From the NCBI RefSeq assembly GCF_021389955.1, contig NZ_CP089980.1, positions 4,087,001 to 4,151,000 on the forward strand: a DNA stretch of 64,000 nt, read 5' to 3'. The stretch is from Fulvivirga maritima. GTDB taxonomy: Bacteria > Bacteroidota > Bacteroidia > Cytophagales > Cyclobacteriaceae. Each line of letters opens with the position of its first letter. Within the stretch, counting starts at the first letter, position 1. Below the pieces are notes generated by a model. It searched no databases. It had not been told where the DNA came from and saw nothing but the letters and a program-made list of their open reading frames with translations. Shown here one piece after another: positions 1 through 64,000 of this stretch. Position numbers and translations under genes: made by a program.

Positions 1-693
1 TATGCCACCGTATGGCAAAAAAGTGCTGATGGTCAGGTAATTATTGATGAAAATACAGGCTTGCCTACTAAAGATTCTTATAAGCAGAATTTAGGACACC
101 TTGATCCTTCATGGAGATTGGGACTTCAGAATGTGTTTAAGGTCAAAGATTTTACTGTTAACATAGATGTTGATGGTGCCTGGGGCGGCCTTATTAACTC
201 TGTTACTATAGAGAAAATGTGGTGGGGGGGCAAGCACCCTAATTCTACTAAATATCGAGATGAGGAATATGCAGCAGGTAGACCTATTTATGTGCCTGAA
301 GGAGTTAATGTTACAGATGGCGAGCTTACCAGAGATGTGAATGGAAATGTTATATCTGATACCCGATCTTATTCGCAAAACACCACCGCTGTAAGCTGGC
401 AAACCTGGAGCCAGGTTTATCCTTATCAGGCCAAGGTAACAGAAGATGAAAATGAGTTTTTTGCTAATACTTTTGATAGGTCATATTTCAAACTAAGAAG
501 GGTGTCAGTAAGTTATGATCTGTTAAATATTATAGAATCGGATAAATTGAATCATCTCAACTTGTCAGTATACGGCTATAACCTGGCCATTTGGAAGAAA
601 ATGCCATACTTGGATCCTGATTATGGCAATGACAAAGACCTTCAGGATCCTTCTTCAAGGTATGTTGGAGTTACACTGCAAGCCATATTTTAA
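1..693 (+). CDS. SusC/RagA-type TonB-dependent outer-membrane receptor, C-terminal end (5' truncated by window)
   Basis: The reading frame is open from base 1, so only the last 230 residues of a receptor normally about 1000 residues long are present. What is seen is the C-terminal part of an outer-membrane beta-barrel: alternating polar/aromatic strands, a segment typical of SusC proteins (NLSVYGYNLAIWKKMPYLDP) and a last residue that is Phe, the usual barrel-insertion signal. The SusD-type gene starts 25 bases downstream, the standard susC-susD order. Such pairs import oligosaccharides or other ligands too large for porins, powered by TonB. The ligand cannot be told from this fragment. Confidence 0.9.
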   Translation, partial: YATVWQKSADGQVIIDENTGLPTKDSYKQNLGHLDPSWRLGLQNVFKVKDFTVNIDVDGAWGGLINSVTIEKMWWGGKHPNSTKYRDEEYAAGRPIYVPEGVNVTDGELTRDVNGNVISDTRSYSQNTTAVSWQTWSQVYPYQAKVTEDENEFFANTFDRSYFKLRRVSVSYDLLNIIESDKLNHLNLSVYGYNLAIWKKMPYLDPDYGNDKDLQDPSSRYVGVTLQAIF

Positions 694-718
694 GAATCAC
701 CCTTCAAAGCACAGAAAG

Positions 719-2188
719 ATGAAAAAGCTATTAATAATATTTACAATTGCCTTAGGAATTACTTCTTGCCAGGATATGGAAGAGATGAATATAAATCCTA
801 ACTCACCTACAGAATCGCACCCGCAGCTCTTACTTACCAATGTAGAATGGAGTGCACCACAAGCATTTATCGATACAGATCCACTTTATGCTATTAAAAT
901 GCTGGTTCAAACAGATGGAGAAAATGCCTATCAGTATTACAAATGGAATCGTGGTGATTTTGATGATTATTTTATCCTGCGTAATGTCAATAAAATGATG
1001 GAAGAAGCAGAACGTATAGAAGATGACACCTATATAGCACTAGGTAAATTTTTCAGAGCCTATTATTTCTATAACCTCACCTTACAATTTGGAGATATAC
1101 CTTATGCTGATGCACTAGCCGGAGAGGTAGAAGAAAATTATCAACCGGCTTATACTACGCAACAGGAGGTCTTTGATGGTGTGTTGGCCGAGTTAGCTGA
1201 GGCTAATGATATTTTGAAGGAGAGTAATACTATTATAGCCGGAGATATAATTTATGATGGAAGCGTAACCTTATGGAGAAAGTTGATTAACGCTTTTCGC
1301 TTAAAAGTCATGCTTACCCTATCTAATAAGAATGGGACTAATATGGCTACTGAGTTTGCTTCAGTTTATGCTAATGAGCCATTAATGGGAAGCATGGATG
1401 AAAGTGGCATGTTAAAATTTCTTAATCAGCAAGATAATAGGTATCCGCACTTTAATAGCAGTGGCTTTAGTTCAGGTATGTATATGGATTCTACCTTTAT
1501 TAAAAGGCTGCAAGACCGTGAAGATCCACGATTATTTATTTACGCAACCCAAACAAAGGAAGCCAGAGAAGCAGGCAAGGAGATAAATGACTTTACCGCT
1601 TATGAAGGTGGAGACCCCGCAGCGCAGTATAATGATGTGAATTTAAAGGCGGCAGCTGGTAGGGTTTCAAGGGTAAATACAAGGTATTATCAAGATCCTG
1701 AAAATGAGCCGTATATGATTTTGGGCTTTGCAGAACAGCAATTAATATTAGCTGAGGCTGCTGTAAGAGGGTGGATTTCTATTGATGCAGCTTCATTATA
1801 CAATGATGGCGTGCGGGCTTCATTTAAATTTTATGAAACTTATGCAGAAGCTTATGCTCAATATGTAAGTGAAAGTGCTGCTGAGGCTTACTTGTCTCAT
1901 GAGTTGAACAGTTTTAGTAATGCTATAGGCGCAGAAGGCCAAATAAAGTTGATTATAACTCAAAAATACCTGCAGTCCTTTATGCAAATAGGTTGGTCTG
2001 CATATTATGAGCATTTAAGAACGGGTTTGCCTGAGTTTAGAAGGTCTTCAGGTGTATCTATACCTTATCGATGGATGTATCCTCAGTCTGAATATAATTA
2101 TAATGCAGATCATGTTTCTGCTGCTATAGCGGAGCAGTTTGGTCAGAGTAATGATGATATTCACGAGATACCCTGGTGGTTACAGTAA
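719..2188 (+). CDS. SusD/RagB-family nutrient-binding outer-membrane lipoprotein
   Basis: A 489-residue protein, the usual size for SusD/RagB. I start at the ATG at 719 because it opens a clean lipoprotein signal peptide (MKKLLIIFTIALGITSC, lipobox Cys near residue 17); the frame is open further upstream but that would bury the signal and overlap the receptor gene. Helical TPR-like regions (for example around ALGKFFRAYYFYNLTLQFGD) match the SusD_like group. It should be anchored in the outer membrane as a lid on the SusC channel encoded just upstream. The C-terminal motif RTGLPEFRRS followed by YRWMYPQSEYNYN is characteristic of this family. No polysaccharide-degrading enzyme is adjacent, so the substrate is unknown. 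Confidence 0.93.
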   Translation: MKKLLIIFTIALGITSCQDMEEMNINPNSPTESHPQLLLTNVEWSAPQAFIDTDPLYAIKMLVQTDGENAYQYYKWNRGDFDDYFILRNVNKMMEEAERIEDDTYIALGKFFRAYYFYNLTLQFGDIPYADALAGEVEENYQPAYTTQQEVFDGVLAELAEANDILKESNTIIAGDIIYDGSVTLWRKLINAFRLKVMLTLSNKNGTNMATEFASVYANEPLMGSMDESGMLKFLNQQDNRYPHFNSSGFSSGMYMDSTFIKRLQDREDPRLFIYATQTKEAREAGKEINDFTAYEGGDPAAQYNDVNLKAAAGRVSRVNTRYYQDPENEPYMILGFAEQQLILAEAAVRGWISIDAASLYNDGVRASFKFYETYAEAYAQYVSESAAEAYLSHELNSFSNAIGAEGQIKLIITQKYLQSFMQIGWSAYYEHLRTGLPEFRRSSGVSIPYRWMYPQSEYNYNADHVSAAIAEQFGQSNDDIHEIPWWLQ

Positions 2189-2249
2189 ATAATTTAACAT
2201 AAAGGAAACAATCCTTAGTAAGCGTAATATTTCCTGATGCTTACTTTTA

Positions 2250-2302
2250 GGTGGTCTTAGGTTTTGTGAATTCATAAGAGCCTGAGACCGCCTTTTTCTT
2301 TT
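2250..2302 (+). terminator. Rho-independent terminator after susD
   Basis: The arms GGTGGTCTTAGG (from 2250) and CCTGAGACCGCC (to 2292) pair over 12 bases if two G-T wobbles are allowed, and a T-rich tract follows directly. A smaller hairpin with 7-bp arms (2217-2223 and 2239-2245) and its own short T run lies just upstream. Together they end the susCD transcript before the phospholipase gene. Confidence 0.8.
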
Positions 2303-2332
2303 CATCTATACCTAATATTTGTATTTAATTTA

Positions 2333-4810
2333 ATGAGCGATTCAAGAAGAGATTTTCTCAAAAAAGTAGCTTTACTTACCGGTGGAGCAGGAGCCTGGCA
2401 CGTTCTACCAGGTTCAATACATAAGGCCATGGCCATAGCACCAGATCCTGGAACCACCTTTTATGATGCAGAGCATGTAGTAATGCTCATGCAGGAAAAC
2501 CGATCTTTTGATCATTGTTTCGGTACTTTAAAAGGAGTGAGAGGCTTTAATGATCCTCGCGCTATTAATCTGCCTGGTAAGTTCCCTGTTTGGCTGCAGC
2601 CAGATAATAATGGAAATCGTTTTGCTCCCTTTCGTCTGGATATAAAGAATACTAAAATTACTTGGATGGGAGGTGTTCCTCACTCCTGGGAAGATCAGGT
2701 GGACGCGCGCAATGAAGGTAAATATGATGGTTGGATAGAAGCGAAACGCCCCGGCAATAAGCAGTTTAAAGATTTTCCTATGACTATGGGGTATTATAGC
2801 CGAGAAGATATTCCTTTTTACTATGCCCTGGCCGATGCTTTTACTGTTTGTGATCAGCATTTTTGTGCTTCTCTTACGGGTACCACTACCAATAGAAACT
2901 ATTTCTGGACAGGCAAAACCCACAACGGCCCGCACGATAAGGCGAAGGTGAGAAATGGAGAAATGGGTTATGATAATGAAGTGAATTGGAAGACTTTTCC
3001 TGAGCGATTAGAAGAGGCGGACATCTCATGGCGTGTATATCAAAATGAAGTAAGCCTACCTACTAATGTGGAGGATAGCTCGCTATTGGCCAATTTTACT
3101 GATAATAACCTGGAGTGGTTTGAGCAGTATGGCGTAAGGTTTAGTGTAGGCCACTATGAGTGGTTGCAGCGAAAAGAAAAGGAGTTAAAGGAGGCGTTAG
3201 AGTCATTAAAAGCCGCAGGAAAGAATGAAGAGGCTTCAAAGAAACAGGTTGAACTTACAGAAATCAAAGATTATATCAATAATTGGAATCCTGAGAAATT
3301 CAATCAATTATCCTCTGAGAGAAAGAATCTACATAGCAAAGCTTTCACTACCAATATAGCAGACCCGGATTATCATAGGGTAGAGGCCATGAATTATAAT
3401 GATGGAGGTGAGCAAAGAGAAACGCATATTCCGAAAGGTGATATTCTACATCAGTTTAGAAGTGATGTGAATAATGGCAAATTGCCTACAGTGTCTTGGG
3501 TAGTGGCGCCTCAGAAGTTTTCTGATCATCCGAGCGCTCCCTGGTATGGTGCCTGGTATGTTTCTGAGGTATTAGATATTCTCACGAAGAACCCTGAAGT
3601 ATGGAAAAAGACCATTTTCATATTAAATTATGATGAGAATGACGGTTATTTTGATCATGTGCCGCCATTTGTAGCTCCTAATCCTGCTAATGCCAAAAGT
3701 GGAAAAGTGTCACAAGGGTTAGATGTAGAAGGGGAGTTTGTAACTAAAGAACAGGAGAAAAAAGAAGGCTTTTCTGATAAAGAAGCACGTACTAGTCCGG
3801 TTGGTTTAGGCTTTAGAGTGCCGTTAGTAGTAGCTTCACCTTGGAGCCGTGGCGGATGGGTAAATTCTGAAGTTTGTGATATAACATCTACCATTCAGTT
3901 TTTAGAGAAGTTTCTTTCTAAGAAAACAGGAAAAAATATATCAGAACCCAATATAAGTAGCTGGAGAAGAGCAGTGAGTGGTGATCTTACCTCTGTCTTC
4001 AGGCCCTACAATGGAGAGAAAATCACGCTTCCGGAGTGGGTTAATCAGAAGGAGTTTACCAAAGAAATATACAATGCCAAATTTAAAGCTGATCCCGGTA
4101 TAGTCACTCCGCTATCAGAGTCTGATGCCAGAATAGTGTCTAAAGAAGGTCAGAAATCAGGTAAGTTGCCAGTTCAGGAATCTGGAACTAAGCCTTCTAA
4201 TGCACTGAAATATGATCTTCATACAGTAGCGAGTATCTCTGAAGATGGTAAGCATTTAAACATCTCTTTCGAAGCCGCTAAAGGTATTTTTGGTGATGAT
4301 TCATTAGGAGCTCCTTTTAATGTTTATGCACCTGGCAATTATAAAAATGAAGATACTCATCAGTTTGAGCCTGTGAAAACCTGGGCGTTTGCCGTAAAGT
4401 CCGGCGATAAAATAGAATATCAATGGCCTTTGAGTGATTTTGAAGGCGATTCATATCATTTGCAGGTATATGGGCCTAATGGTTATTTCAGAGATTTGAA
4501 AGGGAAAAAGGGAGCTGCTTTACCTATAATTACTAGTGAGCCTGTAAAAGAAGGAAGGACTTATAAAGATCAAATTAAAGTGGTGATCGAGGGTGTTGAA
4601 AGTGGTAAAGTAGAAATAATTGAAGAGGTGTATGAGAAAAATGCTCATTCACTTTCGTTAAAAGCCGATGCGAGGGATGAAGTAATTATTGATATTTCTA
4701 AAACACAGGGCTGGTATGATTTTAAGATAAAGCATTCGGCTGGCGAGATGCATTTTGCTGGCAGATTGGAATTGGGTAAAAATAGTATTTCCGACCCGGC
4801 TATGGCTTGA
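2333..4810 (+). CDS. Phosphocholine-specific phospholipase C, Tat-exported
   Basis: An 825-residue member of the phosphoesterase/phospholipase C family (PF04185), which hydrolyses phosphatidylcholine or sphingomyelin to phosphocholine and a lipid. It begins with a twin-arginine signal (SRRDFLKKVALL), so it is exported folded. The catalytic-domain motifs are present: EHVVMLMQENRSFDH near residue 45, a His/Trp motif PHSWEDQ, and NYDENDGYFDHVPPF near residue 435. The C-terminal 170 or so residues look like the two beta-sandwich repeats (DUF756) of this subfamily. The start used is the first ATG that gives a complete Tat signal. It stands alone between two terminators, so it is probably monocistronic. 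A role in phosphate or choline scavenging is inference. Confidence 0.9.
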   Translation: MSDSRRDFLKKVALLTGGAGAWHVLPGSIHKAMAIAPDPGTTFYDAEHVVMLMQENRSFDHCFGTLKGVRGFNDPRAINLPGKFPVWLQPDNNGNRFAPFRLDIKNTKITWMGGVPHSWEDQVDARNEGKYDGWIEAKRPGNKQFKDFPMTMGYYSREDIPFYYALADAFTVCDQHFCASLTGTTTNRNYFWTGKTHNGPHDKAKVRNGEMGYDNEVNWKTFPERLEEADISWRVYQNEVSLPTNVEDSSLLANFTDNNLEWFEQYGVRFSVGHYEWLQRKEKELKEALESLKAAGKNEEASKKQVELTEIKDYINNWNPEKFNQLSSERKNLHSKAFTTNIADPDYHRVEAMNYNDGGEQRETHIPKGDILHQFRSDVNNGKLPTVSWVVAPQKFSDHPSAPWYGAWYVSEVLDILTKNPEVWKKTIFILNYDENDGYFDHVPPFVAPNPANAKSGKVSQGLDVEGEFVTKEQEKKEGFSDKEARTSPVGLGFRVPLVVASPWSRGGWVNSEVCDITSTIQFLEKFLSKKTGKNISEPNISSWRRAVSGDLTSVFRPYNGEKITLPEWVNQKEFTKEIYNAKFKADPGIVTPLSESDARIVSKEGQKSGKLPVQESGTKPSNALKYDLHTVASISEDGKHLNISFEAAKGIFGDDSLGAPFNVYAPGNYKNEDTHQFEPVKTWAFAVKSGDKIEYQWPLSDFEGDSYHLQVYGPNGYFRDLKGKKGAALPIITSEPVKEGRTYKDQIKVVIEGVESGKVEIIEEVYEKNAHSLSLKADARDEVIIDISKTQGWYDFKIKHSAGEMHFAGRLELGKNSISDPAMA

Positions 4811-4814
4811 TAAA

Positions 4815-4854
4815 AAATAAGGTTAAGACATTTTGAACAGTCTTAACCTTATTT
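4815..4854. terminator. Bidirectional terminator between convergent genes
   Basis: A perfect inverted repeat with 15-base arms (AAATAAGGTTAAGAC and its complement) and a 10-base loop lies between the convergent phospholipase and peroxidase genes. A/T tracts on both sides allow it to work in both directions. Confidence 0.88.
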
Positions 4855-4875
4855 CTCTCTTTTATAAAAGGCAGT

Positions 4876-5400
4876 TTATTTCAAATGTTTTGTTATTTCT
4901 TCGTCAAGCGGATTTACTTTGGAGCCGAAATGAGCAATGAGTTTGCCATTTTCGTCAACTAAAAACTTGTTGAAATTCCAGGATACTTTAAAATCATCTA
5001 ATCCATTTTTTTCTTTTTGCGTAAGCCACTGGTAGATAGGATGCTGATTTTTTCCCTTTACATCTATCACTGTGGTCATAGGGAAAGTTACCTGATAATT
5101 ATTAGTGCAAAACTCCTTGATAAGTGATTCTTCATTAAGCTCTTGTCCTGCAAACTGATCACAAGGCAGTCCTAAAATCACCAAATTATCTTTATGCATG
5201 TCATAAAGAGCTTGCAGGTCTTTGTACTGCGGTGTAAAACCACATTTAGAAGCCACATTCACAAATAATATTTTTTTGCCTTTAAAATCAGAGATGTGAA
5301 TGGTTTCATCACTGTCAAGAGCATCTATGCTAAAATCATAAATTGATGCACTATTGAAAGAGAAAATGGTTAAAAATAAGGTTATTATTATTGATTTCAT
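4876..5400 (-). CDS. Glutathione peroxidase family protein (Cys type), with N-terminal signal
   Basis: A 174-residue thiol peroxidase of the GPx family. It carries the peroxidatic Cys in NVASKCGFT, the Gln-bearing motif LPCDQFAGQE (more often LPCNQF), and WNFNKFLVD, together giving the Cys/Gln/Trp/Asn tetrad. Cys replaces selenocysteine, as in most bacteria; bacterial members usually take electrons from thioredoxin. An N-terminal hydrophobic stretch (about residues 3-18) suggests export to the periplasm, which is less common than the cytosolic form. It converges on the phospholipase gene across a shared terminator and appears monocistronic. Confidence 0.92.
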   Translation of the reverse strand: MKSIIITLFLTIFSFNSASIYDFSIDALDSDETIHISDFKGKKILFVNVASKCGFTPQYKDLQALYDMHKDNLVILGLPCDQFAGQELNEESLIKEFCTNNYQVTFPMTTVIDVKGKNQHPIYQWLTQKEKNGLDDFKVSWNFNKFLVDENGKLIAHFGSKVNPLDEEITKHLK

Positions 5401-5521
5401 ATGAGTTGGTTTTATAGGTTCTACTGTATGAGCCTGCTATACGCTAACGAAGCAGATTACGTTTGAGTTTATAAATTTAATGAGAATATCCATTTAAATA
5501 TTGAATGGCTTTGGCTGAGTA

Positions 5522-5935
5522 TTAACCTCTTTTGTCTTTAAACCAGTGTCTGATTTTATTGCTATAAATCCATAGACTGATAGATACTAGTAAAGAGATG
5601 CAGGCGGTAGTTCCCAGTGCTCCGCCATAGCCATTGAAATAATGGCTGGCGTTAAGGTATAGTACTGAAAATATAATACCTGAAACGGTTAAAAAGGTGT
5701 AACTATGAATTACTTCTGATGACACCATTCCTATGAAAGATCCACCGATAAACACATAAGGTATTGATTCTGAAAGTGGAATATGTTGAAATAAAGGAAT
5801 GTATTCAAAAGTGAGCGCAACTAGTAAAGAAAGTCCAGCTGAAGCTCGAATAGGGCCTTGTTTCAAGTCATGACTAACAAAAAAAGTCAGTAGCACGCCA
5901 GCTACACCGGTGATAGTTATAATGATATAGTTCAT
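5522..5935 (-). CDS. Small integral membrane protein, paralogue of the gene upstream
   Basis: A 137-residue protein made almost wholly of four or five hydrophobic helices with a basic C-terminus. I do not recognise a family. It shares the pattern G-x-FIGM-x-S...H-x-Y-x-FL and GYGGALGT with the protein encoded just upstream in the same operon, so the two are probably diverged duplicates. Its ATG overlaps the stop of the upstream gene (5932-5935), which implies translational coupling and perhaps a hetero-complex. Function unknown. Confidence 0.65.
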   Translation of the reverse strand: MNYIIITITGVAGVLLTFFVSHDLKQGPIRASAGLSLLVALTFEYIPLFQHIPLSESIPYVFIGGSFIGMVSSEVIHSYTFLTVSGIIFSVLYLNASHYFNGYGGALGTTACISLLVSISLWIYSNKIRHWFKDKRG

Positions 5936-6486
5936 TTAAGGAAATATTCTATAAGCATAGCTACCAGCACCACACCACCAAAGGCTACAGTTCCTAGTTT
6001 GCCGCCATAACCGTGAAACACGTTTTTTGATAAAATAAGCAATATTCCGGCGGTAACGGCAGCCAACAATATAAATTTATAACCATGAGCAATACCCGGG
6101 CTGGTCATGCCCACAAAGGCTCCGCAGTAGATAGCCGCAGGTATCTGCTGGGTAAGGTGATTGTCTTTTGTGAATTTTGGAATGAATGAGGCCGCTACAC
6201 CAGTAATGCCCACTGAGGTTACTGAGCTAATATGCAGGCCTGAGCTTAAAAAGAAAGTGAAAACTGCACCAATTGCCACAAAGGCAATAAGCCAGGAGTC
6301 TTCCCATAAATGATCATGACTGTGGTGTGGTATCTTTCTCCAGGCTACTACGGTAAGCACGGAGATGACCACCAAAAGGCTCAGCACCAACGGCACATTT
6401 GTTTTCTCAAATATGATAGCGGCCAAAAATGCCGACTGTAAGAGGAAAACTATAGCTAACGCAAGCTGAGCAGTAGTTCTTTTCAT
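5932..6486 (-). CDS. Integral membrane protein, paralogue of the gene downstream
   Basis: About 184 residues with five to six predicted membrane helices. I take the ATG at 6486 because it opens directly on a hydrophobic helix (MKRTTAQLALAIVFLLQSAF); an ATG nine codons upstream (6513) is possible. A short His-rich cytosolic or periplasmic loop (KIPHHSHDHLWED) sits near residue 50 and could bind metal. The C-terminal half repeats the motifs of the downstream protein (AFVGMTSPGIAHGYKFIL and FHGYGGKLGT). No family is recognised. The two genes form a two-cistron operon divergent from the BNR gene. Confidence 0.65.
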   Translation of the reverse strand: MKRTTAQLALAIVFLLQSAFLAAIIFEKTNVPLVLSLLVVISVLTVVAWRKIPHHSHDHLWEDSWLIAFVAIGAVFTFFLSSGLHISSVTSVGITGVAASFIPKFTKDNHLTQQIPAAIYCGAFVGMTSPGIAHGYKFILLAAVTAGILLILSKNVFHGYGGKLGTVAFGGVVLVAMLIEYFLK

Positions 6487-6665
6487 TGTAAATATCCAAA
6501 TTAAAGCCTGCAAAGGTAGGCCTACAGATGTGCTAGTCCCAGAAAAATGAAATGATTATGGTCATTTAATATTGAATAATTGTAAATACTACGCTTTTAT
6601 TTCTACATATACTTTTTGTATAAGATCTAATCCTGTAATTTTCTGTTAGATTAAAGCTATTACTC

Positions 6666-7982
6666 ATGATGTTACAGAATATTAAATTGAAGCTAAGTCT
6701 CTTCATTTGTTTTCTTTTACTAATAAATAATGTTAAAGTATCTGCTCAGGAAAATAAGGGATATTTAACTAATGACGGTACCTGGTGTTGGTTTTCAGAT
6801 CCCAGAGCCATTAAAGTGGGAGATTACATATTTACGGGTTGGGTTAAATCTAATGGCACTATTGAAGCCACTAAGTTTAACTATAAAACACTGGAAAATG
6901 ATCCTAGTGAGCTCTATTATCTTCTTGAGAGCGATGATCATGATAACCCTGCTTTTGTGCCCACGGGCGAAGGTGACATACTTGCTATGTATACCAGACA
7001 TAGTAGAAAGGATTTGTTTATCAATGTTTTAGAAGATTATAAAAATCAATCGAATTATAGTAAACCACAGTTTATACACCCTATAAGCAAAGCGGAGTTA
7101 GAGAAATTTCCCAGAGAGACTATGACCTACGCTAACCCTTTTCGCCTGACAGCTGAGAACGACAGAATATACTGCTTTGGTCGCTGGACAGGCTTTAAGC
7201 CTAATATGATGTGGTCTGATGATCATGGTGAAACCTGGTCTCAGAGCAAGGTATTTATTACCAATTACCCTTTTGATATTAATAATAGACCCTATGTTAA
7301 ATATGGCTCCAATGGTATTTCTAAGATTCATGTGGTGTTTACAGATGGTCATCCTCGAGATGAGCCTACTAACTCTGTTTACTATGCCTATTATGAAAGT
7401 GGTGCTTTCTTTAAAGCTAATGGAGAGAAAATAAGAGACACAACAAAACTACCTTTTGAGCCACATGATGCTGATTTAGTATTTAGATCCAATGAAAAAG
7501 AAGGTAGGGCCTGGATAGCTGATATAGCTTCAGATAAAAATGATCAGCCGGTGATTTTATATACCAAGAGCCCTTCAGAAAATAATCATGAATATTGGTA
7601 TGCTACCTATCGTAAAGGGACGTGGCAGAGCTATAAAATATGTGATTCAGGTAAGTGGTTTCCTCAAACACCTGAAGGCAAGAAGGAATATGAGCCTCAT
7701 TATTTTGGAGGTATGAGCTTGCATCCGGATAATGCACAGGTGGTATATCTTTCAAGAGAGATCAATGGCATTTTTGAAATAGAAAGATGGGAGACAGATG
7801 ATTTCGGTAAATCCTGGTCAACAGAAAGTATCACTAAAAACTCAACAAAGGATAATGTGAGACCATACGTGCCTAGAGGACTATCAGCCAATGAATCTGA
7901 AATGGTTTTTTGGATGGAAAATGAAAAATATATTCATTATACCGATTTTAAAACTTCGATTAAGTATTTTATTAGGAAATAA
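6666..7982 (+). CDS. Secreted BNR_4 repeat protein (sialidase-like beta-propeller fold)
   Basis: A 438-residue protein with an N-terminal signal peptide (hydrophobic residues 11-28, cleavage probably after VSA). Right after it comes DGTWCWFSDPRAI, the signature opening of the BNR_4 family (PF15892). Asp-box-like motifs recur (SDDHGETWSQ, TDDFGKSWST), consistent with a six- or seven-bladed propeller. Relatives are polysaccharide-acting proteins of marine Bacteroidota, including some short ulvan-lyase-like enzymes, but the substrate and even catalysis cannot be decided here. No glycan-utilisation neighbours other than susCD, 4.5 kb away, are present. Confidence 0.75.
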   Translation: MMLQNIKLKLSLFICFLLLINNVKVSAQENKGYLTNDGTWCWFSDPRAIKVGDYIFTGWVKSNGTIEATKFNYKTLENDPSELYYLLESDDHDNPAFVPTGEGDILAMYTRHSRKDLFINVLEDYKNQSNYSKPQFIHPISKAELEKFPRETMTYANPFRLTAENDRIYCFGRWTGFKPNMMWSDDHGETWSQSKVFITNYPFDINNRPYVKYGSNGISKIHVVFTDGHPRDEPTNSVYYAYYESGAFFKANGEKIRDTTKLPFEPHDADLVFRSNEKEGRAWIADIASDKNDQPVILYTKSPSENNHEYWYATYRKGTWQSYKICDSGKWFPQTPEGKKEYEPHYFGGMSLHPDNAQVVYLSREINGIFEIERWETDDFGKSWSTESITKNSTKDNVRPYVPRGLSANESEMVFWMENEKYIHYTDFKTSIKYFIRK

Positions 7983-8059
7983 AATGATGCAATACTTTTT
8001 TAATAAAGGATCTATGTCTGTAATTTAATGGCTTAGAAATTTTTTAAATAAAAAATTTA

Positions 8060-9398
8060 ATGGTCAGACTATCCCTTTGTATGGATAAATGTATCTGTAC
8101 AATAGTGTTTCTAATAATGTTATTTTCAGGCTCTTTACTAGCAAAGCCCTCATTAGATCTTCCCGATGATACCACTGAGTTAAAGTGCCTTCTGCAAACC
8201 AGTTTGGATGATGAAACCAAACTTCAGGTGTATTATAAGTTGGCTAGAAAATATTATGATGAAAATACAGATTTGGCTCATTATTATCTAGATCAAGTGG
8301 AAGTGCTCTCAAAGAATGTAGATGATAAGTTATCTTTTGGGAAGGCTATTTATTTCAGGGGCTACATCTATTTGAAACTTCATGATTCTGTAAATGCGAT
8401 GTCTTTTTTTCTTGAAGTCGGTTTCTATATTTAGAGACCTGAAAGATGAGTTAAGAGAAGCGGATGCTTTAAATAATATTGCAGTTATATATATGGAATT
8501 GCAATCTTATGAAAAAGCTTTCGATTATTTTAAGCAGGCAGCTCTAATCTATAAGATGAATGGAGATAATGAGTATCTTGTTGAATCATATAGGAATTTA
8601 TCAATATGTCTCAGTAAATTGATACGCTATGAAGATGCAAATAAATTTATAAGAAAGAGTATTGAACTTCAATTAAAGGTAAATCCTGATGATAGAGAGA
8701 AAGTTTCAATTTTATATCTAACAGCCGGAAATGTTGGTTATTTTGAAAATGACTACGATAAAGCGGTTTATTATTATAAGAATGGGTTGAATTTGAAAGG
8801 TATTTCTAGCCAAACAAAAGTTATGTTTTATTTTAACATCGCAAATTCATTACAAAATTTGGGAAGTTTTCTTGAAGCAAGAAAATGGCTTAATAAGGGG
8901 AAGTATTTACAAGATTCTTTGACATTGCCCGAAGAGATTATTCTTAAACATTACAATATCGAAGGTGAATTCTACCAGTTACAGGGGAAACATGATAAGG
9001 CTATTAAAATTTTCAATGAGGCCATTCATTATGCAACTAAGGTCTGTGCTAATAAAGACGTAAGTAATAGCATGGAACTACTATCAAAGTCGCAATTAGC
9101 GATTGTTCCCGATAGTCTAAGGCTCAGCGTAGAAGCTTATCAAAGGGTGGAGGAGGAGTGCCGCCAACAGCTTAATCTTTTGCTGGAAAAGGAAATTGAG
9201 GATTTTGCTAAAGAAGAGAAGAGGGAGAAAAAGGCAGAAGAACAACAGGCATTTGTAAACCAACTTGGTACTTGGGTAGGTGTCTTGATATTATTGCTGA
9301 TAGGACTTTCTATTGCCTTAAATAGAAAACACATGATGTATAAAAGAGATCATCATAAGCTCAATAAAATAAGAAGAGTATTAAACGATAATCATTAA
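8060..9398 (+). pseudogene. TPR-repeat signal-transduction-like protein, broken by a one-base frameshift
   Basis: Two overlapping frames (8060-8434 and 8394-9398) together encode one TPR protein. Removing one T from the seven-T run at 8404-8410 joins them as SFFLKSVSIFRDL, which aligns with YFLKAIELFKENG of the paralogue at 11879-13264. The joined product has a signal sequence (a start at 8060 or 8081), about five TPRs, a coiled coil rich in Glu/Lys and one membrane helix (GTWVGVLILLLIGLSIALN), then about 25 residues. This is the sensor half of Bacteroidota TPR histidine kinases or LuxR-type regulators, but no kinase or DNA-binding domain follows the helix. The frameshift may be real, phase-variable, or a sequencing error. 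Confidence 0.75.
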
Positions 9399-9469
9399 AG
9401 GAGGTCAGCTCGTTGTCACTTGAAAATCTACAGAGCTGAATCTTGTCAATTCCTTTCCATTTTAATAGT

Positions 9470-10102
9470 TCATTTTTTCATATACTCTATTTTCTGAGTT
9501 ACCATAGAAGCCCACTCGCCAGGCGGGTATAATATTCCATCAATTAATAGCTGATTCTCTTCGAATTGGGCTAATCGCCTGCCTCCAAAGCTAAGTGTCG
9601 GGTCTATTTTGTAATTGTAGAATAATGATTCATACTTTTTGCTCATTGATAAGCAGAACTCATGAAATTGCCAAAAAGTGTTAGGCAGATAATGCGGATT
9701 GTTCAGTCTGGTTTGCTCTTTTTTGGGAAGTTTGGTGAAAACCATTTCATAAGACTGATTAATCAATTCCTCAGCCAGCTCCCAGTCAGTTGCTTCTGAG
9801 AAGAGCATCATAGACCAGTATTTAGGAGACATTTCTGAGGGTTTGATGTTGCTGTCTTGCTCATAAATTTCCTTTATGGTTTCCGGGTTATGTTTAAAGT
9901 ATGTGCCGCAACCATCCACATCAGCCGCACGGAAGAAATTAACGAATCGCTTGGCTTCTTTAAACTGACTCTGCTGTATACCGATTTCCAAAAACTCATC
10001 ATCCGGGTCTTTGAAGTTACCTATCTCATTAGATAAAAAAACACTTCCTGGTTTTTCGAAAGTCATTTTAAGTAGCTTATCGTAATTCTCCCTATCTATC
10101 AT
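9470..10102 (-). CDS. Hypothetical protein, coupled to a DUF4304 gene
   Basis: A 210-residue, soluble, acidic protein rich in aromatic residues with no signal peptide. I do not recognise a family. Its ATG overlaps the stop of the upstream DUF4304 gene by four bases, so the two are translated together. It is presumably cytosolic. The pairing with a DUF4304 protein, a family often found among polymorphic-toxin immunity-type proteins, hints at a similar role, but no toxin gene is adjacent. Confidence 0.65.
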   Translation of the reverse strand: MIDRENYDKLLKMTFEKPGSVFLSNEIGNFKDPDDEFLEIGIQQSQFKEAKRFVNFFRAADVDGCGTYFKHNPETIKEIYEQDSNIKPSEMSPKYWSMMLFSEATDWELAEELINQSYEMVFTKLPKKEQTRLNNPHYLPNTFWQFHEFCLSMSKKYESLFYNYKIDPTLSFGGRRLAQFEENQLLIDGILYPPGEWASMVTQKIEYMKK

Positions 10103-10719
10103 TTTATAATATCCTTCATTTTGTAGTTGCGTTTATGGGCGGCTAACATTTCATTAGTGCTATTTTCAATTTTAGCCCACCTTTGGTCTTCTTTAAACTT
10201 CTCATGGAGCAGCTGTACATAAGTTTTTAACCTTTCATCATTTGACGAAAGTAGCAGGTACAGACAAAGTTCCTTGCGCTTATATAGACCGTTGTTCTCT
10301 ATCATGAGATCTGCCAAATCAGTGGTTGACTTTATGGATTCTGATTTGGTTAGAGCGGTTTTTAGTGTAGAAATAAGTTCTTCAAAGAGTAAATTGATTG
10401 AAGTAGCTGAAGTAATGAGGAAAGAATCTGTAGCCATAGGATGAATGCGATTATGATAATAGCATTCATGTTCTTTCGGTTTATGGTTAGTGGGGAGCCC
10501 TAAAACTTCATCAATAGAGGAGGAGTGTATGCCAAAGTTGACGTAGAACTTCAATTCTTCAAAGCTATTACCATGACTTTTTTGCAAGTTGATTACCATC
10601 ACCAAATCGTTAAGGTGTAGGTAATAATTGAGGCCTGCTTTTTTAAAACCAGCAGATTTTAGAAAAGGGGAAATACTTTCTTTTACCAGTAAGTTGAATT
10701 TTTCTTTTAGGTCACTCAT
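10099..10719 (-). CDS. DUF4304 domain protein
   Basis: A 206-residue protein whose N-terminal 130 residues follow the DUF4304 pattern: a helix ending in FLKSAGFKKAGLNYY, then LVMVINLQKSHGNSFEELKFYVNFGI. In this family the strand reading V-I-N-x-Q-K-S is a hallmark. The C-terminal 70 residues are helical. DUF4304 proteins are small cytosolic proteins of unknown biochemical activity, found in many accessory regions. It is the first gene of a two- or three-gene minus-strand group with the downstream unknown protein. Confidence 0.75.
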   Translation of the reverse strand: MSDLKEKFNLLVKESISPFLKSAGFKKAGLNYYLHLNDLVMVINLQKSHGNSFEELKFYVNFGIHSSSIDEVLGLPTNHKPKEHECYYHNRIHPMATDSFLITSATSINLLFEELISTLKTALTKSESIKSTTDLADLMIENNGLYKRKELCLYLLLSSNDERLKTYVQLLHEKFKEDQRWAKIENSTNEMLAAHKRNYKMKDIIK

Positions 10720-10752
10720 CTTTTGTAGTTCAATTCATTGAGTTTTCAACTG

Positions 10753-11280
10753 CTAATAAGGTATTTTATAAACCTCTTCAATAGCTTTTTTTCTATTATG
10801 GTAAGTGTTAACAATGCTTTCAGGATCCCAATCTTCCTTTTCTGATTTTCCTGTTCCTCTAGTATAGAAATTCATCATTACTCCGTCATCGAAATAGTAT
10901 TTTCCAGTCCAGCTATTGTCATCATTTTCACTTATGGCCTCTTGCTTTATTTTTTCTTTGGCAAAAAGTAATCGATGATCTTTTTCTAAGTAATATTCTT
11001 TCATTGCCTCATTGCCTTTCAACCAACTGATGGTAATGAGCGTAAAAGTTGAGTCCTGATGAATATCTGCCGTAGCTTTGACATTATTAATATGGAAGTG
11101 GATGTTTTCTGATGGTTCAGTTACAGATAGCTTTTCCATTCTATTGAATATAGAGTCTAACAGGCCAAAATACTCTAGCTCCGAGGTGTTAGCGAATTCT
11201 GAAGTATTACCGCAGGAACATAGATATGAGATTGCCACTCCAGTTAAAATGAAATTATACCACCCTCGCTTCATTAACAT
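10753..11280 (-). CDS. Hypothetical lipoprotein
   Basis: About 175 residues. The N-terminus is a lipoprotein signal ending in AISYLCSCGN (lipobox Cys near residue 23). Two ATGs are possible, at 11280 and 11274; the second gives the more typical short signal. The mature part is beta-rich and charged, without recognisable motifs. It lies 33 bases upstream of the DUF4304 gene on the same strand and may be co-transcribed. Probably attached to the inner or outer membrane; function unknown. Confidence 0.65.
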   Translation of the reverse strand: MLMKRGWYNFILTGVAISYLCSCGNTSEFANTSELEYFGLLDSIFNRMEKLSVTEPSENIHFHINNVKATADIHQDSTFTLITISWLKGNEAMKEYYLEKDHRLLFAKEKIKQEAISENDDNSWTGKYYFDDGVMMNFYTRGTGKSEKEDWDPESIVNTYHNRKKAIEEVYKIPY

Positions 11281-11592
11281 AAATCTTCTCTTTTAAGTCA
11301 ATGACAAAAGTACAAAGCCGGTATTCGGCGGATGTACTTATAAAAGGTGAATTATGAAAATCACTAAAAACCATGAGGGATGAGTTTAATAGACTAAAAA
11401 CTTTGTGGTGAGGTAACTTATGTGAGTTTTTAGTGGGGAGAGATACGGTTGAAATGAATTCAATCTAATTACCGAGGAAATATTTGAAGTGAGTCTAATA
11501 CCTATCATAAACATAGAAAGGTGAAATCGGAAATTTTAATGCATTTGTGTATATTATTGAATCTTAAAGATCAAATGAAGATTTAACATATT
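11281..11592. other. Intergenic region without recognisable features
   Basis: This 312-base stretch separates divergent lipoprotein genes and must hold their promoters. I see no open frame, strong hairpin or repeat in it, only AT-rich DNA. Confidence 0.6.
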
Positions 11593-11742
11593 ATGAAAAT
11601 TAATAAAACTATTGTTTTGGCTGTTTTATCGTTCTTTTTATTGGCTGTTAGCTCATGTGCTGACCCGTATGAAGAAATAAAACGTAATGATAATGAGTCT
11701 GCGGAAACTGTTGGAGGAGGCAGAGAAGCTGATCGAGATTGA
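11593..11742 (+). CDS. Small lipoprotein (49 residues)
   Basis: A short frame encoding a textbook lipoprotein signal (MKINKTIVLAVLSFFLLAV then SSCAD, Cys at residue 22) followed by only 27 charged residues containing three consecutive Gly. The signal peptide is too well formed for a chance frame. It sits about 135 bases ahead of the TPR lipoprotein gene on the same strand. Small lipoproteins of this kind are common in the phylum and mostly uncharacterised. Confidence 0.6.
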   Translation: MKINKTIVLAVLSFFLLAVSSCADPYEEIKRNDNESAETVGGGREADRD

Positions 11743-11878
11743 TTAATATCTCGAGATAGATGATAATTAAACCTTAATTATTCTATAAAAGTATCTCATG
11801 TAAGATTTATGAAAGTTTAATTGTCATTTATTCCTAGTATTGTTGAATTTAGTTAATCAATTAAAAGACCTAAACCTA

Positions 11879-13264
11879 ATGCCCAATTTCATTATACCCT
11901 TAAAAGCAATTGCTTGTTGCTTAATAATATTCATTTGTTTTAGTGCTTGTTCTACAAATGAGGAAGTGCTTCCTGATAGTATGCCTGAAGATATTAGTTC
12001 TTTAGAACGATTGCTGAATAATGATCTTAATAGTGATGGAAAACTTGAGGTATACTATAATTTGTATAAAAAAAGTAGATATATAGATTCTGAAAAATCT
12101 AAAGGCTATGTTCAAAGTATGATGAATTTGGCAATTGAATCCAAAAATACTTTATATGAGGCTAAAGCATTACATAGTTTGGGGCTAATTGAAAGAGATG
12201 AAAAGGATTATGTTCAATCGGTTAGGTATTTCTTGAAAGCCATTGAGTTATTCAAGGAAAATGGAGATGAGGTTAGGGCTGCAGATGATATTAATAATAT
12301 TGGGCTAATATTTTTAGATATTGAGGGGTATAAAAAGGCTATTTCCTATTTCGAAAGGGCTGCTGAAATTTATGATAATCATAAAGATTTAAAATTTTTA
12401 TCCATAGCTTACTCTAATATCTCTTTTTGCTACTCTAATCTTTCAGCTTTTTCTGAAGCATATAAGTATTTAAATGAGTCAATTGAATTGCAAAAAGCAG
12501 CAGATTCTAAAGACTTTGAAAGTCTGGCTTATTTATATAATACTTTGGGATATATTAGTTTTGGTGATCAGAATTTTAAAAATGCGATTGACCATTATAA
12601 TATGGCTCTTTCTTTTAATCCTGATGATGCGAGCAAAGCTGATATTTATTACAACTTGGTAGAGGCTTATATGTATTTAGATCAGATGAAAGAAGCTGAA
12701 AAATGGTTGAATCAAGCAAAAAGTTTGTCTAAAGAAGAAGTAGAAGATTTTAACACTTTAATATTGAGATATAATATTGAAGGGGAATTCTATCAAAGAT
12801 TGAAGAAACATGATAGAGCTATTAAGGTTTTAAATGAGGTCATTGCTAAGGTTGATAAAAATAAACTCTATGAGCCCCTAACGGAAACTTTAGATTTAAT
12901 AGAGAATTCTCAAAAAGCAATAGTCAAAGATCACATGACTGTTCCTGCGAGTGATATTTTTAAGATACATGATTTAAGAAGAACTCAATCTGAATTAAAA
13001 AAACAAGTATTAGATGATTTAGATTATGAGTCATTAATAGGGTTATTGGACAAAGAAGTTTATATCTATCAGAGTAAAGTGAAGCAGGCCAGAATTGATA
13101 GTAGTCGGATAAATACTATTAAAACAATTAGTGCTTTTGTTGGGCTTGCTTTTGCTATGTTAATTGTATCGATGATTATAATCAATAGGAAAAGGCAGCT
13201 CTATAAAGGGGAACATTTTAAAATGAATAAATTAAGAGAGTTGTTTGATAATAATAATGTTTAG
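11879..13264 (+). CDS. TPR-repeat lipoprotein with C-terminal membrane helix, paralogue of 8060-9398
   Basis: About 461 residues from the ATG at 11879, chosen because it opens a lipoprotein signal (CCLIIFICFSACST); a TTG-started frame extends 13 codons upstream. Five to six TPRs cover roughly residues 70-330 (for example YVQSVRYFLKAIELFKENGD and YKKAISYFERAAEIY). A coiled-coil segment and a membrane helix (TISAFVGLAFAMLIVSMIII) follow, and the protein ends about 30 residues later with MNKLRELFDNNNV. The architecture is that of a TPR sensor lacking an output domain. The paralogue at 8060 has the same plan but a frameshift. The partner, if any, is unknown. Confidence 0.8.
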   Translation: MPNFIIPLKAIACCLIIFICFSACSTNEEVLPDSMPEDISSLERLLNNDLNSDGKLEVYYNLYKKSRYIDSEKSKGYVQSMMNLAIESKNTLYEAKALHSLGLIERDEKDYVQSVRYFLKAIELFKENGDEVRAADDINNIGLIFLDIEGYKKAISYFERAAEIYDNHKDLKFLSIAYSNISFCYSNLSAFSEAYKYLNESIELQKAADSKDFESLAYLYNTLGYISFGDQNFKNAIDHYNMALSFNPDDASKADIYYNLVEAYMYLDQMKEAEKWLNQAKSLSKEEVEDFNTLILRYNIEGEFYQRLKKHDRAIKVLNEVIAKVDKNKLYEPLTETLDLIENSQKAIVKDHMTVPASDIFKIHDLRRTQSELKKQVLDDLDYESLIGLLDKEVYIYQSKVKQARIDSSRINTIKTISAFVGLAFAMLIVSMIIINRKRQLYKGEHFKMNKLRELFDNNNV

Positions 13265-13289
13265 TCAAACGCTGGATGTTTTGATGAGA

Positions 13290-13743
13290 TCAATTATTTC
13301 CCCTTCTCCTCAAACCTAAATGAGCCAATAATACCAAAAGGCCGAAGCCTCCTCCAGCAATACTCACACCCATCCATTGAAAATGAGTCCAGGCGAGGCC
13401 GCCTATGAGTGTGCCTGTGGCGCCACCTACAAAGTACATCACCATATACACGGTGTTGATACGGTTTCTTTCAGGAGGATTGCCTTCAAATATGATCGTT
13501 TGATTCACTATATGTACTGATTGAATGCCTAAATCAAGAAAAAGGGCTCCTATTATCAGGCCTATAATGCTGGCATGAGAAAGCCCAAGCACTACCCAGG
13601 AAATGATGATAATGAGTACAGAGACTATAATAATGTGGTTTTTGTTAAAATGATCAGTCAAACGCCCCACATAGGAAGCAGCTACCGCACCAGCTATGCC
13701 TACAAAACCAAAAGAGCCGGCAGCTGGACCTGCTACATTTGAT
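13290..13743 (-). pseudogene. MFS transporter, 3' fragment cut off by IS3-family insertion
   Basis: The minus strand from 13743 down encodes the last 150 residues of a major-facilitator transporter: NVAGPAAGSFGFVGIAGA, then VGRLTDHFNKNH (the loop motif between helices) and three to four more membrane helices ending RRRGNN. Its 5' portion lies beyond the insertion, at 14968-15727. A methionine at 13670 would allow only an internal 126-residue product, so the gene is inactive as a transporter. Confidence 0.85.
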
Positions 13744-13784
13744 TGGACAGTAAGTTAAGCGCTTTTGAGTTAAATTTACTAAAT

Positions 13785-14099
13785 ATGAAAAGAGCAAGAA
13801 GAGAGTTTGACAAGGAGTTTAAACAGATGGCAGTGAACCTGTGCCTGTCAGGAAAAAGTACAAGAGAAGTAGCTGATGAGCTTGGTTTAAGGACTGAGCT
13901 GGTTACCCGATGGAAACGTGAATACAATGAGTACAAAGAAGGTAGTTTTTCAGGTCATGGTAATCAGAATTTAACCTCAGAACAAAAGGAGATAGCCCGT
14001 TTAAAACGAGAACTGCGTGAAGCCCAACTAGAAAGGGATATTTTAAAAAAGGCAGTAAGCATCTTCTCCAAGGGAGACAACAAATATTCCGGTTCATAA
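13785..14099 (+). CDS. IS3-family transposase OrfA (helix-turn-helix and leucine zipper)
   Basis: About 104 residues from the ATG at 13785. An N-terminal helix-turn-helix of the HTH_Tnp_1 type (FDKEFKQMAVNLCLSG, TREVADELGL, VTRWKREY) binds the element's ends, and the C-terminal coiled coil (EIARLKRELREAQLERDILK) mediates oligomerisation. The frame contains a slippery heptamer near its end that allows fusion to OrfB. The protein alone normally acts as a regulator and the OrfAB fusion as the transposase. Confidence 0.92.
   Translation: MKRARREFDKEFKQMAVNLCLSGKSTREVADELGLRTELVTRWKREYNEYKEGSFSGHGNQNLTSEQKEIARLKRELREAQLERDILKKAVSIFSKGDNKYSGS
14045..14051 (+). promoter_or_regulatory. Probable -1 ribosomal frameshift site (A6G) joining orfA to orfB
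   Basis: In the orfA frame the codons read TTA AAA AAG, giving the A-AAA-AAG heptamer used by many IS3 elements. A -1 slip here leads into a frame that stays open through GSKHLLQGRQQIFRFIKEY into OrfB, giving the expected OrfAB fusion. Confidence 0.7.
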
Positions 14100-14131
14100 A
14101 GGAATACAACCACAGATTTGGTGTTGAGAGG

Positions 14132-14956
14132 ATGTGTAAAGTACTTAAAGTCAGTAGAAGTGGTTTCTATAATTGGAGCAACAGAAGGCCATCAATGAGA
14201 AAGTTGGAGAATGAAAAGGTATCCGCATGTATCAGGACTATACACAGCAATAGCAGAGGAAGGTATGGTAGCCCGAAGATCACCGAGGAGTTACGAGACC
14301 TGGGTTGGCGTATCTCTCGCCCCAGAGTGGCCAGGATCATGCGTAACCAGGGCATTAGAAGTATTATTTGCAGAAAGTTCAGAGGAACTACCACCCAATC
14401 AAGACACAACTATCCAGTAGCTAAAAACCTATTAAACAGAGATTTTCAGGCAAACCTTCCGGGGCATAAATGGGTCTCTGATATTACATACATCCCCACT
14501 GGTCAAGGTTGGATGTATTTAACCATCATTATGGATTTGTACGATCGAAAGATTATAGGATGGTCATTGAGTAGGTCTATGGCGTGCCATGATACAATAT
14601 GGCCAGCCTGGAGAATGGCTTTAATTAATAGGCCAATAACAAACCAATTAATATTTCATTCCGACCGGGGAGTGCAGTATGCCACCTATTCTTTTTCAGA
14701 TCACCTCAAAAGTAAGGGTATACAACAAAGCATGAGTAGAAAAGGTAATTGCTGGGATAATGCTGTGGCAGAAAACTTCTTTAAGATACTGAAGTCAGAA
14801 CTGGTCAAACATACCAATTTCTATAGTATTCTTCAGGCCAAGAATGACCTGTTCGAATTTATAGAAATATGGTATAATAGAAAAAGAAAACATTCGCACT
14901 TAGGATATAAGACGCCTGAACAATTTAATAACCATAACTATTCAAAATGTGCTTAA
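14132..14956 (+). CDS. IS3-family transposase OrfB (DDE integrase core)
   Basis: A 274-residue catalytic subunit with an HTH_21 segment at its start (MCKVLKVSRSGFYNW) and an rve integrase core. The DDE residues lie in KWVSDITYIP, FHSDRGVQYA and NCWDNAVAENFFKILKSE. The frame is open upstream of the ATG (FRFIKEYNHRFGVER), as expected for expression as a -1 fusion to OrfA. All catalytic motifs are intact, so the element may still move. It ends inside the right terminal repeat. Confidence 0.93.
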   Translation: MCKVLKVSRSGFYNWSNRRPSMRKLENEKVSACIRTIHSNSRGRYGSPKITEELRDLGWRISRPRVARIMRNQGIRSIICRKFRGTTTQSRHNYPVAKNLLNRDFQANLPGHKWVSDITYIPTGQGWMYLTIIMDLYDRKIIGWSLSRSMACHDTIWPAWRMALINRPITNQLIFHSDRGVQYATYSFSDHLKSKGIQQSMSRKGNCWDNAVAENFFKILKSELVKHTNFYSILQAKNDLFEFIEIWYNRKRKHSHLGYKTPEQFNNHNYSKCA

Positions 14957-14967
14957 CTTATTGTCCA

Positions 14968-15727
14968 GTTTTTTGTTGCAAATCCAAGCCTCACTTCCCA
15001 TATTAAAGGGCTCACTTTCTAGTAAGAATACTAATGTAGTCCAGAAAATGCTGAAGCTAGCGAAGTCTAATGCTCCTCTTAATGCTGCTAGTCTTAAGCG
15101 CGGTCTGGTTTTAAATTGATCTATGATAGACTTCAGCAATTGACCGTAGTTGCCTTTAAAATCAGGCGTAAGTTTGGGTAGCTTAATTTTGAGGAGCATC
15201 CATAATAATACCATAATACCTGCTGCTATAAAATACATCGACCTCCAGCCCAGGTGTGCTCCAATGAAGCCACTTACTGTGCGAGAGCCTAAAATTCCTA
15301 TGAACATACCCGTCATTACAGAGCCGATGGCAGCACCGCGCTTCTCATCTGATGCCAGCTGTGCAGCCATTGGCACAAATAGTTGAGGGAGTACCGAGCT
15401 TAGCCCTATAAAGAAGCTGGCTATCATCAATACATGTACGGTAGGAGCTAAAGCTGCAGCCAATAATGCTACTATAATGAAAATAAAATCAGATAATATC
15501 AGGTTTTTCCTTTCAAACTTATCACCCAAAGGTACTATCAGAAACAAACCCACAGCATAACCTATTTGGGTGAGCATAGGAATAAGACTCACCTCAGATT
15601 CTGCAATATGAAAAGAGCGGGCCATCTCACCCAATAGGGGTTGGTTGTAATAGTTATTGGCTACTACAAGACCTGTACCTGCGGCCATGAGTATGAGAAG
15701 CTGTTTTGATAAGGGTTGATTGGTCAA
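14968..15727 (-). pseudogene. MFS transporter, 5' fragment cut off by IS3-family insertion
   Basis: The minus strand from 15727 encodes the first 250 or so residues of an MFS drug-efflux-type transporter: seven to eight membrane helices starting MTNQPLSKQLLILMAAG and the loop motif PLGDKFERKN. It reads into the insertion after MGSEAWICNKK and then stops. It was the last gene of the minus-strand series that begins with DoxX, 30 bases after the Bcr/CflA-type gene. The continuation is at 13290-13743. Confidence 0.87.
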
Positions 15728-15757
15728 CTTTAGAATGGGTTAAGGGTAATGGATTTA

Positions 15758-16981
15758 TTATTTGCCGGCGTTTGAACTGGAAATACTGCTCTTTTTAGCA
15801 CTGCTGAGCCAAAAGGTGAAAGCTATCAGGCCTATTACGGCAAACCCCAGATAGCCATGCCCGAGGGGTTGCTCATGAAATGGCTGAAACACAGCTATAG
15901 AGCCATAGCTTAAAAAGGAGGTTAAAAAATAAGTTCCTCCGCCAGTAATACCGTTAGATATTCCGGCATATTCTGGGAAACGGGAGAGACAGTAAGTGAA
16001 GAATATATTAAACATAAAACCAGCAGCTACATGTATCATAAAAGCAGTAATAGATAATGATAAAAGGCTTTGGCCAGACCAACCTGCTATGATCATTACT
16101 ATGGCTATAAGTAGTTGTGAACTGAGGGCTGAATATGATTTATTTCGAGTTTTATAGTTGAGCATGGCTTTAGATAAGAAGCCTCCGCACATCCAGGCTA
16201 TTCCTAAAAGTAGTGAGATATAACCTGTAATTACTGGTGGGTACCCCATTTCATGCTCAATGATAAATGGACCGGACATGCTGTACATCATTACCATGCC
16301 ATAGCTGATGCCTGTCATGCCTACTCCTAAGGCAAAATCTGATGTTTTGAACATCTTGAAATAGACTGATAAAGTAGACTTTAGTCTTAATGGGTGGGTT
16401 TTGTTAATAGTTTCACCAGAGAAAATAGCTTCTAAAATAAATAGTAAAAAGCCATAGACCGTGAGTACATAAAAGTTACTTCTCCAGGTAAAATAGGTTT
16501 CAAGATAACCGCCTACAAACGGTGCTAATATAGGAGCGGCAGCCCAAATAATGGTCATGGAAGAAAGCAGGCTTCTCTGTTTTTGGCCTTCGTATACATC
16601 TACAAAGAACACCCTTTTGCCAACCACCGCAAAGCCCGCACATACTCCTTGTAATGCACGCATAGCCAGGATAACGTTAATATTATTTGAAAGGGCAATA
16701 GCTAAGCTGGAAAAGGAAAATAGAAGTAGCGCCAAAAGTGTTATTCGGTACCTTCCAAGGGCATCCAGAATGCTGCCGGCAAGAATTTGGGTGATGCCAT
16801 AGCTTATTAGAAAGAAGGAGAGGGTCAGCTGAATAGTGCTTTCAGGTAGTCCCAGGTCTACTGCCATATGTGGCATAGATGGTAAATAAATATCTGTAAC
16901 CAACCCAGAGAGTGGTACTACTGAAAATGCCAATATAGTGGCAATCTTCTTATTGTGCTCTGTTATTCTTCTTACTGCCAT
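15758..16981 (-). CDS. Bcr/CflA-type multidrug MFS efflux transporter
   Basis: A 407-residue inner-membrane protein with twelve predicted helices. The opening LSGLVTDIYLPSMPHMAVDL with an acidic residue in helix 1 and the loop-2 motif GSILDALGRYR are typical of the Bcr/CflA branch of the DHA1 drug:proton antiporters (bicyclomycin, sulfonamides, chloramphenicol in known relatives). The start is the ATG 6 bases from the end of the upstream hydrolase gene. It lies in the minus-strand run with two other MFS genes. The actual substrate is not predictable. Confidence 0.85.
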   Translation of the reverse strand: MAVRRITEHNKKIATILAFSVVPLSGLVTDIYLPSMPHMAVDLGLPESTIQLTLSFFLISYGITQILAGSILDALGRYRITLLALLLFSFSSLAIALSNNINVILAMRALQGVCAGFAVVGKRVFFVDVYEGQKQRSLLSSMTIIWAAAPILAPFVGGYLETYFTWRSNFYVLTVYGFLLFILEAIFSGETINKTHPLRLKSTLSVYFKMFKTSDFALGVGMTGISYGMVMMYSMSGPFIIEHEMGYPPVITGYISLLLGIAWMCGGFLSKAMLNYKTRNKSYSALSSQLLIAIVMIIAGWSGQSLLSLSITAFMIHVAAGFMFNIFFTYCLSRFPEYAGISNGITGGGTYFLTSFLSYGSIAVFQPFHEQPLGHGYLGFAVIGLIAFTFWLSSAKKSSISSSNAGK

Positions 16982-16987
16982 TAGTGT

Positions 16988-17833
16988 TTATTGTCCTACG
17001 GACTCCTCCATCATTATTCTCCATACATTCATATGAAGCCATTCATCGTAATTTTTTAAATTTTCATATTGAGGCATTTTTACCGTATTGGGTATTTCAA
17101 AAAAAGGAGTATCACTTTTCAGTGCCTTCCTTACCTCGGTGTAAAGATCGTCAAAGTAATTTTGGATGAGCGTTATATCGGTTCTATCACCTATTGCTCT
17201 TACGTGTGCCATGTATACATCATCAAATTCTAACTTCTGAATTTCTTTGAGATGAGCCACCCAATTTTTAGGTGATGCGTCTGGCAAGTAGGCATATAGT
17301 ACTCTATCTGGTACTACCATGTCAATGATGAAAATACTGTTGTGTTCAGGGAAACGAAAAACAGTCATGCCATTACCGTGGTTTCTTTCATAATAATGCA
17401 GTTCAAGCTCCTTATTGCCGAAAGTGAAAGAGGCTTCATTTCCACTCCAGGTGCTGTCAGGCATGATTACATCTTCTTTATGGGGTATGTTTTTGTATGC
17501 TTCAATGTGGCTAACAAAAGTAGCTCCCTGGTCTTTGAATACCTGCCCGCCACTAATATGATCCCAATGGTTATGGCTATAGAAAACATACTTTACTGGT
17601 AAGTCAGTAACTTTTTCTATGGCTTTCATGGTTGCCTCAGAATGCTTCTTATCGATAGGGTCTATTACAATAACCCCATCATTTGTAACATAGAAGAGCG
17701 AATAGGTACGATCACCCACCAGATATACATTGTCTTTTGCTTTAATAGTTGTTATCTGTTGAGAAAAAACACTTGCCGGCATAGAGCCAGCAAGTGTTAG
17801 AACCAAATATGTCAACCTTAAAAAGTTCTTCAT
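16988..17833 (-). CDS. Exported metallo-beta-lactamase-fold hydrolase
   Basis: A 281-residue protein with a signal peptide (hydrophobic residues 5-24, probable cleavage after FSQ). The zinc-binding motif HNHWDH followed by ISGG is present near residue 103, with further ligands likely in RNHGNG and at FIIDMVV. The fold is the metallo-beta-lactamase superfamily, which covers lactamases, glyoxalase II, lactonases and quinoprotein-relay hydrolases; the sequence does not decide among them. It starts 1 base after the aldo/keto reductase gene and is therefore in the same operon. Confidence 0.85.
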   Translation of the reverse strand: MKNFLRLTYLVLTLAGSMPASVFSQQITTIKAKDNVYLVGDRTYSLFYVTNDGVIVIDPIDKKHSEATMKAIEKVTDLPVKYVFYSHNHWDHISGGQVFKDQGATFVSHIEAYKNIPHKEDVIMPDSTWSGNEASFTFGNKELELHYYERNHGNGMTVFRFPEHNSIFIIDMVVPDRVLYAYLPDASPKNWVAHLKEIQKLEFDDVYMAHVRAIGDRTDITLIQNYFDDLYTEVRKALKSDTPFFEIPNTVKMPQYENLKNYDEWLHMNVWRIMMEESVGQ

Positions 17834-17834
17834 A

Positions 17835-18797
17835 TTAAGCTAGTTGAGAGTAGTTAGATGCTTCGTCTAACTGCTTCATATCATCATCACTAAGGCTGAG
17901 CTGACCTGCTTCTATGAAGGCTTGCAAATGCTTGCTTTTGGTAGCACTGGCTATAGGAGCAGTTACTGTAGGTTTATTAAGTAACCATGCTAATGATACT
18001 CCTGCCTGTGAAGCATTGTGCTTAGCGGCAACATCATCAAGAGCTTCTAAAATGCTGCTACCTCTTTCGTTAAGGTATTTCTCTGCAAACATGGCTCTGG
18101 CTTTGCCTTCAAAGTCAGCCTTTGTTCTGTATTTACCACTCAAGAAGCCGCTGGCCAAAGAGAAATAAGTGATTACACCCAATCCTTCTTCTTTACAGAT
18201 ATTAGCCACTCCGGTCTCAAATCCTTCACGGTCGTAAAGGTTGTATTCCGGTTGAAATACTTCATATCTGGGAAGTCCATTGTTTTTGCTTGCTTCTAAA
18301 GAGGCGGTTAACCTTTCTGGTGATAGGTTAGAGGCTCCAATATACCTTACTTTTCCTGCTTTTATTAGTTTTTCATAAGCACCGAGAGTTTCTTCTACCG
18401 GAGTTTTATCATCATCCCAGTGGGTAAGGTAAAGGTCTATATGGTCTACCTGCAATCTTTTTAAAGAGGCATCAGCTGCTTTTAAGATGTAAGCTTCTGT
18501 TAAGTCTTTGTGACCTTGTCCCATATCAGCACCTACCTTGGTAATGATATTAACCTGGTCTCTGTTACCTCTGGCTTTAAGCCAATTACCTATAATGGTT
18601 TCTGATTCTCCGCCATTATTGCCATCAGCCCAGCGAGAGTATACATCAGCAGTGTCTATGGTGTTAAAACCGGAGTTGATGATCTCATCCATCATTTCGA
18701 ACGATTCTTTTTCATTCAGCGTCCAGCCAAACACGTTTCCTCCAAACACTACAGGTGCTGTATATAAATCAGTATTTCCTAATCTTCTTTTCTCCAT
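17835..18797 (-). CDS. Aldo/keto reductase
   Basis: A 320-residue NAD(P)H-dependent oxidoreductase with the (beta/alpha)8 fold. Family motifs are NTIDTADVYSRW (catalytic Asp/Tyr), NIITKVG (Lys), DLYLTHWDD (His), and YIGASNLSPERL. The overall layout is nearest to the AKR11/12 general-stress and YajO-like groups. It reduces aldehydes or ketones; the natural substrate is unknown. It is flanked at 1 and 4 bases by the hydrolase and MFS genes, so it belongs to the AraC-neighboured operon. Confidence 0.92.
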   Translation of the reverse strand: MEKRRLGNTDLYTAPVVFGGNVFGWTLNEKESFEMMDEIINSGFNTIDTADVYSRWADGNNGGESETIIGNWLKARGNRDQVNIITKVGADMGQGHKDLTEAYILKAADASLKRLQVDHIDLYLTHWDDDKTPVEETLGAYEKLIKAGKVRYIGASNLSPERLTASLEASKNNGLPRYEVFQPEYNLYDREGFETGVANICKEEGLGVITYFSLASGFLSGKYRTKADFEGKARAMFAEKYLNERGSSILEALDDVAAKHNASQAGVSLAWLLNKPTVTAPIASATKSKHLQAFIEAGQLSLSDDDMKQLDEASNYSQLA

Positions 18798-18801
18798 AAT
18801 T

Positions 18802-19980
18802 TTAATTATTTATAGTTACTACGTTCATTTTTCTTTTGTTTTTCCTCACGTTAGCCAACACAGAAGCTATGCCTATCCCTATAAAAGCCATGGTGGCACC
18901 TACCAGTTGTGCAGAGGTAATGCCATAGCCCATAGCAATTGGTAGCCCTGCGAAGTAGGCTCCCGAAGCATTACCCATATTAAAGGCACTTTGGTTTAAT
19001 GATGATCCTAACATTTCTGATCCTTCAGAGGCTTTGATCATTACCATTTGGATAGGTGTAGACAGCGTAAAAGCTATAACTCCTATAATAAAAGTGGTTA
19101 CCATCACCATGATTTCATTCTGGGCTAAGTAGGTGTTGCTAATTAAACAGATTACCATGGCCACTAGTGCAATGAAAACAGCCCGCAACGGGGAGAATGT
19201 TTCAGCTAATTTGGCCCCTATAAAATTGCCTACTACCATACCTAGTCCGGCTAAAATCATCCCGTAGCTCACCATGCTTTCGGGGTGACCCGCCACATCG
19301 GTAATGAGGGGAGCTATGTAGCTATACCATGCGAAAAAACCTCCTGTACCAATGGTGGTAAGGAAAAAGCCTAGCCATAACTCCTTGTTTTTTAGCACAG
19401 CAAAGTCGGCGGTAGCGCTTTTAGATGATGATTTTGGTAAAAAGGGCATCCAAAAATAAATGGAAACCAATGTGAGTATGCCAATTACACCTACTATGTA
19501 GAAGGTGATGTGCCATCCATAATTATGACCCAGATAAGTGCCTAAGGGTACACCTACCACATTAGCGATAGTAAGCCCGGTGAACATGGTAGCAATGGCT
19601 CTGGCCGCCTTGCCAGGTTTTGCCAGCCTTGAGGCTACCACAGCTCCCATACCAAAGAAGGCACCGTGAGGTAGTCCTGATAAAAACCTGAATGCTAATA
19701 AAGCTTCATAACTGGTAGATAGTGCAGATAATGTATTGAAAACAGTAAACCATGCCATTAATAATAAAAGCATAGTCTTGCCTGACCATCTGCCACCCAA
19801 AATAGTTAGGGTAGGGGCACCCACCACCACGCCTAAAGCATATGCTGATATAAAATGTCCTGCCGTCGGGATACTTATTTCCAGTGCTTCAGCTACATCA
19901 GGAAGTATACCCATAATCACAAACTCGGTCATGCCGATGCCAAACCCTCCAATGGCAAGTGCTAATAAAGCTTTGTTCAT
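18802..19980 (-). CDS. MFS transporter, AraJ-like DHA1 family
   Basis: A 392-residue permease with twelve helices. Opening motif LALAIGGFGIGMTEFVIMG and the segment FRFLSGLPHGAFFGMGAVVA are typical of the AraJ/PbuE/NepI-like sugar or purine efflux group of DHA1 transporters. It ends in a basic cytosolic tail. It is the third gene of the minus-strand series (DoxX, SDR, MFS, reductase, hydrolase, MFS, MFS). Export of a small organic compound is likely; substrate unknown. Confidence 0.88.
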   Translation of the reverse strand: MNKALLALAIGGFGIGMTEFVIMGILPDVAEALEISIPTAGHFISAYALGVVVGAPTLTILGGRWSGKTMLLLLMAWFTVFNTLSALSTSYEALLAFRFLSGLPHGAFFGMGAVVASRLAKPGKAARAIATMFTGLTIANVVGVPLGTYLGHNYGWHITFYIVGVIGILTLVSIYFWMPFLPKSSSKSATADFAVLKNKELWLGFFLTTIGTGGFFAWYSYIAPLITDVAGHPESMVSYGMILAGLGMVVGNFIGAKLAETFSPLRAVFIALVAMVICLISNTYLAQNEIMVMVTTFIIGVIAFTLSTPIQMVMIKASEGSEMLGSSLNQSAFNMGNASGAYFAGLPIAMGYGITSAQLVGATMAFIGIGIASVLANVRKNKRKMNVVTINN

Positions 19981-20009
19981 TCAGAATTGTCTATTTAGTT
20001 ATTATTTAT

Positions 20010-20804
20010 TTACACGATTGAATTGACCACGCCACCATCTACACGCAGAGCAGCTCCATTGGTAGCTGATGAAAGCGGACTGGCCACATAAGCCACCATG
20101 TTGGCTACTTCATCTACATCAGCAAAGCGCTGTGTTAGAGAGGTAGGCCTTCTTTCCTGGAAGAAGTCATGCAATACTTCATCTACAGATTTTCCTTCAT
20201 CCTCAGCTTGTTGTTCCATACCTTTTTTATTGGCTCGGCTCCAAGTAGGGCCAGGAAGCACTGAGTTAACCGTCACATTGCTTCCTTTAGTAAGGCGTGC
20301 CAGCCCACGAGAAATGGCTAGCTGAGCAGTTTTACTCATGCCATAATGAACCATCTCCGTAGGTATGTTCATAGCGGATTCACTGCTGATGAAAATAATG
20401 CGACCTTCGTTTTTATCCATCATTTTAGGAAAGTAATGACGAGCCAGTCGCACACCGCTCATTACATTAATTTCGAAGGTTTCATACCATTCTTCATCAG
20501 TGATATCAGCAAAATCTACCTGATTGAATATGCCTACATTGTTAATAAGTATATCTACATCAGGCACTGCTTTTAATAGTTTGTCTACATCTTTTTTCTT
20601 GGCAAAGTCAGCGGCTATGCCATTAATATTTTCACTGCCTGTTTCTTTTCTCAGCTTTTCCATAGCCTCTACCAAATCTTCCTGTTTGCGGCCATTTATG
20701 ATTACTGATGCACCTTCTTTAGCCAATACTTTAGCTATGCCGTAACCTATCCCAGCGGTTGAACCTGTTATTAAAGCGGTTTTATTATCGAGTTGTAAAT
20801 CCAT
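20010..20804 (-). CDS. Short-chain dehydrogenase/reductase (SDR)
   Basis: A 264-residue classical SDR. The NAD(P)-binding motif is TGSTAGIGYGIA, the structural motif is NNVGIF, and the catalytic Ser, Tyr and Lys occur in FISSESA and HYGMSKTA. The protein ends with GAALRVDGGVVNSIV, a normal SDR C-terminus. It oxidises or reduces an alcohol/ketone pair. It starts 1 base after the DoxX gene ends and is probably translated with it. Confidence 0.93.
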   Translation of the reverse strand: MDLQLDNKTALITGSTAGIGYGIAKVLAKEGASVIINGRKQEDLVEAMEKLRKETGSENINGIAADFAKKKDVDKLLKAVPDVDILINNVGIFNQVDFADITDEEWYETFEINVMSGVRLARHYFPKMMDKNEGRIIFISSESAMNIPTEMVHYGMSKTAQLAISRGLARLTKGSNVTVNSVLPGPTWSRANKKGMEQQAEDEGKSVDEVLHDFFQERRPTSLTQRFADVDEVANMVAYVASPLSSATNGAALRVDGGVVNSIV

Positions 20805-20805
20805 A

Positions 20806-21204
20806 TTATTTGTTATTTTTCATACCAATAGCATACCCATTACTATCTGCGAACAGATGTAAAATAGCTAGGTATAACCCATAAAATATCTGTATAGCTA
20901 CAGCCGACCAGTTTTCTTGCAGGCTGGAACCAAAGATGAGTTTACACACCAAAAACACTCCTACAGTAGAAGTGATCTTCATCTTAAGACCAGCGAGCAG
21001 CGCCATTCCCAACAGTAGTTCTATGATGGGAAGTACTGTAGCAAAAGAGAATACAAAGTCATGACCCAGCATAGTTTCTTCAAATGACTGGGCCATTCCG
21101 TCTGCAAAGCTATTTAACTTTGGAATTCTAACCATACCATGCCCGAAAAAACTAAAGCCAATCGGGAGGCGGGCCAGAGCGTATGCTGATTTTTGGGTTT
21201 GCAT
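20806..21204 (-). CDS. DoxX-family membrane protein
   Basis: A 132-residue protein with four membrane helices and the family's opening pattern LARLPIGFSFFGHGMVRIPK. DoxX proteins are small inner-membrane proteins linked in other bacteria to oxidative-stress and quinone-related redox systems. It is the first gene of the minus-strand series and faces the AraC-type regulator gene across a 134-base intergenic region, so that region should hold the operon's promoter. Confidence 0.85.
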   Translation of the reverse strand: MQTQKSAYALARLPIGFSFFGHGMVRIPKLNSFADGMAQSFEETMLGHDFVFSFATVLPIIELLLGMALLAGLKMKITSTVGVFLVCKLIFGSSLQENWSAVAIQIFYGLYLAILHLFADSNGYAIGMKNNK

Positions 21205-21338
21205 TGATATTTGTTTTATTAATTCTTTTAATGTTATAACGCTAAAGCTTGAATTCCGTTAAGGTATATATACATGTTATTTAGGTAAATATGCAGGGTT
21301 CTTTTGAGGGAGAGGTCAATTAGAAAATAATCAGTAGT

Positions 21339-22157
21339 ATGAAGCGATATACACAGTTTGAAGAGTTGGTAATGTCAGATTTTGAAGTGGATGAATGGCC
21401 TCATCCCAGGCACAATCATAACCATTTTGAGATAGTATATATTGCCAAAGGCTGTGGCAAGCATCATCTCAATGACATTGATTTTTGTTATAAGAAAGGG
21501 GATTTGTTTTTACTAGGACCTGATGACGAGCATGAATTTGAAATAAAGCAAAGTACCCGATTTATATACTTTAAATTTACGAAGCTTTATTTCAATAATT
21601 ATTACGAATTGCCCTTACCTGGAGAATGGAATAAGGATGTTGATCACCTACTCTATTACCCGGAAAGGAAAAAAGGTAGTTTACTAAAATTAAAAGAAGA
21701 TAAGCTATTAGTGCATCAGTTAATGGAGATTATGGTTTCTGAGTATAACAGTACTCGCTTGCTTAATCATAAAATTATACTTCAGATTTTCAGTGTTATA
21801 ATTCTGGTGCTTAAGCGAAATAGTAATGCCTGTAGTCATATCGCCGCTGATAAATCGGAGAAAACAGGTATGGCTCAAGAGCTGATTGAGTACATAGAAT
21901 TACATATTTATAACCCCGGAAAGCTCACTTTGAAAGCCATGGCGGCGCACTTTAATTACTCAACCAATTATATCGGTATGCTCTTTAAAGAAAAGGTGGG
22001 TAGCAGCCTGAGAGATTATGTTAATAACTTTAGGTTGCAACTCATTAGTCAAAGGCTGGAGCATGGAACGGTTGGTATGAAGCAGATCGCCGCTGAGTTT
22101 GGATTTGTAGATGAAAGCCACTTGTATAAGTTCATTAAAAAGAATAATTTGAGATAA
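21339..22157 (+). CDS. AraC-family transcriptional regulator
   Basis: A 272-residue regulator. The N-terminal cupin-like sensing domain has HNHNHFEIVYIAKGCGKHH and GDLFLLGPDDEHEF; the C-terminal 100 residues hold two helix-turn-helix motifs (LTLKAMAAHFNYSTNYIGMLF and MKQIAAEFGFVDESHLYKF). The end is slightly short compared with typical members, which continue for 10-15 residues after the second motif. Being divergent to the DoxX-SDR-MFS-reductase series it most likely controls that operon; the effector is unknown. Confidence 0.92.
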   Translation: MKRYTQFEELVMSDFEVDEWPHPRHNHNHFEIVYIAKGCGKHHLNDIDFCYKKGDLFLLGPDDEHEFEIKQSTRFIYFKFTKLYFNNYYELPLPGEWNKDVDHLLYYPERKKGSLLKLKEDKLLVHQLMEIMVSEYNSTRLLNHKIILQIFSVIILVLKRNSNACSHIAADKSEKTGMAQELIEYIELHIYNPGKLTLKAMAAHFNYSTNYIGMLFKEKVGSSLRDYVNNFRLQLISQRLEHGTVGMKQIAAEFGFVDESHLYKFIKKNNLR

Positions 22158-22170
22158 ACTCAATGGTTAT

Positions 22171-22443
22171 ATGGCCCAATTTTCAGCCCGGAGCAAAATA
22201 TTTTCTTCAATAGGTATTACCTTAATAATCTTAGTGTCTACCTATTATTGGGCTTTAAGCAGTGTAGGATGGGAAACCGTCCACTATTACTGTGTTTTTT
22301 TACATTGGCCGTTTTTCTATACCGGGTTTTATGAAGGTAAGAGAGAAATGATACTCACCTTACTTTTATGGTATGCCTTTTTGATGGCTGTTTTCACCAA
22401 CCTTTTTCTGTTACTTTTTAAAATGGCAGATAGTAAAAGCTAG
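22171..22443 (+). CDS. Small membrane protein, hypothetical
   Basis: A 90-residue protein with two to three hydrophobic segments (near residues 12-30, 37-50 and 58-82). It follows the regulator gene by 13 bases on the same strand, so it is probably co-transcribed. No family is recognised. Its position next to an AraC regulator is the only hint of a role. Confidence 0.55.
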   Translation: MAQFSARSKIFSSIGITLIILVSTYYWALSSVGWETVHYYCVFLHWPFFYTGFYEGKREMILTLLLWYAFLMAVFTNLFLLLFKMADSKS

Positions 22444-22485
22444 TATTATGGTGTGGGCGAAAATTACTCTTTAGCCACACCCAAA

Positions 22486-22510
22486 GGACATTAGAATAAA
22501 TCTAATGTCC
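22486..22510. terminator. Hairpin between convergent genes
   Basis: A perfect inverted repeat of 10-base arms (GGACATTAGA) with a 5-base loop lies between the convergent small membrane protein gene and the outer-membrane protein gene. A second hairpin (GTGTGG/CCACAC) just upstream at 22451-22480 may add to termination. Confidence 0.7.
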
Positions 22511-22522
22511 AGGGCATGACCT

Positions 22523-23263
22523 TTAATTCAGACCTATTCCGAAATTAAATGAGATCATATTTATCTTTTTGTTTGTTGTATTAGAGTTGGCAAACCTGAC
22601 ATCGTTATAGTAATATTTGTTAGTCTGCTCAATTGCAAATTGTTTCCAGCCCACAGAAGCCATAAGCAAAAAGGACTCTACTCTCCACTGCAGCCCGAAG
22701 CCAGCGCTTATTGTCGTTTTACCCTCTATCTCATCAGACGTATTTCCAGGTTTTTTCCAGGCTTTACTTTCTCCTAAAGAGGCATAAATAAATGGACTGT
22801 TAATATAGTTTCTTACCGCAGCTTTATAATAAAGACTCAATGTTGCGGCTTCAAAATCATCATAAGATTCATAACCGGCGCTGAGTCCTAACTGTACATA
22901 AGGCCTAAAGGCATATAGACCGATGGCATTTACTGCAAAAGCTGAGCTGTGATTATCTTCTCCTGTGTCTACTATGCCTGAGACTTGCAATTGAGGTAGA
23001 AACCCGGGCTTCTGCTGATAAAATTTTAAAGAATCCTTATACTCATGAAAAGCTCGCTTAGTAGCCACACTCATGTTAACATGCTCTATGGCACTCTTAG
23101 GTATTACAAGTTTGCTGTTTTCAATATCCAAATAAATATTGTCATCAATGGAGGTGATTCTGCCTTTCACTACCCCATTGTTTTTTAGAAATATCTTGTC
23201 TTTCTGTGCGTACAGTTGTAAGCAAAGTAGCAGAGAAAGAGAAAGTAAAGTGAGTTTCTTCAT
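22523..23263 (-). CDS. Hypothetical outer-membrane beta-barrel protein
   Basis: A 246-residue exported protein with a clear signal peptide (MKKLTLLSLSLLLCLQLYAQ). Residues 25-60 form a small beta domain (FLKNNGVVKGRITSIDDN) like those seen at the start of several Bacteroidota outer-membrane proteins. From about residue 90 on the sequence alternates polar and aromatic residues as in an 8-stranded barrel and ends in FNFGIGLN. Its ATG overlaps the end of the upstream LVIVD gene by one base, so the two are translated together. Confidence 0.65.
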   Translation of the reverse strand: MKKLTLLSLSLLLCLQLYAQKDKIFLKNNGVVKGRITSIDDNIYLDIENSKLVIPKSAIEHVNMSVATKRAFHEYKDSLKFYQQKPGFLPQLQVSGIVDTGEDNHSSAFAVNAIGLYAFRPYVQLGLSAGYESYDDFEAATLSLYYKAAVRNYINSPFIYASLGESKAWKKPGNTSDEIEGKTTISAGFGLQWRVESFLLMASVGWKQFAIEQTNKYYYNDVRFANSNTTNKKINMISFNFGIGLN

Positions 23264-24570
23264 TAATGAGACGATTTTATTTGAATATGGCTGAGAAGGG
23301 TGATGTTATCCATGTCAGAATAATCATATTGGAAGAGTCCGTCTTCACCTATCATCATGGCTATATTTTGGAAGGGAATAATGTCATAGGCTTGTATATC
23401 TTTGTAATGCTCCAGCATGTTATTATTAATGTCAGAAATGTCTTCGGCATTAAAGACTTTGAGGCCATCGCTACCATCGCATATAAAGAGGAGGTTGCCG
23501 TCTTTACCTAAGCCATGAGGGTTAGTCATTTCGTAAGTATGCAGCAGCTTAGGGTTAGTAAGGTCGCTAATATCAATCACCTCTAGTTGGTTAGTAAAAC
23601 CCTCGCACTCTGTACCTGATCTAAGGGTTACATAGGCATAATTATCATCTACTATTACGGGATCGCAGCTGGTTACATGGGCATATGTAGATAACAGCGT
23701 AGGAGACAGCGGATCTGTAGTCAGATCCATAATATGCATGCCACTGCGGGTTCCTATAAATAAATGGCCGTTTTTGGGGAATATGGTTTCTATATCCCAG
23801 CTGAGCTGAGTATGATTGTCATCAGAGGGGCTTTCTGGAGAGGCCAGGTTAAAGGTTATCAGCTCGCTACTGTTTAAAGTGTATAGGTAATTTCCTGCCA
23901 AGGCAAAGCGAGCCATAGATCCGCCCATGCCAGGGTTAGTAGGAGATACTGAATTTCTATTGTCTATAGATTCAAAGGTGCCAATGCCATCAGACAAGGT
24001 ATAGCCCCAATCATACAAAACAGGGTCTGAGTCCGATCCATTGCAGTCATGGGTAACTACAGTTCTTTCTTCGCTGATTTCCCAGCTAGTGACCAATGCG
24101 TCATCGGTGGCGTAGTAGCCATACGTATTATAGGTGTTAAATACATTTTCTTTTCTTCCCGCCTCATGAATATTATTAATGTCACTGATGTCAATAATTA
24201 CAAGATCTATATAACTATCAGTATATAGCATATTGCCTTTTACTGCCAGGTCATAAGAGCCGGGTACAGTTATAAAACCTTTGTTTACCGGGTTAGCAGG
24301 GTCATGATTATCTATAATATGAATACCTTTATTAGGCTCATTAATGAATAAATAAGAGTCTTTGAAGAATATTTTTCCTGTAATTTCTATTTCTTGAGGC
24401 TCCGAATATGCTACTTGAGACCTAAGTTCTGTCAGGCTGGTATACACAGGGCGGTAGTTGTATAAAGTTTGTTCATTTTCACATTTATCTTCACATGAAA
24501 CGAAGGATATGAAAACAAGTAGGATCAGACCGATGTTCAGTTTTGAGGAGGTAGTAGAGGACTTTTTCAT
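23263..24570 (-). CDS. LVIVD-repeat lipoprotein (beta-propeller)
   Basis: A 435-residue lipoprotein: the signal ends in FVSCEDKC (Cys near residue 26). Repeats of the form (I/L)-x-(V/I)-I-D-I-x-(D/N)-xx-N occur throughout (LVIIDISDINNIHEAG, LEVIDISDLTNPKLLH, LKVFNAEDISDINN), the LVIVD type that folds into a propeller. It is presumably surface- or periplasm-exposed. It forms a two-gene operon with the downstream barrel protein. Function of LVIVD proteins is not established; a binding role at the cell surface is inference. Confidence 0.82.
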   Translation of the reverse strand: MKKSSTTSSKLNIGLILLVFISFVSCEDKCENEQTLYNYRPVYTSLTELRSQVAYSEPQEIEITGKIFFKDSYLFINEPNKGIHIIDNHDPANPVNKGFITVPGSYDLAVKGNMLYTDSYIDLVIIDISDINNIHEAGRKENVFNTYNTYGYYATDDALVTSWEISEERTVVTHDCNGSDSDPVLYDWGYTLSDGIGTFESIDNRNSVSPTNPGMGGSMARFALAGNYLYTLNSSELITFNLASPESPSDDNHTQLSWDIETIFPKNGHLFIGTRSGMHIMDLTTDPLSPTLLSTYAHVTSCDPVIVDDNYAYVTLRSGTECEGFTNQLEVIDISDLTNPKLLHTYEMTNPHGLGKDGNLLFICDGSDGLKVFNAEDISDINNNMLEHYKDIQAYDIIPFQNIAMMIGEDGLFQYDYSDMDNITLLSHIQIKSSH

Positions 24571-24652
24571 GGTGTGATTGGTTTTATTTTATAGACACCG
24601 AATCTTTTTATAAGGTTGGAGGGTTGAGTATACTTCTTTCAAAAAATCTATT

Positions 24653-24680
24653 TTGAATAGCGTTTTAATAGTTAGTTTTG
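24653..24680 (+). promoter_or_regulatory. Bacteroidota-type promoter for the mscS gene
   Basis: A perfect match to the phylum's -7 consensus TAnnTTTG occurs as TAGTTTTG at 24673-24680, with a TTG at 24653-24655 close to the expected -33 position. The mscS ATG follows 32 bases downstream. Confidence 0.5.
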
Positions 24681-24712
24681 TGCCTCTATAATTAAAAAAA
24701 TTGAATTATAAA

Positions 24713-26488
24713 ATGTCGCTGATAAAGGCTTCTTTCTTTAAAATACAGTTCGTAGTGGTGCTTTTGGTATTTGTATCAATTAGCGCTTCGGCTCAAATTC
24801 TGGGGCAAACACAAGTTGAAGAGCCCGCTGAAGAAGAGGAGGTTCCTACTGACTCACTAGGCAGAAGGTCGCCGCAAGGAACCGTTAATGGTTTTATGGA
24901 TGCTATATCTGCCAGCAGGTATAAAAGAGCCATTGGTTATTTTGATTTAAATGGAGCTTATGATGCCAGTAATGAAGAGGCTGCTGAGTTGGTGAAAAGC
25001 CTGGTGTTTATGCTGGATCAGGGAGGCACCATATTCCCTAATGCCTGGATTAGTGATAAGGAGGAAGGAAACCTGGAAGATGGCTTTAAAAAGGATGTTG
25101 ATAGGGTAGGGTTTGTTTCTGTTAATAATAAGAACATCGACCTTTTGCTTCAGAAGAAAAAAGATACTGAAGGAAATTATATCTGGCTTTTTAGCTCAGA
25201 AACGTTGCTCAATATAGCTTCAGAAAAGGAGAATTTTAAGGAGCCAATTATAAATAAATTATTACCTAATTTTCTGTTAAAAAATAGAAGGTTCGGCTTC
25301 TCACTTGGTCAGTGGATAGCTATTCTGGGCATAGTGGTTTTAGTGTATTTCTGTGCCGTATACCTTTCAAAAGGCTTGGTGTTTTTTGTTAAAAAAGTAT
25401 GGAAAAAGGCTAGAGAGGAGTCTGTTGAAGGGATTATTGATGCTTTTAGTTTTCCATTGAGATTATATCTTGCCATAGTCTTATATCTTAAAGTGTCTCA
25501 ATATCTGGGTATATCAGTGGTGGTAAGGCAGCAATTCAGTTTTGTTACGGTAATAGTGTTTTGGGCCGCGCTGCTATTGCTTTTATGGAGAATCGCTGAT
25601 TTCGTAGCTGGCTTTATGGAGCGTAAAATGAGCCTTAAAGGCAATTTGGCCGCCGTTAGTGCTATCATATTTTTTAGAAGAGCATTTTACGTTTCTATTA
25701 TTATCATAGGCGTTATTATGGCTATCGGGGCCCTGGGCTTTGATATTACTAACTGGATAGCAGCCCTGGGTATTGGTGGTATTGCTATTGCCTTGGGTGC
25801 GCAGAAAACGGTGGAAAATTTTGTGGGTAGTGTTACGCTGGTACTAGACAGACCTATTAGAGTAGGAGACTTCTGTAAAGTAGCGGATACCACCGGCACC
25901 GTAGAGCAGATAGGCATGCGTTCTACCAAAATAAGAACATTAGACAGAACCATAGTAACCATACCTAATGGTGAGTTTTCTTCTTTAAAAATTGAAAATT
26001 ATACTCAAAGAGATATGTTTTGGTTTCACCCGGTGCTCTCTATGCGCTATGAAACCACCCCTGACCAGATGCGCTATCTGCTGGTAGAAATAAGGAAGCT
26101 CTTATATGCTCACCCTAAGGTAGATCCAGATCCTGCCAGAATACGTTTTACAGGTTTTGGTCCTGATTACCTGCCGCTGGAGATATTCGCTTATGTGAGA
26201 GCCATAGATTATAATGGGTTTTTAGAGGTGAAAGAAGACTTGCTGCTCCGTATTATGGATATAGTTGAAGAGAGTGGTACAGGTTTCGCCTTCCCATCAC
26301 AAACTATTTATATGGCTAAAGATGAAGGCGTTTCTACTGAAAAAGCAGAAGCCATTCACGCTAAGGTAAAGGAATGGAGAGAGAAAGAGCAGATGGAAAT
26401 ACCCAATTTTACCCCAGAAGCTATAGAAGCCCTTAAAAATACCATACCGTATCCACCAGAAGGATCTAGCCAGAATAATAAAGGGTAA
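24713..26488 (+). CDS. Mechanosensitive ion channel, MscS family, with extra N-terminal domain
   Basis: About 591 residues. After a signal peptide (to about residue 25, ending SASA-QI) comes a 150-residue periplasmic domain, then at least five membrane helices. The pore helix and following beta domain are unmistakable: GIGGIAIALGAQKTVENFVG, then DRPIRVGDFCKVADTTGTVE and RTIVTIPNGEF. The channel opens on membrane tension to release solutes in osmotic down-shock. I start at the ATG 24713; the TTG at 24701 is a less likely start. The gene is longer than E. coli MscS (286 residues) and resembles the YnaI/MscM-like expanded types. Confidence 0.92.
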   Translation: MSLIKASFFKIQFVVVLLVFVSISASAQILGQTQVEEPAEEEEVPTDSLGRRSPQGTVNGFMDAISASRYKRAIGYFDLNGAYDASNEEAAELVKSLVFMLDQGGTIFPNAWISDKEEGNLEDGFKKDVDRVGFVSVNNKNIDLLLQKKKDTEGNYIWLFSSETLLNIASEKENFKEPIINKLLPNFLLKNRRFGFSLGQWIAILGIVVLVYFCAVYLSKGLVFFVKKVWKKAREESVEGIIDAFSFPLRLYLAIVLYLKVSQYLGISVVVRQQFSFVTVIVFWAALLLLLWRIADFVAGFMERKMSLKGNLAAVSAIIFFRRAFYVSIIIIGVIMAIGALGFDITNWIAALGIGGIAIALGAQKTVENFVGSVTLVLDRPIRVGDFCKVADTTGTVEQIGMRSTKIRTLDRTIVTIPNGEFSSLKIENYTQRDMFWFHPVLSMRYETTPDQMRYLLVEIRKLLYAHPKVDPDPARIRFTGFGPDYLPLEIFAYVRAIDYNGFLEVKEDLLLRIMDIVEESGTGFAFPSQTIYMAKDEGVSTEKAEAIHAKVKEWREKEQMEIPNFTPEAIEALKNTIPYPPEGSSQNNKG

Positions 26489-26493
26489 ATGAA

Positions 26494-26518
26494 AGGAGTA
26501 GTACTTTATTCTACTCCT
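26494..26518 (+). terminator. Hairpin after mscS
   Basis: Arms AGGAGTAG and CTACTCCT flank a 9-base AT loop directly after the mscS stop. The T tract is weak, so efficiency is uncertain. Confidence 0.5.
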
Positions 26519-26591
26519 AACTGAACCTTTTCAAAAAAGAAATACTTACTTTTACGATCAGTAAAGTTCTTTACTTAATTTCATCAAACGG

Positions 26592-26757
26592 AGTAGGTTA
26601 CACTTAACGTGCATTAATAGGGAATCTGGTGCAAATCCAGAGCTGTCGCGCAACTGTAATTAACACTAAAGGCTTTTGCCCTTGTGGTCCACTGTTCTGC
26701 CTGATCAGAATGGGAAGGACGGCAAAAGCTGTTAAAAGTCAGGAGACCTGCCTTTTC
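26592..26757 (+). promoter_or_regulatory. Cobalamin (B12) riboswitch controlling metE
   Basis: The conserved blocks of the adenosylcobalamin aptamer appear in order: GGTTACACTTAA, TAATAGGGAATC, TGGTGCAAATCCAGAGCTG, TCGCGCAACTGTAA (the B12 box region), and GTCAGGAGACCTGCC closing the core. It lies about 200 bases upstream of metE on the same strand. With B12 present it should repress the B12-independent methionine synthase, so the cell most likely also has a B12-dependent MetH outside this window. The 200 bases after the aptamer probably hold the expression platform; I could not resolve it. Confidence 0.93.
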
Positions 26758-26953
26758 CGCTATGACTTTGCTTTCGCGATATGAAGCTCATTGTCAGGTC
26801 TGATGCTTGCTTGTAAAATCACAGGATAGGTGTATGCTGTTGGTATTGGGAGTGGTGCATCTTCACCTTATTTTTCTTCTTATTATCGTCGGGCAAAGCC
26901 GAAATTTTGCAATGGACTTTTAGAATACTATTTAAACACTAAAAGTTAAAAAA

Positions 26954-29269
26954 ATGCAAACACACATTCTGGGCTATCCGCGCATAGGTAGCCGACGTGA
27001 ACTAAAAAGGGCTTGTGAAAGCTACTGGAACGACAAAATTACGCTGAAGGAGCTGGTGCAGGCTGCTAAAGAAATCAGGGAGCATAACTGGAATCTTCAG
27101 AAAGAAGCAGGAATAGACCTTATTCCTTCTAACGACTTTTCTTACTATGATCAGGTGCTGGATATGGCGCTCACCGTTAATGCTATTCCCGAAAGGTACC
27201 ATGATGTAATTCTTAAAGAAGGTAAAACGGAGCTGGACTTGTACTTTGCTATGGCTCGTGGTTATCAGCAAAATGGCTTGGACATAACCGCTATGGAAAT
27301 GACCAAGTGGTTTGATACTAACTACCATTACATAGTGCCTGAGTTTACTAAAGACCAGCAGTTTAAACTCTTTTCTACTAAAATTATTGATGAATTTGAC
27401 GAAGCTAAGCGTATTGGTATTGCCTCCAAGCCGGTGATCCTGGGACCTGTTTCTTTCTTGCTTTTGGGTAAGGAAAAAGAAGAGGGCTTCAACCGATTAG
27501 AGCTAATAGATAACCTGTTACCAGTTTATTTTGAGCTTTTTGCTCAGCTTAGTGAGCGAGATGTACAGTGGATACAAATAGATGAGCCTTTCCTGGCTAT
27601 GGACATTGACGCGCCTACTCAGGAGGTGTATAAAAAAGTTTATGCAGAGATCGATAAGAAATTTCCTCACCTGAAAATACTATTAGCTACTTATTTTGAA
27701 GGCCTTAAAGGAAATACAGAGTTGGCGGTGTCACTACCCGTTACAGCCCTGCATGTAGACTTGGTAAGAGCGCCGGAACAGCTTTCTGAGGTGCTGGCTA
27801 AAACGCCGGATAACCTTTCACTATCTCTCGGTTTGGTAGATGGAAGAAATATTTGGAAGAATAACTTTATTGCCAGTCTAGAACAAATTAAAAAGGCGAT
27901 TGGAGCATTAGGAAAGGAGAGAATAATGATTGGTACGAGTTGCTCTCTGCTTCATTCTCCTTGTGACTTGTCTTTAGAGACTAAAGAAGATACGCTTACG
28001 CCAATAATAAAGAGCTGGCTGGCTTTTGCTAAGCAAAAAGTGGAAGAAGTAGTGACCCTAAGCAAACTGGCAGGTGAAGATAAGGCTGATGTAATAGCTG
28101 CCTTACAGGCCAACACCCAGGCGCAGGAAAGCAGGATTACTTCGGCTTTAATTCATAATACGGCTGTTAAATCACGTGTAAATGGTATTGAAGAATCTGA
28201 TACACATAGAGATCATGAGTTTGCCTCGCGGAAGGCTACGCAGCAATCTGTGCTCAACTTACCTCTTTATCCTACCACTACCATTGGCTCTTTTCCTCAA
28301 ACTAAAGAAGTGAGAAGCTGGAGGGCTAAATTCAAAAAAGGAGAGCTCTCCCAAAAAGAGTATAATGATCTCCTGGCTGAAGAAACCGCTAAGGCTATAG
28401 AGTGGCAAGAAAAAATAGGGCTTGATGTACTCGTGCATGGTGAATTTGAAAGAAATGACATGGTAGAGTATTTCGGAGAAAAGCTCAATGGCTTTGTGTT
28501 TACTCAAAACGGATGGGTACAAAGTTATGGTAGCCGCTGCGTGAAGCCGCCTATTATCTATGGTGATGTTTCCCGACCAGAAGCTATGACGGTGAAATGG
28601 AGCACCTACGCTCAAGGACTTACAGATAAGTTGGTCAAAGGAATGCTTACCGGCCCAGTAACCATATTACAATGGAGTTTTGTAAGAAACGACCAGCCAA
28701 GATCAGCCACCTGTAACCAGATAGCTCTGGCCATAAGAGATGAGGTGGTAGACCTTGAAGAAGCCGGCATTAAGGTGATACAAATTGATGAACCAGCCAT
28801 AAGAGAAGGGTTGCCGTTAAGGAAGTCTGACTGGCAAACCTATCTGGAGTGGGCCGTGAGGGCCTTCCGTATAGCTTCATCAGGAGTGAGTGATGCTACG
28901 CAAATACATACTCACATGTGTTATTCTGAGTTTAATGACATCATTGAAAACATAGCAGCGATGGATGCTGATGTGATTACCATAGAATGTTCTCGTTCGC
29001 AAATGGAGTTATTAGACGCTTTCGTTCAGTTTAATTATCCAAATGATATTGGTCCTGGTGTTTATGACATCCATTCGCCACGTGTGCCTAGCAGATTGGA
29101 AATGGAAGAGCTGCTGGAGAAAGCTAAAGCAGTACTGCCAGAAGATCAGCTATGGGTAAACCCTGACTGTGGTTTAAAAACCAGAGGTTGGGAAGAAACC
29201 AGAAAGGCACTGATAGAAATGGTGAGTGCCGCCAAAAGCATGCGTGAGAGTGTAGAAACAGGAGTGTAA
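26954..29269 (+). CDS. metE: Cobalamin-independent methionine synthase MetE
   Basis: A 771-residue enzyme that transfers the methyl group of 5-methyltetrahydrofolate-triglutamate to homocysteine. Both halves of the double barrel are present: the N-terminal domain begins MQTHILGYPRIGSRRELKRA, and the catalytic domain has TTIGSFPQTKEVRSWR, QIDEPAIREGLPLR, and the zinc ligands in IHTHMCYSEF and WVNPDCGLKTRGW. Length is standard (E. coli 753). Expression is set by the upstream cobalamin riboswitch. The downstream Cys-rich gene starts 15 bases later and may share the transcript. Confidence 0.97.
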   Translation: MQTHILGYPRIGSRRELKRACESYWNDKITLKELVQAAKEIREHNWNLQKEAGIDLIPSNDFSYYDQVLDMALTVNAIPERYHDVILKEGKTELDLYFAMARGYQQNGLDITAMEMTKWFDTNYHYIVPEFTKDQQFKLFSTKIIDEFDEAKRIGIASKPVILGPVSFLLLGKEKEEGFNRLELIDNLLPVYFELFAQLSERDVQWIQIDEPFLAMDIDAPTQEVYKKVYAEIDKKFPHLKILLATYFEGLKGNTELAVSLPVTALHVDLVRAPEQLSEVLAKTPDNLSLSLGLVDGRNIWKNNFIASLEQIKKAIGALGKERIMIGTSCSLLHSPCDLSLETKEDTLTPIIKSWLAFAKQKVEEVVTLSKLAGEDKADVIAALQANTQAQESRITSALIHNTAVKSRVNGIEESDTHRDHEFASRKATQQSVLNLPLYPTTTIGSFPQTKEVRSWRAKFKKGELSQKEYNDLLAEETAKAIEWQEKIGLDVLVHGEFERNDMVEYFGEKLNGFVFTQNGWVQSYGSRCVKPPIIYGDVSRPEAMTVKWSTYAQGLTDKLVKGMLTGPVTILQWSFVRNDQPRSATCNQIALAIRDEVVDLEEAGIKVIQIDEPAIREGLPLRKSDWQTYLEWAVRAFRIASSGVSDATQIHTHMCYSEFNDIIENIAAMDADVITIECSRSQMELLDAFVQFNYPNDIGPGVYDIHSPRVPSRLEMEELLEKAKAVLPEDQLWVNPDCGLKTRGWEETRKALIEMVSAAKSMRESVETGV

Positions 29270-29284
29270 TCACTAAAGTAATCT

Positions 29285-29527
29285 ATGCCCAAGCATGAAG
29301 ATAAATATTGCCCACGTTGTAATACCCTCTTTGAGTGTAAAGTGGGCAATATTGCCCTTTGCCAGTGTAGTAAAGTGGAGCTAACCCATGAGCAAAGAAA
29401 CTACCTATCCTCACAGTTTAGCGACTGCCTCTGCGCCAGCTGCATGGCCGAATTAAAAACAGAATTTAACATCAAACAGCATGAAGCCTCTATCAATAAA
29501 ATCATAGGCGGGTATAGGGGGGAGTGA
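29285..29527 (+). CDS. Cysteine-rich CWC-family protein
   Basis: An 80-residue small protein with a zinc-ribbon-like Cys pattern: CPRCNTLFEC, ALCQCS and CLCASCMAEL (eight Cys). This matches the Cys_rich_CWC family (PF14375), small proteins of unknown function. It follows metE by 15 bases. Coordination of zinc is inferred from the Cys spacing. Confidence 0.8.
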   Translation: MPKHEDKYCPRCNTLFECKVGNIALCQCSKVELTHEQRNYLSSQFSDCLCASCMAELKTEFNIKQHEASINKIIGGYRGE

Positions 29528-29661
29528 GAACTTTCAGGTTAAGGTCAGGTCTATTGATGTACATACATATTCTTATCAATTATTACTATAAGTGTATGAA
29601 ATGTCTTATTTTAAGAAAGCTTTAAGATCAGTTTGGTTATAAATTATTAGGAAGACTGAGG

Positions 29662-30390
29662 ATGAAATTTTATACTACTAGTTCAACGGGTGATTCTGGG
29701 CTTCTTTATTTAGGTCACTGGATTAATCAGAATTTTCATTTCCCTTTTAGAATAATGTCTGCCGACATTGGTATTGATGCTGAAATTGAGATCCTTGATA
29801 AAGATTTACATTCTAACGGATTGATAATAAAAGCTCAAGTAAAGTCTACTCAAAGCCCTATTAACGCTAATTTCTCTGAATATGTGGAAAAAGACCACAT
29901 TGATTATTGGAGTAAACTTACTGTTCCCGTAATTTATTTTAAGGTTGATTTAGAAAATAATAAAATTTATCATAAAATAATATCATCATTGGATGGTGTA
30001 GAATTGACTAGTTCAGGTAATGACAATAAAAGGAAAATAGAGTTTGATTTATCAAAGGATTTACTTGATTTAAGTAGTAAGCAAAAATGGCTTGATTTTT
30101 TTAAAGTGGTGGAATATCATAACATGTATTCTTACATTGAAAAACTTCATGATGAAATAGATTCTGTAGTTGTAGACAATGTATCTTTCTTCCATAATGA
30201 GGTTATTGAAGAGCTTATAGAAAAACTAGATATAACAGAAGTTTATTTCAAAAAGTTGGAGGCTTTAAAAAATCTGTATCCATGGAAATTTGGAAAAGAA
30301 ATAAATGATAAAATTGAATGTCTGAATGAAGAGAGGTGGAGGAAAATGTGCTATTTACATCGAGAACAACAGATGTTAAACTATGATTAA
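29662..30390 (+). CDS. DUF4365 domain protein (PD-(D/E)xK nuclease-like fold)
   Basis: A 242-residue protein. The N-terminal 150 residues match DUF4365: GDIGxDAEIEI-type strand (SADIGIDAEIEI) followed by IIKAQVKSTQSP, which gives the D...(Q/E)xK arrangement of restriction-endonuclease-like folds, then a strand reading PVIYFKVDLENNKIYHK. The C-terminal 90 residues are helical with a coiled coil. DUF4365 occurs in anti-phage and restriction-type loci and in stand-alone genes; here no partner nuclease or ATPase is adjacent. Whether it cuts DNA is unknown. Confidence 0.72.
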   Translation: MKFYTTSSTGDSGLLYLGHWINQNFHFPFRIMSADIGIDAEIEILDKDLHSNGLIIKAQVKSTQSPINANFSEYVEKDHIDYWSKLTVPVIYFKVDLENNKIYHKIISSLDGVELTSSGNDNKRKIEFDLSKDLLDLSSKQKWLDFFKVVEYHNMYSYIEKLHDEIDSVVVDNVSFFHNEVIEELIEKLDITEVYFKKLEALKNLYPWKFGKEINDKIECLNEERWRKMCYLHREQQMLNYD

Positions 30391-30593
30391 TGTTTGGTGA
30401 ATTTAATAGCTAATCAAAGTCACCGAAGCAGCCGTTCTAATACCTTGCTCAAAGTATAGAGACTATATCCATTTAACTTAACCATATTTAGAGGTGTTTT
30501 CTTCCCAAGCAAAGCACTTTTTGAACCCCTATTTTGTTAGATTGCAAACCGTCATACTAGCTTCTTTAGTTATAACTGTCTAACTTTATATCT

Positions 30594-30809
30594 ATGAACG
30601 TAAAGGAAAAAATAATGCACCGGCTTAAGGATATTAATGATCCTCAGTTGTTGCATGAACTTCTTAAAGCTGTTGAACTTGAATATGAGATAGAGCATGT
30701 TGAAGAGCTAATAATACCTGAAAAAAAAGCAATAGATGAGGGGTTTTTGGATGTTGAAGCTGGAAAACTACATTCAAACGAAGAGGCAAGCCGATTAGTT
30801 AAGGAATAG
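30594..30809 (+). CDS. Small antitoxin-like protein, orphan
   Basis: A 71-residue acidic protein. The end (IPEKKAIDEGFLDVEAGKLHSNEEASRLVKE) follows the pattern of short Bacteroidota antitoxins that sit ahead of RelE/ParE-type toxins (acidic helix, D-x-x-x-G-x-x-(H/S)-x-(E/D)-E). No toxin gene follows; the next gene is on the other strand 15 bases away. It may be an orphan left by loss of the toxin. Assignment rests on pattern only. Confidence 0.5.
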   Translation: MNVKEKIMHRLKDINDPQLLHELLKAVELEYEIEHVEELIIPEKKAIDEGFLDVEAGKLHSNEEASRLVKE

Positions 30810-30824
30810 TAATTAAATAAACCC

Positions 30825-31184
30825 CTACTCTCTCGGTAAAGGCAACTCATGTATTCTTAGAAACGAGAGTTTGTCCCAGTAGCCACGTTGGAATTTGATT
30901 TTCCCGTTGATTACCTTGAAAAATCCGCAACCTCGTAGGCCTAAAGGGTCTTTCCATTCTAAAATGGCCCACTCGCCATCTTCAAATATATTTTCTGGTA
31001 TACACACCATTTCAGCCATTTTAAACTCTCTGTCAAACATTTCTTCAATGGCTTTTTTTCCTTCCACAGGGTCTTGATTTACCTGATGATTGATGGCATC
31101 GGAATGGTATAATTCGCTTATTTCTACAGCGTTTCCTTGGTTGAATAACTCTACCCACTTGTTAATGACTTCTTTAGGTTTCAT
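30825..31184 (-). CDS. SnoaL/NTF2-like protein
   Basis: A 119-residue protein with the cone-shaped NTF2-like fold pattern: WVELFNQGNAVEISELYHSDAI near the start, then IEEMFDREF and WAILEWKDPLGLRGCGFFKV. Such proteins include polyketide cyclases, limonene-epoxide-hydrolase-like enzymes and many non-enzymatic ligand binders. Its ATG overlaps the stop of the methyltransferase gene by one base, so the two form an operon. Function not predictable further. Confidence 0.8.
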   Translation of the reverse strand: MKPKEVINKWVELFNQGNAVEISELYHSDAINHQVNQDPVEGKKAIEEMFDREFKMAEMVCIPENIFEDGEWAILEWKDPLGLRGCGFFKVINGKIKFQRGYWDKLSFLRIHELPLPRE

Positions 31185-31840
31185 TACTGCTTCTTTAATT
31201 TTGACATGGAATATTTCCTTAGCACAGTTTCACCTGATTTGCTCTGCACTTCTTCTTCCATTTGTCGGGTTTCAACTACTTTTAACTTAGCCAAACTCGC
31301 CAGCTCTTCAAGATCGGCGTGATCGTAAAGCCTGAATTTTTCACCTACAAAGGGCAGGTTTTTCATGAAATCTTTATCCGCATAGGTTAAAACACAAATT
31401 CCATCTGGCTTTAAAGTTCTATCAATTTCTTTGATCAGTTTTTCCTTGTCAGACCAAAAATACACCGTGTTTACACTAAATATTCTATCGAATGAATCAT
31501 CAGGAAAGGGAATGGTTACACCGTCATATAAATTAAATTCAGCTGGTTTATTTTTATTAATAGTTTTGGCTTCCTTCATCATGGTTTCTGATATTTCTAA
31601 GCCAAAATATTTAATTTCTTCAGCTATGGATAGTATTTTGTCTAAATGCCCACAGTTGCCGTGCCCAATTTCCAATACTTGATGCCCTTTATTAAGTTCA
31701 AGAAATTCAATGGTGTTGGTTGTCATCCCAATGTTGCTTTCATTCATGTTTTTACCTACTTCGGCACCCATTTCACCACTGGGGCAACTCAGTTGGTTTT
31801 CTAATTCTGCTATCTGCTCTTTTGTTAATTTCTTATCCAT
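31184..31840 (-). CDS. Class I SAM-dependent methyltransferase
   Basis: A 218-residue methyltransferase of the Methyltransf_11 type. Motif I is VLEIGHGNCGHLDKIL, the acidic residue at the end of strand 2 is in FGLEISETMM, and motif IV reads FDRIFSVNTVYFW. The N-terminal 40 residues (EQLSCPSGEMGAEVGKNMN) are typical of bacterial small-molecule methyltransferases. It precedes and overlaps the NTF2-like gene. The methyl acceptor is unknown. Confidence 0.9.
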   Translation of the reverse strand: MDKKLTKEQIAELENQLSCPSGEMGAEVGKNMNESNIGMTTNTIEFLELNKGHQVLEIGHGNCGHLDKILSIAEEIKYFGLEISETMMKEAKTINKNKPAEFNLYDGVTIPFPDDSFDRIFSVNTVYFWSDKEKLIKEIDRTLKPDGICVLTYADKDFMKNLPFVGEKFRLYDHADLEELASLAKLKVVETRQMEEEVQSKSGETVLRKYSMSKLKKQ

Positions 31841-32043
31841 TTATGTAAGGTTGAAGTCAATAAGTTATTCCTTAATGCCTTTACGAAAAATTGATTTATT
31901 AGATTTTAAATTCACTAATTATAAAACAAAGTCTACAGCACAGACTTAACAATCACTGTTTCCCGTGATTTAAATCATGAGTGAATAGCATAGCTTTGAA
32001 GCATCAAAATGGGATAAGCAGATCCCTTTTAACTTAAAAACCT

Positions 32044-32469
32044 ATGAAAGAGCTAGATAAGCATATACATGATCATGTTACCGCCTTATGTCAGCAAGGA
32101 GACGAGCTGGCTGAGCAAGGAGAGTTAGCTGGTGCGTTAGAGAAATACTGGGAGGCTTTTGATCATTTGCCAGAGCCACAAACCATATGGGAGGCTACCA
32201 CCTGGGTGCTCACAGCCATAGGTGATGCTAATTTTTTAGGTGGCGATTATAAAGCAGGGGTAGATAATTTGAGCTATGCTATGCACTGTCCGGGAGCTAT
32301 TGGCAATCCGTTTATACACCTTAGGTTAGGACAATGTCAGTTAGAGCAAGGCAATGAAAAAAGAGCGGCCGATGAGCTTACCAGAGCTTATGCTATAGCT
32401 GGTCCTGAGATTTTTGAAGAAGACGATCCTAAATATTTTGAATTTTTAAAGTCTAAAATTGACATGTAA
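32044..32469 (+). CDS. TPR-containing small protein
   Basis: A 141-residue soluble protein composed of about three TPR-like helix pairs (ELAEQGELAGALEKYWEAFDHL, HLRLGQCQLEQGNEKRAADEL). No signal peptide. A TAnnTTTG match (TAGCTTTG, 31991-31998) lies 46 bases upstream and may be its promoter, though no clear -33 TTG is present. Related short TPR proteins in the phylum occur beside immunity or stress genes; nothing here defines a partner. Confidence 0.7.
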   Translation: MKELDKHIHDHVTALCQQGDELAEQGELAGALEKYWEAFDHLPEPQTIWEATTWVLTAIGDANFLGGDYKAGVDNLSYAMHCPGAIGNPFIHLRLGQCQLEQGNEKRAADELTRAYAIAGPEIFEEDDPKYFEFLKSKIDM

Positions 32470-32560
32470 TATCCGTTTTAGTGCGGTTTTGCCTTTAGGA
32501 ACGCAGTTAGGTTATGGAGGATGTTTTTATTTTTAAAATCCTTTCCTTACCTTGCAGACA

Positions 32561-32640
32561 TCACTTTGGGGGTGCCAATACGCTGGCTGAGAAATACCCT
32601 TAGAACCTGATCCCGGTAATGCGGGCGCAGGGAAAAGTAG
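32561..32640 (+). promoter_or_regulatory. TPP riboswitch (THI element) controlling the thiamin operon
   Basis: All conserved parts of the thiamin-pyrophosphate aptamer are visible in order: GGGGGTGCC, GGCTGAGAAATACCC, GAACCTGATC and GGTAATGCGGGCGCAGGGA, closed by a P1 stem pairing ACTTT (32563) with AAAGT (32634). It lies about 90 bases before thiS. TPP binding should shut down the whole thiS-to-thiF operon. Confidence 0.96.
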
Positions 32641-32728
32641 CGAACACACATATCTATATTGAATTGCTATCTGGTAATTCATCCTCGTTATTCATCTCTG
32701 AAGTGCATGTATCTAAAATTAAGATTTT

Positions 32729-32935
32729 ATGGACTTCACTATCAACGACCAACCATTTACTGTAGATCAAGACACCCTCACCATAGAACAGGTGTTAGCG
32801 CTAAAAGGGCTTGAAAATTTGCAAGGAGTTGCCGTGGCTGTTAATCAGCAGGTGGTACCGCGGACCGCCTGGAAGGAGCAGTCTGTAAAATCTCATGATC
32901 AATTATTAATCATCACCGCTACACAGGGCGGATAA
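32729..32935 (+). CDS. thiS: Sulfur carrier protein ThiS
   Basis: A 68-residue ubiquitin-fold protein ending in Gly-Gly (ITATQGG), the C-terminus that ThiF adenylates and that carries sulfur as a thiocarboxylate to ThiG for thiazole formation. Length is normal. It is the first gene after the TPP riboswitch and 12 bases ahead of thiC. Confidence 0.95.
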   Translation: MDFTINDQPFTVDQDTLTIEQVLALKGLENLQGVAVAVNQQVVPRTAWKEQSVKSHDQLLIITATQGG

Positions 32936-32944
32936 AACCATTGA

Positions 32945-34819
<1,875 letters not shown>

Positions 34820-34822
34820 TTT

Positions 34823-35407
34823 ATGCAGGTCGTGATCATCACCCATGAGCGTAACTGTGAAGGTGAAATAGATACGGTAAAGGAAATACTGGATCAAGGA
34901 CTTCACCTGCATATCAGAAAACCTCATTACTCAGATTCGGAGTTGAGTAACTACTTAGAACAATTGCCAAAAGAGTGCAGAAGTCAGATGGTATTGCACG
35001 GTAACGTTCAATTAGCGGAAGCTTTCCAATTGGGAGGCTTCCACTTAAAAAGTACACAAGAGCATAAACTGGCAAGTAACTGGAGTGGTAGCCTGTCTAG
35101 GTCCTTTCATACTTGGAAAGCATTGAAAAGCTATCAATGGCCGCTGAGTTATGCGTTTTTGAGTCCTGTTTTTAATAGTATTTCTAAGCAGAACTATAAA
35201 GCTCAGTTTGATCATGAGCAGCTCAAAAAGGAATTGACTAAAGATAGTAATATTCCTGTGCTGGCTTTGGGAGGTGTTACGGTAGATCTTTTAAGGACTG
35301 TAGTAGAGATGGGATTTGCAGGCGCCGCACTGCTAGGAGAGGTGTGGACGAAGCCCACGGTGAAAGAAAGACTGCAGATCATCCATCAAATTAAAGAATA
35401 TGCTTGA
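34823..35407 (+). CDS. Thiamin phosphate synthase-like protein (TenI/ThiE family, diverged)
   Basis: A 194-residue (beta/alpha)8 protein related to ThiE. It keeps LHIRKPHYSD in place of the ThiE motif VQLRxK, FHLKSTQE in place of GVHLGQxD, and AFLSPVFNSISKQNY, the last resembling the TenI segment PVFxTxSK. The pyrophosphate-binding motifs of true ThiE are weak, while a complete ThiE is encoded next in the operon. It is therefore more likely a TenI-type thiazole tautomerase or a specialised paralogue than the main synthase. Confidence 0.78.
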   Translation: MQVVIITHERNCEGEIDTVKEILDQGLHLHIRKPHYSDSELSNYLEQLPKECRSQMVLHGNVQLAEAFQLGGFHLKSTQEHKLASNWSGSLSRSFHTWKALKSYQWPLSYAFLSPVFNSISKQNYKAQFDHEQLKKELTKDSNIPVLALGGVTVDLLRTVVEMGFAGAALLGEVWTKPTVKERLQIIHQIKEYA

Positions 35408-35486
35408 GGGCGGCTTAGCTGCAACCCAAAGCTGGATGTATGAAATGCAGCAAGTAGCTAAAAAGGCCTTTGAGCAAAATTATTAA
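35400..35486 (+). CDS. 28-residue mini-ORF in the thiamin operon, possibly a gene remnant
   Basis: The ATG overlaps the end of the TenI-like gene and the frame (ending ATQSWMYEMQQVAKKAFEQNY) stops 5 bases before thiE, filling the only gap in an otherwise gap-free operon. In related operons thiD often lies at this spot, and no thiD is present in the window, so a remnant of a deleted gene is possible. I do not recognise the residues as ThiD with any confidence; it may be meaningless. Confidence 0.3.
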   Translation: MLEGGLAATQSWMYEMQQVAKKAFEQNY

Positions 35487-35491
35487 TTGAA

Positions 35492-36136
35492 ATGATAGAC
35501 CGATTACATTATATATCGCAAGAAGGAGCGCATGGTGAGAACCATGTACAGATGATAGAACGAGCCTGTAAAGCAGGAGTAAGCTGGGTGCAGCTTCGCA
35601 TCAAAGAAGCTTCTGAGGCTTATATACTAGAGCAGGCCGAGCAGGCTGCTGAAATATGTAAAAAATATGGAGCCAAACTCATTATCAATGATCATCCGCC
35701 TATAGCGATACAAGTAAAAGCCGCTGGTGTGCACCTCGGGCAGCAAGACGCGGATCCGCTGGAGGCAAGGAGGCTTTTAGGAGATGACTTTATCATAGGA
35801 GGTACGGCAAACACTTGGGAGCATGTAGAAGGCTTAATTAAAAAAGGGGTGAATTACATTGGTTTGGGGCCTTTTCGCTTTACCGCCACCAAAGAAAAGC
35901 TGAGTCCTATACTTGGGTTAGAGGGGTATGAGCAAATAATTAAACGCATGCGTCTATTGTCCGTGCAGGTTCCTGTAATCGCTATAGGAGGTTTGTCTTT
36001 GGAAGATGTGCCATCGCTAAGGTCACTTGGGGTACATGGTGTGGCAGTGGCCTCGCTGATTAATAAGTCTGAAGAGCCTACCAATATCATCAAAAAATTA
36101 AAAATTGCATTAAATGAAGAATTTGAAAATAGCTAA
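35492..36136 (+). CDS. thiE: Thiamin phosphate synthase ThiE
   Basis: A 214-residue enzyme joining HMP pyrophosphate and thiazole phosphate to thiamin phosphate. Active-site motifs are intact: [40 protein letters not shown] and [11 protein letters not shown]. Its 3' end overlaps thiG by 23 bases. Together with the TenI-like gene upstream, the operon has two members of this family. Confidence 0.95.
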
Positions 36137-36878
36137 TAAAGTATTTAACTCGCGTCTTATTCTGGGATCAGGAAAGTTTAGTAACCCCGGTTTAATGAGC
36201 GCAGCTATTACAGCTTCCGCTACTGAGTTGGTAACGGTGGCATTGAAAAGAGTGAATTTAGGGTCAGAGCAAGATGATATGCTTGAGGCTGTAGGATCAG
36301 TAGATCTTTTGCCCAATACCTCTGGCGTACGTACAGCCAGGGAGGCCGTATTTGCCGCAGAAATGGCAAGAGAAGCCTTGGGAACTAACTGGCTTAAGCT
36401 GGAAATCCATCCTGATCCGAAGTATTTACTACCTGATCCGGTGGAAACCCTCATGGCCACAATTGAGCTTGCGAAGAAAGGTTTTGTAGTAATGCCGTAT
36501 GTTCATGCAGATCCGGTTTTGTGTAAACGGCTGGAAGAAGCCGGAGCGGCATGTGTAATGCCTCTCGGAGCACCGATTGGCAGTAATAAAGGGTTGAAAA
36601 CGCTTGATTTTTTACAAATTATTATAGAACAAAGTCAGGTGCCAGTGGTAGTAGATGCGGGCATTGGGGCTCCTTCTCATGCGGCCCAGGCCATGGAAAT
36701 GGGAGCTGATGCGGTATTGGTAAACACAGCCATTGCCGTATCTGGAGATCCTGAGAAAATGGCTCAGGCCTTTAAAATGGCAGTGGAAGCAGGCAGAATG
36801 GCTTATGAATCTAAGCTGGGAGCCATTGCCGATCAGGCACAAGCCAGTAGCCCTTTAACTTCTTTTATCGATGCCTAG
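36114..36878 (+). CDS. thiG: Thiazole synthase ThiG
   Basis: A 254-residue (beta/alpha)8 enzyme closing the thiazole ring from deoxyxylulose phosphate, dehydroglycine and ThiS thiocarboxylate. Near-invariant segments are seen: [40 protein letters not shown] (with the Schiff-base Lys), [13 protein letters not shown] and [20 protein letters not shown]. Length is standard. It overlaps thiE at its start and thiH at its end. Confidence 0.97.
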
Positions 36879-37995
36879 TTTTAAAGATGTATTTGAAAAA
36901 TACGATTGGGAGGCTATAAAAACGGATATCTATAATAAAAAGGCCGCTGATGTAGAGCGTGCTTTGGCCAGAACCAACCGTGATCTGGAAGATTTTAAGG
37001 CGCTAATATCTCCTGCTGCTGATATTTATCTGGAAGAAATGGCCAGACAAAGTAAACAGGATACCTTGCAGCGTTTTGGCAATACCATACAGATGTATGC
37101 TCCGTTATATCTCTCTAATGAATGCCAAAATATATGTACTTATTGTGGCTTTAGTTTGGGTAATAAGCTGCCTCGAAAAACACTTAATCCTATTGAAATT
37201 GATAAGGAAGTAGCAGCCATTAAAAAAATGGGATTTGAGCATGTGCTGTTAGTAACGGGCGAAGCCAATAAAATGGTGGGAGTGCCTTATTTTAAAAAGG
37301 TACTTGAGCAAATTCGTACTCAGTTTGCTAACGTAAGTATGGAGGTGCAGCCTTTAGATGAAGCGGATTATCATGAGTTAATTCCCTACGGATTACACGC
37401 TGTATTAGTCTATCAGGAAACGTATCATCAGGCTGATTATGCCAAGCATCACCCGAAAGGGAAGAAATCAAATTTTTTATATCGATTGGAAACGCCTGAC
37501 CGACTAGGCAGGGCAGGGGTGCATAAAATGGGGCTGGGCGTACTCATAGGTTTGGAAGACTGGCGTGTGGATAGCTTTTTTGTGGCCTTGCATCTCAGGT
37601 ATTTGGAGCAGACCTATTGGCGTACCAAATACAGCATCTCCTTTCCAAGACTCAGGCCTTTTTCAGGAGGCCTGGAGCCTAAAGTAGAGATGACTGACCG
37701 GCAGCTGGTGCAGCAGATTACCGCTTACCGATTGTTGAATAAAGATGTAGAGCTTTCATTATCAACTCGAGAGGCCATGAAATTTAGAGATCATGTTTTT
37801 CAGCTGGGCATTACTTCTATGAGTGCCGGCTCCAAAACTAATCCGGGAGGCTATGCTGTGGCTCCGGAGTCGTTAGAGCAGTTTGAGATTTCAGACGAAC
37901 GTTCTCCACAAGAAATAGCTCAATTAATTAAATCAAAAGGCTATGAGCCTGTTTGGAAGGACTGGGATACCGCATTAGAATATGTCACTAAGTAA
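36871..37995 (+). CDS. thiH: 2-iminoacetate (dehydroglycine) synthase ThiH
   Basis: A 374-residue radical-SAM tyrosine lyase giving dehydroglycine, the anaerobic-type alternative to ThiO glycine oxidase. The cluster motif [10 protein letters not shown] (Cys-x3-Cys-x2-Cys) lies near residue 85, followed by a biotin/thiamin-synthase-associated C-terminal domain ([25 protein letters not shown]). It overlaps thiG by 8 bases and thiF by 14. Confidence 0.96.
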
Positions 37996-39049
37996 AGCAG
38001 AAGAAAATCAATATAGCAGGCAGCTGATCCTTAATGGTTTTGGCAAAGAAAAGCAGGAAGCCCTAAAAGCTGCCAGTGTACTGGTGGTTGGTGCAGGTGG
38101 TTTGGGCTGTCCTGCGCTGCTGTATCTGGCTGCTGCAGGCGTGGGCACTCTGGGCATAATAGATGGAGATGTGGTGGAGGCCTCCAACCTGCATAGGCAA
38201 ATACTGTACACACATGATGATATTGGTAAAAATAAGGCCGAATGTGCTGCCAAGAGGTTGCAAGCTAATAATCCTTTTATAGACGTAACCGTTTATAAAG
38301 AAGCTTTGGATAAGAGTAATGCTCTGGAAATTATTACTCATTATGATTTGGTAATAGATGGTACTGATAATTTCCCTACGCGCTATTTAATTAATGATGC
38401 TTGTGTAATTCTCAATAGGCCTTTTGTATATGGTGCTATTGCTCAATTTGAAGGACAAGTAGGTGTTTTTAATTATAAAAATGGTCCTACTTACCGGTGC
38501 TTGTTTCCTGAACCACCATTGCCAGGAACGGTAGCTTCCTGCGCTGAAGCTGGAGTAATTGGCGTTTTGCCAGGTTTAATTGGCACTTATCAGGCCATGG
38601 AGGCTATTAAAATGGTTACAGGTATCGGACAAGTACGCGCTGGCAGTTTATTAGTGATCAATACTTTAGAAAACACGCAGTACACGCTTAAAATATCGCT
38701 GAATGCTGAGAATAAAAAGATAAAGCAATTGTCTGATTATCATTGGTTTTGTGGAGAGGGAGAGGTGTCTGAAATTACTGTTGAACAATTAAAAAAGAAG
38801 CAGTTAAAAGATCATTTTACAATAGTGGATGTGAGAGAGCCACACGAGGTAGAAGCCTTTAATATAGGCGGCCTTTTTATTCCACTATCAGAGCTACCAG
38901 ATCATTATGAACGAATTCCTGATCAGGAAATAGTGGTGGTTTGTCAGTCTGGGGTGAGGAGTGCCAGAGCTGTAACGCTGTTAAAAGAAAGTGGTTTTAC
39001 AACCGTTTATAGCCTTGCTGGTGGGCTCAATGTATGGAAAAATAGCTAA
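37982..39049 (+). CDS. thiF: ThiF/MoeB-type adenylyltransferase fused to a rhodanese domain
   Basis: A 355-residue fusion. The N-terminal 245 residues are an E1-like adenylyltransferase with the nucleotide motif VVGAGGLGCPALLYLAAAG and the segment SNLHRQILYTHDDIG; the residues VASCAEAGVIG carry the conserved Cys. The C-terminal 100 residues are a rhodanese domain with active-site Cys in VVVCQSGVRSARAV. It activates ThiS and can pass persulfide sulfur to it, so one gene supplies both steps. Placement at the end of the thi operon supports ThiF over MoeB. Confidence 0.9.
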   Translation: MSLSKAEENQYSRQLILNGFGKEKQEALKAASVLVVGAGGLGCPALLYLAAAGVGTLGIIDGDVVEASNLHRQILYTHDDIGKNKAECAAKRLQANNPFIDVTVYKEALDKSNALEIITHYDLVIDGTDNFPTRYLINDACVILNRPFVYGAIAQFEGQVGVFNYKNGPTYRCLFPEPPLPGTVASCAEAGVIGVLPGLIGTYQAMEAIKMVTGIGQVRAGSLLVINTLENTQYTLKISLNAENKKIKQLSDYHWFCGEGEVSEITVEQLKKKQLKDHFTIVDVREPHEVEAFNIGGLFIPLSELPDHYERIPDQEIVVVCQSGVRSARAVTLLKESGFTTVYSLAGGLNVWKNS

Positions 39050-39372
39050 TCGCACTTTTTGTACTTTTGCTCCCAGGCCTCTAACTGTTTGAAAATAGGC
39101 AATAGTTCCAGTCCTTTCGCGGATAGGCTGTACTCTACTCGTGGCGGAACTTCTTTGTGCTCTTCTCGTAAAAGTATACCATCAGCTACTAATTCTTTCA
39201 GCTGGTCAGTAAGCACCTTACGAGAGATAATATGGATGAGGGCCGCTATGCTACCAAAGCGCAATTTCTTTTGGCCAATAGCACAAATAATAATAGGCTT
39301 CCATTTGGTGCCTAGTGAGTTCATAGCATCAGCCAGTGAACAATTACATTCTGCCAGTTTATTTCGGGTCAT
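39046..39372 (-). CDS. HxlR-family transcriptional regulator
   Basis: A 108-residue winged-helix protein with the family pattern: CSLADAMNSLGTKWKPIIICAI, then ISRKVLTDQLKELVADGIL and YSLSAKGLELLPIFKQLEAW. A Cys near the start (EC-x-C) could be redox-active as in HypR/QorR-type members that sense electrophiles. It is divergent to an old-yellow-enzyme gene and converges on thiF with a 4-base overlap of stops. It most likely controls the flavin reductase across the shared intergenic region. Confidence 0.92.
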   Translation of the reverse strand: MTRNKLAECNCSLADAMNSLGTKWKPIIICAIGQKKLRFGSIAALIHIISRKVLTDQLKELVADGILLREEHKEVPPRVEYSLSAKGLELLPIFKQLEAWEQKYKKCD

Positions 39373-39377
39373 AGCTA

Positions 39378-39456
39378 TTAGTTACTAAAAGGTTACCACT
39401 TTCTTTATTTTAATGGTTACGAAATATAACCAATAATAGTTTCTTTTCGTAACTAA
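39378..39456. promoter_or_regulatory. Candidate operator region with inverted GTTAC/GTAAC motifs
   Basis: The intergenic region between the HxlR and flavin-oxidoreductase genes holds TTAGTTAC at 39378 and its inverse GTAACTAA at 39449, plus an inner inverted pair GGTTA/TAACC (39415-39431) and another GGTTAC at 39391. Symmetric repeats like these suit a dimeric winged-helix regulator binding between divergent genes. Confidence 0.45.
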
Positions 39457-39486
39457 AGTCATTGACATAATAACAAAATTGAAGAT

Positions 39487-40548
39487 ATGAATTTAGAATC
39501 TTTATTCGAACCGTTCTCATATGGTGGATTATCATTGAAAAACAGGTTTGTAATGGCCCCTATGACTCGCTCCAAATCGCCAAAAGGTATACCTACTGGC
39601 GAAGTAGCAGATTATTATGCTCGTCGTGCGGCTTCAGACGTAGGCCTGATTCTTACGGAGGGTACGGTAATAGACAGACCATCATCTAAAAATCATCCTG
39701 ACATCCCTAACTTTTATGGTGAGGCACTCAATGGTTGGGAAAAAGTAGTGCAAGATGTACATGCTAATGGTGGTGAAATAGCACCTCAGATTTGGCACGT
39801 GGGTAACACCACTATTCCGGGTATTACTATGCCTGATCCTATGGAAGGACCGGAGACGATGAGTGTAGAAGATATTGAAGATTCAATTAAGAAGTTTGCT
39901 GAATCTGCCGCAGCAGCCAAGAGGTTGGGTTTCGACTGCCTGGAACTGCATGGTGCACATGGCTACCTGATCGACCAGTTTTTCTGGACGGGAACGAACA
40001 AACGTACTGATGAGTATGGTGGCGATACCATAGTCAAGCGAAATAAATTTGCTCTGGAAGTGATAAAGGCGGTGAGAGCAGCTGTGGGTAAAGATATGGT
40101 GATCATCATGAGACTTTCTCAGTGGAAGCAGCAAGATTATACAGTAAAGCTGGCGCAAAACCCTGCTGAGATGGAGCAGTGGTTGCAACCCATGGTAGAA
40201 GCAGGAGTAGACATTTTCCATTGTTCTCAAAGGCGTTTTTGGGAACCTGAGTTTGAAGGTTCTGATCTTAACTTTGCAGGTTGGGCCAAAAAAATTACGG
40301 GACAGCCCACCATCACCGTAGGTAGTGTAGGTCTTAGTGGTGATTTCCTCGGCAGCTTTGCAGGCCAGGGAGCAGAGAAAAATAACAATCTGGATGAGCT
40401 TACCAGAAGGTATGAAAGAGGTGATTTTGACCTGATAGCAGTAGGAAGAGCTATTTTACAGGATTTTGAATGGGTGAAAAAAATGAAAGAGGGTAAAGTA
40501 GAAGAGCTGAGAGAGTTTACAGCAGAAAGCCTTGCTCAATATTATTAA
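39487..40548 (+). CDS. Old yellow enzyme-family NADH:flavin oxidoreductase
   Basis: A 353-residue FMN-dependent ene-reductase. It opens FEPFSYGGLSLKNRFVMAPMTRS, then carries the active-site pair in ELHGAHGYLIDQFF and a C-terminal FMN-binding segment ending DLIAVGRAILQDFEWVKK. OYE proteins reduce activated alkenes, quinones and nitro compounds. Divergence from a HxlR regulator matches the known electrophile-response arrangement (YodB/QorR type). A terminator follows. Confidence 0.93.
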   Translation: MNLESLFEPFSYGGLSLKNRFVMAPMTRSKSPKGIPTGEVADYYARRAASDVGLILTEGTVIDRPSSKNHPDIPNFYGEALNGWEKVVQDVHANGGEIAPQIWHVGNTTIPGITMPDPMEGPETMSVEDIEDSIKKFAESAAAAKRLGFDCLELHGAHGYLIDQFFWTGTNKRTDEYGGDTIVKRNKFALEVIKAVRAAVGKDMVIIMRLSQWKQQDYTVKLAQNPAEMEQWLQPMVEAGVDIFHCSQRRFWEPEFEGSDLNFAGWAKKITGQPTITVGSVGLSGDFLGSFAGQGAEKNNNLDELTRRYERGDFDLIAVGRAILQDFEWVKKMKEGKVEELREFTAESLAQYY

Positions 40549-40579
40549 AATATAGACATGTTTTGTGTATAAGTGAAGG

Positions 40580-40604
40580 GCTGCCTGAGAGGGCAGCTTT
40601 TTTT
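40580..40604 (+). terminator. Rho-independent terminator after the OYE gene
   Basis: GCTGCC and GGCAGC arms with a 6-base loop are followed by seven T residues. Confidence 0.85.
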
Positions 40605-40775
40605 GTGCCTTCATGTAAGGACATTGAAATAGATTAAAACTTCTGTTTATATTTTGTATCTACTACCATACAGGGTTAATTCATATGATCTTGCCTTTGA
40701 AGCAGGATATATTTGTTGAGGCATTTCTTAATTTGCTTAAGGAATGCTTTTCATACAGCTGTTTGCTTGGTTAAT

Positions 40776-40970
40776 CCACTGTCTACATTCCATAGCTTGT
40801 GTCCTTTACTTTTTTGCAATCGATCAAAAAAGTAACAAAAAACTCTTTCTTGCTGTGAGGTCTTTCGCTCGCAGAGGCATTTCATGGTCATGAACTGCCA
40901 CTAAGGACTTGAGAATAGCTTGTTTTTTTAATATTATTTCACCTCACGACGGTACAGCAAGATGAAACCA
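40776..40970 (+). repeat. Hairpin-bearing repeat, copy A
   Basis: About 195 bases shared with 44260-44455 (copy B) and in part with 44757-44880 (copy C). It holds the exact hairpin TTACTTTTTTG...CAAAAAAGTAA with an 8-base loop, followed by AACTCTTTCTTGCTGTGAGG and ends CGACGGTACAGCAAGAT. The 200 bases ahead of it, after the OYE terminator, show nothing else. Noncoding and of unknown nature; all three copies lie next to IS110-type elements. Confidence 0.8.
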
Positions 40971-40986
40971 CAGCCGAGTCAGCCTG

Positions 40987-41219
40987 AGACCTAACATTTG
41001 TTTCAACCGCACAAAAAGAAATGACGTTAAGAATAGAAGTGGCCTGTACAATATAGCCGAACCTGGCATAGTGCAATTTGCCTGTCCCTGAGCATGGTTG
41101 GATAGAAAGGAGTCACAAAGTATGGTACTTCCTTGTTTTTATAGGAATGTCCGATTGGTAGTCTGTCGTGTACAATATTTCATCCTACAGGTCTTTGTTT
41201 AACTTTTAGAATATTAGTC
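40987..41219 (+). ncRNA. Candidate bridge-RNA region of IS110 copy 1
   Basis: The 233 bases before the transposase gene are noncoding yet almost identical in both copies (41092-41100 is the main difference). Established work on IS110-group elements shows that a structured bridge RNA, which pairs with target and donor DNA, is encoded in the noncoding end next to the recombinase gene. Here the 5' side is the only one long enough to hold it. I have not folded it; the equivalent region of copy 2 is 42625-42857. Confidence 0.4.
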
Positions 41220-42539
41220 ATGAAAAAGATGAGAGCAAATGCTGCAGGCATAGATATAGGAGCCAAGCACATTTTCGTATCCGTGGAAAACAAGGATGTT
41301 CGTGTTTTTGAGACTTTCACTGAAAGTTTTAAAGAGGCATCGTGTTATTTATTATCAGAGGGGATCGAGACAGTGGCCATGGAAGCCACCGGCGTTTACT
41401 GGATCATCCTTTATGAGATCCTAGAATCAGCAGGTTTAGATGTCTGGTTAGTAGATGGGCGCCAGACAAGACAAGTACCAGGTCGAAAGACTGATGTAAA
41501 GGACTGTCAATGGATTCAGCAACTTCATAGTCATGGCTTATTGAATCGCTGTTTTGTTCCCGATGCACAAGTGAAGGAAGTTCGTGCTTACCAGCGGTTG
41601 CGAGAAGATCATCTCAGAACAGCCTCTATGCATGTAAACCACATGCAAAAGGCGCTAATAGAGATGAACATCCGGCTCAAAGAAGTGCTCAGTCAGATAT
41701 ATGGCGCCAGTGGTCTGGCGATCATAGAAGCCATCCTGGCAGGGGAACGTGATGCCCAAAAGCTCTTATCCCTGTGCCATAGCAGTATTAGAGAAAAGAA
41801 AGCCTCTCAAGTCATCAAGGCACTTTCAGGCTATTATACCGAGTCAGGGTTATTTGCTTTGGGACAGGCATACGGTGGTTACAAATTTTATAAACAACAA
41901 ATACTGGCATGTGACCAAAAACTGGAAGAAGTCATGAAGCGGTTCAATAACTACGATTCAGATATGGAAAGCAAAAATGAAATAGATTCTGTCAAAGATC
42001 GAAAACCTGTTAGACATAATAAACCTGATATAGACCACTTAGGAGGACACCTGCTCAAAATCTTTTCAGGCAAAGATGCTACGTGTTTACCGGGTATTAC
42101 CGATTATACCTGGCTACAATTGTATTCTGAAATAGGCATGGAACTTTGTAAGTGGCCCAGCGAGAAACACTTCACTTCATGGCTAGGATTATCTCCAGGT
42201 CAACACCAGTCTGGCAAGAAAAATAAAACCAGAAACAGAAAGTACAGGCCAAAGGCAGGACAAATATTCAGACAAATAGCCCAAAGTTTAATAGAAAGCA
42301 AAAAGATAGCACTGGGAGCTTTTGGGCGTAGATTGAAAAGCAAAAGAGGTCCAGGCATAGCCACTAAAGCTACCGCCCGAAAACTGGCCGTACTCTACTG
42401 GCGGCTTATGGTAAAAGGGCTTGATTACACAGAACGGGGCATCAAAGCATATGAAGAAAAAATGCAGCTCCATAGGGAAAGATGGCTAGTAAAAACAGCT
42501 AAAGAATTAGGTTATGAGCTTGAACAAATACCTATTTAG
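41220..42539 (+). CDS. IS110-family transposase (DEDD recombinase), copy 1
   Basis: A 439-residue recombinase. The N-terminal RuvC-like DEDD_Tnp_IS110 domain has AAGIDIGAKHIFVSVE (first Asp), TVAMEATGVYWIILYEIL (Glu) and GRKTDVKDCQWIQQL (Asp pair); the C-terminal Transposase_20 domain has LPGITDYTWLQLYSEIG and FTSWLGLSPGQHQSGKKNK with the conserved Ser. It catalyses excision to a circle and reinsertion. The copy differs from copy 2 at two residues noticed (Tyr/His in SQIYGASG, Gly/Asp in LSPGQ). Confidence 0.95.
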   Translation: MKKMRANAAGIDIGAKHIFVSVENKDVRVFETFTESFKEASCYLLSEGIETVAMEATGVYWIILYEILESAGLDVWLVDGRQTRQVPGRKTDVKDCQWIQQLHSHGLLNRCFVPDAQVKEVRAYQRLREDHLRTASMHVNHMQKALIEMNIRLKEVLSQIYGASGLAIIEAILAGERDAQKLLSLCHSSIREKKASQVIKALSGYYTESGLFALGQAYGGYKFYKQQILACDQKLEEVMKRFNNYDSDMESKNEIDSVKDRKPVRHNKPDIDHLGGHLLKIFSGKDATCLPGITDYTWLQLYSEIGMELCKWPSEKHFTSWLGLSPGQHQSGKKNKTRNRKYRPKAGQIFRQIAQSLIESKKIALGAFGRRLKSKRGPGIATKATARKLAVLYWRLMVKGLDYTERGIKAYEEKMQLHRERWLVKTAKELGYELEQIPI

Positions 42540-42615
42540 TGTATTACGTCATTGGTAGCCCCGTCGAAGTGTAGACGATCGGTACTGATTCATGATCTAC
42601 TTCCTAAAAATCAGG

Positions 42616-42625
42616 GTCATTGGTA
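42616..42625 (+). repeat. 10-bp direct repeat GTCATTGGTA at the left of IS110 copy 2
   Basis: The same 10 bases occur at the right ends of copy 1 (42548-42557) and copy 2 (44186-44195). It is thus part of the element's right end and is also present just outside the left end of copy 2, consistent with the short core shared between donor and target in IS110 recombination. Confidence 0.6.
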
Positions 42626-44195
42626 GACCTAACATTTGTTTCAACCGCACAAAAAGAAATGACGTTAAGAATAGAAGTGGCCTGTACAATATAGCCGAAC
42701 CTGGTATAGTGCAATTTGCCTGTTGTCGAGCATGGTTGGATAGAAAGGAGTCACAGAGTATGGTACTTCCTTGTTTTTATAGGAATGTCCGATTGGTAGT
42801 CTGTCGTGTACAATATTTCATCCTACAGGTCTTTGTTTAACTTTTAGAAAATTAGTCATGAAAAAGATGAGAGCAAATGCTGCAGGCATAGATATAGGAG
42901 CCAAGCACATTTTCGTATCCGTGGAAAACAAGGATGTTCGTGTTTTTGAGACTTTCACTGAAAGTTTTAAAGAGGCATCGTGTTATTTATTATCAGAGGG
43001 GATCGAGACAGTGGCCATGGAAGCCACCGGCGTTTACTGGATCATCCTTTATGAGATCCTAGAATCAGCAGGTTTAGATGTCTGGTTAGTAGATGGGCGC
43101 CAGACAAGACAAGTACCAGGTCGAAAGACTGATGTAAAGGACTGTCAATGGATTCAGCAACTTCATAGTCATGGCTTATTGAATCGCTGTTTTGTTCCCG
43201 ATGCTCAAGTGAAGGAAGTTCGTGCTTACCAGCGGTTGCGAGAAGATCATCTCAGAACAGCCTCTATGCATGTAAACCACATGCAAAAGGCGCTAATAGA
43301 GATGAACATCCGGCTCAAAGAAGTGCTCAGTCAGATACATGGCGCCAGTGGTCTGGCGATCATAGAAGCCATCCTGGCAGGGGAACGTGATGCCCAAAAG
43401 CTCTTATCCCTGTGCCATAGCAGTATTAGAGAAAAGAAAGCCTCTCAAGTCATCAAGGCACTTTCAGGCTATTATACCGAGTCAGGGTTATTTGCTTTGG
43501 GACAGGCATACGGTGGTTACAAATTTTATAAACAACAAATACTGGCATGTGACCAAAAACTGGAAGAAGTCATGAAGCGGTTCAATAACTACGATTCAGA
43601 TATGGAAAGCAAAAATGAAATAGATTCTGTTAAAGATCGAAAACCTGTTAGACATAATAAACCTGATATAGACCACTTAGGAGGACACCTGCTGAAAATC
43701 TTTTCAGGCAAAGATGCTACGTGTTTGCCGGGTATTACCGATTATACCTGGCTACAATTGTATTCTGAAATAGGCATGGAACTTTGTAAGTGGCCCAGTG
43801 AGAAACATTTCACTTCATGGCTAGGATTATCTCCAGATCAACACCAGTCTGGCAAGAAAAATAAAACCAGAAACAGAAAGTACAGGCCAAAGGCAGGACA
43901 AATATTCAGACAAATAGCCCAAAGTTTAATAGAAAGCAAAAAGATAGCACTGGGAGCTTTTGGGCGTAGATTGAAAAGCAAAAGAGGTCCAGGCATAGCT
44001 ACTAAAGCTACCGCCCGAAAACTGGCCGTACTCTACTGGCGGCTTATGGTAAAAGGGCTTGATTACACAGAACGGGGCATCAAAGCATATGAAGAAAAAA
44101 TGCAGCTCCATAGAGAAAGGTGGCTAGTAAAAACAGCTAAAGAATTAGGTTATGAGCTTGAACAAATACCTATTTAGTGTATTACGTCATTGGTA
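42625..44195 (+). mobile_element. IS110-family element, copy 2 (tandem)
   Basis: Same structure and orientation as copy 1, about 1571 bases, near-identical throughout. Its flanks read ...CTAAAAATCAGGGT on the left and CAAAAGGAGACATC on the right; the uninterrupted counterpart of this junction occurs at 44664-44700, showing that copy 2 lies inside an older repeated sequence. The 58 bases between the copies (42558-42615) carry no gene. Confidence 0.88.
42858..44177 (+). CDS. IS110-family transposase (DEDD recombinase), copy 2
   Basis: A 439-residue protein differing from copy 1 at only two residues noticed (His in SQIHGASG, Asp in LSPDQHQ). The catalytic DEDD motifs and the Transposase_20 domain are intact. 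Near identity and tandem orientation point to a recent duplication or to insertion next to an existing copy. Both may be active. Confidence 0.95.
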   Translation: MKKMRANAAGIDIGAKHIFVSVENKDVRVFETFTESFKEASCYLLSEGIETVAMEATGVYWIILYEILESAGLDVWLVDGRQTRQVPGRKTDVKDCQWIQQLHSHGLLNRCFVPDAQVKEVRAYQRLREDHLRTASMHVNHMQKALIEMNIRLKEVLSQIHGASGLAIIEAILAGERDAQKLLSLCHSSIREKKASQVIKALSGYYTESGLFALGQAYGGYKFYKQQILACDQKLEEVMKRFNNYDSDMESKNEIDSVKDRKPVRHNKPDIDHLGGHLLKIFSGKDATCLPGITDYTWLQLYSEIGMELCKWPSEKHFTSWLGLSPDQHQSGKKNKTRNRKYRPKAGQIFRQIAQSLIESKKIALGAFGRRLKSKRGPGIATKATARKLAVLYWRLMVKGLDYTERGIKAYEEKMQLHRERWLVKTAKELGYELEQIPI

Positions 44196-44455
44196 CAAAA
44201 GGAGACATCTATGTATTCATCAAGCATAGGCTTTTCAAGCATCTACTGGCTTTATGAAGCCACTGTCTACATTCCATAGCTTGTGTTCTTTACTTTTTTG
44301 CAAACGATCAAAAAAGTAACAAAAATCTCTTTCTTGCTGCGAGGTCTTCCGCTCGCAGAGGCATTTCATAGCCATGAACTGCCACTAAGGACTAGAGAAT
44401 AGCCTGTTTTTCAATCCTATTTCACCTCACGACGGTACAGCAAGATAACGTACTG
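44196..44455 (+). repeat. Hairpin-bearing repeat, copy B
   Basis: Begins CAAAAGGAGACATCTATG directly after IS110 copy 2 and ends at the CGACGGTACAGCAAGAT block. Relative to copy A it has substitutions and an altered hairpin loop (GCAAACGATC). Its first 65 bases are shared with copy C but not with copy A. Confidence 0.8.
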
Positions 44456-44466
44456 ACCAAAATAAA

Positions 44467-44587
44467 CTGGTCATTGCGAATGTAGCGAAGCGTAATGAAG
44501 CAATCTCGAAATTGCCTATGCAGACCAGAGCAGTCCGCCTTCCATAGCTTCAAGATTACTTCGTCATATCTTCCTCTTAATTACCAG
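44467..44587. repeat. REP/MITE-like inverted-repeat element
   Basis: The left arm TGGTCATTGCGAATGTAGCG...GAAGCAATCTCG and the right arm CAAGATTACTTCGTCATATC...ATTACCAG are diverged inverted copies of the widespread TCATTGCGAG...GAAGCAATCTC repeat of Bacteroidota genomes. It is about 120 bases, noncoding, and lies between repeat copies B and C. Confidence 0.6.
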
Positions 44588-44689
44588 ATAGGGAAGGTGA
44601 CGATGCCACTCATAGAGTCGGCTTGGATTTAAATGCACCAATAGATGTGACATAATCTACTCTACTTCCTAAAAATCAGGGTTATGTCG

Positions 44690-44880
44690 ACGAAAGGAGA
44701 CATCTATGTATTCATCTAGCATAGGCTTTTCAAATATCTGCAGGCTTTAAGAAGCTACTGTCTACATTCTATAACATGTGTTCTTTACTTTTTTGCAATC
44801 GATCAAAAAAGTAACAAAAATCTCTTTCTTGCTGTGAGGTCTTCCGCTCACTGAAGCATTTCATGGTTATGAAATACCTC
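44690..44880 (+). repeat. Hairpin-bearing repeat, copy C (3' truncated)
   Basis: Matches copy B from the GGAGACATCTATG start through the hairpin and TCTCTTTCTTGCTGTGAGG to GCATTTCATGG, then diverges into a small open frame. It lacks the distal block ending in CAGCAAGAT found in A and B. Confidence 0.75.
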
Positions 44881-45054
44881 AAAGAACCCAAATACCCTAT
44901 TAACGAACTGCAAAATCACTTCCCGGAGCTAACCAAGCTCGATCGCAATTATATTGCGATTGATATCTTTACGGGCATTTGTAATGCCCTTATCAAACTC
45001 AAAACTTTAAAAAGTTCAAAAAGTAGAAAAGAGCCTCATCTTTATTCTTTATAG
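44863..45054 (+). CDS. Doubtful small ORF (63 residues)
   Basis: The frame begins within the end of repeat copy C and codes for a short protein with FPELTKLDRNYIAIDIFTGI in the middle and a basic tail. The middle part looks like real protein sequence, but I do not recognise it and the gene may be a fragment left by rearrangement. Translation is not supported by anything else. Confidence 0.35.
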   Translation: MVMKYLKEPKYPINELQNHFPELTKLDRNYIAIDIFTGICNALIKLKTLKSSKSRKEPHLYSL

Positions 45055-45079
45055 CTCAGCATATTACCTATGCTGGTGG

Positions 45080-45486
45080 TAAGGGAATGTTGGCCGTATT
45101 GAGAGTGACCGGTTGTTGATAAAAGTAGCATCAGGAAAAGGTAAAAAAGACAGGTATACAATACTAGGAGAAACGGTATTAAATGACTTAAGGAATTATT
45201 ACAGGGCATTTAAGCCAGAAAAATATATTTATAAGGGTGCTCCGGGGATGAAGTATAGTGCTTCAAGCGTTAGGAGTATTGTGCACAGAGCAGCGGTATG
45301 GGTTAAGCTTAACAATAAAGTCACACCTCATATGCTCAGACATAGTATTGCCCTCACCTGCTAGAGAAAGGAGTTGATTTACGATATATTCAAATGTTAT
45401 TAGGTCATTCTTCTTCTCGAACCACCGAGATTTATACTCACGTAGCCTTGAAAAGCATAAAAAATATTAAAAATTTTCTAGATTAG
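45080..45486 (+). pseudogene. Tyrosine recombinase (integrase) fragment, frameshifted
   Basis: Only the catalytic C-terminal part remains. Seen in order are VGRIESDRLLIKVASGKGKKDRYT (with the catalytic Lys), [10 protein letters not shown] (His-x-Leu-Arg-His) and, after a one-base deletion near 45352, [20 protein letters not shown] and TEIYTHV (second His and nucleophile Tyr). The first catalytic Arg and everything before it are missing, and an in-frame TAA precedes the fragment. It is dead, but marks an old integration event beside the accessory genes that follow. Confidence 0.8.
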
Positions 45487-45575
45487 TAAAAAAGATATTT
45501 TGCGAATATATGCAATTACATATATTACTACGTGGGCGGTAATAAGGATATCCCTTAAAAATTTAAAGTAAGATT

Positions 45576-46586
45576 ATGCAGACTCTGGAAGATTTGAAGT
45601 TATTCAATGAAGATGTACCTCATCAAGTTATCGAGAGAAACTCTTTAATTAAGCCAGACTTAAATCCTTACTTAATTTATAAGTCTCTAAAGGAAGTGTT
45701 TGGGCAACCAAATAACGACTGTATTGATGATGACAAAAATCAATGGTCATATAACTTTAAAGTAGATGATTATTACGTTGAAATTTACGATTGGAAAGTA
45801 TTAGACAGTTCAATTGCTGTTTACAGTGAAAATGGAAATACACAAGAAGCTGAAAAAATCGGTAAAAAAATCAAACAATTACTAGAAAAGTACGCTTCGC
45901 GTTTTCAAAAAGAATTCAAAGCCAAAATTAGGGAACCTGATGCTAGAATTATTCAAAATCCCTTCAAATTGTATTATTCAACTGCGGAAAATCTAAGGGG
46001 ACTCGCAAATGATGTTGTAAATAGTTCAACAACCCAAAATGACATACAGGATTCGTTTCAAGTTTATTTAAAACAATTTGATGTTTCTAGATCTGCATTT
46101 TTAATGTATCTGTCCTCGTTTGAAGCGTTTCTTAATTTAGTTTATGAACTACATTTAAAAAACGAACATCGTGATGAACGAATTTATGGCACTATCAATA
46201 GACATCAAATAGATGTAAAATTGAGAATGATACCAACCTATTGTAACGGATTCATAGTTGACCAGATCGATAATGAGGACGAAAGGTTTAAGAATTATCA
46301 CCGAATCGTTAATCTTAGAAATGACTTTGTACATGCTAACTTTATTAAATCAGAAGAAAACCAATTGATTAAAGAAGATGGTTTCGAATTTTTATATGCT
46401 AAATATCAAGATGAGACAGTTCCAAAAGATTTTGGTCAGATAAGCATTGAGCATGTGGATACTGCCAAGAAATATATTGATGATGTAATAGAACTTGTAA
46501 TTGAATCTATGGATTCTAATTATAGTGAGGGTTTTAAGGAGCTTCTTGATTATGAAGCAATACAAATAGATGCTGAAAAAGAATAA
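45576..46586 (+). CDS. HEPN-like protein of unknown function
   Basis: A 336-residue soluble protein not assigned to a named family. The central helical region (SRSAFLMYLSSFEAFLNLVYEL) and NLRNDFVHANF give the HEPN signature Arg-x4-His with a polar residue after Arg, typical of ribonuclease HEPN domains in defence and toxin systems. The N-terminal 100 residues form a separate alpha/beta domain (SYNFKVDDYYVEIYDWK). No minimal nucleotidyltransferase partner is adjacent. RNA cleavage is inference from the motif. Confidence 0.55.
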   Translation: MQTLEDLKLFNEDVPHQVIERNSLIKPDLNPYLIYKSLKEVFGQPNNDCIDDDKNQWSYNFKVDDYYVEIYDWKVLDSSIAVYSENGNTQEAEKIGKKIKQLLEKYASRFQKEFKAKIREPDARIIQNPFKLYYSTAENLRGLANDVVNSSTTQNDIQDSFQVYLKQFDVSRSAFLMYLSSFEAFLNLVYELHLKNEHRDERIYGTINRHQIDVKLRMIPTYCNGFIVDQIDNEDERFKNYHRIVNLRNDFVHANFIKSEENQLIKEDGFEFLYAKYQDETVPKDFGQISIEHVDTAKKYIDDVIELVIESMDSNYSEGFKELLDYEAIQIDAEKE

Positions 46587-46601
46587 AATACCGCCAACCC
46601 T

Positions 46602-46645
46602 GTATATCGCAAATAGGGCATTCGGTGGTTTATGAAAGTTCAGTG
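46602..46645 (+). repeat. Intergenic motif GTATATxGCAAATAGG...AAAGTTCAGTG, copy 1
   Basis: About 44 bases directly after the HEPN-like gene. A diverged second copy lies at 54134-54181 after the putative antitoxin. Shared blocks are GTATAT, GCAAATAGG, TTC, GGTTT and AAAGTTCAGTG. Nature unknown. Confidence 0.6.
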
Positions 46646-46690
46646 CTTTTTACTGTCCTACTTGTCATATACAAATCGTTGGAGAGCAAA

Positions 46691-47347
46691 ATGAGAATTC
46701 TATCAGTCAAATTTATACTTGTTGCAACAGCCATTTCAACCTTCGCCCAAGAACGGCAACTGACGGTAGAAAGTGATACTTCGTTTTGGTTTAACTGGCG
46801 AACTGAGCTTAACAACGAACTGGGACTAGCAACCATTGACAAATCCACTCAAGCATTTGAATTCAGATTTTGGGACGGATATAAAGTTATCAGACTTTGG
46901 AAATCTGAGGATGAATTGAGTTCAGAGGTAATCTACTTCTTGCGCGAATACAAAGAGAAGAAAGATAGCTATGATTATGAAGGTCGCTTGTATCACAGCA
47001 GCCAACAACTTAACGAAAAAACTACCCAAGCAATTAACAATCTAATCAAAGACTTCAATATTCTTAACCTACCAACTGACAATCAAATCGAGGGATGGAA
47101 GCAAGGTTTTGACGGAGTAACTTATATCATTGAAACTACAGAGCCAAACTCATTTAGTTTTAAGAGCTATTGGACTCCAACTTCATTTCCAGAACTGAAA
47201 GAGGCTCGGTTCTTACAGTACTTTGTCGAACAAATTAACTCCCTTGAACAAATTGATAAAGGCTTTGAAAAGTTCATGGCCAAACAACCTTTCAAAACGT
47301 ATTATGCTGGAATTGGGAGTGCTGTCATTGCAACTGTAATCAAATGA
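46691..47347 (+). CDS. Hypothetical secreted protein
   Basis: A 218-residue protein from the ATG at 46691, chosen because it opens a signal peptide (MRILSVKFILVATAISTFAQ). The mature part is about 200 residues, acidic, with Trp-rich strands (FWFNWRTELNNEL, FEFRFWDGYKVIRLW). No known domain. It follows the repeated motif at 46602 and is flanked by unrelated small genes, typical of an accessory region. Confidence 0.6.
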   Translation: MRILSVKFILVATAISTFAQERQLTVESDTSFWFNWRTELNNELGLATIDKSTQAFEFRFWDGYKVIRLWKSEDELSSEVIYFLREYKEKKDSYDYEGRLYHSSQQLNEKTTQAINNLIKDFNILNLPTDNQIEGWKQGFDGVTYIIETTEPNSFSFKSYWTPTSFPELKEARFLQYFVEQINSLEQIDKGFEKFMAKQPFKTYYAGIGSAVIATVIK

Positions 47348-47403
47348 AAAGCTCTCTAACATATGCTATGAATGAATGGGGTTTCATCGGTCAGGATATT
47401 TTC

Positions 47404-47493
47404 GTGGGGATTGGAAAGTCCGCCACAAGTTTTAAATTTAAATCAAGGCGTGGCTATGTGCGAGACGAGAGGTTAGTGCTTTCTAATCCCCAC
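47404..47493. repeat. Long-armed inverted repeat in an intergenic region
   Basis: GTGGGGATT-G-GAAAG (47404-47418) pairs with CTTTC-T-AATCCCCAC (47479-47493), 15 positions with one G-T wobble and a 60-base loop. It lies between two accessory genes. It could be a transcript hairpin, an element end or a recombination site; I could not classify it. Confidence 0.55.
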
Positions 47494-47523
47494 TCATAAT
47501 AGCTAGGCTTAATAAGGACTCTA

Positions 47524-48186
47524 ATGAAGAATATTGAACTAATAAAGAAAATTTGCTCAGAATGCATCGTTGAAGGTGAATCGCTCCTTATTACCAAATG
47601 GGAAGATAGGTATATGGGGGGCTTTGTTATTGCAAACCCCATTAGTTATGTTGACCTTGAAGGGTTTAAGAAATGGAAATCCAATTGTAACGTTCTAATA
47701 AATCTATTGGGTGAGCTTGCCGACCCATGGAAGGAGATCTTTCATGGAGAAAAGGGTAATACACTGACTAATACCACCTCAATGATTGGAGGGCTAAAAT
47801 CAATTAATGATACAATTGATAAAGGATACTTGGTCCGGATTGAGGATATCATTTATGCTGAAGCCTTTTCCAATCTAATAGATCAAGCTGAATATTTATT
47901 TGATCAAGGATATTTCCTTGCATCCGGTGTAATTTCTCGGGCTGTACTGGAAGAAAAACTTAGAGCAATTTGTGACCATCAAGGAGTTGTGTTTAGTAAG
48001 CATAGACCTACATTATCCGACTTTAATGGAGAATTGTACAAGAATAAATTCTATGACAAAATCGAATTTAAAAACTTTGATTATTTGGCATCAGTAGGGA
48101 ACCACGCAGCACACAATCAGCCAATAACTAAAGAGGATATTTCAAAGCTCATAAGGGGTGTAACAGAAGCTCTTTCCAAATATTAG
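47524..48186 (+). CDS. DUF4145/HEPN-like protein
   Basis: A 220-residue protein. The C-terminal half resembles DUF4145-type domains: QGYFLASGVISRAVLEEKLRAIC followed by LASVGNHAAHNQPITKEDI, where GN-x-AAH takes the place of the RN-x3-H motif of catalytic HEPN domains (Arg replaced by Gly). The N-terminal 110 residues are unrecognised. Such domains occur in restriction, abortive infection and stand-alone genes. The 109-residue gene begins 6 bases after it. Confidence 0.55.
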   Translation: MKNIELIKKICSECIVEGESLLITKWEDRYMGGFVIANPISYVDLEGFKKWKSNCNVLINLLGELADPWKEIFHGEKGNTLTNTTSMIGGLKSINDTIDKGYLVRIEDIIYAEAFSNLIDQAEYLFDQGYFLASGVISRAVLEEKLRAICDHQGVVFSKHRPTLSDFNGELYKNKFYDKIEFKNFDYLASVGNHAAHNQPITKEDISKLIRGVTEALSKY

Positions 48187-48192
48187 CAAATA

Positions 48193-48522
48193 ATGAGAGC
48201 TGAAAAAGAACTCTTTAATAGAATAGAAGAAAAGCTTCAGGCAAAGCTTGAGTTAGATAACTTTAAAAAAACTGAAAGTAAGGATGAAGTATTGAGCTTT
48301 GGTTCAAGGTTTACTGTTTGGAAAAATATGACTGAACAGTTGGCAATTAGGCTCACATGGGACGGCAAAGAGTCATGGTTCATCGTTGAAGAGTCCCCAT
48401 TTAATGAGGGTGCCGAGCCAATTTCTTGGGCTGATCTTGTAATCGTTCCATATGATAAGCAACTAGAAAGCAAAGATTATAACGAGAGAACGTTGAAAGA
48501 CATAGTTGATGAAATTAAATAA
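48193..48522 (+). CDS. Hypothetical protein, partner of the DUF4145-like gene
   Basis: A 109-residue soluble acidic protein beginning 6 bases after the DUF4145-like gene, so probably co-translated. It is rich in aromatic residues in the middle (FTVWKNMTEQLAIRLTWDGK, SWFIVEE). No family recognised. The remaining 185 bases up to the IS256-type element show nothing recognisable. Confidence 0.55.
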   Translation: MRAEKELFNRIEEKLQAKLELDNFKKTESKDEVLSFGSRFTVWKNMTEQLAIRLTWDGKESWFIVEESPFNEGAEPISWADLVIVPYDKQLESKDYNERTLKDIVDEIK

Positions 48523-48773
48523 CTACACAGAATAACTAAGTCTTCGTGTGGCTCATCGAGCCAAGCATGAAGACAGTGTTGAACGAACCGTGGCACAGTC
48601 TATGGCGATTAGTCATTATTGAGATATGATATTGAAGCCCTACTTATTGAGATTAAGGGCTGTGGCTTTGGATCAGAGTCTGGCTTTAAGCATGTAAAGG
48701 GTCTTGAGGAGACTGTCAATTCATCTCTGTCTAAACTTTGGATATAAAGAAATAATGTTTAGACTAAAGAGCA

Positions 48774-49511
48774 ATGAACAAACAAGAGAAAGAAGAATTA
48801 AAGGAAAAAGCACTTAAACAATTTTTAAAAGGAGAATCTCTATTTGGTAAGGATGGGGCTTTCAGCCCCATGTTGAAGGAGTTCTTAGAAGAAGCTCTGG
48901 AAGCAGAAATGGAGGATCACCTATCCAGTGAAGAAAAAGGACGCTCTCATGGCAATAAGCGCAATGGCAAAGGCCAGAAAACAGTTAAGAGTAGTTTAGG
49001 AGACGTTGAGATAAATACTCCTCAAGATCGTCATAGCAGCTTTGAGCCAAGAATAGTAGAGAAACGCCAGCGTATACTGGCAGACAATCTTGAGAAGCAA
49101 ATAATAGCCATGTATGGGCTAGGTAATAGTTTGAGAGATATTCAAGAACACATCAAGGAGATGTATGACACAAATATATCAACAGAGGTGTTAAGTGATA
49201 TCACAGACCGAGTGATCCCTAAAGTAAAGGAGTGGCAAAATAGGCCATTAGAATCGGTCTATTGTATTGTTTGGCTAGATGCCATGCATTTTAAGGTGCG
49301 AGATGAAGGTAAGGTGAAGCATAAAGCCCTTTATAATATTTTAGGGATCAATAAGCAGGGCAACAAGGAGATATTGGGCATGTACCTATCAGAAAGCGAA
49401 GGAGCTAATTTTTGGCTTCAGATACTTACTGAGCTACAAAATAGAGGCTTGAAAGATATTTTGATAGCCTGCACTGATAACTTGAAAGGTTTTAGTGAAG
49501 CGATACACTCC
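48774..49511 (+). pseudogene. IS256-family transposase, N-terminal part
   Basis: 246 codons up to the insertion point. The mutator-type transposase pattern is clear: MLKEFLEEALEAEMEDHLSS near the start, VKSSLGDVEINTPQDRHSSF, then the first two catalytic Asp in VWLDAMHFKVRDEGK and CTDNLKGFSEAI. After 49511 the frame continues into the IS21 end for 18 more codons (WIQRFELCHPFRLGICQ) before a stop. Confidence 0.9.
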
Positions 49512-49705
49512 TGGATACAACGGTTTGAATTATGCCACCCATTTCGGTTAGGTATATGCCAGTGATTTCGGTTCAAACCGTGCCAGTGTATCTATTTGAT
49601 TACGGTTCGATTTGTGCCACCATATTATAATAATTGATACCTATTACGGTTCGATTTATGCCACTTTAAGAGTTCATTGATTGTTAATATCGCCCCAAAA
49701 AAAGG

Positions 49706-51250
49706 ATGGCGAATAAACTTGACATAATGGACTTAAAACAAATTATCAATCTTCATTTGAGAGGGCTGAGCAATCGGCAAATTGCTTTGACCCTGGGTGT
49801 GAATAGAAACACTGTTAACCATTATTTGCGATCACTTCAGTCAAGCGATCAGCCCATGGAAGCATTGCTACAGTTGGATACTGATGCTTTAGAAGAGCTA
49901 TTTTCGTCTAAGACAACCATAAACAATGATCGTTATGCGGTTTTAATGCGTTTTTTTGAGACCATGCACCCACAGCGTCATCACCCTGGCTTTACCCTTC
50001 AGTACCACTACCAGTTGTATGCTGAGCAAACTCAGGATAGTTACAGTTACACTCAGTTTACCACCCATTATCAGCGTAAGTACAAACAGGCCAAAGGTTC
50101 TATGAAGTTAGAGCACAAGGCAGGAAAAGAGCTTTATGTTGATTTTGCAGGTAAGAAATTAGAAGTAGTAGATCCATCTACAGGAGAAGTAAGCCAGGTA
50201 GAAGTTTTTGTGGCCACACTTCCTTTTAGTCAGTATACTTATGTGGAAGCATGTAAAAGTCAAAAAAGGGAGGACTTTATTCAATGCCTCAATAATGCAC
50301 TCCGCTTCTTTGGAGGAGTACCTGTAGCCATCGTGTCAGACAACCTTAAATCGGCAGTTACCCGATCCAGTAAGTATGAGGCGGTTATTAATAAAACTTT
50401 CAAAGACTTCGCTCATCACTATGGGTGTGCCATAAACCCTACACGTAGTTATGCCCCACAAGATAAAGCACTGGTAGAAAATGCTGTTCAGCTGGCCTAT
50501 CAGCGCATTTATTACCCTATGCGTAAAATGACTTTCTTCTCTATTGAAGCGCTTAATGAAGAGATCCAGCATCATCTTAAGGGCTATAATAATGTGCTTT
50601 TTCAAAGAAAAGAAGCTTCCAGAAAAGAGCTGTTCCAATCCGTAGAATCATCCCTTCTAAAAAGCTTACCCCAAAGTACTTATCAGGTTAAAGAATACGC
50701 CAGAGCCAAGGTACAGAAGATGGGATATGTATACTTCTCGGCTGACAAGACTTATTATAGCGTTCCCTATCGCTACATTGGCTCTCAAACTCAGATACAG
50801 TACACCTCCAAACATGTTGAAGTATACTACAAAAGCCAACGCATTGCGCTGCATAATAGAGTAATGAGTAAGGGTGCTTATATTACTAATAAGAATCACC
50901 TCTCCAGTACACACCGTGCTTATAGCCAATGGAGTCCCCAGTATTTTTCTGATCAGGGAGGTAAAATAGGTGTAAATGTAAAGCTGTTTATGACAGGTTT
51001 ATTCCTGCAGGGTGACTATCCTGAGATTAACTACAAAAGAGCCATGGGCATTTTAATGCTGGCCAAAAACTATGGCCATGAGCGTGTAGATAAAGCCTGC
51101 CTAAGGGCTGTTCATCATGACACATACAGCTATCAAAGGCTCAAAAATATACTCAGTAATAATATGGACGAGCATGAAATAGAACAAGAAAATCATCAAT
51201 CACATATCCCTTCTCACAAAAACATCAGAGGGGCTAACCATTACCAGTAA
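49706..51250 (+). CDS. istA: IS21-family transposase IstA
   Basis: A 514-residue transposase. An N-terminal helix-turn-helix (LRGLSNRQIALTLGVNRNTV) binds the end repeats, and an rve-type core carries the DDE residues in LYVDFAGKKLEV, VAIVSDNLKSAV and DKALVENAVQ. The C-terminal beta domain is also intact. It requires the ATPase IstB encoded 11 bases downstream for target capture. Confidence 0.95.
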   Translation: MANKLDIMDLKQIINLHLRGLSNRQIALTLGVNRNTVNHYLRSLQSSDQPMEALLQLDTDALEELFSSKTTINNDRYAVLMRFFETMHPQRHHPGFTLQYHYQLYAEQTQDSYSYTQFTTHYQRKYKQAKGSMKLEHKAGKELYVDFAGKKLEVVDPSTGEVSQVEVFVATLPFSQYTYVEACKSQKREDFIQCLNNALRFFGGVPVAIVSDNLKSAVTRSSKYEAVINKTFKDFAHHYGCAINPTRSYAPQDKALVENAVQLAYQRIYYPMRKMTFFSIEALNEEIQHHLKGYNNVLFQRKEASRKELFQSVESSLLKSLPQSTYQVKEYARAKVQKMGYVYFSADKTYYSVPYRYIGSQTQIQYTSKHVEVYYKSQRIALHNRVMSKGAYITNKNHLSSTHRAYSQWSPQYFSDQGGKIGVNVKLFMTGLFLQGDYPEINYKRAMGILMLAKNYGHERVDKACLRAVHHDTYSYQRLKNILSNNMDEHEIEQENHQSHIPSHKNIRGANHYQ

Positions 51251-51261
51251 ACAATAATTTT

Positions 51262-51996
51262 ATGAACAATAATCAAACAATAGAAAAACTAAAATCCATG
51301 AGGCTATCTGCGATGGCTGAACTGCACAGACAACAACTCAGCAGCAATGCTTATCAAAAATGCACCCCAGATGAATATCTGGCCTTACTCACTGAAAGTG
51401 AATGGGAAGACAGGCAGAATAAGAAGATTACACGGCTGATGAAAAAGGCCACCTTCAAGCAGCAGGCAGACATGGATGAAATAATCTTCTCTGAAAATAG
51501 GAATCTGGATAAAAACATGTTCAACAGGTTGTCCTCCTTACAGTTCATCAAGCAAAGTGAAAACATCATTATTACAGGTGCTTCAGGAGTAGGCAAAAGC
51601 TTTATGAGTCAGGCCATAGGCAGACAAGCTTGTCTGATGGGCTATAGCACCATCTATCAGGTAACAGCTCGCCTGTTCAACAAAATGAAACTCGCCAAAG
51701 TAGATGGCACCTATATCAAAGAACTTAAAAGAATTACCTCTGCCCAACTCTTAATACTAGATGATTTTGGTTTACAAAGCATGGACAATATTGCAAGAGA
51801 AGTACTTATGGATATTATCGATGATCGTCATGGAAAAACTTCAACTATAATCTCCTCTCAAATACCAGTATCAGCCTGGTATGATATTATTGGTGAAGGC
51901 ACTATTGCTGATGCCATATTAGACAGGCTCGTTAACTCTTCTCATAGAATAGATCTCAAAGGAGAATCTTTGAGAAAAGGTATGTTGAAACATTAA
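51262..51996 (+). CDS. istB: IS21-family helper ATPase IstB
   Basis: A 244-residue AAA+ ATPase of the DnaA/DnaC-related IstB group. Walker A reads ITGASGVGKS, Walker B LLILDDFG, with the sensor-like SSQIPVSAWYDIIGE downstream. It oligomerises on DNA and directs IstA to the target. It appears complete, so the element is probably mobile. Confidence 0.95.
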   Translation: MNNNQTIEKLKSMRLSAMAELHRQQLSSNAYQKCTPDEYLALLTESEWEDRQNKKITRLMKKATFKQQADMDEIIFSENRNLDKNMFNRLSSLQFIKQSENIIITGASGVGKSFMSQAIGRQACLMGYSTIYQVTARLFNKMKLAKVDGTYIKELKRITSAQLLILDDFGLQSMDNIAREVLMDIIDDRHGKTSTIISSQIPVSAWYDIIGEGTIADAILDRLVNSSHRIDLKGESLRKGMLKH

Positions 51997-52101
51997 TATT
52001 TACTAAAATTACGAAACTCTTAAAGTGGCATAGATACACCGAAATCACTGGCATAGTTTGACCGAAACAACTGGCATAGTCCGACCGAAATAGCCAACTC
52101 C

Positions 52102-52551
52102 ATCTACCCACAAACAGATGTTCAACTTTGTGTAGTTCATCAGATTCGAAATAGCTTGAAATATGTAGCCAGTAAAGAACAGAAAGTGTTTATACAAGAT
52201 CTTAAATTAGTTTATCAAGCAGACACAAAAGATCAGGCAGAGACTGCTTTATTAGAACTGGAAGAAAAATGGGGAAAGAAATATCCTGTGGTGATACGAT
52301 CTTGGAATGATAACTGGGAACTACTTAGCACTTATTTCGATTACAGTAAACCCATAAGAAAGTTAATATACACTACAAATCCAGTGGAGGGCTTTCATAG
52401 ACAAGTAAGAAAAGTTACCAAGAGTAAGGGAGCATTTACCAGTGATATGGCCTTGATGAAATTAGTTTACTTAGTTTGCAGACGTATTGAGAAAAAAATG
52501 GACTTCACCTTTGCGGAATTGGGGTTTGACGGTGCAGCAATTAGCCATTAG
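52102..52551 (+). pseudogene. IS256-family transposase, C-terminal part
   Basis: 149 codons starting IYPQTDVQLCVVHQIRNSLK and running through TTNPVEGFHRQVRK with the catalytic Glu to the end (GAAISH). The reading frame is exactly continuous with the N-terminal part once the insertion and one ACTCC copy are removed, so the split is due only to the IS21. Confidence 0.9.
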
Positions 52552-52607
52552 ATTTGAGGGAAGATTGGAACTGGAACTAAAAACCAGTCAAACCAAAAAA
52601 TAAAAAA

Positions 52608-52639
52608 TTCCCTGCCAGGGGCTAGCCCCTGGCAGGGAA
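52608..52639. terminator. 32-base perfect palindrome at the end of the IS256-type element
   Basis: A perfect 32-base palindrome whose half is TTCCCTGCCAGGGGCT, centred on the NheI-like core GCTAGC, lies between the transposase stop and the right terminal repeat. It can form a very stable hairpin and may stop transcription across the element's end; poly-A upstream would serve the reverse direction. Confidence 0.55.
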
Positions 52640-52665
52640 GCAGACAGAGATGAGCTAACACTCCC

Positions 52666-53397
52666 TCGTAGAAATTTTAAACAGGCTATATCAACTAAAC
52701 GGCATTGGCTCTTAAGTAGTCTTCCTATTTCGGCCTAATAGTTTAGCTAGGTTTTGCTATCTTTGGCACGGACGGACGATCACGCCTTGCAGGCGGACCG
52801 CCACGTCCGTTTAGTAAGAGCGTTGTGTGGAATTACCCCCAACGCAGAGAGAATTTCTTTCTTGTCATTTCAGTAAAAAAAAGTTTCTTTTTTGAACTTA
52901 AAATGCTGACCTAATTTTTGGGGTATTATCACATCACTTTGGCTCATGGCAAACCTAACTCTTCATTAACCCAATCAGTCACTCGGCTCATTGCCGTGTG
53001 ACTACTATTACTGAGGCCTCTGGCCGGTTAGGTAAAGATAAATGGAAAATAGAGGGTATTATTATTAACTCATTCCATATAAACGAATATGCCAAACAAG
53101 AAAAGTAGGAACGAAGGAAGAAAGGGAAGATGAAGAAACGAATTATCAACCAAAACCTCGAACTGGAATAAACGCATTCCAACAAGCTATATGGCCGACT
53201 GAGTCATCTGATACTTCAGAGCAACTCGATGGTGAAGCTGCCCATGTTACTTGTTATGTTCTCTAGCAACTTTTTTCTTTCTAGATTTAGTTGCAGAACG
53301 CGCTGCATGGACACTGTTGTAAAGGTGGGGCAGTTTGGCTATTAGAAATAAGAATATGAGGCTATTTTGAAGAAGAGATTATTGAAAAAATGTATGT
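52666..53397. other. Noncoding stretch before the zeta-toxin gene
   Basis: About 730 bases without a supported gene. It contains a cruciform-like block at 52772-52810 (ACGGACG...CGTCCGT with an inner GCC-TTGCA-GGC hairpin) and, at 52950-52972, one copy of a 23-base direct repeat. The only open frames are short and have no recognisable content. Confidence 0.5.
52950..52972 (+). repeat. 23-base direct repeat, left copy, flanking the zeta module
   Basis: Begins CAAACCTAACTC and ends TCATTAACCC. It matches 54206-54228 at 22 of 23 bases. The right copy overlaps the 3' end of the 233-residue gene of the chaperone operon, so the left copy looks like a duplicated piece of that gene's end. Confidence 0.65.
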
Positions 53398-53982
53398 TTG
53401 AGTACGTTGAATAATTTATATATCATATCAGGTTGTAACGGCGCTGGAAAAACTACAGCTTCATACACTCTTCTACCAGAAATATTGGACTGCAATGAAT
53501 TTGTGAATGCGGATGAAATTGCGAAAGGGTTATCACCATTTAACCCCGAATCAGAAGCCATGGCAGCAGGAAGATTAATGCTGTCTAAAATTGACAGGTT
53601 GATTAGTAGGAAAAATGATTTTGGTTTCGAAACAACCCTCTCAACAAGAAGTTATAAGAATTTAATAACAAAAGCCCGGGAAAACGGATATCGCTTAACT
53701 CTTCTATTCTTTTGGTTAAGAAATCCTGATTTGGCTGTTAAACGAGTCGAAACCAGAGTTAAAGAAGGTGGGCACAACATTCCAGAAGATGTTATTAGAA
53801 GACGGTATGAGAATGGACTGAAGAATTTCTTTTCGATATTTGAACCACTTGTTGATGAATGGATGTTTATAGATAATTCAGGGGAACCTTATCAAATTGT
53901 TGCGTATAAAAACACAAAAGGAAGCATTATCAATAATCAAGGTTTGTGGGACGATTTAAAAAATAAATACCAAAATAACTAG
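53398..53982 (+). CDS. Zeta-toxin-like P-loop kinase
   Basis: A 194-residue protein with a Walker A at its start (IISGCNGAGKTTASYTLLPE), then EFVNADEIAKGLSPFNPE and FGFETTLSTRSY, the pattern of zeta toxins and related kinases (which phosphorylate UDP-N-acetylglucosamine in characterised members). The start is TTG at 53398 or 53407; no ATG is available ahead of the P-loop. The C-terminal segment RVKEGGHNIPEDVIRRRYENG is also typical. The small gene 1 base downstream is its probable antitoxin. Confidence 0.85.
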   Translation: MSTLNNLYIISGCNGAGKTTASYTLLPEILDCNEFVNADEIAKGLSPFNPESEAMAAGRLMLSKIDRLISRKNDFGFETTLSTRSYKNLITKARENGYRLTLLFFWLRNPDLAVKRVETRVKEGGHNIPEDVIRRRYENGLKNFFSIFEPLVDEWMFIDNSGEPYQIVAYKNTKGSIINNQGLWDDLKNKYQNN

Positions 53983-53983
53983 C

Positions 53984-54148
53984 ATGGACAATACTGATAA
54001 AATTATAGTTGGACTTGAAAAAGCGTATCAAAAACTGATTGAGTTTAAGAAGTATAAGAAAACCCCAATAATTGTTTCCAAAGATGGAAAGGTCGTTGAA
54101 ATGAATCCTGAGGAGATATCTCCCAGCAATACGGTATATAGCAAATAG
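53984..54148 (+). CDS. Putative small antitoxin of the zeta-like toxin (54 residues)
   Basis: A 54-residue basic protein starting MDNTDKIIVGLEKAYQKLIE, 1 base after the toxin stop. Short proteins with the pattern alanine/tyrosine-rich helix then FKKYKKTPIIVSKDGKVVE are common partners of zeta-like toxins in Bacteroidota, more often upstream of the toxin gene. Its last codons (VYSK-stop) come from the repeated motif at 54134-54181, so the original C-terminus may have been altered. Confidence 0.65.
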   Translation: MDNTDKIIVGLEKAYQKLIEFKKYKKTPIIVSKDGKVVEMNPEEISPSNTVYSK

Positions 54149-54181
54149 GTAGGGAGTTCCGAGGTTTTCAAAAGTTCAGTG
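54134..54181 (+). repeat. Intergenic motif, copy 2
   Basis: Matches the motif at 46602-46645 with one 3-4 base insertion: GTATATAGCAAATAGG, TTC, GGTTT, AAAGTTCAGTG. It overlaps the end of the antitoxin frame and supplies its stop codon. Confidence 0.6.
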
Positions 54182-54205
54182 GCTATTTAAAACATGGCTA
54201 AAGTA

Positions 54206-54228
54206 CAAACCTAACTCATCATTAACCC
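54206..54228 (+). repeat. 23-base direct repeat, right copy
   Basis: Matches 52950-52972 at 22 of 23 bases and covers the stop codon region of the 233-residue gene on the minus strand. The two copies bracket 1.25 kb holding the toxin and antitoxin genes. Confidence 0.65.
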
Positions 54229-54923
54229 TCAATTTCGTAAGTCATAATCTCCTCGCCGTTTTCGGTGTAGCACCCTACTTTTGTCAGGTTTCCTTCTGCC
54301 GAATAGGTGAACCTATCCAAGCTTTTACTCTCAGAGCAGTGCTTATTCTCCAGGTCTATATACAGCACTGAGTTCTGAGTCTCTGCAACGGTATCATTGA
54401 GTAGAGTAAAAGTTGAGCGTCGTACAAAATGTTCTGAATAGCTAATAAAGTGCTCGGGCTTGCCTTCCTTCAGCAATAGCACGTTTTTCTTCTCTAAATT
54501 CTCTTCTTTATGATGTTTTTTATACTCTGTGACTCGATTCGGCTCATAGGTATAGACAATCTCATAAGTCACCTGCCCCTGATAAAAGTACTCAATCAGG
54601 CAAACCCTTCCTTCCTTATCCAGATAATGCTTAATAGGCCTATCAGGTTGGGGATCAGCAGAAGCTCCGGTGAGGCGGATAAAATCGGAATAAGGGGCCG
54701 GTTGGTTAAATCGGCGTTCGTAATCTAATGGTTTAATGAAATATTGCTTCTTGGGCAGGTAGCCAAAAGAGGTGCTGGCTTGGCGCGCCGTGACCACCAA
54801 CTGTGCCCATTGAGAAGGATCGATCTGTAGTGCTTCTGTATTTTCCTCAATGATGGCTAAGTATTCTTCAGGTATGGTCTTGCTTCTTCGTAAGCCTGCT
54901 TTTTTGCTGACAATTTTTGCCAA
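54222..54923 (-). CDS. Hypothetical protein, last gene of the Hsp70/J-protein operon
   Basis: A 233-residue soluble protein without recognised domain. The start at 54923 overlaps the previous gene by 67 bases, a long overlap, but there is no later methionine before the conserved-looking region, so it is kept. From residue 60 the chain is a run of beta-hairpins (CLIEYFYQGQVTYEIVYTYEPN, FTYSAEGNLTKVGCYTENGE) like YD/RHS-type or KWG-type repeats. It probably acts with the upstream 311-residue protein and Hsp70. Its 3' end carries the direct repeat that flanks the toxin module. Confidence 0.7.
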   Translation of the reverse strand: MAKIVSKKAGLRRSKTIPEEYLAIIEENTEALQIDPSQWAQLVVTARQASTSFGYLPKKQYFIKPLDYERRFNQPAPYSDFIRLTGASADPQPDRPIKHYLDKEGRVCLIEYFYQGQVTYEIVYTYEPNRVTEYKKHHKEENLEKKNVLLLKEGKPEHFISYSEHFVRRSTFTLLNDTVAETQNSVLYIDLENKHCSESKSLDRFTYSAEGNLTKVGCYTENGEEIMTYEIEG

Positions 54924-55792
54924 ATATTTTCGTCCAGAGTTAGTGGCAGCATTACCTCCAGATCAAAAGCATCATAATCATACGCAGTAATGTGAAAGTC
55001 TTCAGCCAGGTCCAGGTATTCCTCAAATATTGCCTGAAGCTCTGTAGACTTACAGATGTCTATGTAGATTGAACGAGCAAGTGCCATCCCTTCATCTGGC
55101 TCTAATTCTTCATAGATATGCTTATTCAGTACGCTATACTTACTGGTTCCCTTATGGTAAAAATCAAATTCATATTCATTTCGCTCTGAAAAGTACTGTA
55201 AATCGGGGGCATTGTATGAACTAAATGGATCTTCTTCTGCGGCAGCCTCTTCTTCGCTAGCCAAAGCCAGAGTGGGAGGGAAGACCCCTTGTATGTTGTA
55301 TTCAAACAAAGCAAAGGCAATCTTTCCTTTAAATAAAGAATGTTTTTTCTCCAGAGTCATCCTTACCGATTGTATGATCAGGCCTTTTACCTCATTGATC
55401 AATTCTTCGATGTTCTTCTCAAAATTGTCATTGCTGTATATTTCATGACCTTCCGAATCTACAATGGTATGCGGAATATCATCTTTATAATTAACCTGAT
55501 AGTTACGTGTTTCAATCAACTCATGCTCCAGGGAATAGTACTTTATTTCAACATGGCAAGGATGTGCTTCGCTATTTTCCCATTCATAAGTGATGGTCTG
55601 ATATCCGTACTGAGAATATTTCTCATAATGTTTTGCCGCACCTCTTTCATTACGATAGAGATGCTCAATGAAGATAGGTTTTACCTCATCACCATTGACA
55701 TAAACCTCGTAACGCCATGATTCTTCATCTGTATGGAGAAAAACCGAGACGTAGTAGATGTCTTCATCATATTTTAGCTTGTCAAATGCCAT
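54857..55792 (-). CDS. Hypothetical protein of the Hsp70/J-protein operon
   Basis: A 311-residue acidic protein with no signal. The first 110 residues are beta-rich (YYVSVFLHTDEESWRYEVYVNG), the middle is helical (IEELINEVKGLIIQSVRM), and an acidic linker EEEAAAEED lies near residue 180. No family recognised. It starts 15 bases after the hsp70-type gene and overlaps the next gene. As a client, co-chaperone or effector of the divergent Hsp70 it would be new; that is inference from position. Confidence 0.72.
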   Translation of the reverse strand: MAFDKLKYDEDIYYVSVFLHTDEESWRYEVYVNGDEVKPIFIEHLYRNERGAAKHYEKYSQYGYQTITYEWENSEAHPCHVEIKYYSLEHELIETRNYQVNYKDDIPHTIVDSEGHEIYSNDNFEKNIEELINEVKGLIIQSVRMTLEKKHSLFKGKIAFALFEYNIQGVFPPTLALASEEEAAAEEDPFSSYNAPDLQYFSERNEYEFDFYHKGTSKYSVLNKHIYEELEPDEGMALARSIYIDICKSTELQAIFEEYLDLAEDFHITAYDYDAFDLEVMLPLTLDENIWQKLSAKKQAYEEARPYLKNT

Positions 55793-55807
55793 TTTATAAA
55801 GATAGTT

Positions 55808-57520
55808 TTAGGATAGAACATCAATAGTGTGCTGTTCCATTTGTTGTAAGAAATCTTTTAGCTGACGTTGAGCTTTTTTCTTGAGTGGCAAACTGCCGTT
55901 TTCCAGGATGGCCTTGAACTCCATAATAGCATTTTCAATGGAATAAGCATAATGAGAAGGAACTTCCTGATACAGGCGAGAGGCCCAAGCCAGAAGGTGT
56001 TCGTTGGTGCTTTCAAAAGGATTTTCTTTTTTGATCTCTTGTAACTTACTAATCGAACGGGTTACATCCAGATCCTTCATCATCGACTCGTTTTGGATAA
56101 GAACACTTTGTACAGAATGCCCGGTTTCATCAGACTGGATATCTACCAGTAATACGCCATTAATATCATATGTGAAGCGCACTGTAGCGGATTGAGTCTC
56201 TTGCTTAGGCGTTAGCGGTATAGTGAGCGACCCGATTTTAAGGTTTTGTTTTACCTCAAGGCTTTCACCCTGGTAAATATCGAACTGTATAGATGGCTGA
56301 TAGGGTTCAATGGTACTGTATGATTTTTCAAAAGAGCAAGGCACAAAGCTATTACGATCAATGATGGAAGAAAACACGCCACTGGCCCAGCCATGACTCG
56401 TTCTTTTCGATATCTCTATTCCCAGAGAGTGGGGAGCAACATCGGTTAAGATAACTTCTCCAAAAGCTGGATTCTCATTTTTGAGCTCCACGGCTACAGT
56501 AACTCCCACACAAATTGACTCATCGATATTGATTTTCAGTTCGGGCTCTTTTTTAAGTAGTGATTTTATGAAATCCTTATAAATAGCTATACGCGAAGAA
56601 CCTCCAACCAGTATCACTTTTTCAATTTCATCAAGTTTCACTTCGGCATCTCTGATGGTACGGATGATCGTTTTCTTAATTCTGTTGAGGAGTTCCTCAC
56701 TGATTCGCATGAAGGTGAATCGCGAAAGCATGATTTTCTGCTCACCCGCTTCTAATTGAATACGTGTTTCTACTTCTTCATGATCAGATAATGAATGTTT
56801 GAGGTATTCTGCTGCATTACGGATTTTGATACGGTCTTTAGCCGACAAGCTAGATTCTTCAACCTGTATATTCTGCACGATATAGTCTACTATTGCCAGA
56901 GTAAAATCCTCTCCACCAAGTTTTTTATCGCCACTCGAAGAGTTTACACTGAGCACTGTTTCAAAGTAATCCAGCAGCGTGACATCAAAAGTGCCACCAC
57001 CCAGATCGAGCACGAGGTACTGACAGTCCGTTTCTTCCTGAATGCCGTAAGCTAGAGCGGCAGCCGTTGGTTCATTGATGAGGCGAACCACTTCCAGACC
57101 GGCAATTTTAGCTGCGGCCTGGGTAGCCTGTCGTTGCACATTGGTAAAATACGCCGGCACGCTAATCATGCATTGCGTGACTTCCTCTCCTAAATAAGTT
57201 TCTGCATCCTGCTTGAGTGACTTAAGGATATAAGCAGAAAGTTCTTCGGGACGGTATACTTCCTCTCCAAGTAAAAAACTGACATCTTCACCCATATGCC
57301 GTTTAATCAAAGCCACTGTTTGATCTGGGTGAGTGAGCAAACGCTCACGTGCTGATTTACCGACAATCACCTGTCCGGTATCATCTAATCCTACTACTGA
57401 GGGAGTTAATGTATCTCCGTAGCGATTGGGTATCATCACTATTCCATTATCTGGCATCCAGACTGACACGAGGCTATTGGTGGTTCCTAAATCTATTCCG
57501 ATGATCATTTTTCGTTCCAT
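55808..57520 (-). CDS. HscC-like Hsp70-family chaperone
   Basis: A 570-residue Hsp70, shorter than DnaK (638) and close to E. coli HscC (556). ATPase motifs are IGIDLGTTNSLVSVW (phosphate 1), VLDLGGGTFDVTLLDY (phosphate 2), RLINEPTAAALAYG (connect) and VILVGGSSRIAIY (adenosine). The substrate domain contains LTDVAPHSLGIEISKR and FTYDINGVLLVDIQSDE; the long DnaK lid is reduced. The HscC-type segment IIDRNSFVPCSFEKSYSTIEPYQ and the J-protein neighbour support this assignment. It overlaps the DUF1266 gene by 16 bases. Confidence 0.9.
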   Translation of the reverse strand: MERKMIIGIDLGTTNSLVSVWMPDNGIVMIPNRYGDTLTPSVVGLDDTGQVIVGKSARERLLTHPDQTVALIKRHMGEDVSFLLGEEVYRPEELSAYILKSLKQDAETYLGEEVTQCMISVPAYFTNVQRQATQAAAKIAGLEVVRLINEPTAAALAYGIQEETDCQYLVLDLGGGTFDVTLLDYFETVLSVNSSSGDKKLGGEDFTLAIVDYIVQNIQVEESSLSAKDRIKIRNAAEYLKHSLSDHEEVETRIQLEAGEQKIMLSRFTFMRISEELLNRIKKTIIRTIRDAEVKLDEIEKVILVGGSSRIAIYKDFIKSLLKKEPELKINIDESICVGVTVAVELKNENPAFGEVILTDVAPHSLGIEISKRTSHGWASGVFSSIIDRNSFVPCSFEKSYSTIEPYQPSIQFDIYQGESLEVKQNLKIGSLTIPLTPKQETQSATVRFTYDINGVLLVDIQSDETGHSVQSVLIQNESMMKDLDVTRSISKLQEIKKENPFESTNEHLLAWASRLYQEVPSHYAYSIENAIMEFKAILENGSLPLKKKAQRQLKDFLQQMEQHTIDVLS

Positions 57521-58146
57521 ATGTTTAATTGCCAGGGAGAGTTTTTTTGCAACTTTAGCGCAGTGAGTGCTGAGTGGGTCTGACTGAGCGGTAGCTGCAA
57601 ATCATAATTATTATGAGCCAGCCAAAGCCCCTGACCTATATAATATCCGGTGCCGTATTCATTCCAGCTTTGATAGTGATTGCTCAAATCTCTTTTTATT
57701 TCACTCCACATGTTAAAAGCCTCTTCTAATGATAAGTAATCAATGACCACAGCGCACTGTATTCGGAAAGCCAAAGCATCGGCTTCAAAAGCTTTTGGGC
57801 TGGTGGTTTTGAACAAGTTGAGGTTCTCAATAATGAACTTCGATTTCAGGTATTCGGGAGAGTGAAGTGTTAGGCTTTGAAGTAATAGCTGCTGCTGAGA
57901 AAGCGAGAGAAACAATAGTTTATTAATCTGCTCGTCATGCGCAAATTCTCCACTCCATGTGCGTAAAGCGTATCTGAGATCTTCCTGTAATTGTTTAGCA
58001 TCCTTTTCTAAAAAAATAGTGAGCTTATCTTTGGCCGTTGCCAAGACAGTTTCATCTGCATTTTGAGAATTGAACAATATTCCCGAAGGAATATTTTGTT
58101 TCATACACGAGAGGGCATACAAGCCCGTAAAATTATCTGTTGGCAT
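57505..58146 (-). CDS. DUF1266 domain protein (YbeU/YbeR-like)
   Basis: A 213-residue protein. The C-terminal half fits DUF1266: AFRIQCAVVIDYLSLEEAFNMW, then SWNEYGTGYYIGQGLW, equivalent to the A-x-D...GYLSEEEA...SW-x-EF-x-x-YLLGR-x-FW pattern of the family. DUF1266 genes ybeU and ybeR flank djlB, djlC and hscC in E. coli. The N-terminal 110 residues are helical. It overlaps both neighbours (14 and 16 bases), so translation is tightly coupled. Role unknown. Confidence 0.72.
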   Translation of the reverse strand: MPTDNFTGLYALSCMKQNIPSGILFNSQNADETVLATAKDKLTIFLEKDAKQLQEDLRYALRTWSGEFAHDEQINKLLFLSLSQQQLLLQSLTLHSPEYLKSKFIIENLNLFKTTSPKAFEADALAFRIQCAVVIDYLSLEEAFNMWSEIKRDLSNHYQSWNEYGTGYYIGQGLWLAHNNYDLQLPLSQTHSALTALKLQKNSPWQLNIWNEK

Positions 58147-60775
58147 ATAACTTATGATAAAGAATAGGAAATTCTTGCTTTAATTCCATGGTTAAAAATG
58201 GGGCAGACTGATCAGGATGGTTTTGCAGAAATGGAAATAGAAATGCCGCATTTTGTTCATCTTCCAAAAAGCTGGCTTGCGCTACCATGTTTTTGAGTTC
58301 TCGGGGTTCAAACGTAGCATTTTCTAGTTTAGAATATCCTTCCAGGAACATAAAACCGATTCGGCCTGCATTAGTTACATCGTTCCAGATGCCACCCATT
58401 TCATACAGCATGCCACTGTAGGCTAATAGTTGCATGCCTACGAATTTACCTTCAGGAGCACTGGTGTTATAGTTGCTTGCTAGGTAAATTTTAAAATAAA
58501 AGCGGGCTGCTTTTTGATGATCTTTGGCTAGCAGTCGGTAGTAAAGTCCTAGAAATGCCAGTGGTTTTTGCTCGGTCACCTCTTCCTCTACCGGTATAAG
58601 AGTTTCAAAACATTTTTGATGCTCGCCCTGACTGTTGTAGATATCAGCAAGCATTTCTCTTACATCTAACTGGTTCTTTTTAAGATAATCCTTTTCTAAA
58701 GCCTTTTCCAGATACTCTATGGCTACTTCAAAGTTCTTCCCAGAGCAAGCGCAGGCACCAATATCTCTATAGATCCAGTATTTGTCTTCAAATTTATCAA
58801 CGTGTTTAAGATAAAGTTCCAGAGCTTCGTCATACTGTCCATTGTTGTGCCTGGCATAGGCCATATTGATGTCTCTTCGTAGCTCATTAGACATCCCTTT
58901 ATAATAAATGGCCGCTTTATCAGGATCGTTAAGGTTATTCTCATAAATCTGAGCGATGAACCCGATGATGTCGTCATCATTGGTACGTAGTGGTGAGTCT
59001 AGTAAATTATTATAAACAGTTATGGCTTCTTTAAAAAGCTCTTGCTTTACCAAACATTTGGCTTCTGAAGTGTAAAGAGCAATATGGTAGGGAAACAGTG
59101 TATGCATTTTGTCAAACAAAACTGACAACTGTGGCCATGAACGAATCAGGTAATTCTTTTCGGCAGTACGCCCCAGGTTCTTGAGGAAATAGAGTAAGAT
59201 TTCCGGTGATAGGGGATAGCTGAGAAATAGAGAGGTGTAGGCATATATGTCTTCGTGTTTACCTCTGCGTTCCAGGTATTCAAAGAATCGTAAAAAGACG
59301 CTATTTAATTCTCCAAGAGTAACAGAAGACCTAAAAGCCAGATCCATGGCCTTCATAGCCTCCTCTTCATTTTCTTGGTGTATGGCTTGCAATACCTTCC
59401 ATTGATGCTGAAACGCTTCCTTTTCTTCTAATTCAGGAGCATCTTTTAGCACCTGTTCTGTCTCCTCTAATAAGTTGTTTTTCAGTAGAATTTCTATGAG
59501 CTGCTTCAGGTCATCAGAATCCATCACTTCTAAGTAGCTCTGACGATTTTTACTTTGCAGGTAATCAATAATGATTTGCTCTTCGCAAATTCTTATCAGG
59601 TGAGTAATGCCCAGGTGTGCAGGATTTTGCTCCGAGAAAGTTTTTGCCAGATCCAGGTTGTAATACAGGTGGCTACCCAAGTGAACAGAACAATGTATGA
59701 TACTCATATAGAGGTCAGAATCGGTCATATGCGTTTCATACAGACGCTGATAGATGTCAAGCGCCGCTTCATACTGTCCGGTGCGCGCCAGCAAATCGGC
59801 TTTATATTTTTCTAATTCCCATGACTGTTTTAGTAATTCTGATGAGATTGAGTTAGCAAAAGCCAGTGCTTTTTCTGGCTGTTGGAGTTTATCCAGCAGC
59901 GTTAGTTTTACCCTGTAATAGATAGAAACCTCAGGATGCTTTTTTGGCAGTTCATCAGCATAAGCAAGCGCAGCTGCCCAGTTTTTTTCCAGAATATGAA
60001 AATAGATCTGCCGCTGATGAGTGATGATTCTACGGTTTTGAAGAACAGATAAGCCAGTCTGGATGATCCTGAACAGGGGATCTGTAGTGAAATTATAGGC
60101 CGCTCTTAGGTTTTTAATTAATTCTTCATACTTACTTTTAAAAGTGGAGATATCCCAGGAATTGACATCCACCGCCGGGTAGTTCTCAAAATACATATCC
60201 CAAAACTCCTTTGGTAAATCCGCCCGAGTCATGAGCATACTGGTCAACTTGCTTAGCTGCCGATCGTCTAGAATACTCATTTCGAAAGGAATTGACCCAA
60301 ATACTTCTTTCCAACCGGCGTCCGATTGCTTGCTAAGTGTATAGTCAACATGAATTAAAAAGGCATTGAGTGCGGCATCATCACCCTTTTGTTCTCTGGT
60401 ATATTGGAGGAGTTGGCCCAGCTCCTGATCCGAGAAAGTATCAGCCTTGCTTTCATGGTCATCCCACACATCTCTAAAGTAAGCTTTATACATATCCTCC
60501 AGTGGATGTGTTTCTTTGGGTGCCTCTTCATGAAATTCAACCTGAACCTCTTGCGGTTGCTCAAAGGTATTTACCAGACTCATGTCTATGGATTGCTCAG
60601 AGACTTCGCTAAGAGATTTAGCTATTTTTAAGGCTTCGTTAAAAGCCATTCTCAGCTGCTGATAACCTTCACGGTCTTTTTCAGGATGGTGTAGCGGTAG
60701 CAGGCGAGCATACGTCTTTTTTATAGCTTTCTGGTCGCTGGTTTTTTGGATATTGAGCGTCTGCCAACAATTCAT
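58133..60775 (-). CDS. DjlB/DjlC-like J-domain protein with long TPR array
   Basis: An 880-residue protein. The first 50 residues are a J domain: MNCWQTLNIQKTSDQKAIKK, TYARLLPLHHPEKD and REGYQQLRMAFNEAL. The usual His-Pro-Asp is His-Pro-Glu, as in DjlB/DjlC-type proteins (x-P-E-x-D-x-EGFQ-x-LR-x-A). The remainder is helical and dominated by TPR/SEL1-like repeats (QYEAALDIYQRLYE, KNFEVAIEYLEKALE, PDKAAIYYKGMSN). It should recruit the Hsp70 of the same operon to clients bound by the TPR array. First gene of the operon. E. coli DjlB is only about 475 residues, so this array is far longer. Confidence 0.85.
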   Translation of the reverse strand: MNCWQTLNIQKTSDQKAIKKTYARLLPLHHPEKDREGYQQLRMAFNEALKIAKSLSEVSEQSIDMSLVNTFEQPQEVQVEFHEEAPKETHPLEDMYKAYFRDVWDDHESKADTFSDQELGQLLQYTREQKGDDAALNAFLIHVDYTLSKQSDAGWKEVFGSIPFEMSILDDRQLSKLTSMLMTRADLPKEFWDMYFENYPAVDVNSWDISTFKSKYEELIKNLRAAYNFTTDPLFRIIQTGLSVLQNRRIITHQRQIYFHILEKNWAAALAYADELPKKHPEVSIYYRVKLTLLDKLQQPEKALAFANSISSELLKQSWELEKYKADLLARTGQYEAALDIYQRLYETHMTDSDLYMSIIHCSVHLGSHLYYNLDLAKTFSEQNPAHLGITHLIRICEEQIIIDYLQSKNRQSYLEVMDSDDLKQLIEILLKNNLLEETEQVLKDAPELEEKEAFQHQWKVLQAIHQENEEEAMKAMDLAFRSSVTLGELNSVFLRFFEYLERRGKHEDIYAYTSLFLSYPLSPEILLYFLKNLGRTAEKNYLIRSWPQLSVLFDKMHTLFPYHIALYTSEAKCLVKQELFKEAITVYNNLLDSPLRTNDDDIIGFIAQIYENNLNDPDKAAIYYKGMSNELRRDINMAYARHNNGQYDEALELYLKHVDKFEDKYWIYRDIGACACSGKNFEVAIEYLEKALEKDYLKKNQLDVREMLADIYNSQGEHQKCFETLIPVEEEVTEQKPLAFLGLYYRLLAKDHQKAARFYFKIYLASNYNTSAPEGKFVGMQLLAYSGMLYEMGGIWNDVTNAGRIGFMFLEGYSKLENATFEPRELKNMVAQASFLEDEQNAAFLFPFLQNHPDQSAPFLTMELKQEFPILYHKLYANR

Positions 60776-61146
60776 GGTGTCATTTTATTACTTGAATAAA
60801 CCGTATTTTACTTCAATGCTGCAAGCGGATTTGATCCGAAAAATCCCCATTTAGATAGATGGATTTATGGTTAGTAATGAGTAAAAAGGCCTATTTATGA
60901 TCTTTATTGTAGAATAAGGGAACAAAGCTAGGGAAGCGGCTTCTTCAAAAAATCACTAGAAATAAGTAAAAGTGTAAATCATTAGAATTTTAAAGGGAGA
61001 CATTTAATGCTTCGATATACGTATCTAATGATTATATACCGAAAAGAGTAAAGCATCTAAAATTTAATGGATATGACGCTAATGGTACGATTTTAATATA
61101 TTTATCAGCAAATTTGAAGGGATAGGTTCTACTACATTGAATTAAT
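60776..61146. other. Intergenic region between divergent genes
   Basis: 371 bases separating the J-protein operon and the DUF4349 gene, so it should hold both promoters. It is AT-rich. I see no frame, strong hairpin or repeat. Confidence 0.55.
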
Positions 61147-61950
61147 ATGGATAAAATAATTATTAAACATTTGCCTCAATTTATAAGCTTGGTGCTATTA
61201 GTGTCAATTTTTGGATGTGGACAAAAGCATGGTGGCGCCAATTTGGAAATGGCTGAAGATGAAATGGTGGCGCCAACTTCTGAACAAAAATCAGTTGAAA
61301 AGATTGAAAGAAAATTGATAAAGGAAGGTCGTATTGAATTTGAAACTGAAAACATAAAGGCTACCAGAAAAACAATATTTGAGGCAGTAAATAAATTTAA
61401 AGGTTATGTCTCATCTGATCAGGAGTATAAGTTGCCAGGCCGTAAGAGTAATACAGTTGTAATCCGTGTGCCAGCAGCCAGTTTTGATGATTTACTGAGT
61501 GAGGCTACCCAAGGTGTAGAGAAATTTGAAAGTAAGGAAATAAATGTAAAAGATGTAACAGAGGAGTTTCTTGATATCCAAGCCAGATTAAAAACTAAAA
61601 AAGAACTTGAGCAGCGCTATGTTGATTTACTCAAGAAGGCAAAGAATGTTACTGAGATTTTGGAGATTGAGAAGCAAATAGGGCAGCTAAGGTCTGAAAT
61701 CGAATCAATAGAAGGCAGGTTAAAATACCTACAAGACAGGGTTTCATTTTCTACTTTATCAATGACCTTTTATGAATCGATTCCTGATGAGACTGAATTT
61801 TCAAGCAAATTTAGTGATGGTTTTAAGAATGGATGGGATAACTTGGTTTGGTTTTTCGTTCTGTTAACTAATATTTGGCCGTTTATCTTAATTGTGCTTG
61901 GTTTAATAATTGGATTTAGAATTTATAGGAGAAGAAAACAGAAGCCTTAG
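61147..61950 (+). CDS. DUF4349 domain lipoprotein
   Basis: A 267-residue lipoprotein with signal ending SIFGCGQK (Cys near residue 24). The DUF4349 pattern follows: KLIKEGRIEFETENIKATRK, VIRVPAASFDDLLSE, then the conserved DVTEEFLDIQARLKTKKELEQRY and a coiled coil to about residue 205. A C-terminal membrane helix (LVWFFVLLTNIWPFILIVLG) and basic tail end it. The domain is widespread in envelopes of many phyla; its function is not established. Confidence 0.9.
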   Translation: MDKIIIKHLPQFISLVLLVSIFGCGQKHGGANLEMAEDEMVAPTSEQKSVEKIERKLIKEGRIEFETENIKATRKTIFEAVNKFKGYVSSDQEYKLPGRKSNTVVIRVPAASFDDLLSEATQGVEKFESKEINVKDVTEEFLDIQARLKTKKELEQRYVDLLKKAKNVTEILEIEKQIGQLRSEIESIEGRLKYLQDRVSFSTLSMTFYESIPDETEFSSKFSDGFKNGWDNLVWFFVLLTNIWPFILIVLGLIIGFRIYRRRKQKP

Positions 61951-62110
61951 TTTTATAGATGAGCATTTGTTCTTATAATTTGGCGTTAAAGCGGTCATGG
62001 AAATTACTTATTCTATTCCAAGTATAATGGGGTATGTAGTTGATAGATAATAAAGAATCTTTTTTTAAAAGAGATGGCTATATGTGAATCAATTGTATTA
62101 ATATATTTCT

Positions 62111-63187
62111 ATGAAATCAAAGTGTATTTTTTTGTTAATTTTTATATTCTCTTTTCAGGGAGCATTTTCTCAGAACGTTGACTCAACTCTGATTAAACAA
62201 TTATATTTTATAAAGAAAATCTCTTATGGGGCTGGTTCAAGTTTATTTAATGACAGTAAGTTGTATTATAAAACAAAGGAGGCAGATGAATTACCATGGA
62301 AAAGAGAAAGAAGGTTTTCAGAGAAGGAATTAGTTACTATCACGGATACATTAATTCATAACTCAGAGCTTAGTTTAAATACAGGCAAATATTCTGGAAC
62401 TAGTATTAGGCTATTTACCACCTTTCCCAGAGACATACTCAATATAGATGAAGTTTTTCGGATTCAAGTTGAACAGAGCAACTTATTGGATTCTATGAAT
62501 AATATTGTAACTATTGATCCCCAGCCTTCTGTTTTTTATGGCTCAGAATTTTCCAGTAGGTATATAAATGGTGAAAATTATTCACACAACTGGCAAAATT
62601 TAACAGCTTCTTTCTCAACAAACCTTAACATTCAAACCAAGGCTGTAAAAGGAGAAATAACATTTCAGGTAGATTTTATTTTAGGCTATGATTATGTGGA
62701 AATTACTCCTGATGATATAGGGAAAGTATTCTCTTTAAATAATCATGATTTTAAGGTTGTAGATATTATTGATAATAAAGTGGTATTGTCGATTCATAAT
62801 GAGATAGAGGAGCCAGAAATTGATTTTAAGTTTGTAAACTTAAATGATAAAGGTTTAGAAGTTAGCCCACTTTCTTTGGAAGACTTTAACGAATTAAAGA
62901 TGCAAGACAGTACATTGTCATTTTTTTCTATGGGTACAGGTACGGGTAAATTATCACAGGCAGTCTATGATATTTTTAAATCCAAACCTAACATTCAATT
63001 TGAAGAATTTGATGAAAAGATTCATAGTAAGTTATTGCAACTAATAGAAGCTGAAGATAAGGAAGGAGCTGAATTGAAATATTTAGGTCCAAAATATACT
63101 GTAATAAAGACTGCAGGTCCAATAAGTAACCTTTATTTATATTGTCCCATTTACGGTGAGGTAAGAGAATTTGATTTGCAACTATAG
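62111..63187 (+). CDS. Hypothetical secreted protein
   Basis: A 358-residue protein with a signal peptide (MKSKCIFLLIFIFSFQGAFS). The mature part is mainly beta with no recognised motif; a segment FQVDFILGYDYVEITPDDIG near residue 190 and a negatively charged C-terminal half are the main traits. The gene stands alone. Envelope or periplasmic location is likely. A weak hairpin (TACCAG/CTGGTA, 63242-63256) with a short T run lies downstream. Confidence 0.6.
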   Translation: MKSKCIFLLIFIFSFQGAFSQNVDSTLIKQLYFIKKISYGAGSSLFNDSKLYYKTKEADELPWKRERRFSEKELVTITDTLIHNSELSLNTGKYSGTSIRLFTTFPRDILNIDEVFRIQVEQSNLLDSMNNIVTIDPQPSVFYGSEFSSRYINGENYSHNWQNLTASFSTNLNIQTKAVKGEITFQVDFILGYDYVEITPDDIGKVFSLNNHDFKVVDIIDNKVVLSIHNEIEEPEIDFKFVNLNDKGLEVSPLSLEDFNELKMQDSTLSFFSMGTGTGKLSQAVYDIFKSKPNIQFEEFDEKIHSKLLQLIEAEDKEGAELKYLGPKYTVIKTAGPISNLYLYCPIYGEVREFDLQL

Positions 63188-63338
63188 TAATCAAATAATA
63201 ACTGTATTGATTGACTTATACCCCTAATTCCAAGTGGTTGTTACCAGAACCTGGTATTTGAGTAATTGAAAATATCAAAATAAACTTGGATTAAATAAGC
63301 ATATGACATTCAAATAATAGCTCATACCCATCTAACCA

Positions 63339-63882
63339 ATGAATTTTGAAGAATTAGAGCGTAAAATAGAAGCTGCCACTAAAAAGGCATTTATAGAAAT
63401 ATATGATCAGCACCAAGACGAAGGCATATATGGTTTTGCCTTGTACAGTGATGGTGGGGCTATGACTGTTTGTCCTTCTGCAAATACCCAGGATTTTTTG
63501 GAAGATTTGGATGACGAGGAAAAGGAAGATCTCGCGTTTTATAAGTTTGAGCCAGCTGAATGGAAATATGAAATGGTGGGAGCAGATGAAGCGTTTAATG
63601 ATATTTCTAAAGAATTAAGAACGGAGTTGGGTGAAAACTGGTTTGAAGATGAGGCAACTTTTGTGTTTTAGAAAGAGCCTTTTTAGCACTTGTATTAATG
63701 TTTTGAAAAAGCTTAAGGGAGAGAATTTCTTTAAAAACATAACAGGTGAGGAGGTGTTTTTAACTTTCACCGTTTCTGATTATGAGTTTGAAAATAAGGA
63801 AGTTGAGGATATTATTATTCAATTAAACGATAATGATTATCAAACGGAATATCTGGAATGGATGAAAAGTTGGGCAGATTAA
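63339..63882 (+). pseudogene. DUF4303 protein, broken by a one-base frameshift
   Basis: The frame 63339-63671 stops at TAG, but deleting one T from the TTTT run at 63666-63669 joins it to the second frame (63631-63882) as TFVFRKSLFSTCINVLKKLKGENFF. The joined 180-residue product matches DUF4303: an N-terminal FEELERKIEAATKKAFIEIY helix with IYGFALYSDGGAMTVCPSANT, and a C-terminal EEVFLTFTVSDYEFENKEVE. DUF4303 proteins are often of the immunity type. Either a natural pseudogene or a sequencing error. Confidence 0.72.
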
Positions 63883-63897
63883 TATTTAAGTGGCGGA

Positions 63898-64000
63898 ATG
63901 GATCAAAATGAATTTGCAGTAATACACAAAAAGACCTCTGAGCTTTTGGTAGCGGCCTTAGAGCGGTATAACCAAAATGCATGTCAATGTGCGTACCCAA
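63898..64000 (+). CDS. Start of a gene running off the window
   Basis: An ATG at 63898, 15 bases after the DUF4303 frame, opens a frame without stop to the window edge (34 residues: MDQNEFAVIHKKTSELL, then VAALERYNQNACQCAYP). The spacing suggests an operon with the DUF4303 gene. Too short to identify. Confidence 0.5.
   Translation, partial: MDQNEFAVIHKKTSELLVAALERYNQNACQCAYP

What the first reader, a model, noticed from the sequence alone, without database searches (positions are those of the whole stretch)
54222..60775. A Bacteroidota version of the HscC / J-protein / DUF1266 chaperone cluster, with two new partner genes
Seen: five overlapping or tightly spaced minus-strand genes encoding a J-domain/TPR protein (880 residues), a DUF1266 protein, an HscC-length Hsp70 with a reduced lid, and two unrecognised proteins. 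Established: E. coli groups djlB, djlC, DUF1266 genes (ybeU, ybeR) and hscC in one region, and HscC works with those specialised J-proteins, not DnaJ; the biological role is unsettled. Inference: the set is a portable dedicated chaperone machine and the 311- and 233-residue proteins are its clients or effectors. The adjacent toxin module and IS elements place it in accessory DNA.
Basis: partly seen in the sequence, partly recalled or inferred. Interest (0 to 1): 0.78.

Follow-up and report, generated by a model that had tools for sequence, protein, structure and literature searches.

The report
HscC chaperone trio in Bacteroidota
Three overlapping genes encode a specialised Hsp70 chaperone, its own J-protein helper and a small partner protein, a set known from E. 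coli but rarely found in this phylum, while the two extra genes beside it look like pieces of one broken neighbour.

Summary
The core is real. J880 (58133-60775), a DUF1266 protein (57505-58146) and a 570-residue Hsp70 (55808-57520) form an overlapping minus-strand operon. The Hsp70 is HscC: it has the four discriminating HscC marks tested and falls in a 26-row HscC group apart from DnaK and HscA. The J-domain carries HPE, as in E. coli DjlB/DjlC. The set recurs: of 78 fetched J-protein loci, 76 hold an HscC-type Hsp70 and 65 a DUF1266 gene, and a same-genus genome, G001, has its own HscC/J-protein/DUF1266 operon. What differs: the J-proteins of the window and G001 show no membrane segment, whereas 73 of 78 fetched ones do. 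The 311- and 233-residue ORFs are not supported as partners: a paralogue carries both in one frame, the window copy is truncated and frame-shifted, and the family is in 0 of 78 J-protein loci and 0 of 2 other Bacteroidota HscC loci. A lead: elsewhere DUF1266 pairs with ~840-residue TPR proteins related to the J-protein N-terminal region but lacking HPD/HPE, hinting that DUF1266 belongs with the J-protein body. Client and purpose are unknown.

The parts
58133..60775 (-). J880: J-domain (HPE motif) plus TPR protein, 880 aa, no hydrophobic segment; HscC-type J-protein
   Evidence: PF00226 1.6e-6 and TPR families; J-domain 44% identical to DjlB, 38% to DjlC, 23% to DnaJ; highest 19-residue Kyte-Doolittle mean 1.01
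57505..58146 (-). DUF1266 protein, 213 aa; overlaps J880 by 14 nt and the Hsp70 gene by 16 nt
   Evidence: PF06889 8.3e-15, 55.9 bits against a cut-off of 27; all-helical model, mean pLDDT 72
55808..57520 (-). HscC-type Hsp70, 570 aa
   Evidence: PF00012 1.4e-120; HscC deletions, insertion and linker; HscC group in the tree
54857..55804 (-). Remnant, first piece (311-aa ORF 54857-55792): truncated copy of a 735-739 aa / 385-393 aa Bacteroidota family; homology starts directly after the Hsp70 stop. Judged not to be part of the machine.
   Evidence: 52% over residues 23-305 to the paralogue L007; tblastn of relatives against the window; 0 of 78 and 0 of 2 loci
54222..54923 (-). Remnant, second piece (233-aa ORF, TTG start, in another frame). 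Judged not to be a separate gene.
   Evidence: 38% over residues 3-228 to the same 537-aa paralogue

Best explanation
The operon encodes a dedicated HscC-type Hsp70 machine. Inferred mechanism: the HPE J-domain of J880 docks on ATP-bound HscC and triggers hydrolysis; the TPR body of J880 chooses the client and hands it to HscC; nucleotide release needs no GrpE, because the GrpE loop is shortened; the DUF1266 protein binds the J-protein body as adaptor or regulator. E. coli DjlB/DjlC sit in the membrane; this J-protein appears soluble, so the machine probably works in the cytosol, or on a membrane client without an anchor of its own. The downstream 311/233 ORFs are a decayed neighbour gene. Shown here: family identity, gene order, motif, lack of a hydrophobic segment, recurrence of the set. 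Inferred: the ATPase coupling (by analogy with E. coli HscC-DjlC), the DUF1266-J-protein contact, the location, the client.
For: HscC marks in the window and in 75 Hsp70s from the fetched loci, against 8 DnaKs; tree; HPE J-domain closest to DjlB and the Duffyella J-protein; HscC in 76 of 78, DUF1266 in 65 of 78, both in 64 of 78 fetched J-protein loci; G001 operon HscC-J-DUF1266; overlapping genes in the window; E. coli ybeR-djlB and ybeU-djlC overlap by 4 nt beside hscC; ATPase-site residues conserved at the DnaK positions checked (their role is recalled). [quoted passage not shown] HscC lacks the GrpE signature. PMC13254874 (passages): HPE seems the only tolerated replacement of HPD.
Against: No biochemical data for this organism. 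DUF1266 has no solved relative and no demonstrated contact with the J-protein; 13 of 78 fetched J-protein loci lack a DUF1266 gene, so it is not obligatory. G995, another HscC/J pair in the family, has a hydrophobic segment, so a soluble J-protein is not general in Bacteroidota. The hydropathy test is crude and does not exclude peripheral membrane binding.
Confidence: 0.7

Rival explanations
1. The machine works at the membrane, as proposed for E. coli HscC; J880 is tethered by a partner instead of by its own anchor.
For: 73 of 78 fetched J-proteins have a strong hydrophobic segment; DUF805 is found in 5 of 8 long J-proteins scanned. [quoted passage not shown]
Against: J880 and the G001 J-protein have no such segment, nor have three fetched Bacillota J-proteins of 849-1243 aa (L098, L106, L107).
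Confidence: 0.18
2. All five ORFs make one machine, with the 311- and 233-residue proteins as its clients or effectors, the two perhaps joined by programmed frameshifting.
For: They follow the Hsp70 gene after 15 nt on the same strand. In one other genome, G078, a 390-aa member of the family lies upstream of a TPR/DUF1266 pair, with about 780 nt and a 101-aa ORF between.
Against: One-frame paralogue; truncation directly at the Hsp70 stop and no missing N-terminal part found elsewhere in the window; 0 of 78, 0 of 2 and 1 of 17 loci, 0 of 6 in reverse. The paralogue is itself split near its start.
Confidence: 0.06
3. HscC acts mainly as a brake on the housekeeping sigma factor, as reported for over-expressed E. 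coli HscC, with J880 and DUF1266 setting when it binds.
For: PMC3861889 (passages): over-expressed HscC inhibits growth and lowers sigma70-dependent promoter activity, and sigma70 co-elutes with it.
Against: That effect is described for over-expression and for E. coli; nothing in the window points to a sigma factor.
Confidence: 0.05
4. The Hsp70 is an ordinary DnaK copy and the neighbourhood is accidental.
For: Whole-length identity hardly separates HscC (37%) from DnaK (33.5%).
Confidence: 0.01

Closest known systems
E. coli K-12 hscC with ybeR-djlB and ybeU-djlC (NC_000913)
   Same: HscC-type Hsp70, HPE J-domain protein, DUF1266 gene overlapping the J-protein gene, all in one neighbourhood
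   Different: Window: all three genes in one direction, one J-protein and one DUF1266 instead of two, J-protein of 880 aa with TPRs and no hydrophobic segment (DjlB/DjlC are 475/483 aa with one near the C-terminus); DUF1266 only 22-23% identical
Pseudomonas and Pectobacterium type: DUF1266 then a ~880-910 aa J-protein, HscC convergent (e.g. L049, L113)
   Same: Length of the J-protein, HPE, DUF1266 overlapping or touching it, HscC next door
   Different: Those J-proteins end in a hydrophobic region, with DUF805 in 5 of the 8 long J-proteins scanned; HscC is on the opposite strand
Duffyella/Pantoea-type HscC/J pair with RPD motif (L045, L068)
   Same: HscC and J-protein genes overlap in one direction
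   Different: RPD instead of HPE, no DUF1266 gene found in the flanks, membrane segment
G001 operon, same genus (L155)
   Same: HscC, soluble TPR J-protein and DUF1266 in one direction
   Different: Order HscC-J-DUF1266, RPD motif, 705-aa J-protein, no 311/233 family in the locus
Bacteroidota TPR/DUF1266 pairs without Hsp70 (L033, L034, L164)
   Same: DUF1266 directly after a large soluble TPR protein whose N-terminal region aligns with that of the J-proteins
   Different: No HPD/HPE motif, no Pfam DnaJ match in the two scanned, no Hsp70 gene in the fetched locus

Membership tests
HscC (Hsp70 subfamily) | Length 550-580 aa (PMC8215388, passages) | tested here: met
   570 aa
HscC (Hsp70 subfamily) | Deletion at DnaK 76-101 | tested here: met
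   3 residues left, as in 75 of 75 locus Hsp70s; 24-26 in 8 DnaKs and 24 in HscA. The review notes similar deletions in some DnaKs of other phyla; the organism's own DnaK keeps 24.
HscC (Hsp70 subfamily) | GrpE loop shortened | tested here: met
   10 residues over DnaK 285-300, as in 75 of 75; 16 in 8 of 8 DnaKs
HscC (Hsp70 subfamily) | Insertion of 4-8 residues in loop L1,2 | tested here: met
   18 residues over DnaK 401-410 where 8 of 8 DnaKs have 10; 14-19 in the 75
HscC (Hsp70 subfamily) | Shortened helix B in the lid | tested here: met
   30 residues over DnaK 520-560, as in 74 of 75 (one row is cut short); 41 in 8 of 8 DnaKs
HscC (Hsp70 subfamily) | Shortened loop around DnaK D211 | tested here: inconclusive
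   8 residues in the window and in 75 of 75, but also in 7 of 8 DnaKs, so it does not discriminate
HscC (Hsp70 subfamily) | Groups with HscC and not with DnaK/HscA in a tree | tested here: met
   26-row group 95/98; DnaK plus HscA 96/98; the window and G001 have long branches
HscC (Hsp70 subfamily) | ATPase stimulated by its own J-protein and not by DnaJ | not testable with these tools
   Needs purified proteins
DjlB/DjlC-type J-protein | N-terminal J-domain with HPE, closest to DjlB/DjlC | tested here: met
   HPE; 43.8% and 37.5% identity, 22.6% to DnaJ; tblastn of J880 against plasmids hits djlB-type genes in 9 of 9 records
DjlB/DjlC-type J-protein | hscC gene nearby | tested here: met
   HscC two genes downstream in the same operon
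DjlB/DjlC-type J-protein | Membrane anchor (tail anchor in DjlB/DjlC) | tested here: not met
   Highest 19-residue hydropathy mean 1.01 against 2.39 and 1.99 in DjlB and DjlC. So it is filed as a soluble variant of HscC-type J-proteins and not as DjlB or DjlC.
DUF1266 (PF06889) | Match over the curated cut-off | tested here: met
   55.9 bits against 27; covers profile 58-175 of 175
DnaK | Full GrpE loop, VLLLD linker, full lid | tested here: not met
   NCBIfam DnaK models score 405.5 against a cut-off of 648 and 396.5 against 822.55
Part of the chaperone set (311/233 ORFs) | Recurrent neighbourhood with HscC, its J-protein or DUF1266 | tested here: not met
   0 of 78, 0 of 2 and 1 of 17 loci; 0 of 6 in the reverse direction

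The most novel reading that the evidence does not exclude
DUF1266 is a standing partner of a J-protein 'body' and not of the Hsp70 itself. The pair is the old unit: tied to the membrane in Proteobacteria, a soluble TPR scaffold in some Bacteroidota, and in still others (L033, L034, L164) at work without Hsp70, with an N-terminus that has no HPD/HPE. The window operon would be the soluble, Hsp70-coupled form and a handle on what HscC machines do.
Probability: 0.3. Interest if true: 0.65.

Novelty: new variant of a known kind. Interest (0 to 1): 0.45.

Why it matters
HscC is an E. coli Hsp70 whose mechanism of action is described as unknown, and the proposed membrane role leans on its J-proteins being anchored (PMC8215388, passages). 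A version with a soluble J-protein and with DUF1266 kept separates what recurs (HscC, J-protein, often DUF1266) from what is optional (the anchor). DUF1266, named in 3 papers of the held library (listing only), becomes an obvious protein to test for binding to the J-protein. It also shows that the two neighbouring ORFs should not be pursued as partners.

Tried and rejected
Rejected: the 311/233 ORFs as partners. Programmed frameshifting between them was considered: the resemblance to the paralogue passes from one ORF to the other within the overlap, which suits a broken gene; decay and an assembly error cannot be told apart without reads. A DUF4303-like domain in the 311 protein was suspected and not supported (hhalign probability 0.1; Pfam at E<=10 gave two chance-level matches for one of five members). 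An internal repeat (the 233 ORF resembling the N half of the 311 family) is weak (probability 29; blastp 1.8e-5 to L034). The idea that the ~840-aa TPR proteins carry a degenerate J-domain is only partly borne out: JDP N-termini against theirs give probability 94.3, but most of the signal lies after the J-domain (tail alone 87.9; J alone 12.1 and 5.3; the window and G001 proteins alone against them 1.2); controls: reversed 0.1, best of 30 column shuffles 0.6, DUF1266 2.5, the other TPR group 0.3, Hsp70 0.1 and 0.2.

Led nowhere: PADLOC (generic TPR matches and one weak match), PHROGs (weak matches of unknown function), sequence search of solved structures with DUF1266 and with the 311 family (best E 0.18 and 0.53), fold search of the DUF1266 model (0 matches at E<=0.001), single-sequence model of the 311 protein (mean pLDDT 42, not used), viral contigs with the 311 family and with the J-domain (no relatives), plasmids with DUF1266 (no match), tRNA genes in the window (0), a Bacteroidota-type promoter upstream of J880 (only a -7-like box 155 nt upstream, consensus recalled), the flank gene DUF4349 in the genus (9 of 15 genomes, not followed to an empty site).
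Full report
OBSERVATION. Pfam supports J-domain plus TPR (880 aa), DUF1266 (213 aa) and Hsp70 (570 aa), and gives nothing over a cut-off for the 311- and 233-aa ORFs. J880/DUF1266 and DUF1266/Hsp70 overlap by 14 and 16 nt, and the 311-aa ORF starts 15 nt after the Hsp70 gene. NCBIfam scores the Hsp70 far below its DnaK and HscA cut-offs (405.5 against 648; 365.6 against 708.55).

THE HSP70 IS HscC. E. coli HscC, DnaK and HscA were read from NC_000913. Identity alone is little help (37% to HscC, 33.5% to DnaK). The marks listed for HscC in PMC8215388 (passages) do help. On one alignment the window protein and 75 of 75 Hsp70s from the fetched J-protein loci keep 3 residues over DnaK 76-101, where 8 DnaKs (E. 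coli, the organism's own, six of the genus) keep 24-26. At the GrpE loop they keep 10 where the DnaKs keep 16. The L1,2 stretch is longer (18 in the window, 14-19 in the 75, 10 in the DnaKs). Over DnaK 520-560 the window and 74 of 75 keep 30 where the DnaKs keep 41 (the other row is cut short). The loop at D211 does not discriminate: 7 of 8 DnaKs have the short form too. The linker reads VILTD in the window and in E. coli HscC and VLLLD in 8 of 8 DnaKs. A tree of 36 Hsp70s puts the window in a 26-row HscC group (95/98) apart from DnaK and HscA (96/98). Its sister there is the G001 protein (87/90), but both have long branches and the program warns that such a join may be false. The organism has an ordinary 652-aa DnaK elsewhere (L157).

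THE J-PROTEIN. The motif is HPE, as in DjlB and DjlC; the J-domain is 44% and 38% identical to these, 45% to that of Duffyella and 23% to DnaJ. PMC13254874 (passages) says that HPE seems the only tolerated replacement of HPD and names DjlB/DjlC with HscC. In 78 J-protein loci fetched from genome contigs with a J-domain profile the motif is HPE in 67, RPD in 7, SPE in 2, NPE in 1; one (L116) was not parsed by the script and reads RPD by eye. HscC-type Hsp70 genes lie in the flanks of 76 of 78, DUF1266 genes of 65 of 78, both of 64 of 78; within 300 nt the counts are 70 and 65 of 78. J-proteins of 850 aa or more are common there (62 of 78), so the length of J880 is not unusual.

WHAT DIFFERS. 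73 of 78 fetched J-proteins have a hydrophobic segment (Kyte-Doolittle mean of 1.6 or more over 19 residues), and DUF805 is found in 5 of 8 long J-proteins scanned, the window and G001 being among the 8. J880 has none (highest 1.01), nor has the 705-aa J-protein of G001 (1.2). The five exceptions among the 78 are three Bacillota J-proteins of 849-1243 aa (L098, L106, L107), one ORF cut short (L125) and one overlong ORF (L095). G995, a third HscC/J pair in the family, does have a hydrophobic segment, so the soluble form is not general in Bacteroidota. E. coli DjlB and DjlC are reported as tail-anchored, and a membrane role for HscC was argued from this (PMC8215388, passages). The window suggests that the anchor is not a fixed part of the machine.

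DISTRIBUTION. The J-domain profile rang in 1 of 291 genomes drawn from the order (self; E<=1e-8) and 3 of 191 drawn from the family (self, G995, and G595, which reads as an ordinary DnaJ-like protein, 47% identical to DnaJ over 68 residues; E<=1e-6). J880 as a whole rang in 1 of 296 of the phylum (self), though only up to three candidates a genome were scored there. G001, of the same genus, was found through its Hsp70: locus L155 reads HscC (564 aa), J-protein (705 aa, RPDEDPEGF), DUF1266 (224 aa), all on one strand, overlapping by 1 nt and 14 nt apart. DUF1266 is rare: 12 of 395 genomes of the phylum, 14 of 179 in the family of G078 with 13 over the cut-off, 4 of 15 chosen relatives. The three core genes have 40-43% G+C against 31-35% for the three flanking genes measured; the window as a whole ranges from 32 to 44%, so this is weak support for accessory DNA.

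DUF1266 AND BIG TPR PROTEINS. None of 17 other Bacteroidota DUF1266 loci holds an Hsp70 gene. In three (L033, L034, L164) DUF1266 follows an 831-854 aa protein, TPR by Pfam in the two scanned. In five (L039 from this same genome, L042, L165, L166, L167) it lies between a 1264-1304 aa protein (weak zinc-ribbon match, below the cut-off, in the two scanned) and a 710-756 aa protein (TPR in the one scanned). In the remaining nine no such partner was noted. The N-terminal 150 residues of the first group align with the N-terminal 190 of 71 J-proteins (hhalign probability 94.3, E 1e-7). Controls: reversed 0.1, best of 30 column shuffles 0.6, second group 0.3. Most of the signal lies behind the J-domain (87.9 without it); the J part alone is weak (12.1 and 5.3); there is no HPD/HPE; and the window and G001 proteins alone do not show it (1.2). 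I read this as kinship of the J-protein body, with the working J-domain lost or never present. It suggests that DUF1266 goes with the J-protein body. The DUF1266 model is all-helical (mean pLDDT 72) and has no solved match at E<=0.001, so it gives no mechanism.

THE 311 AND 233 ORFs. The same genome has a second copy at 6.22 Mb (L007) in which both lie in one 537-aa ORF (52% over residues 23-305, 38% over 3-228). Relatives of 735 and 739 aa (L008, L158) and of 385-393 aa (L009, L010, L011, L034) show that the window copy lacks its N-terminal part: homology begins right after the Hsp70 stop codon, and the missing part was not found elsewhere in the window. The L007 copy is itself split near its start. 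The family is in 5 of 58 relatives, 2 of 296 of the phylum and 2 of 179 of the family of G078, eight loci in all. It occurs in 0 of 78 J-protein loci, 0 of 2 other Bacteroidota HscC loci and 1 of 17 DUF1266 loci, and 0 of 6 further loci of the family hold DUF1266 or Hsp70. Against my reading: in that one case, G078, a 390-aa member lies about 780 nt from a TPR/DUF1266 pair (L034). With the window that makes 2 of 8 loci beside a DUF1266 set, which looks more than chance given how rare both are, so a loose link cannot be excluded.

LITERATURE. Papers naming DUF1266 in the held library: 3 (listing). HscC with Bacteroidetes and J-domain: 1 paper, PMC11019930, whose passages name each only in passing. 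J-domain with DUF805: 0. HscC with DjlB, DjlC or DUF1266: 10 papers hold at least two of the terms, DjlB/DjlC having another meaning in at least one. Barriot et al. 2020, cited in PMC8215388 as the wide survey of J-proteins, was not read; a DOI tried from memory was not held. It may already list Bacteroidota HscC. So I claim 'not found in these searches', not 'never described'.

VERDICT. A correct and well-supported identification of a known kind of machine in a phylum where it is rarely found, with a soluble J-protein and a useful lead on DUF1266. The 'two new partner genes' fall away.

Noticed in passing
48774-52551: An IS21-type gene pair (49706-51250 with integrase core, 51262-51996 IstB) lies between the N- and C-terminal parts of a Mutator-type transposase gene (48774-49565 and 52156-52551), as if inserted into it.
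   Followed up: partly
53398-54148: Zeta-toxin-like P-loop ORF (194 aa, PF06414) followed directly by a 54-aa ORF that might be its small partner; between the transposase remnant and the 233-aa ORF.
   Followed up: no
L039 (own genome, 1.83 Mb), L042, L165, L166, L167: Recurrent set of a ~1300-aa protein, DUF1266 and a 710-756 aa protein in five loci, with a ~192-197 aa gene beside it in the five; no Hsp70 gene. Looks like an undescribed DUF1266 context.
   Followed up: partly
L098, L106, L107: Bacillota HscC loci with soluble J-proteins of 849-1243 aa and NPE, SPE or HPE motifs, without a DUF1266 gene in the flanks.
   Followed up: partly
L147, L148, L150, L152: Another Hsp70-like type in the genus: ORFs of 832-852 aa with an Hsp70 N-terminal domain match (E 1e-26 to 1e-38) and a long remainder.
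   Followed up: no
63339-63671: DUF4303 protein of 110 aa (PF14136, 8.4e-17) a little beyond the cluster; the held library has no paper that names the family.
   Followed up: no
L007:9647-11543: The second copy of the 311/233 family in the same genome also looks split, near its start, so both copies in this genome appear to be decaying.
   Followed up: partly
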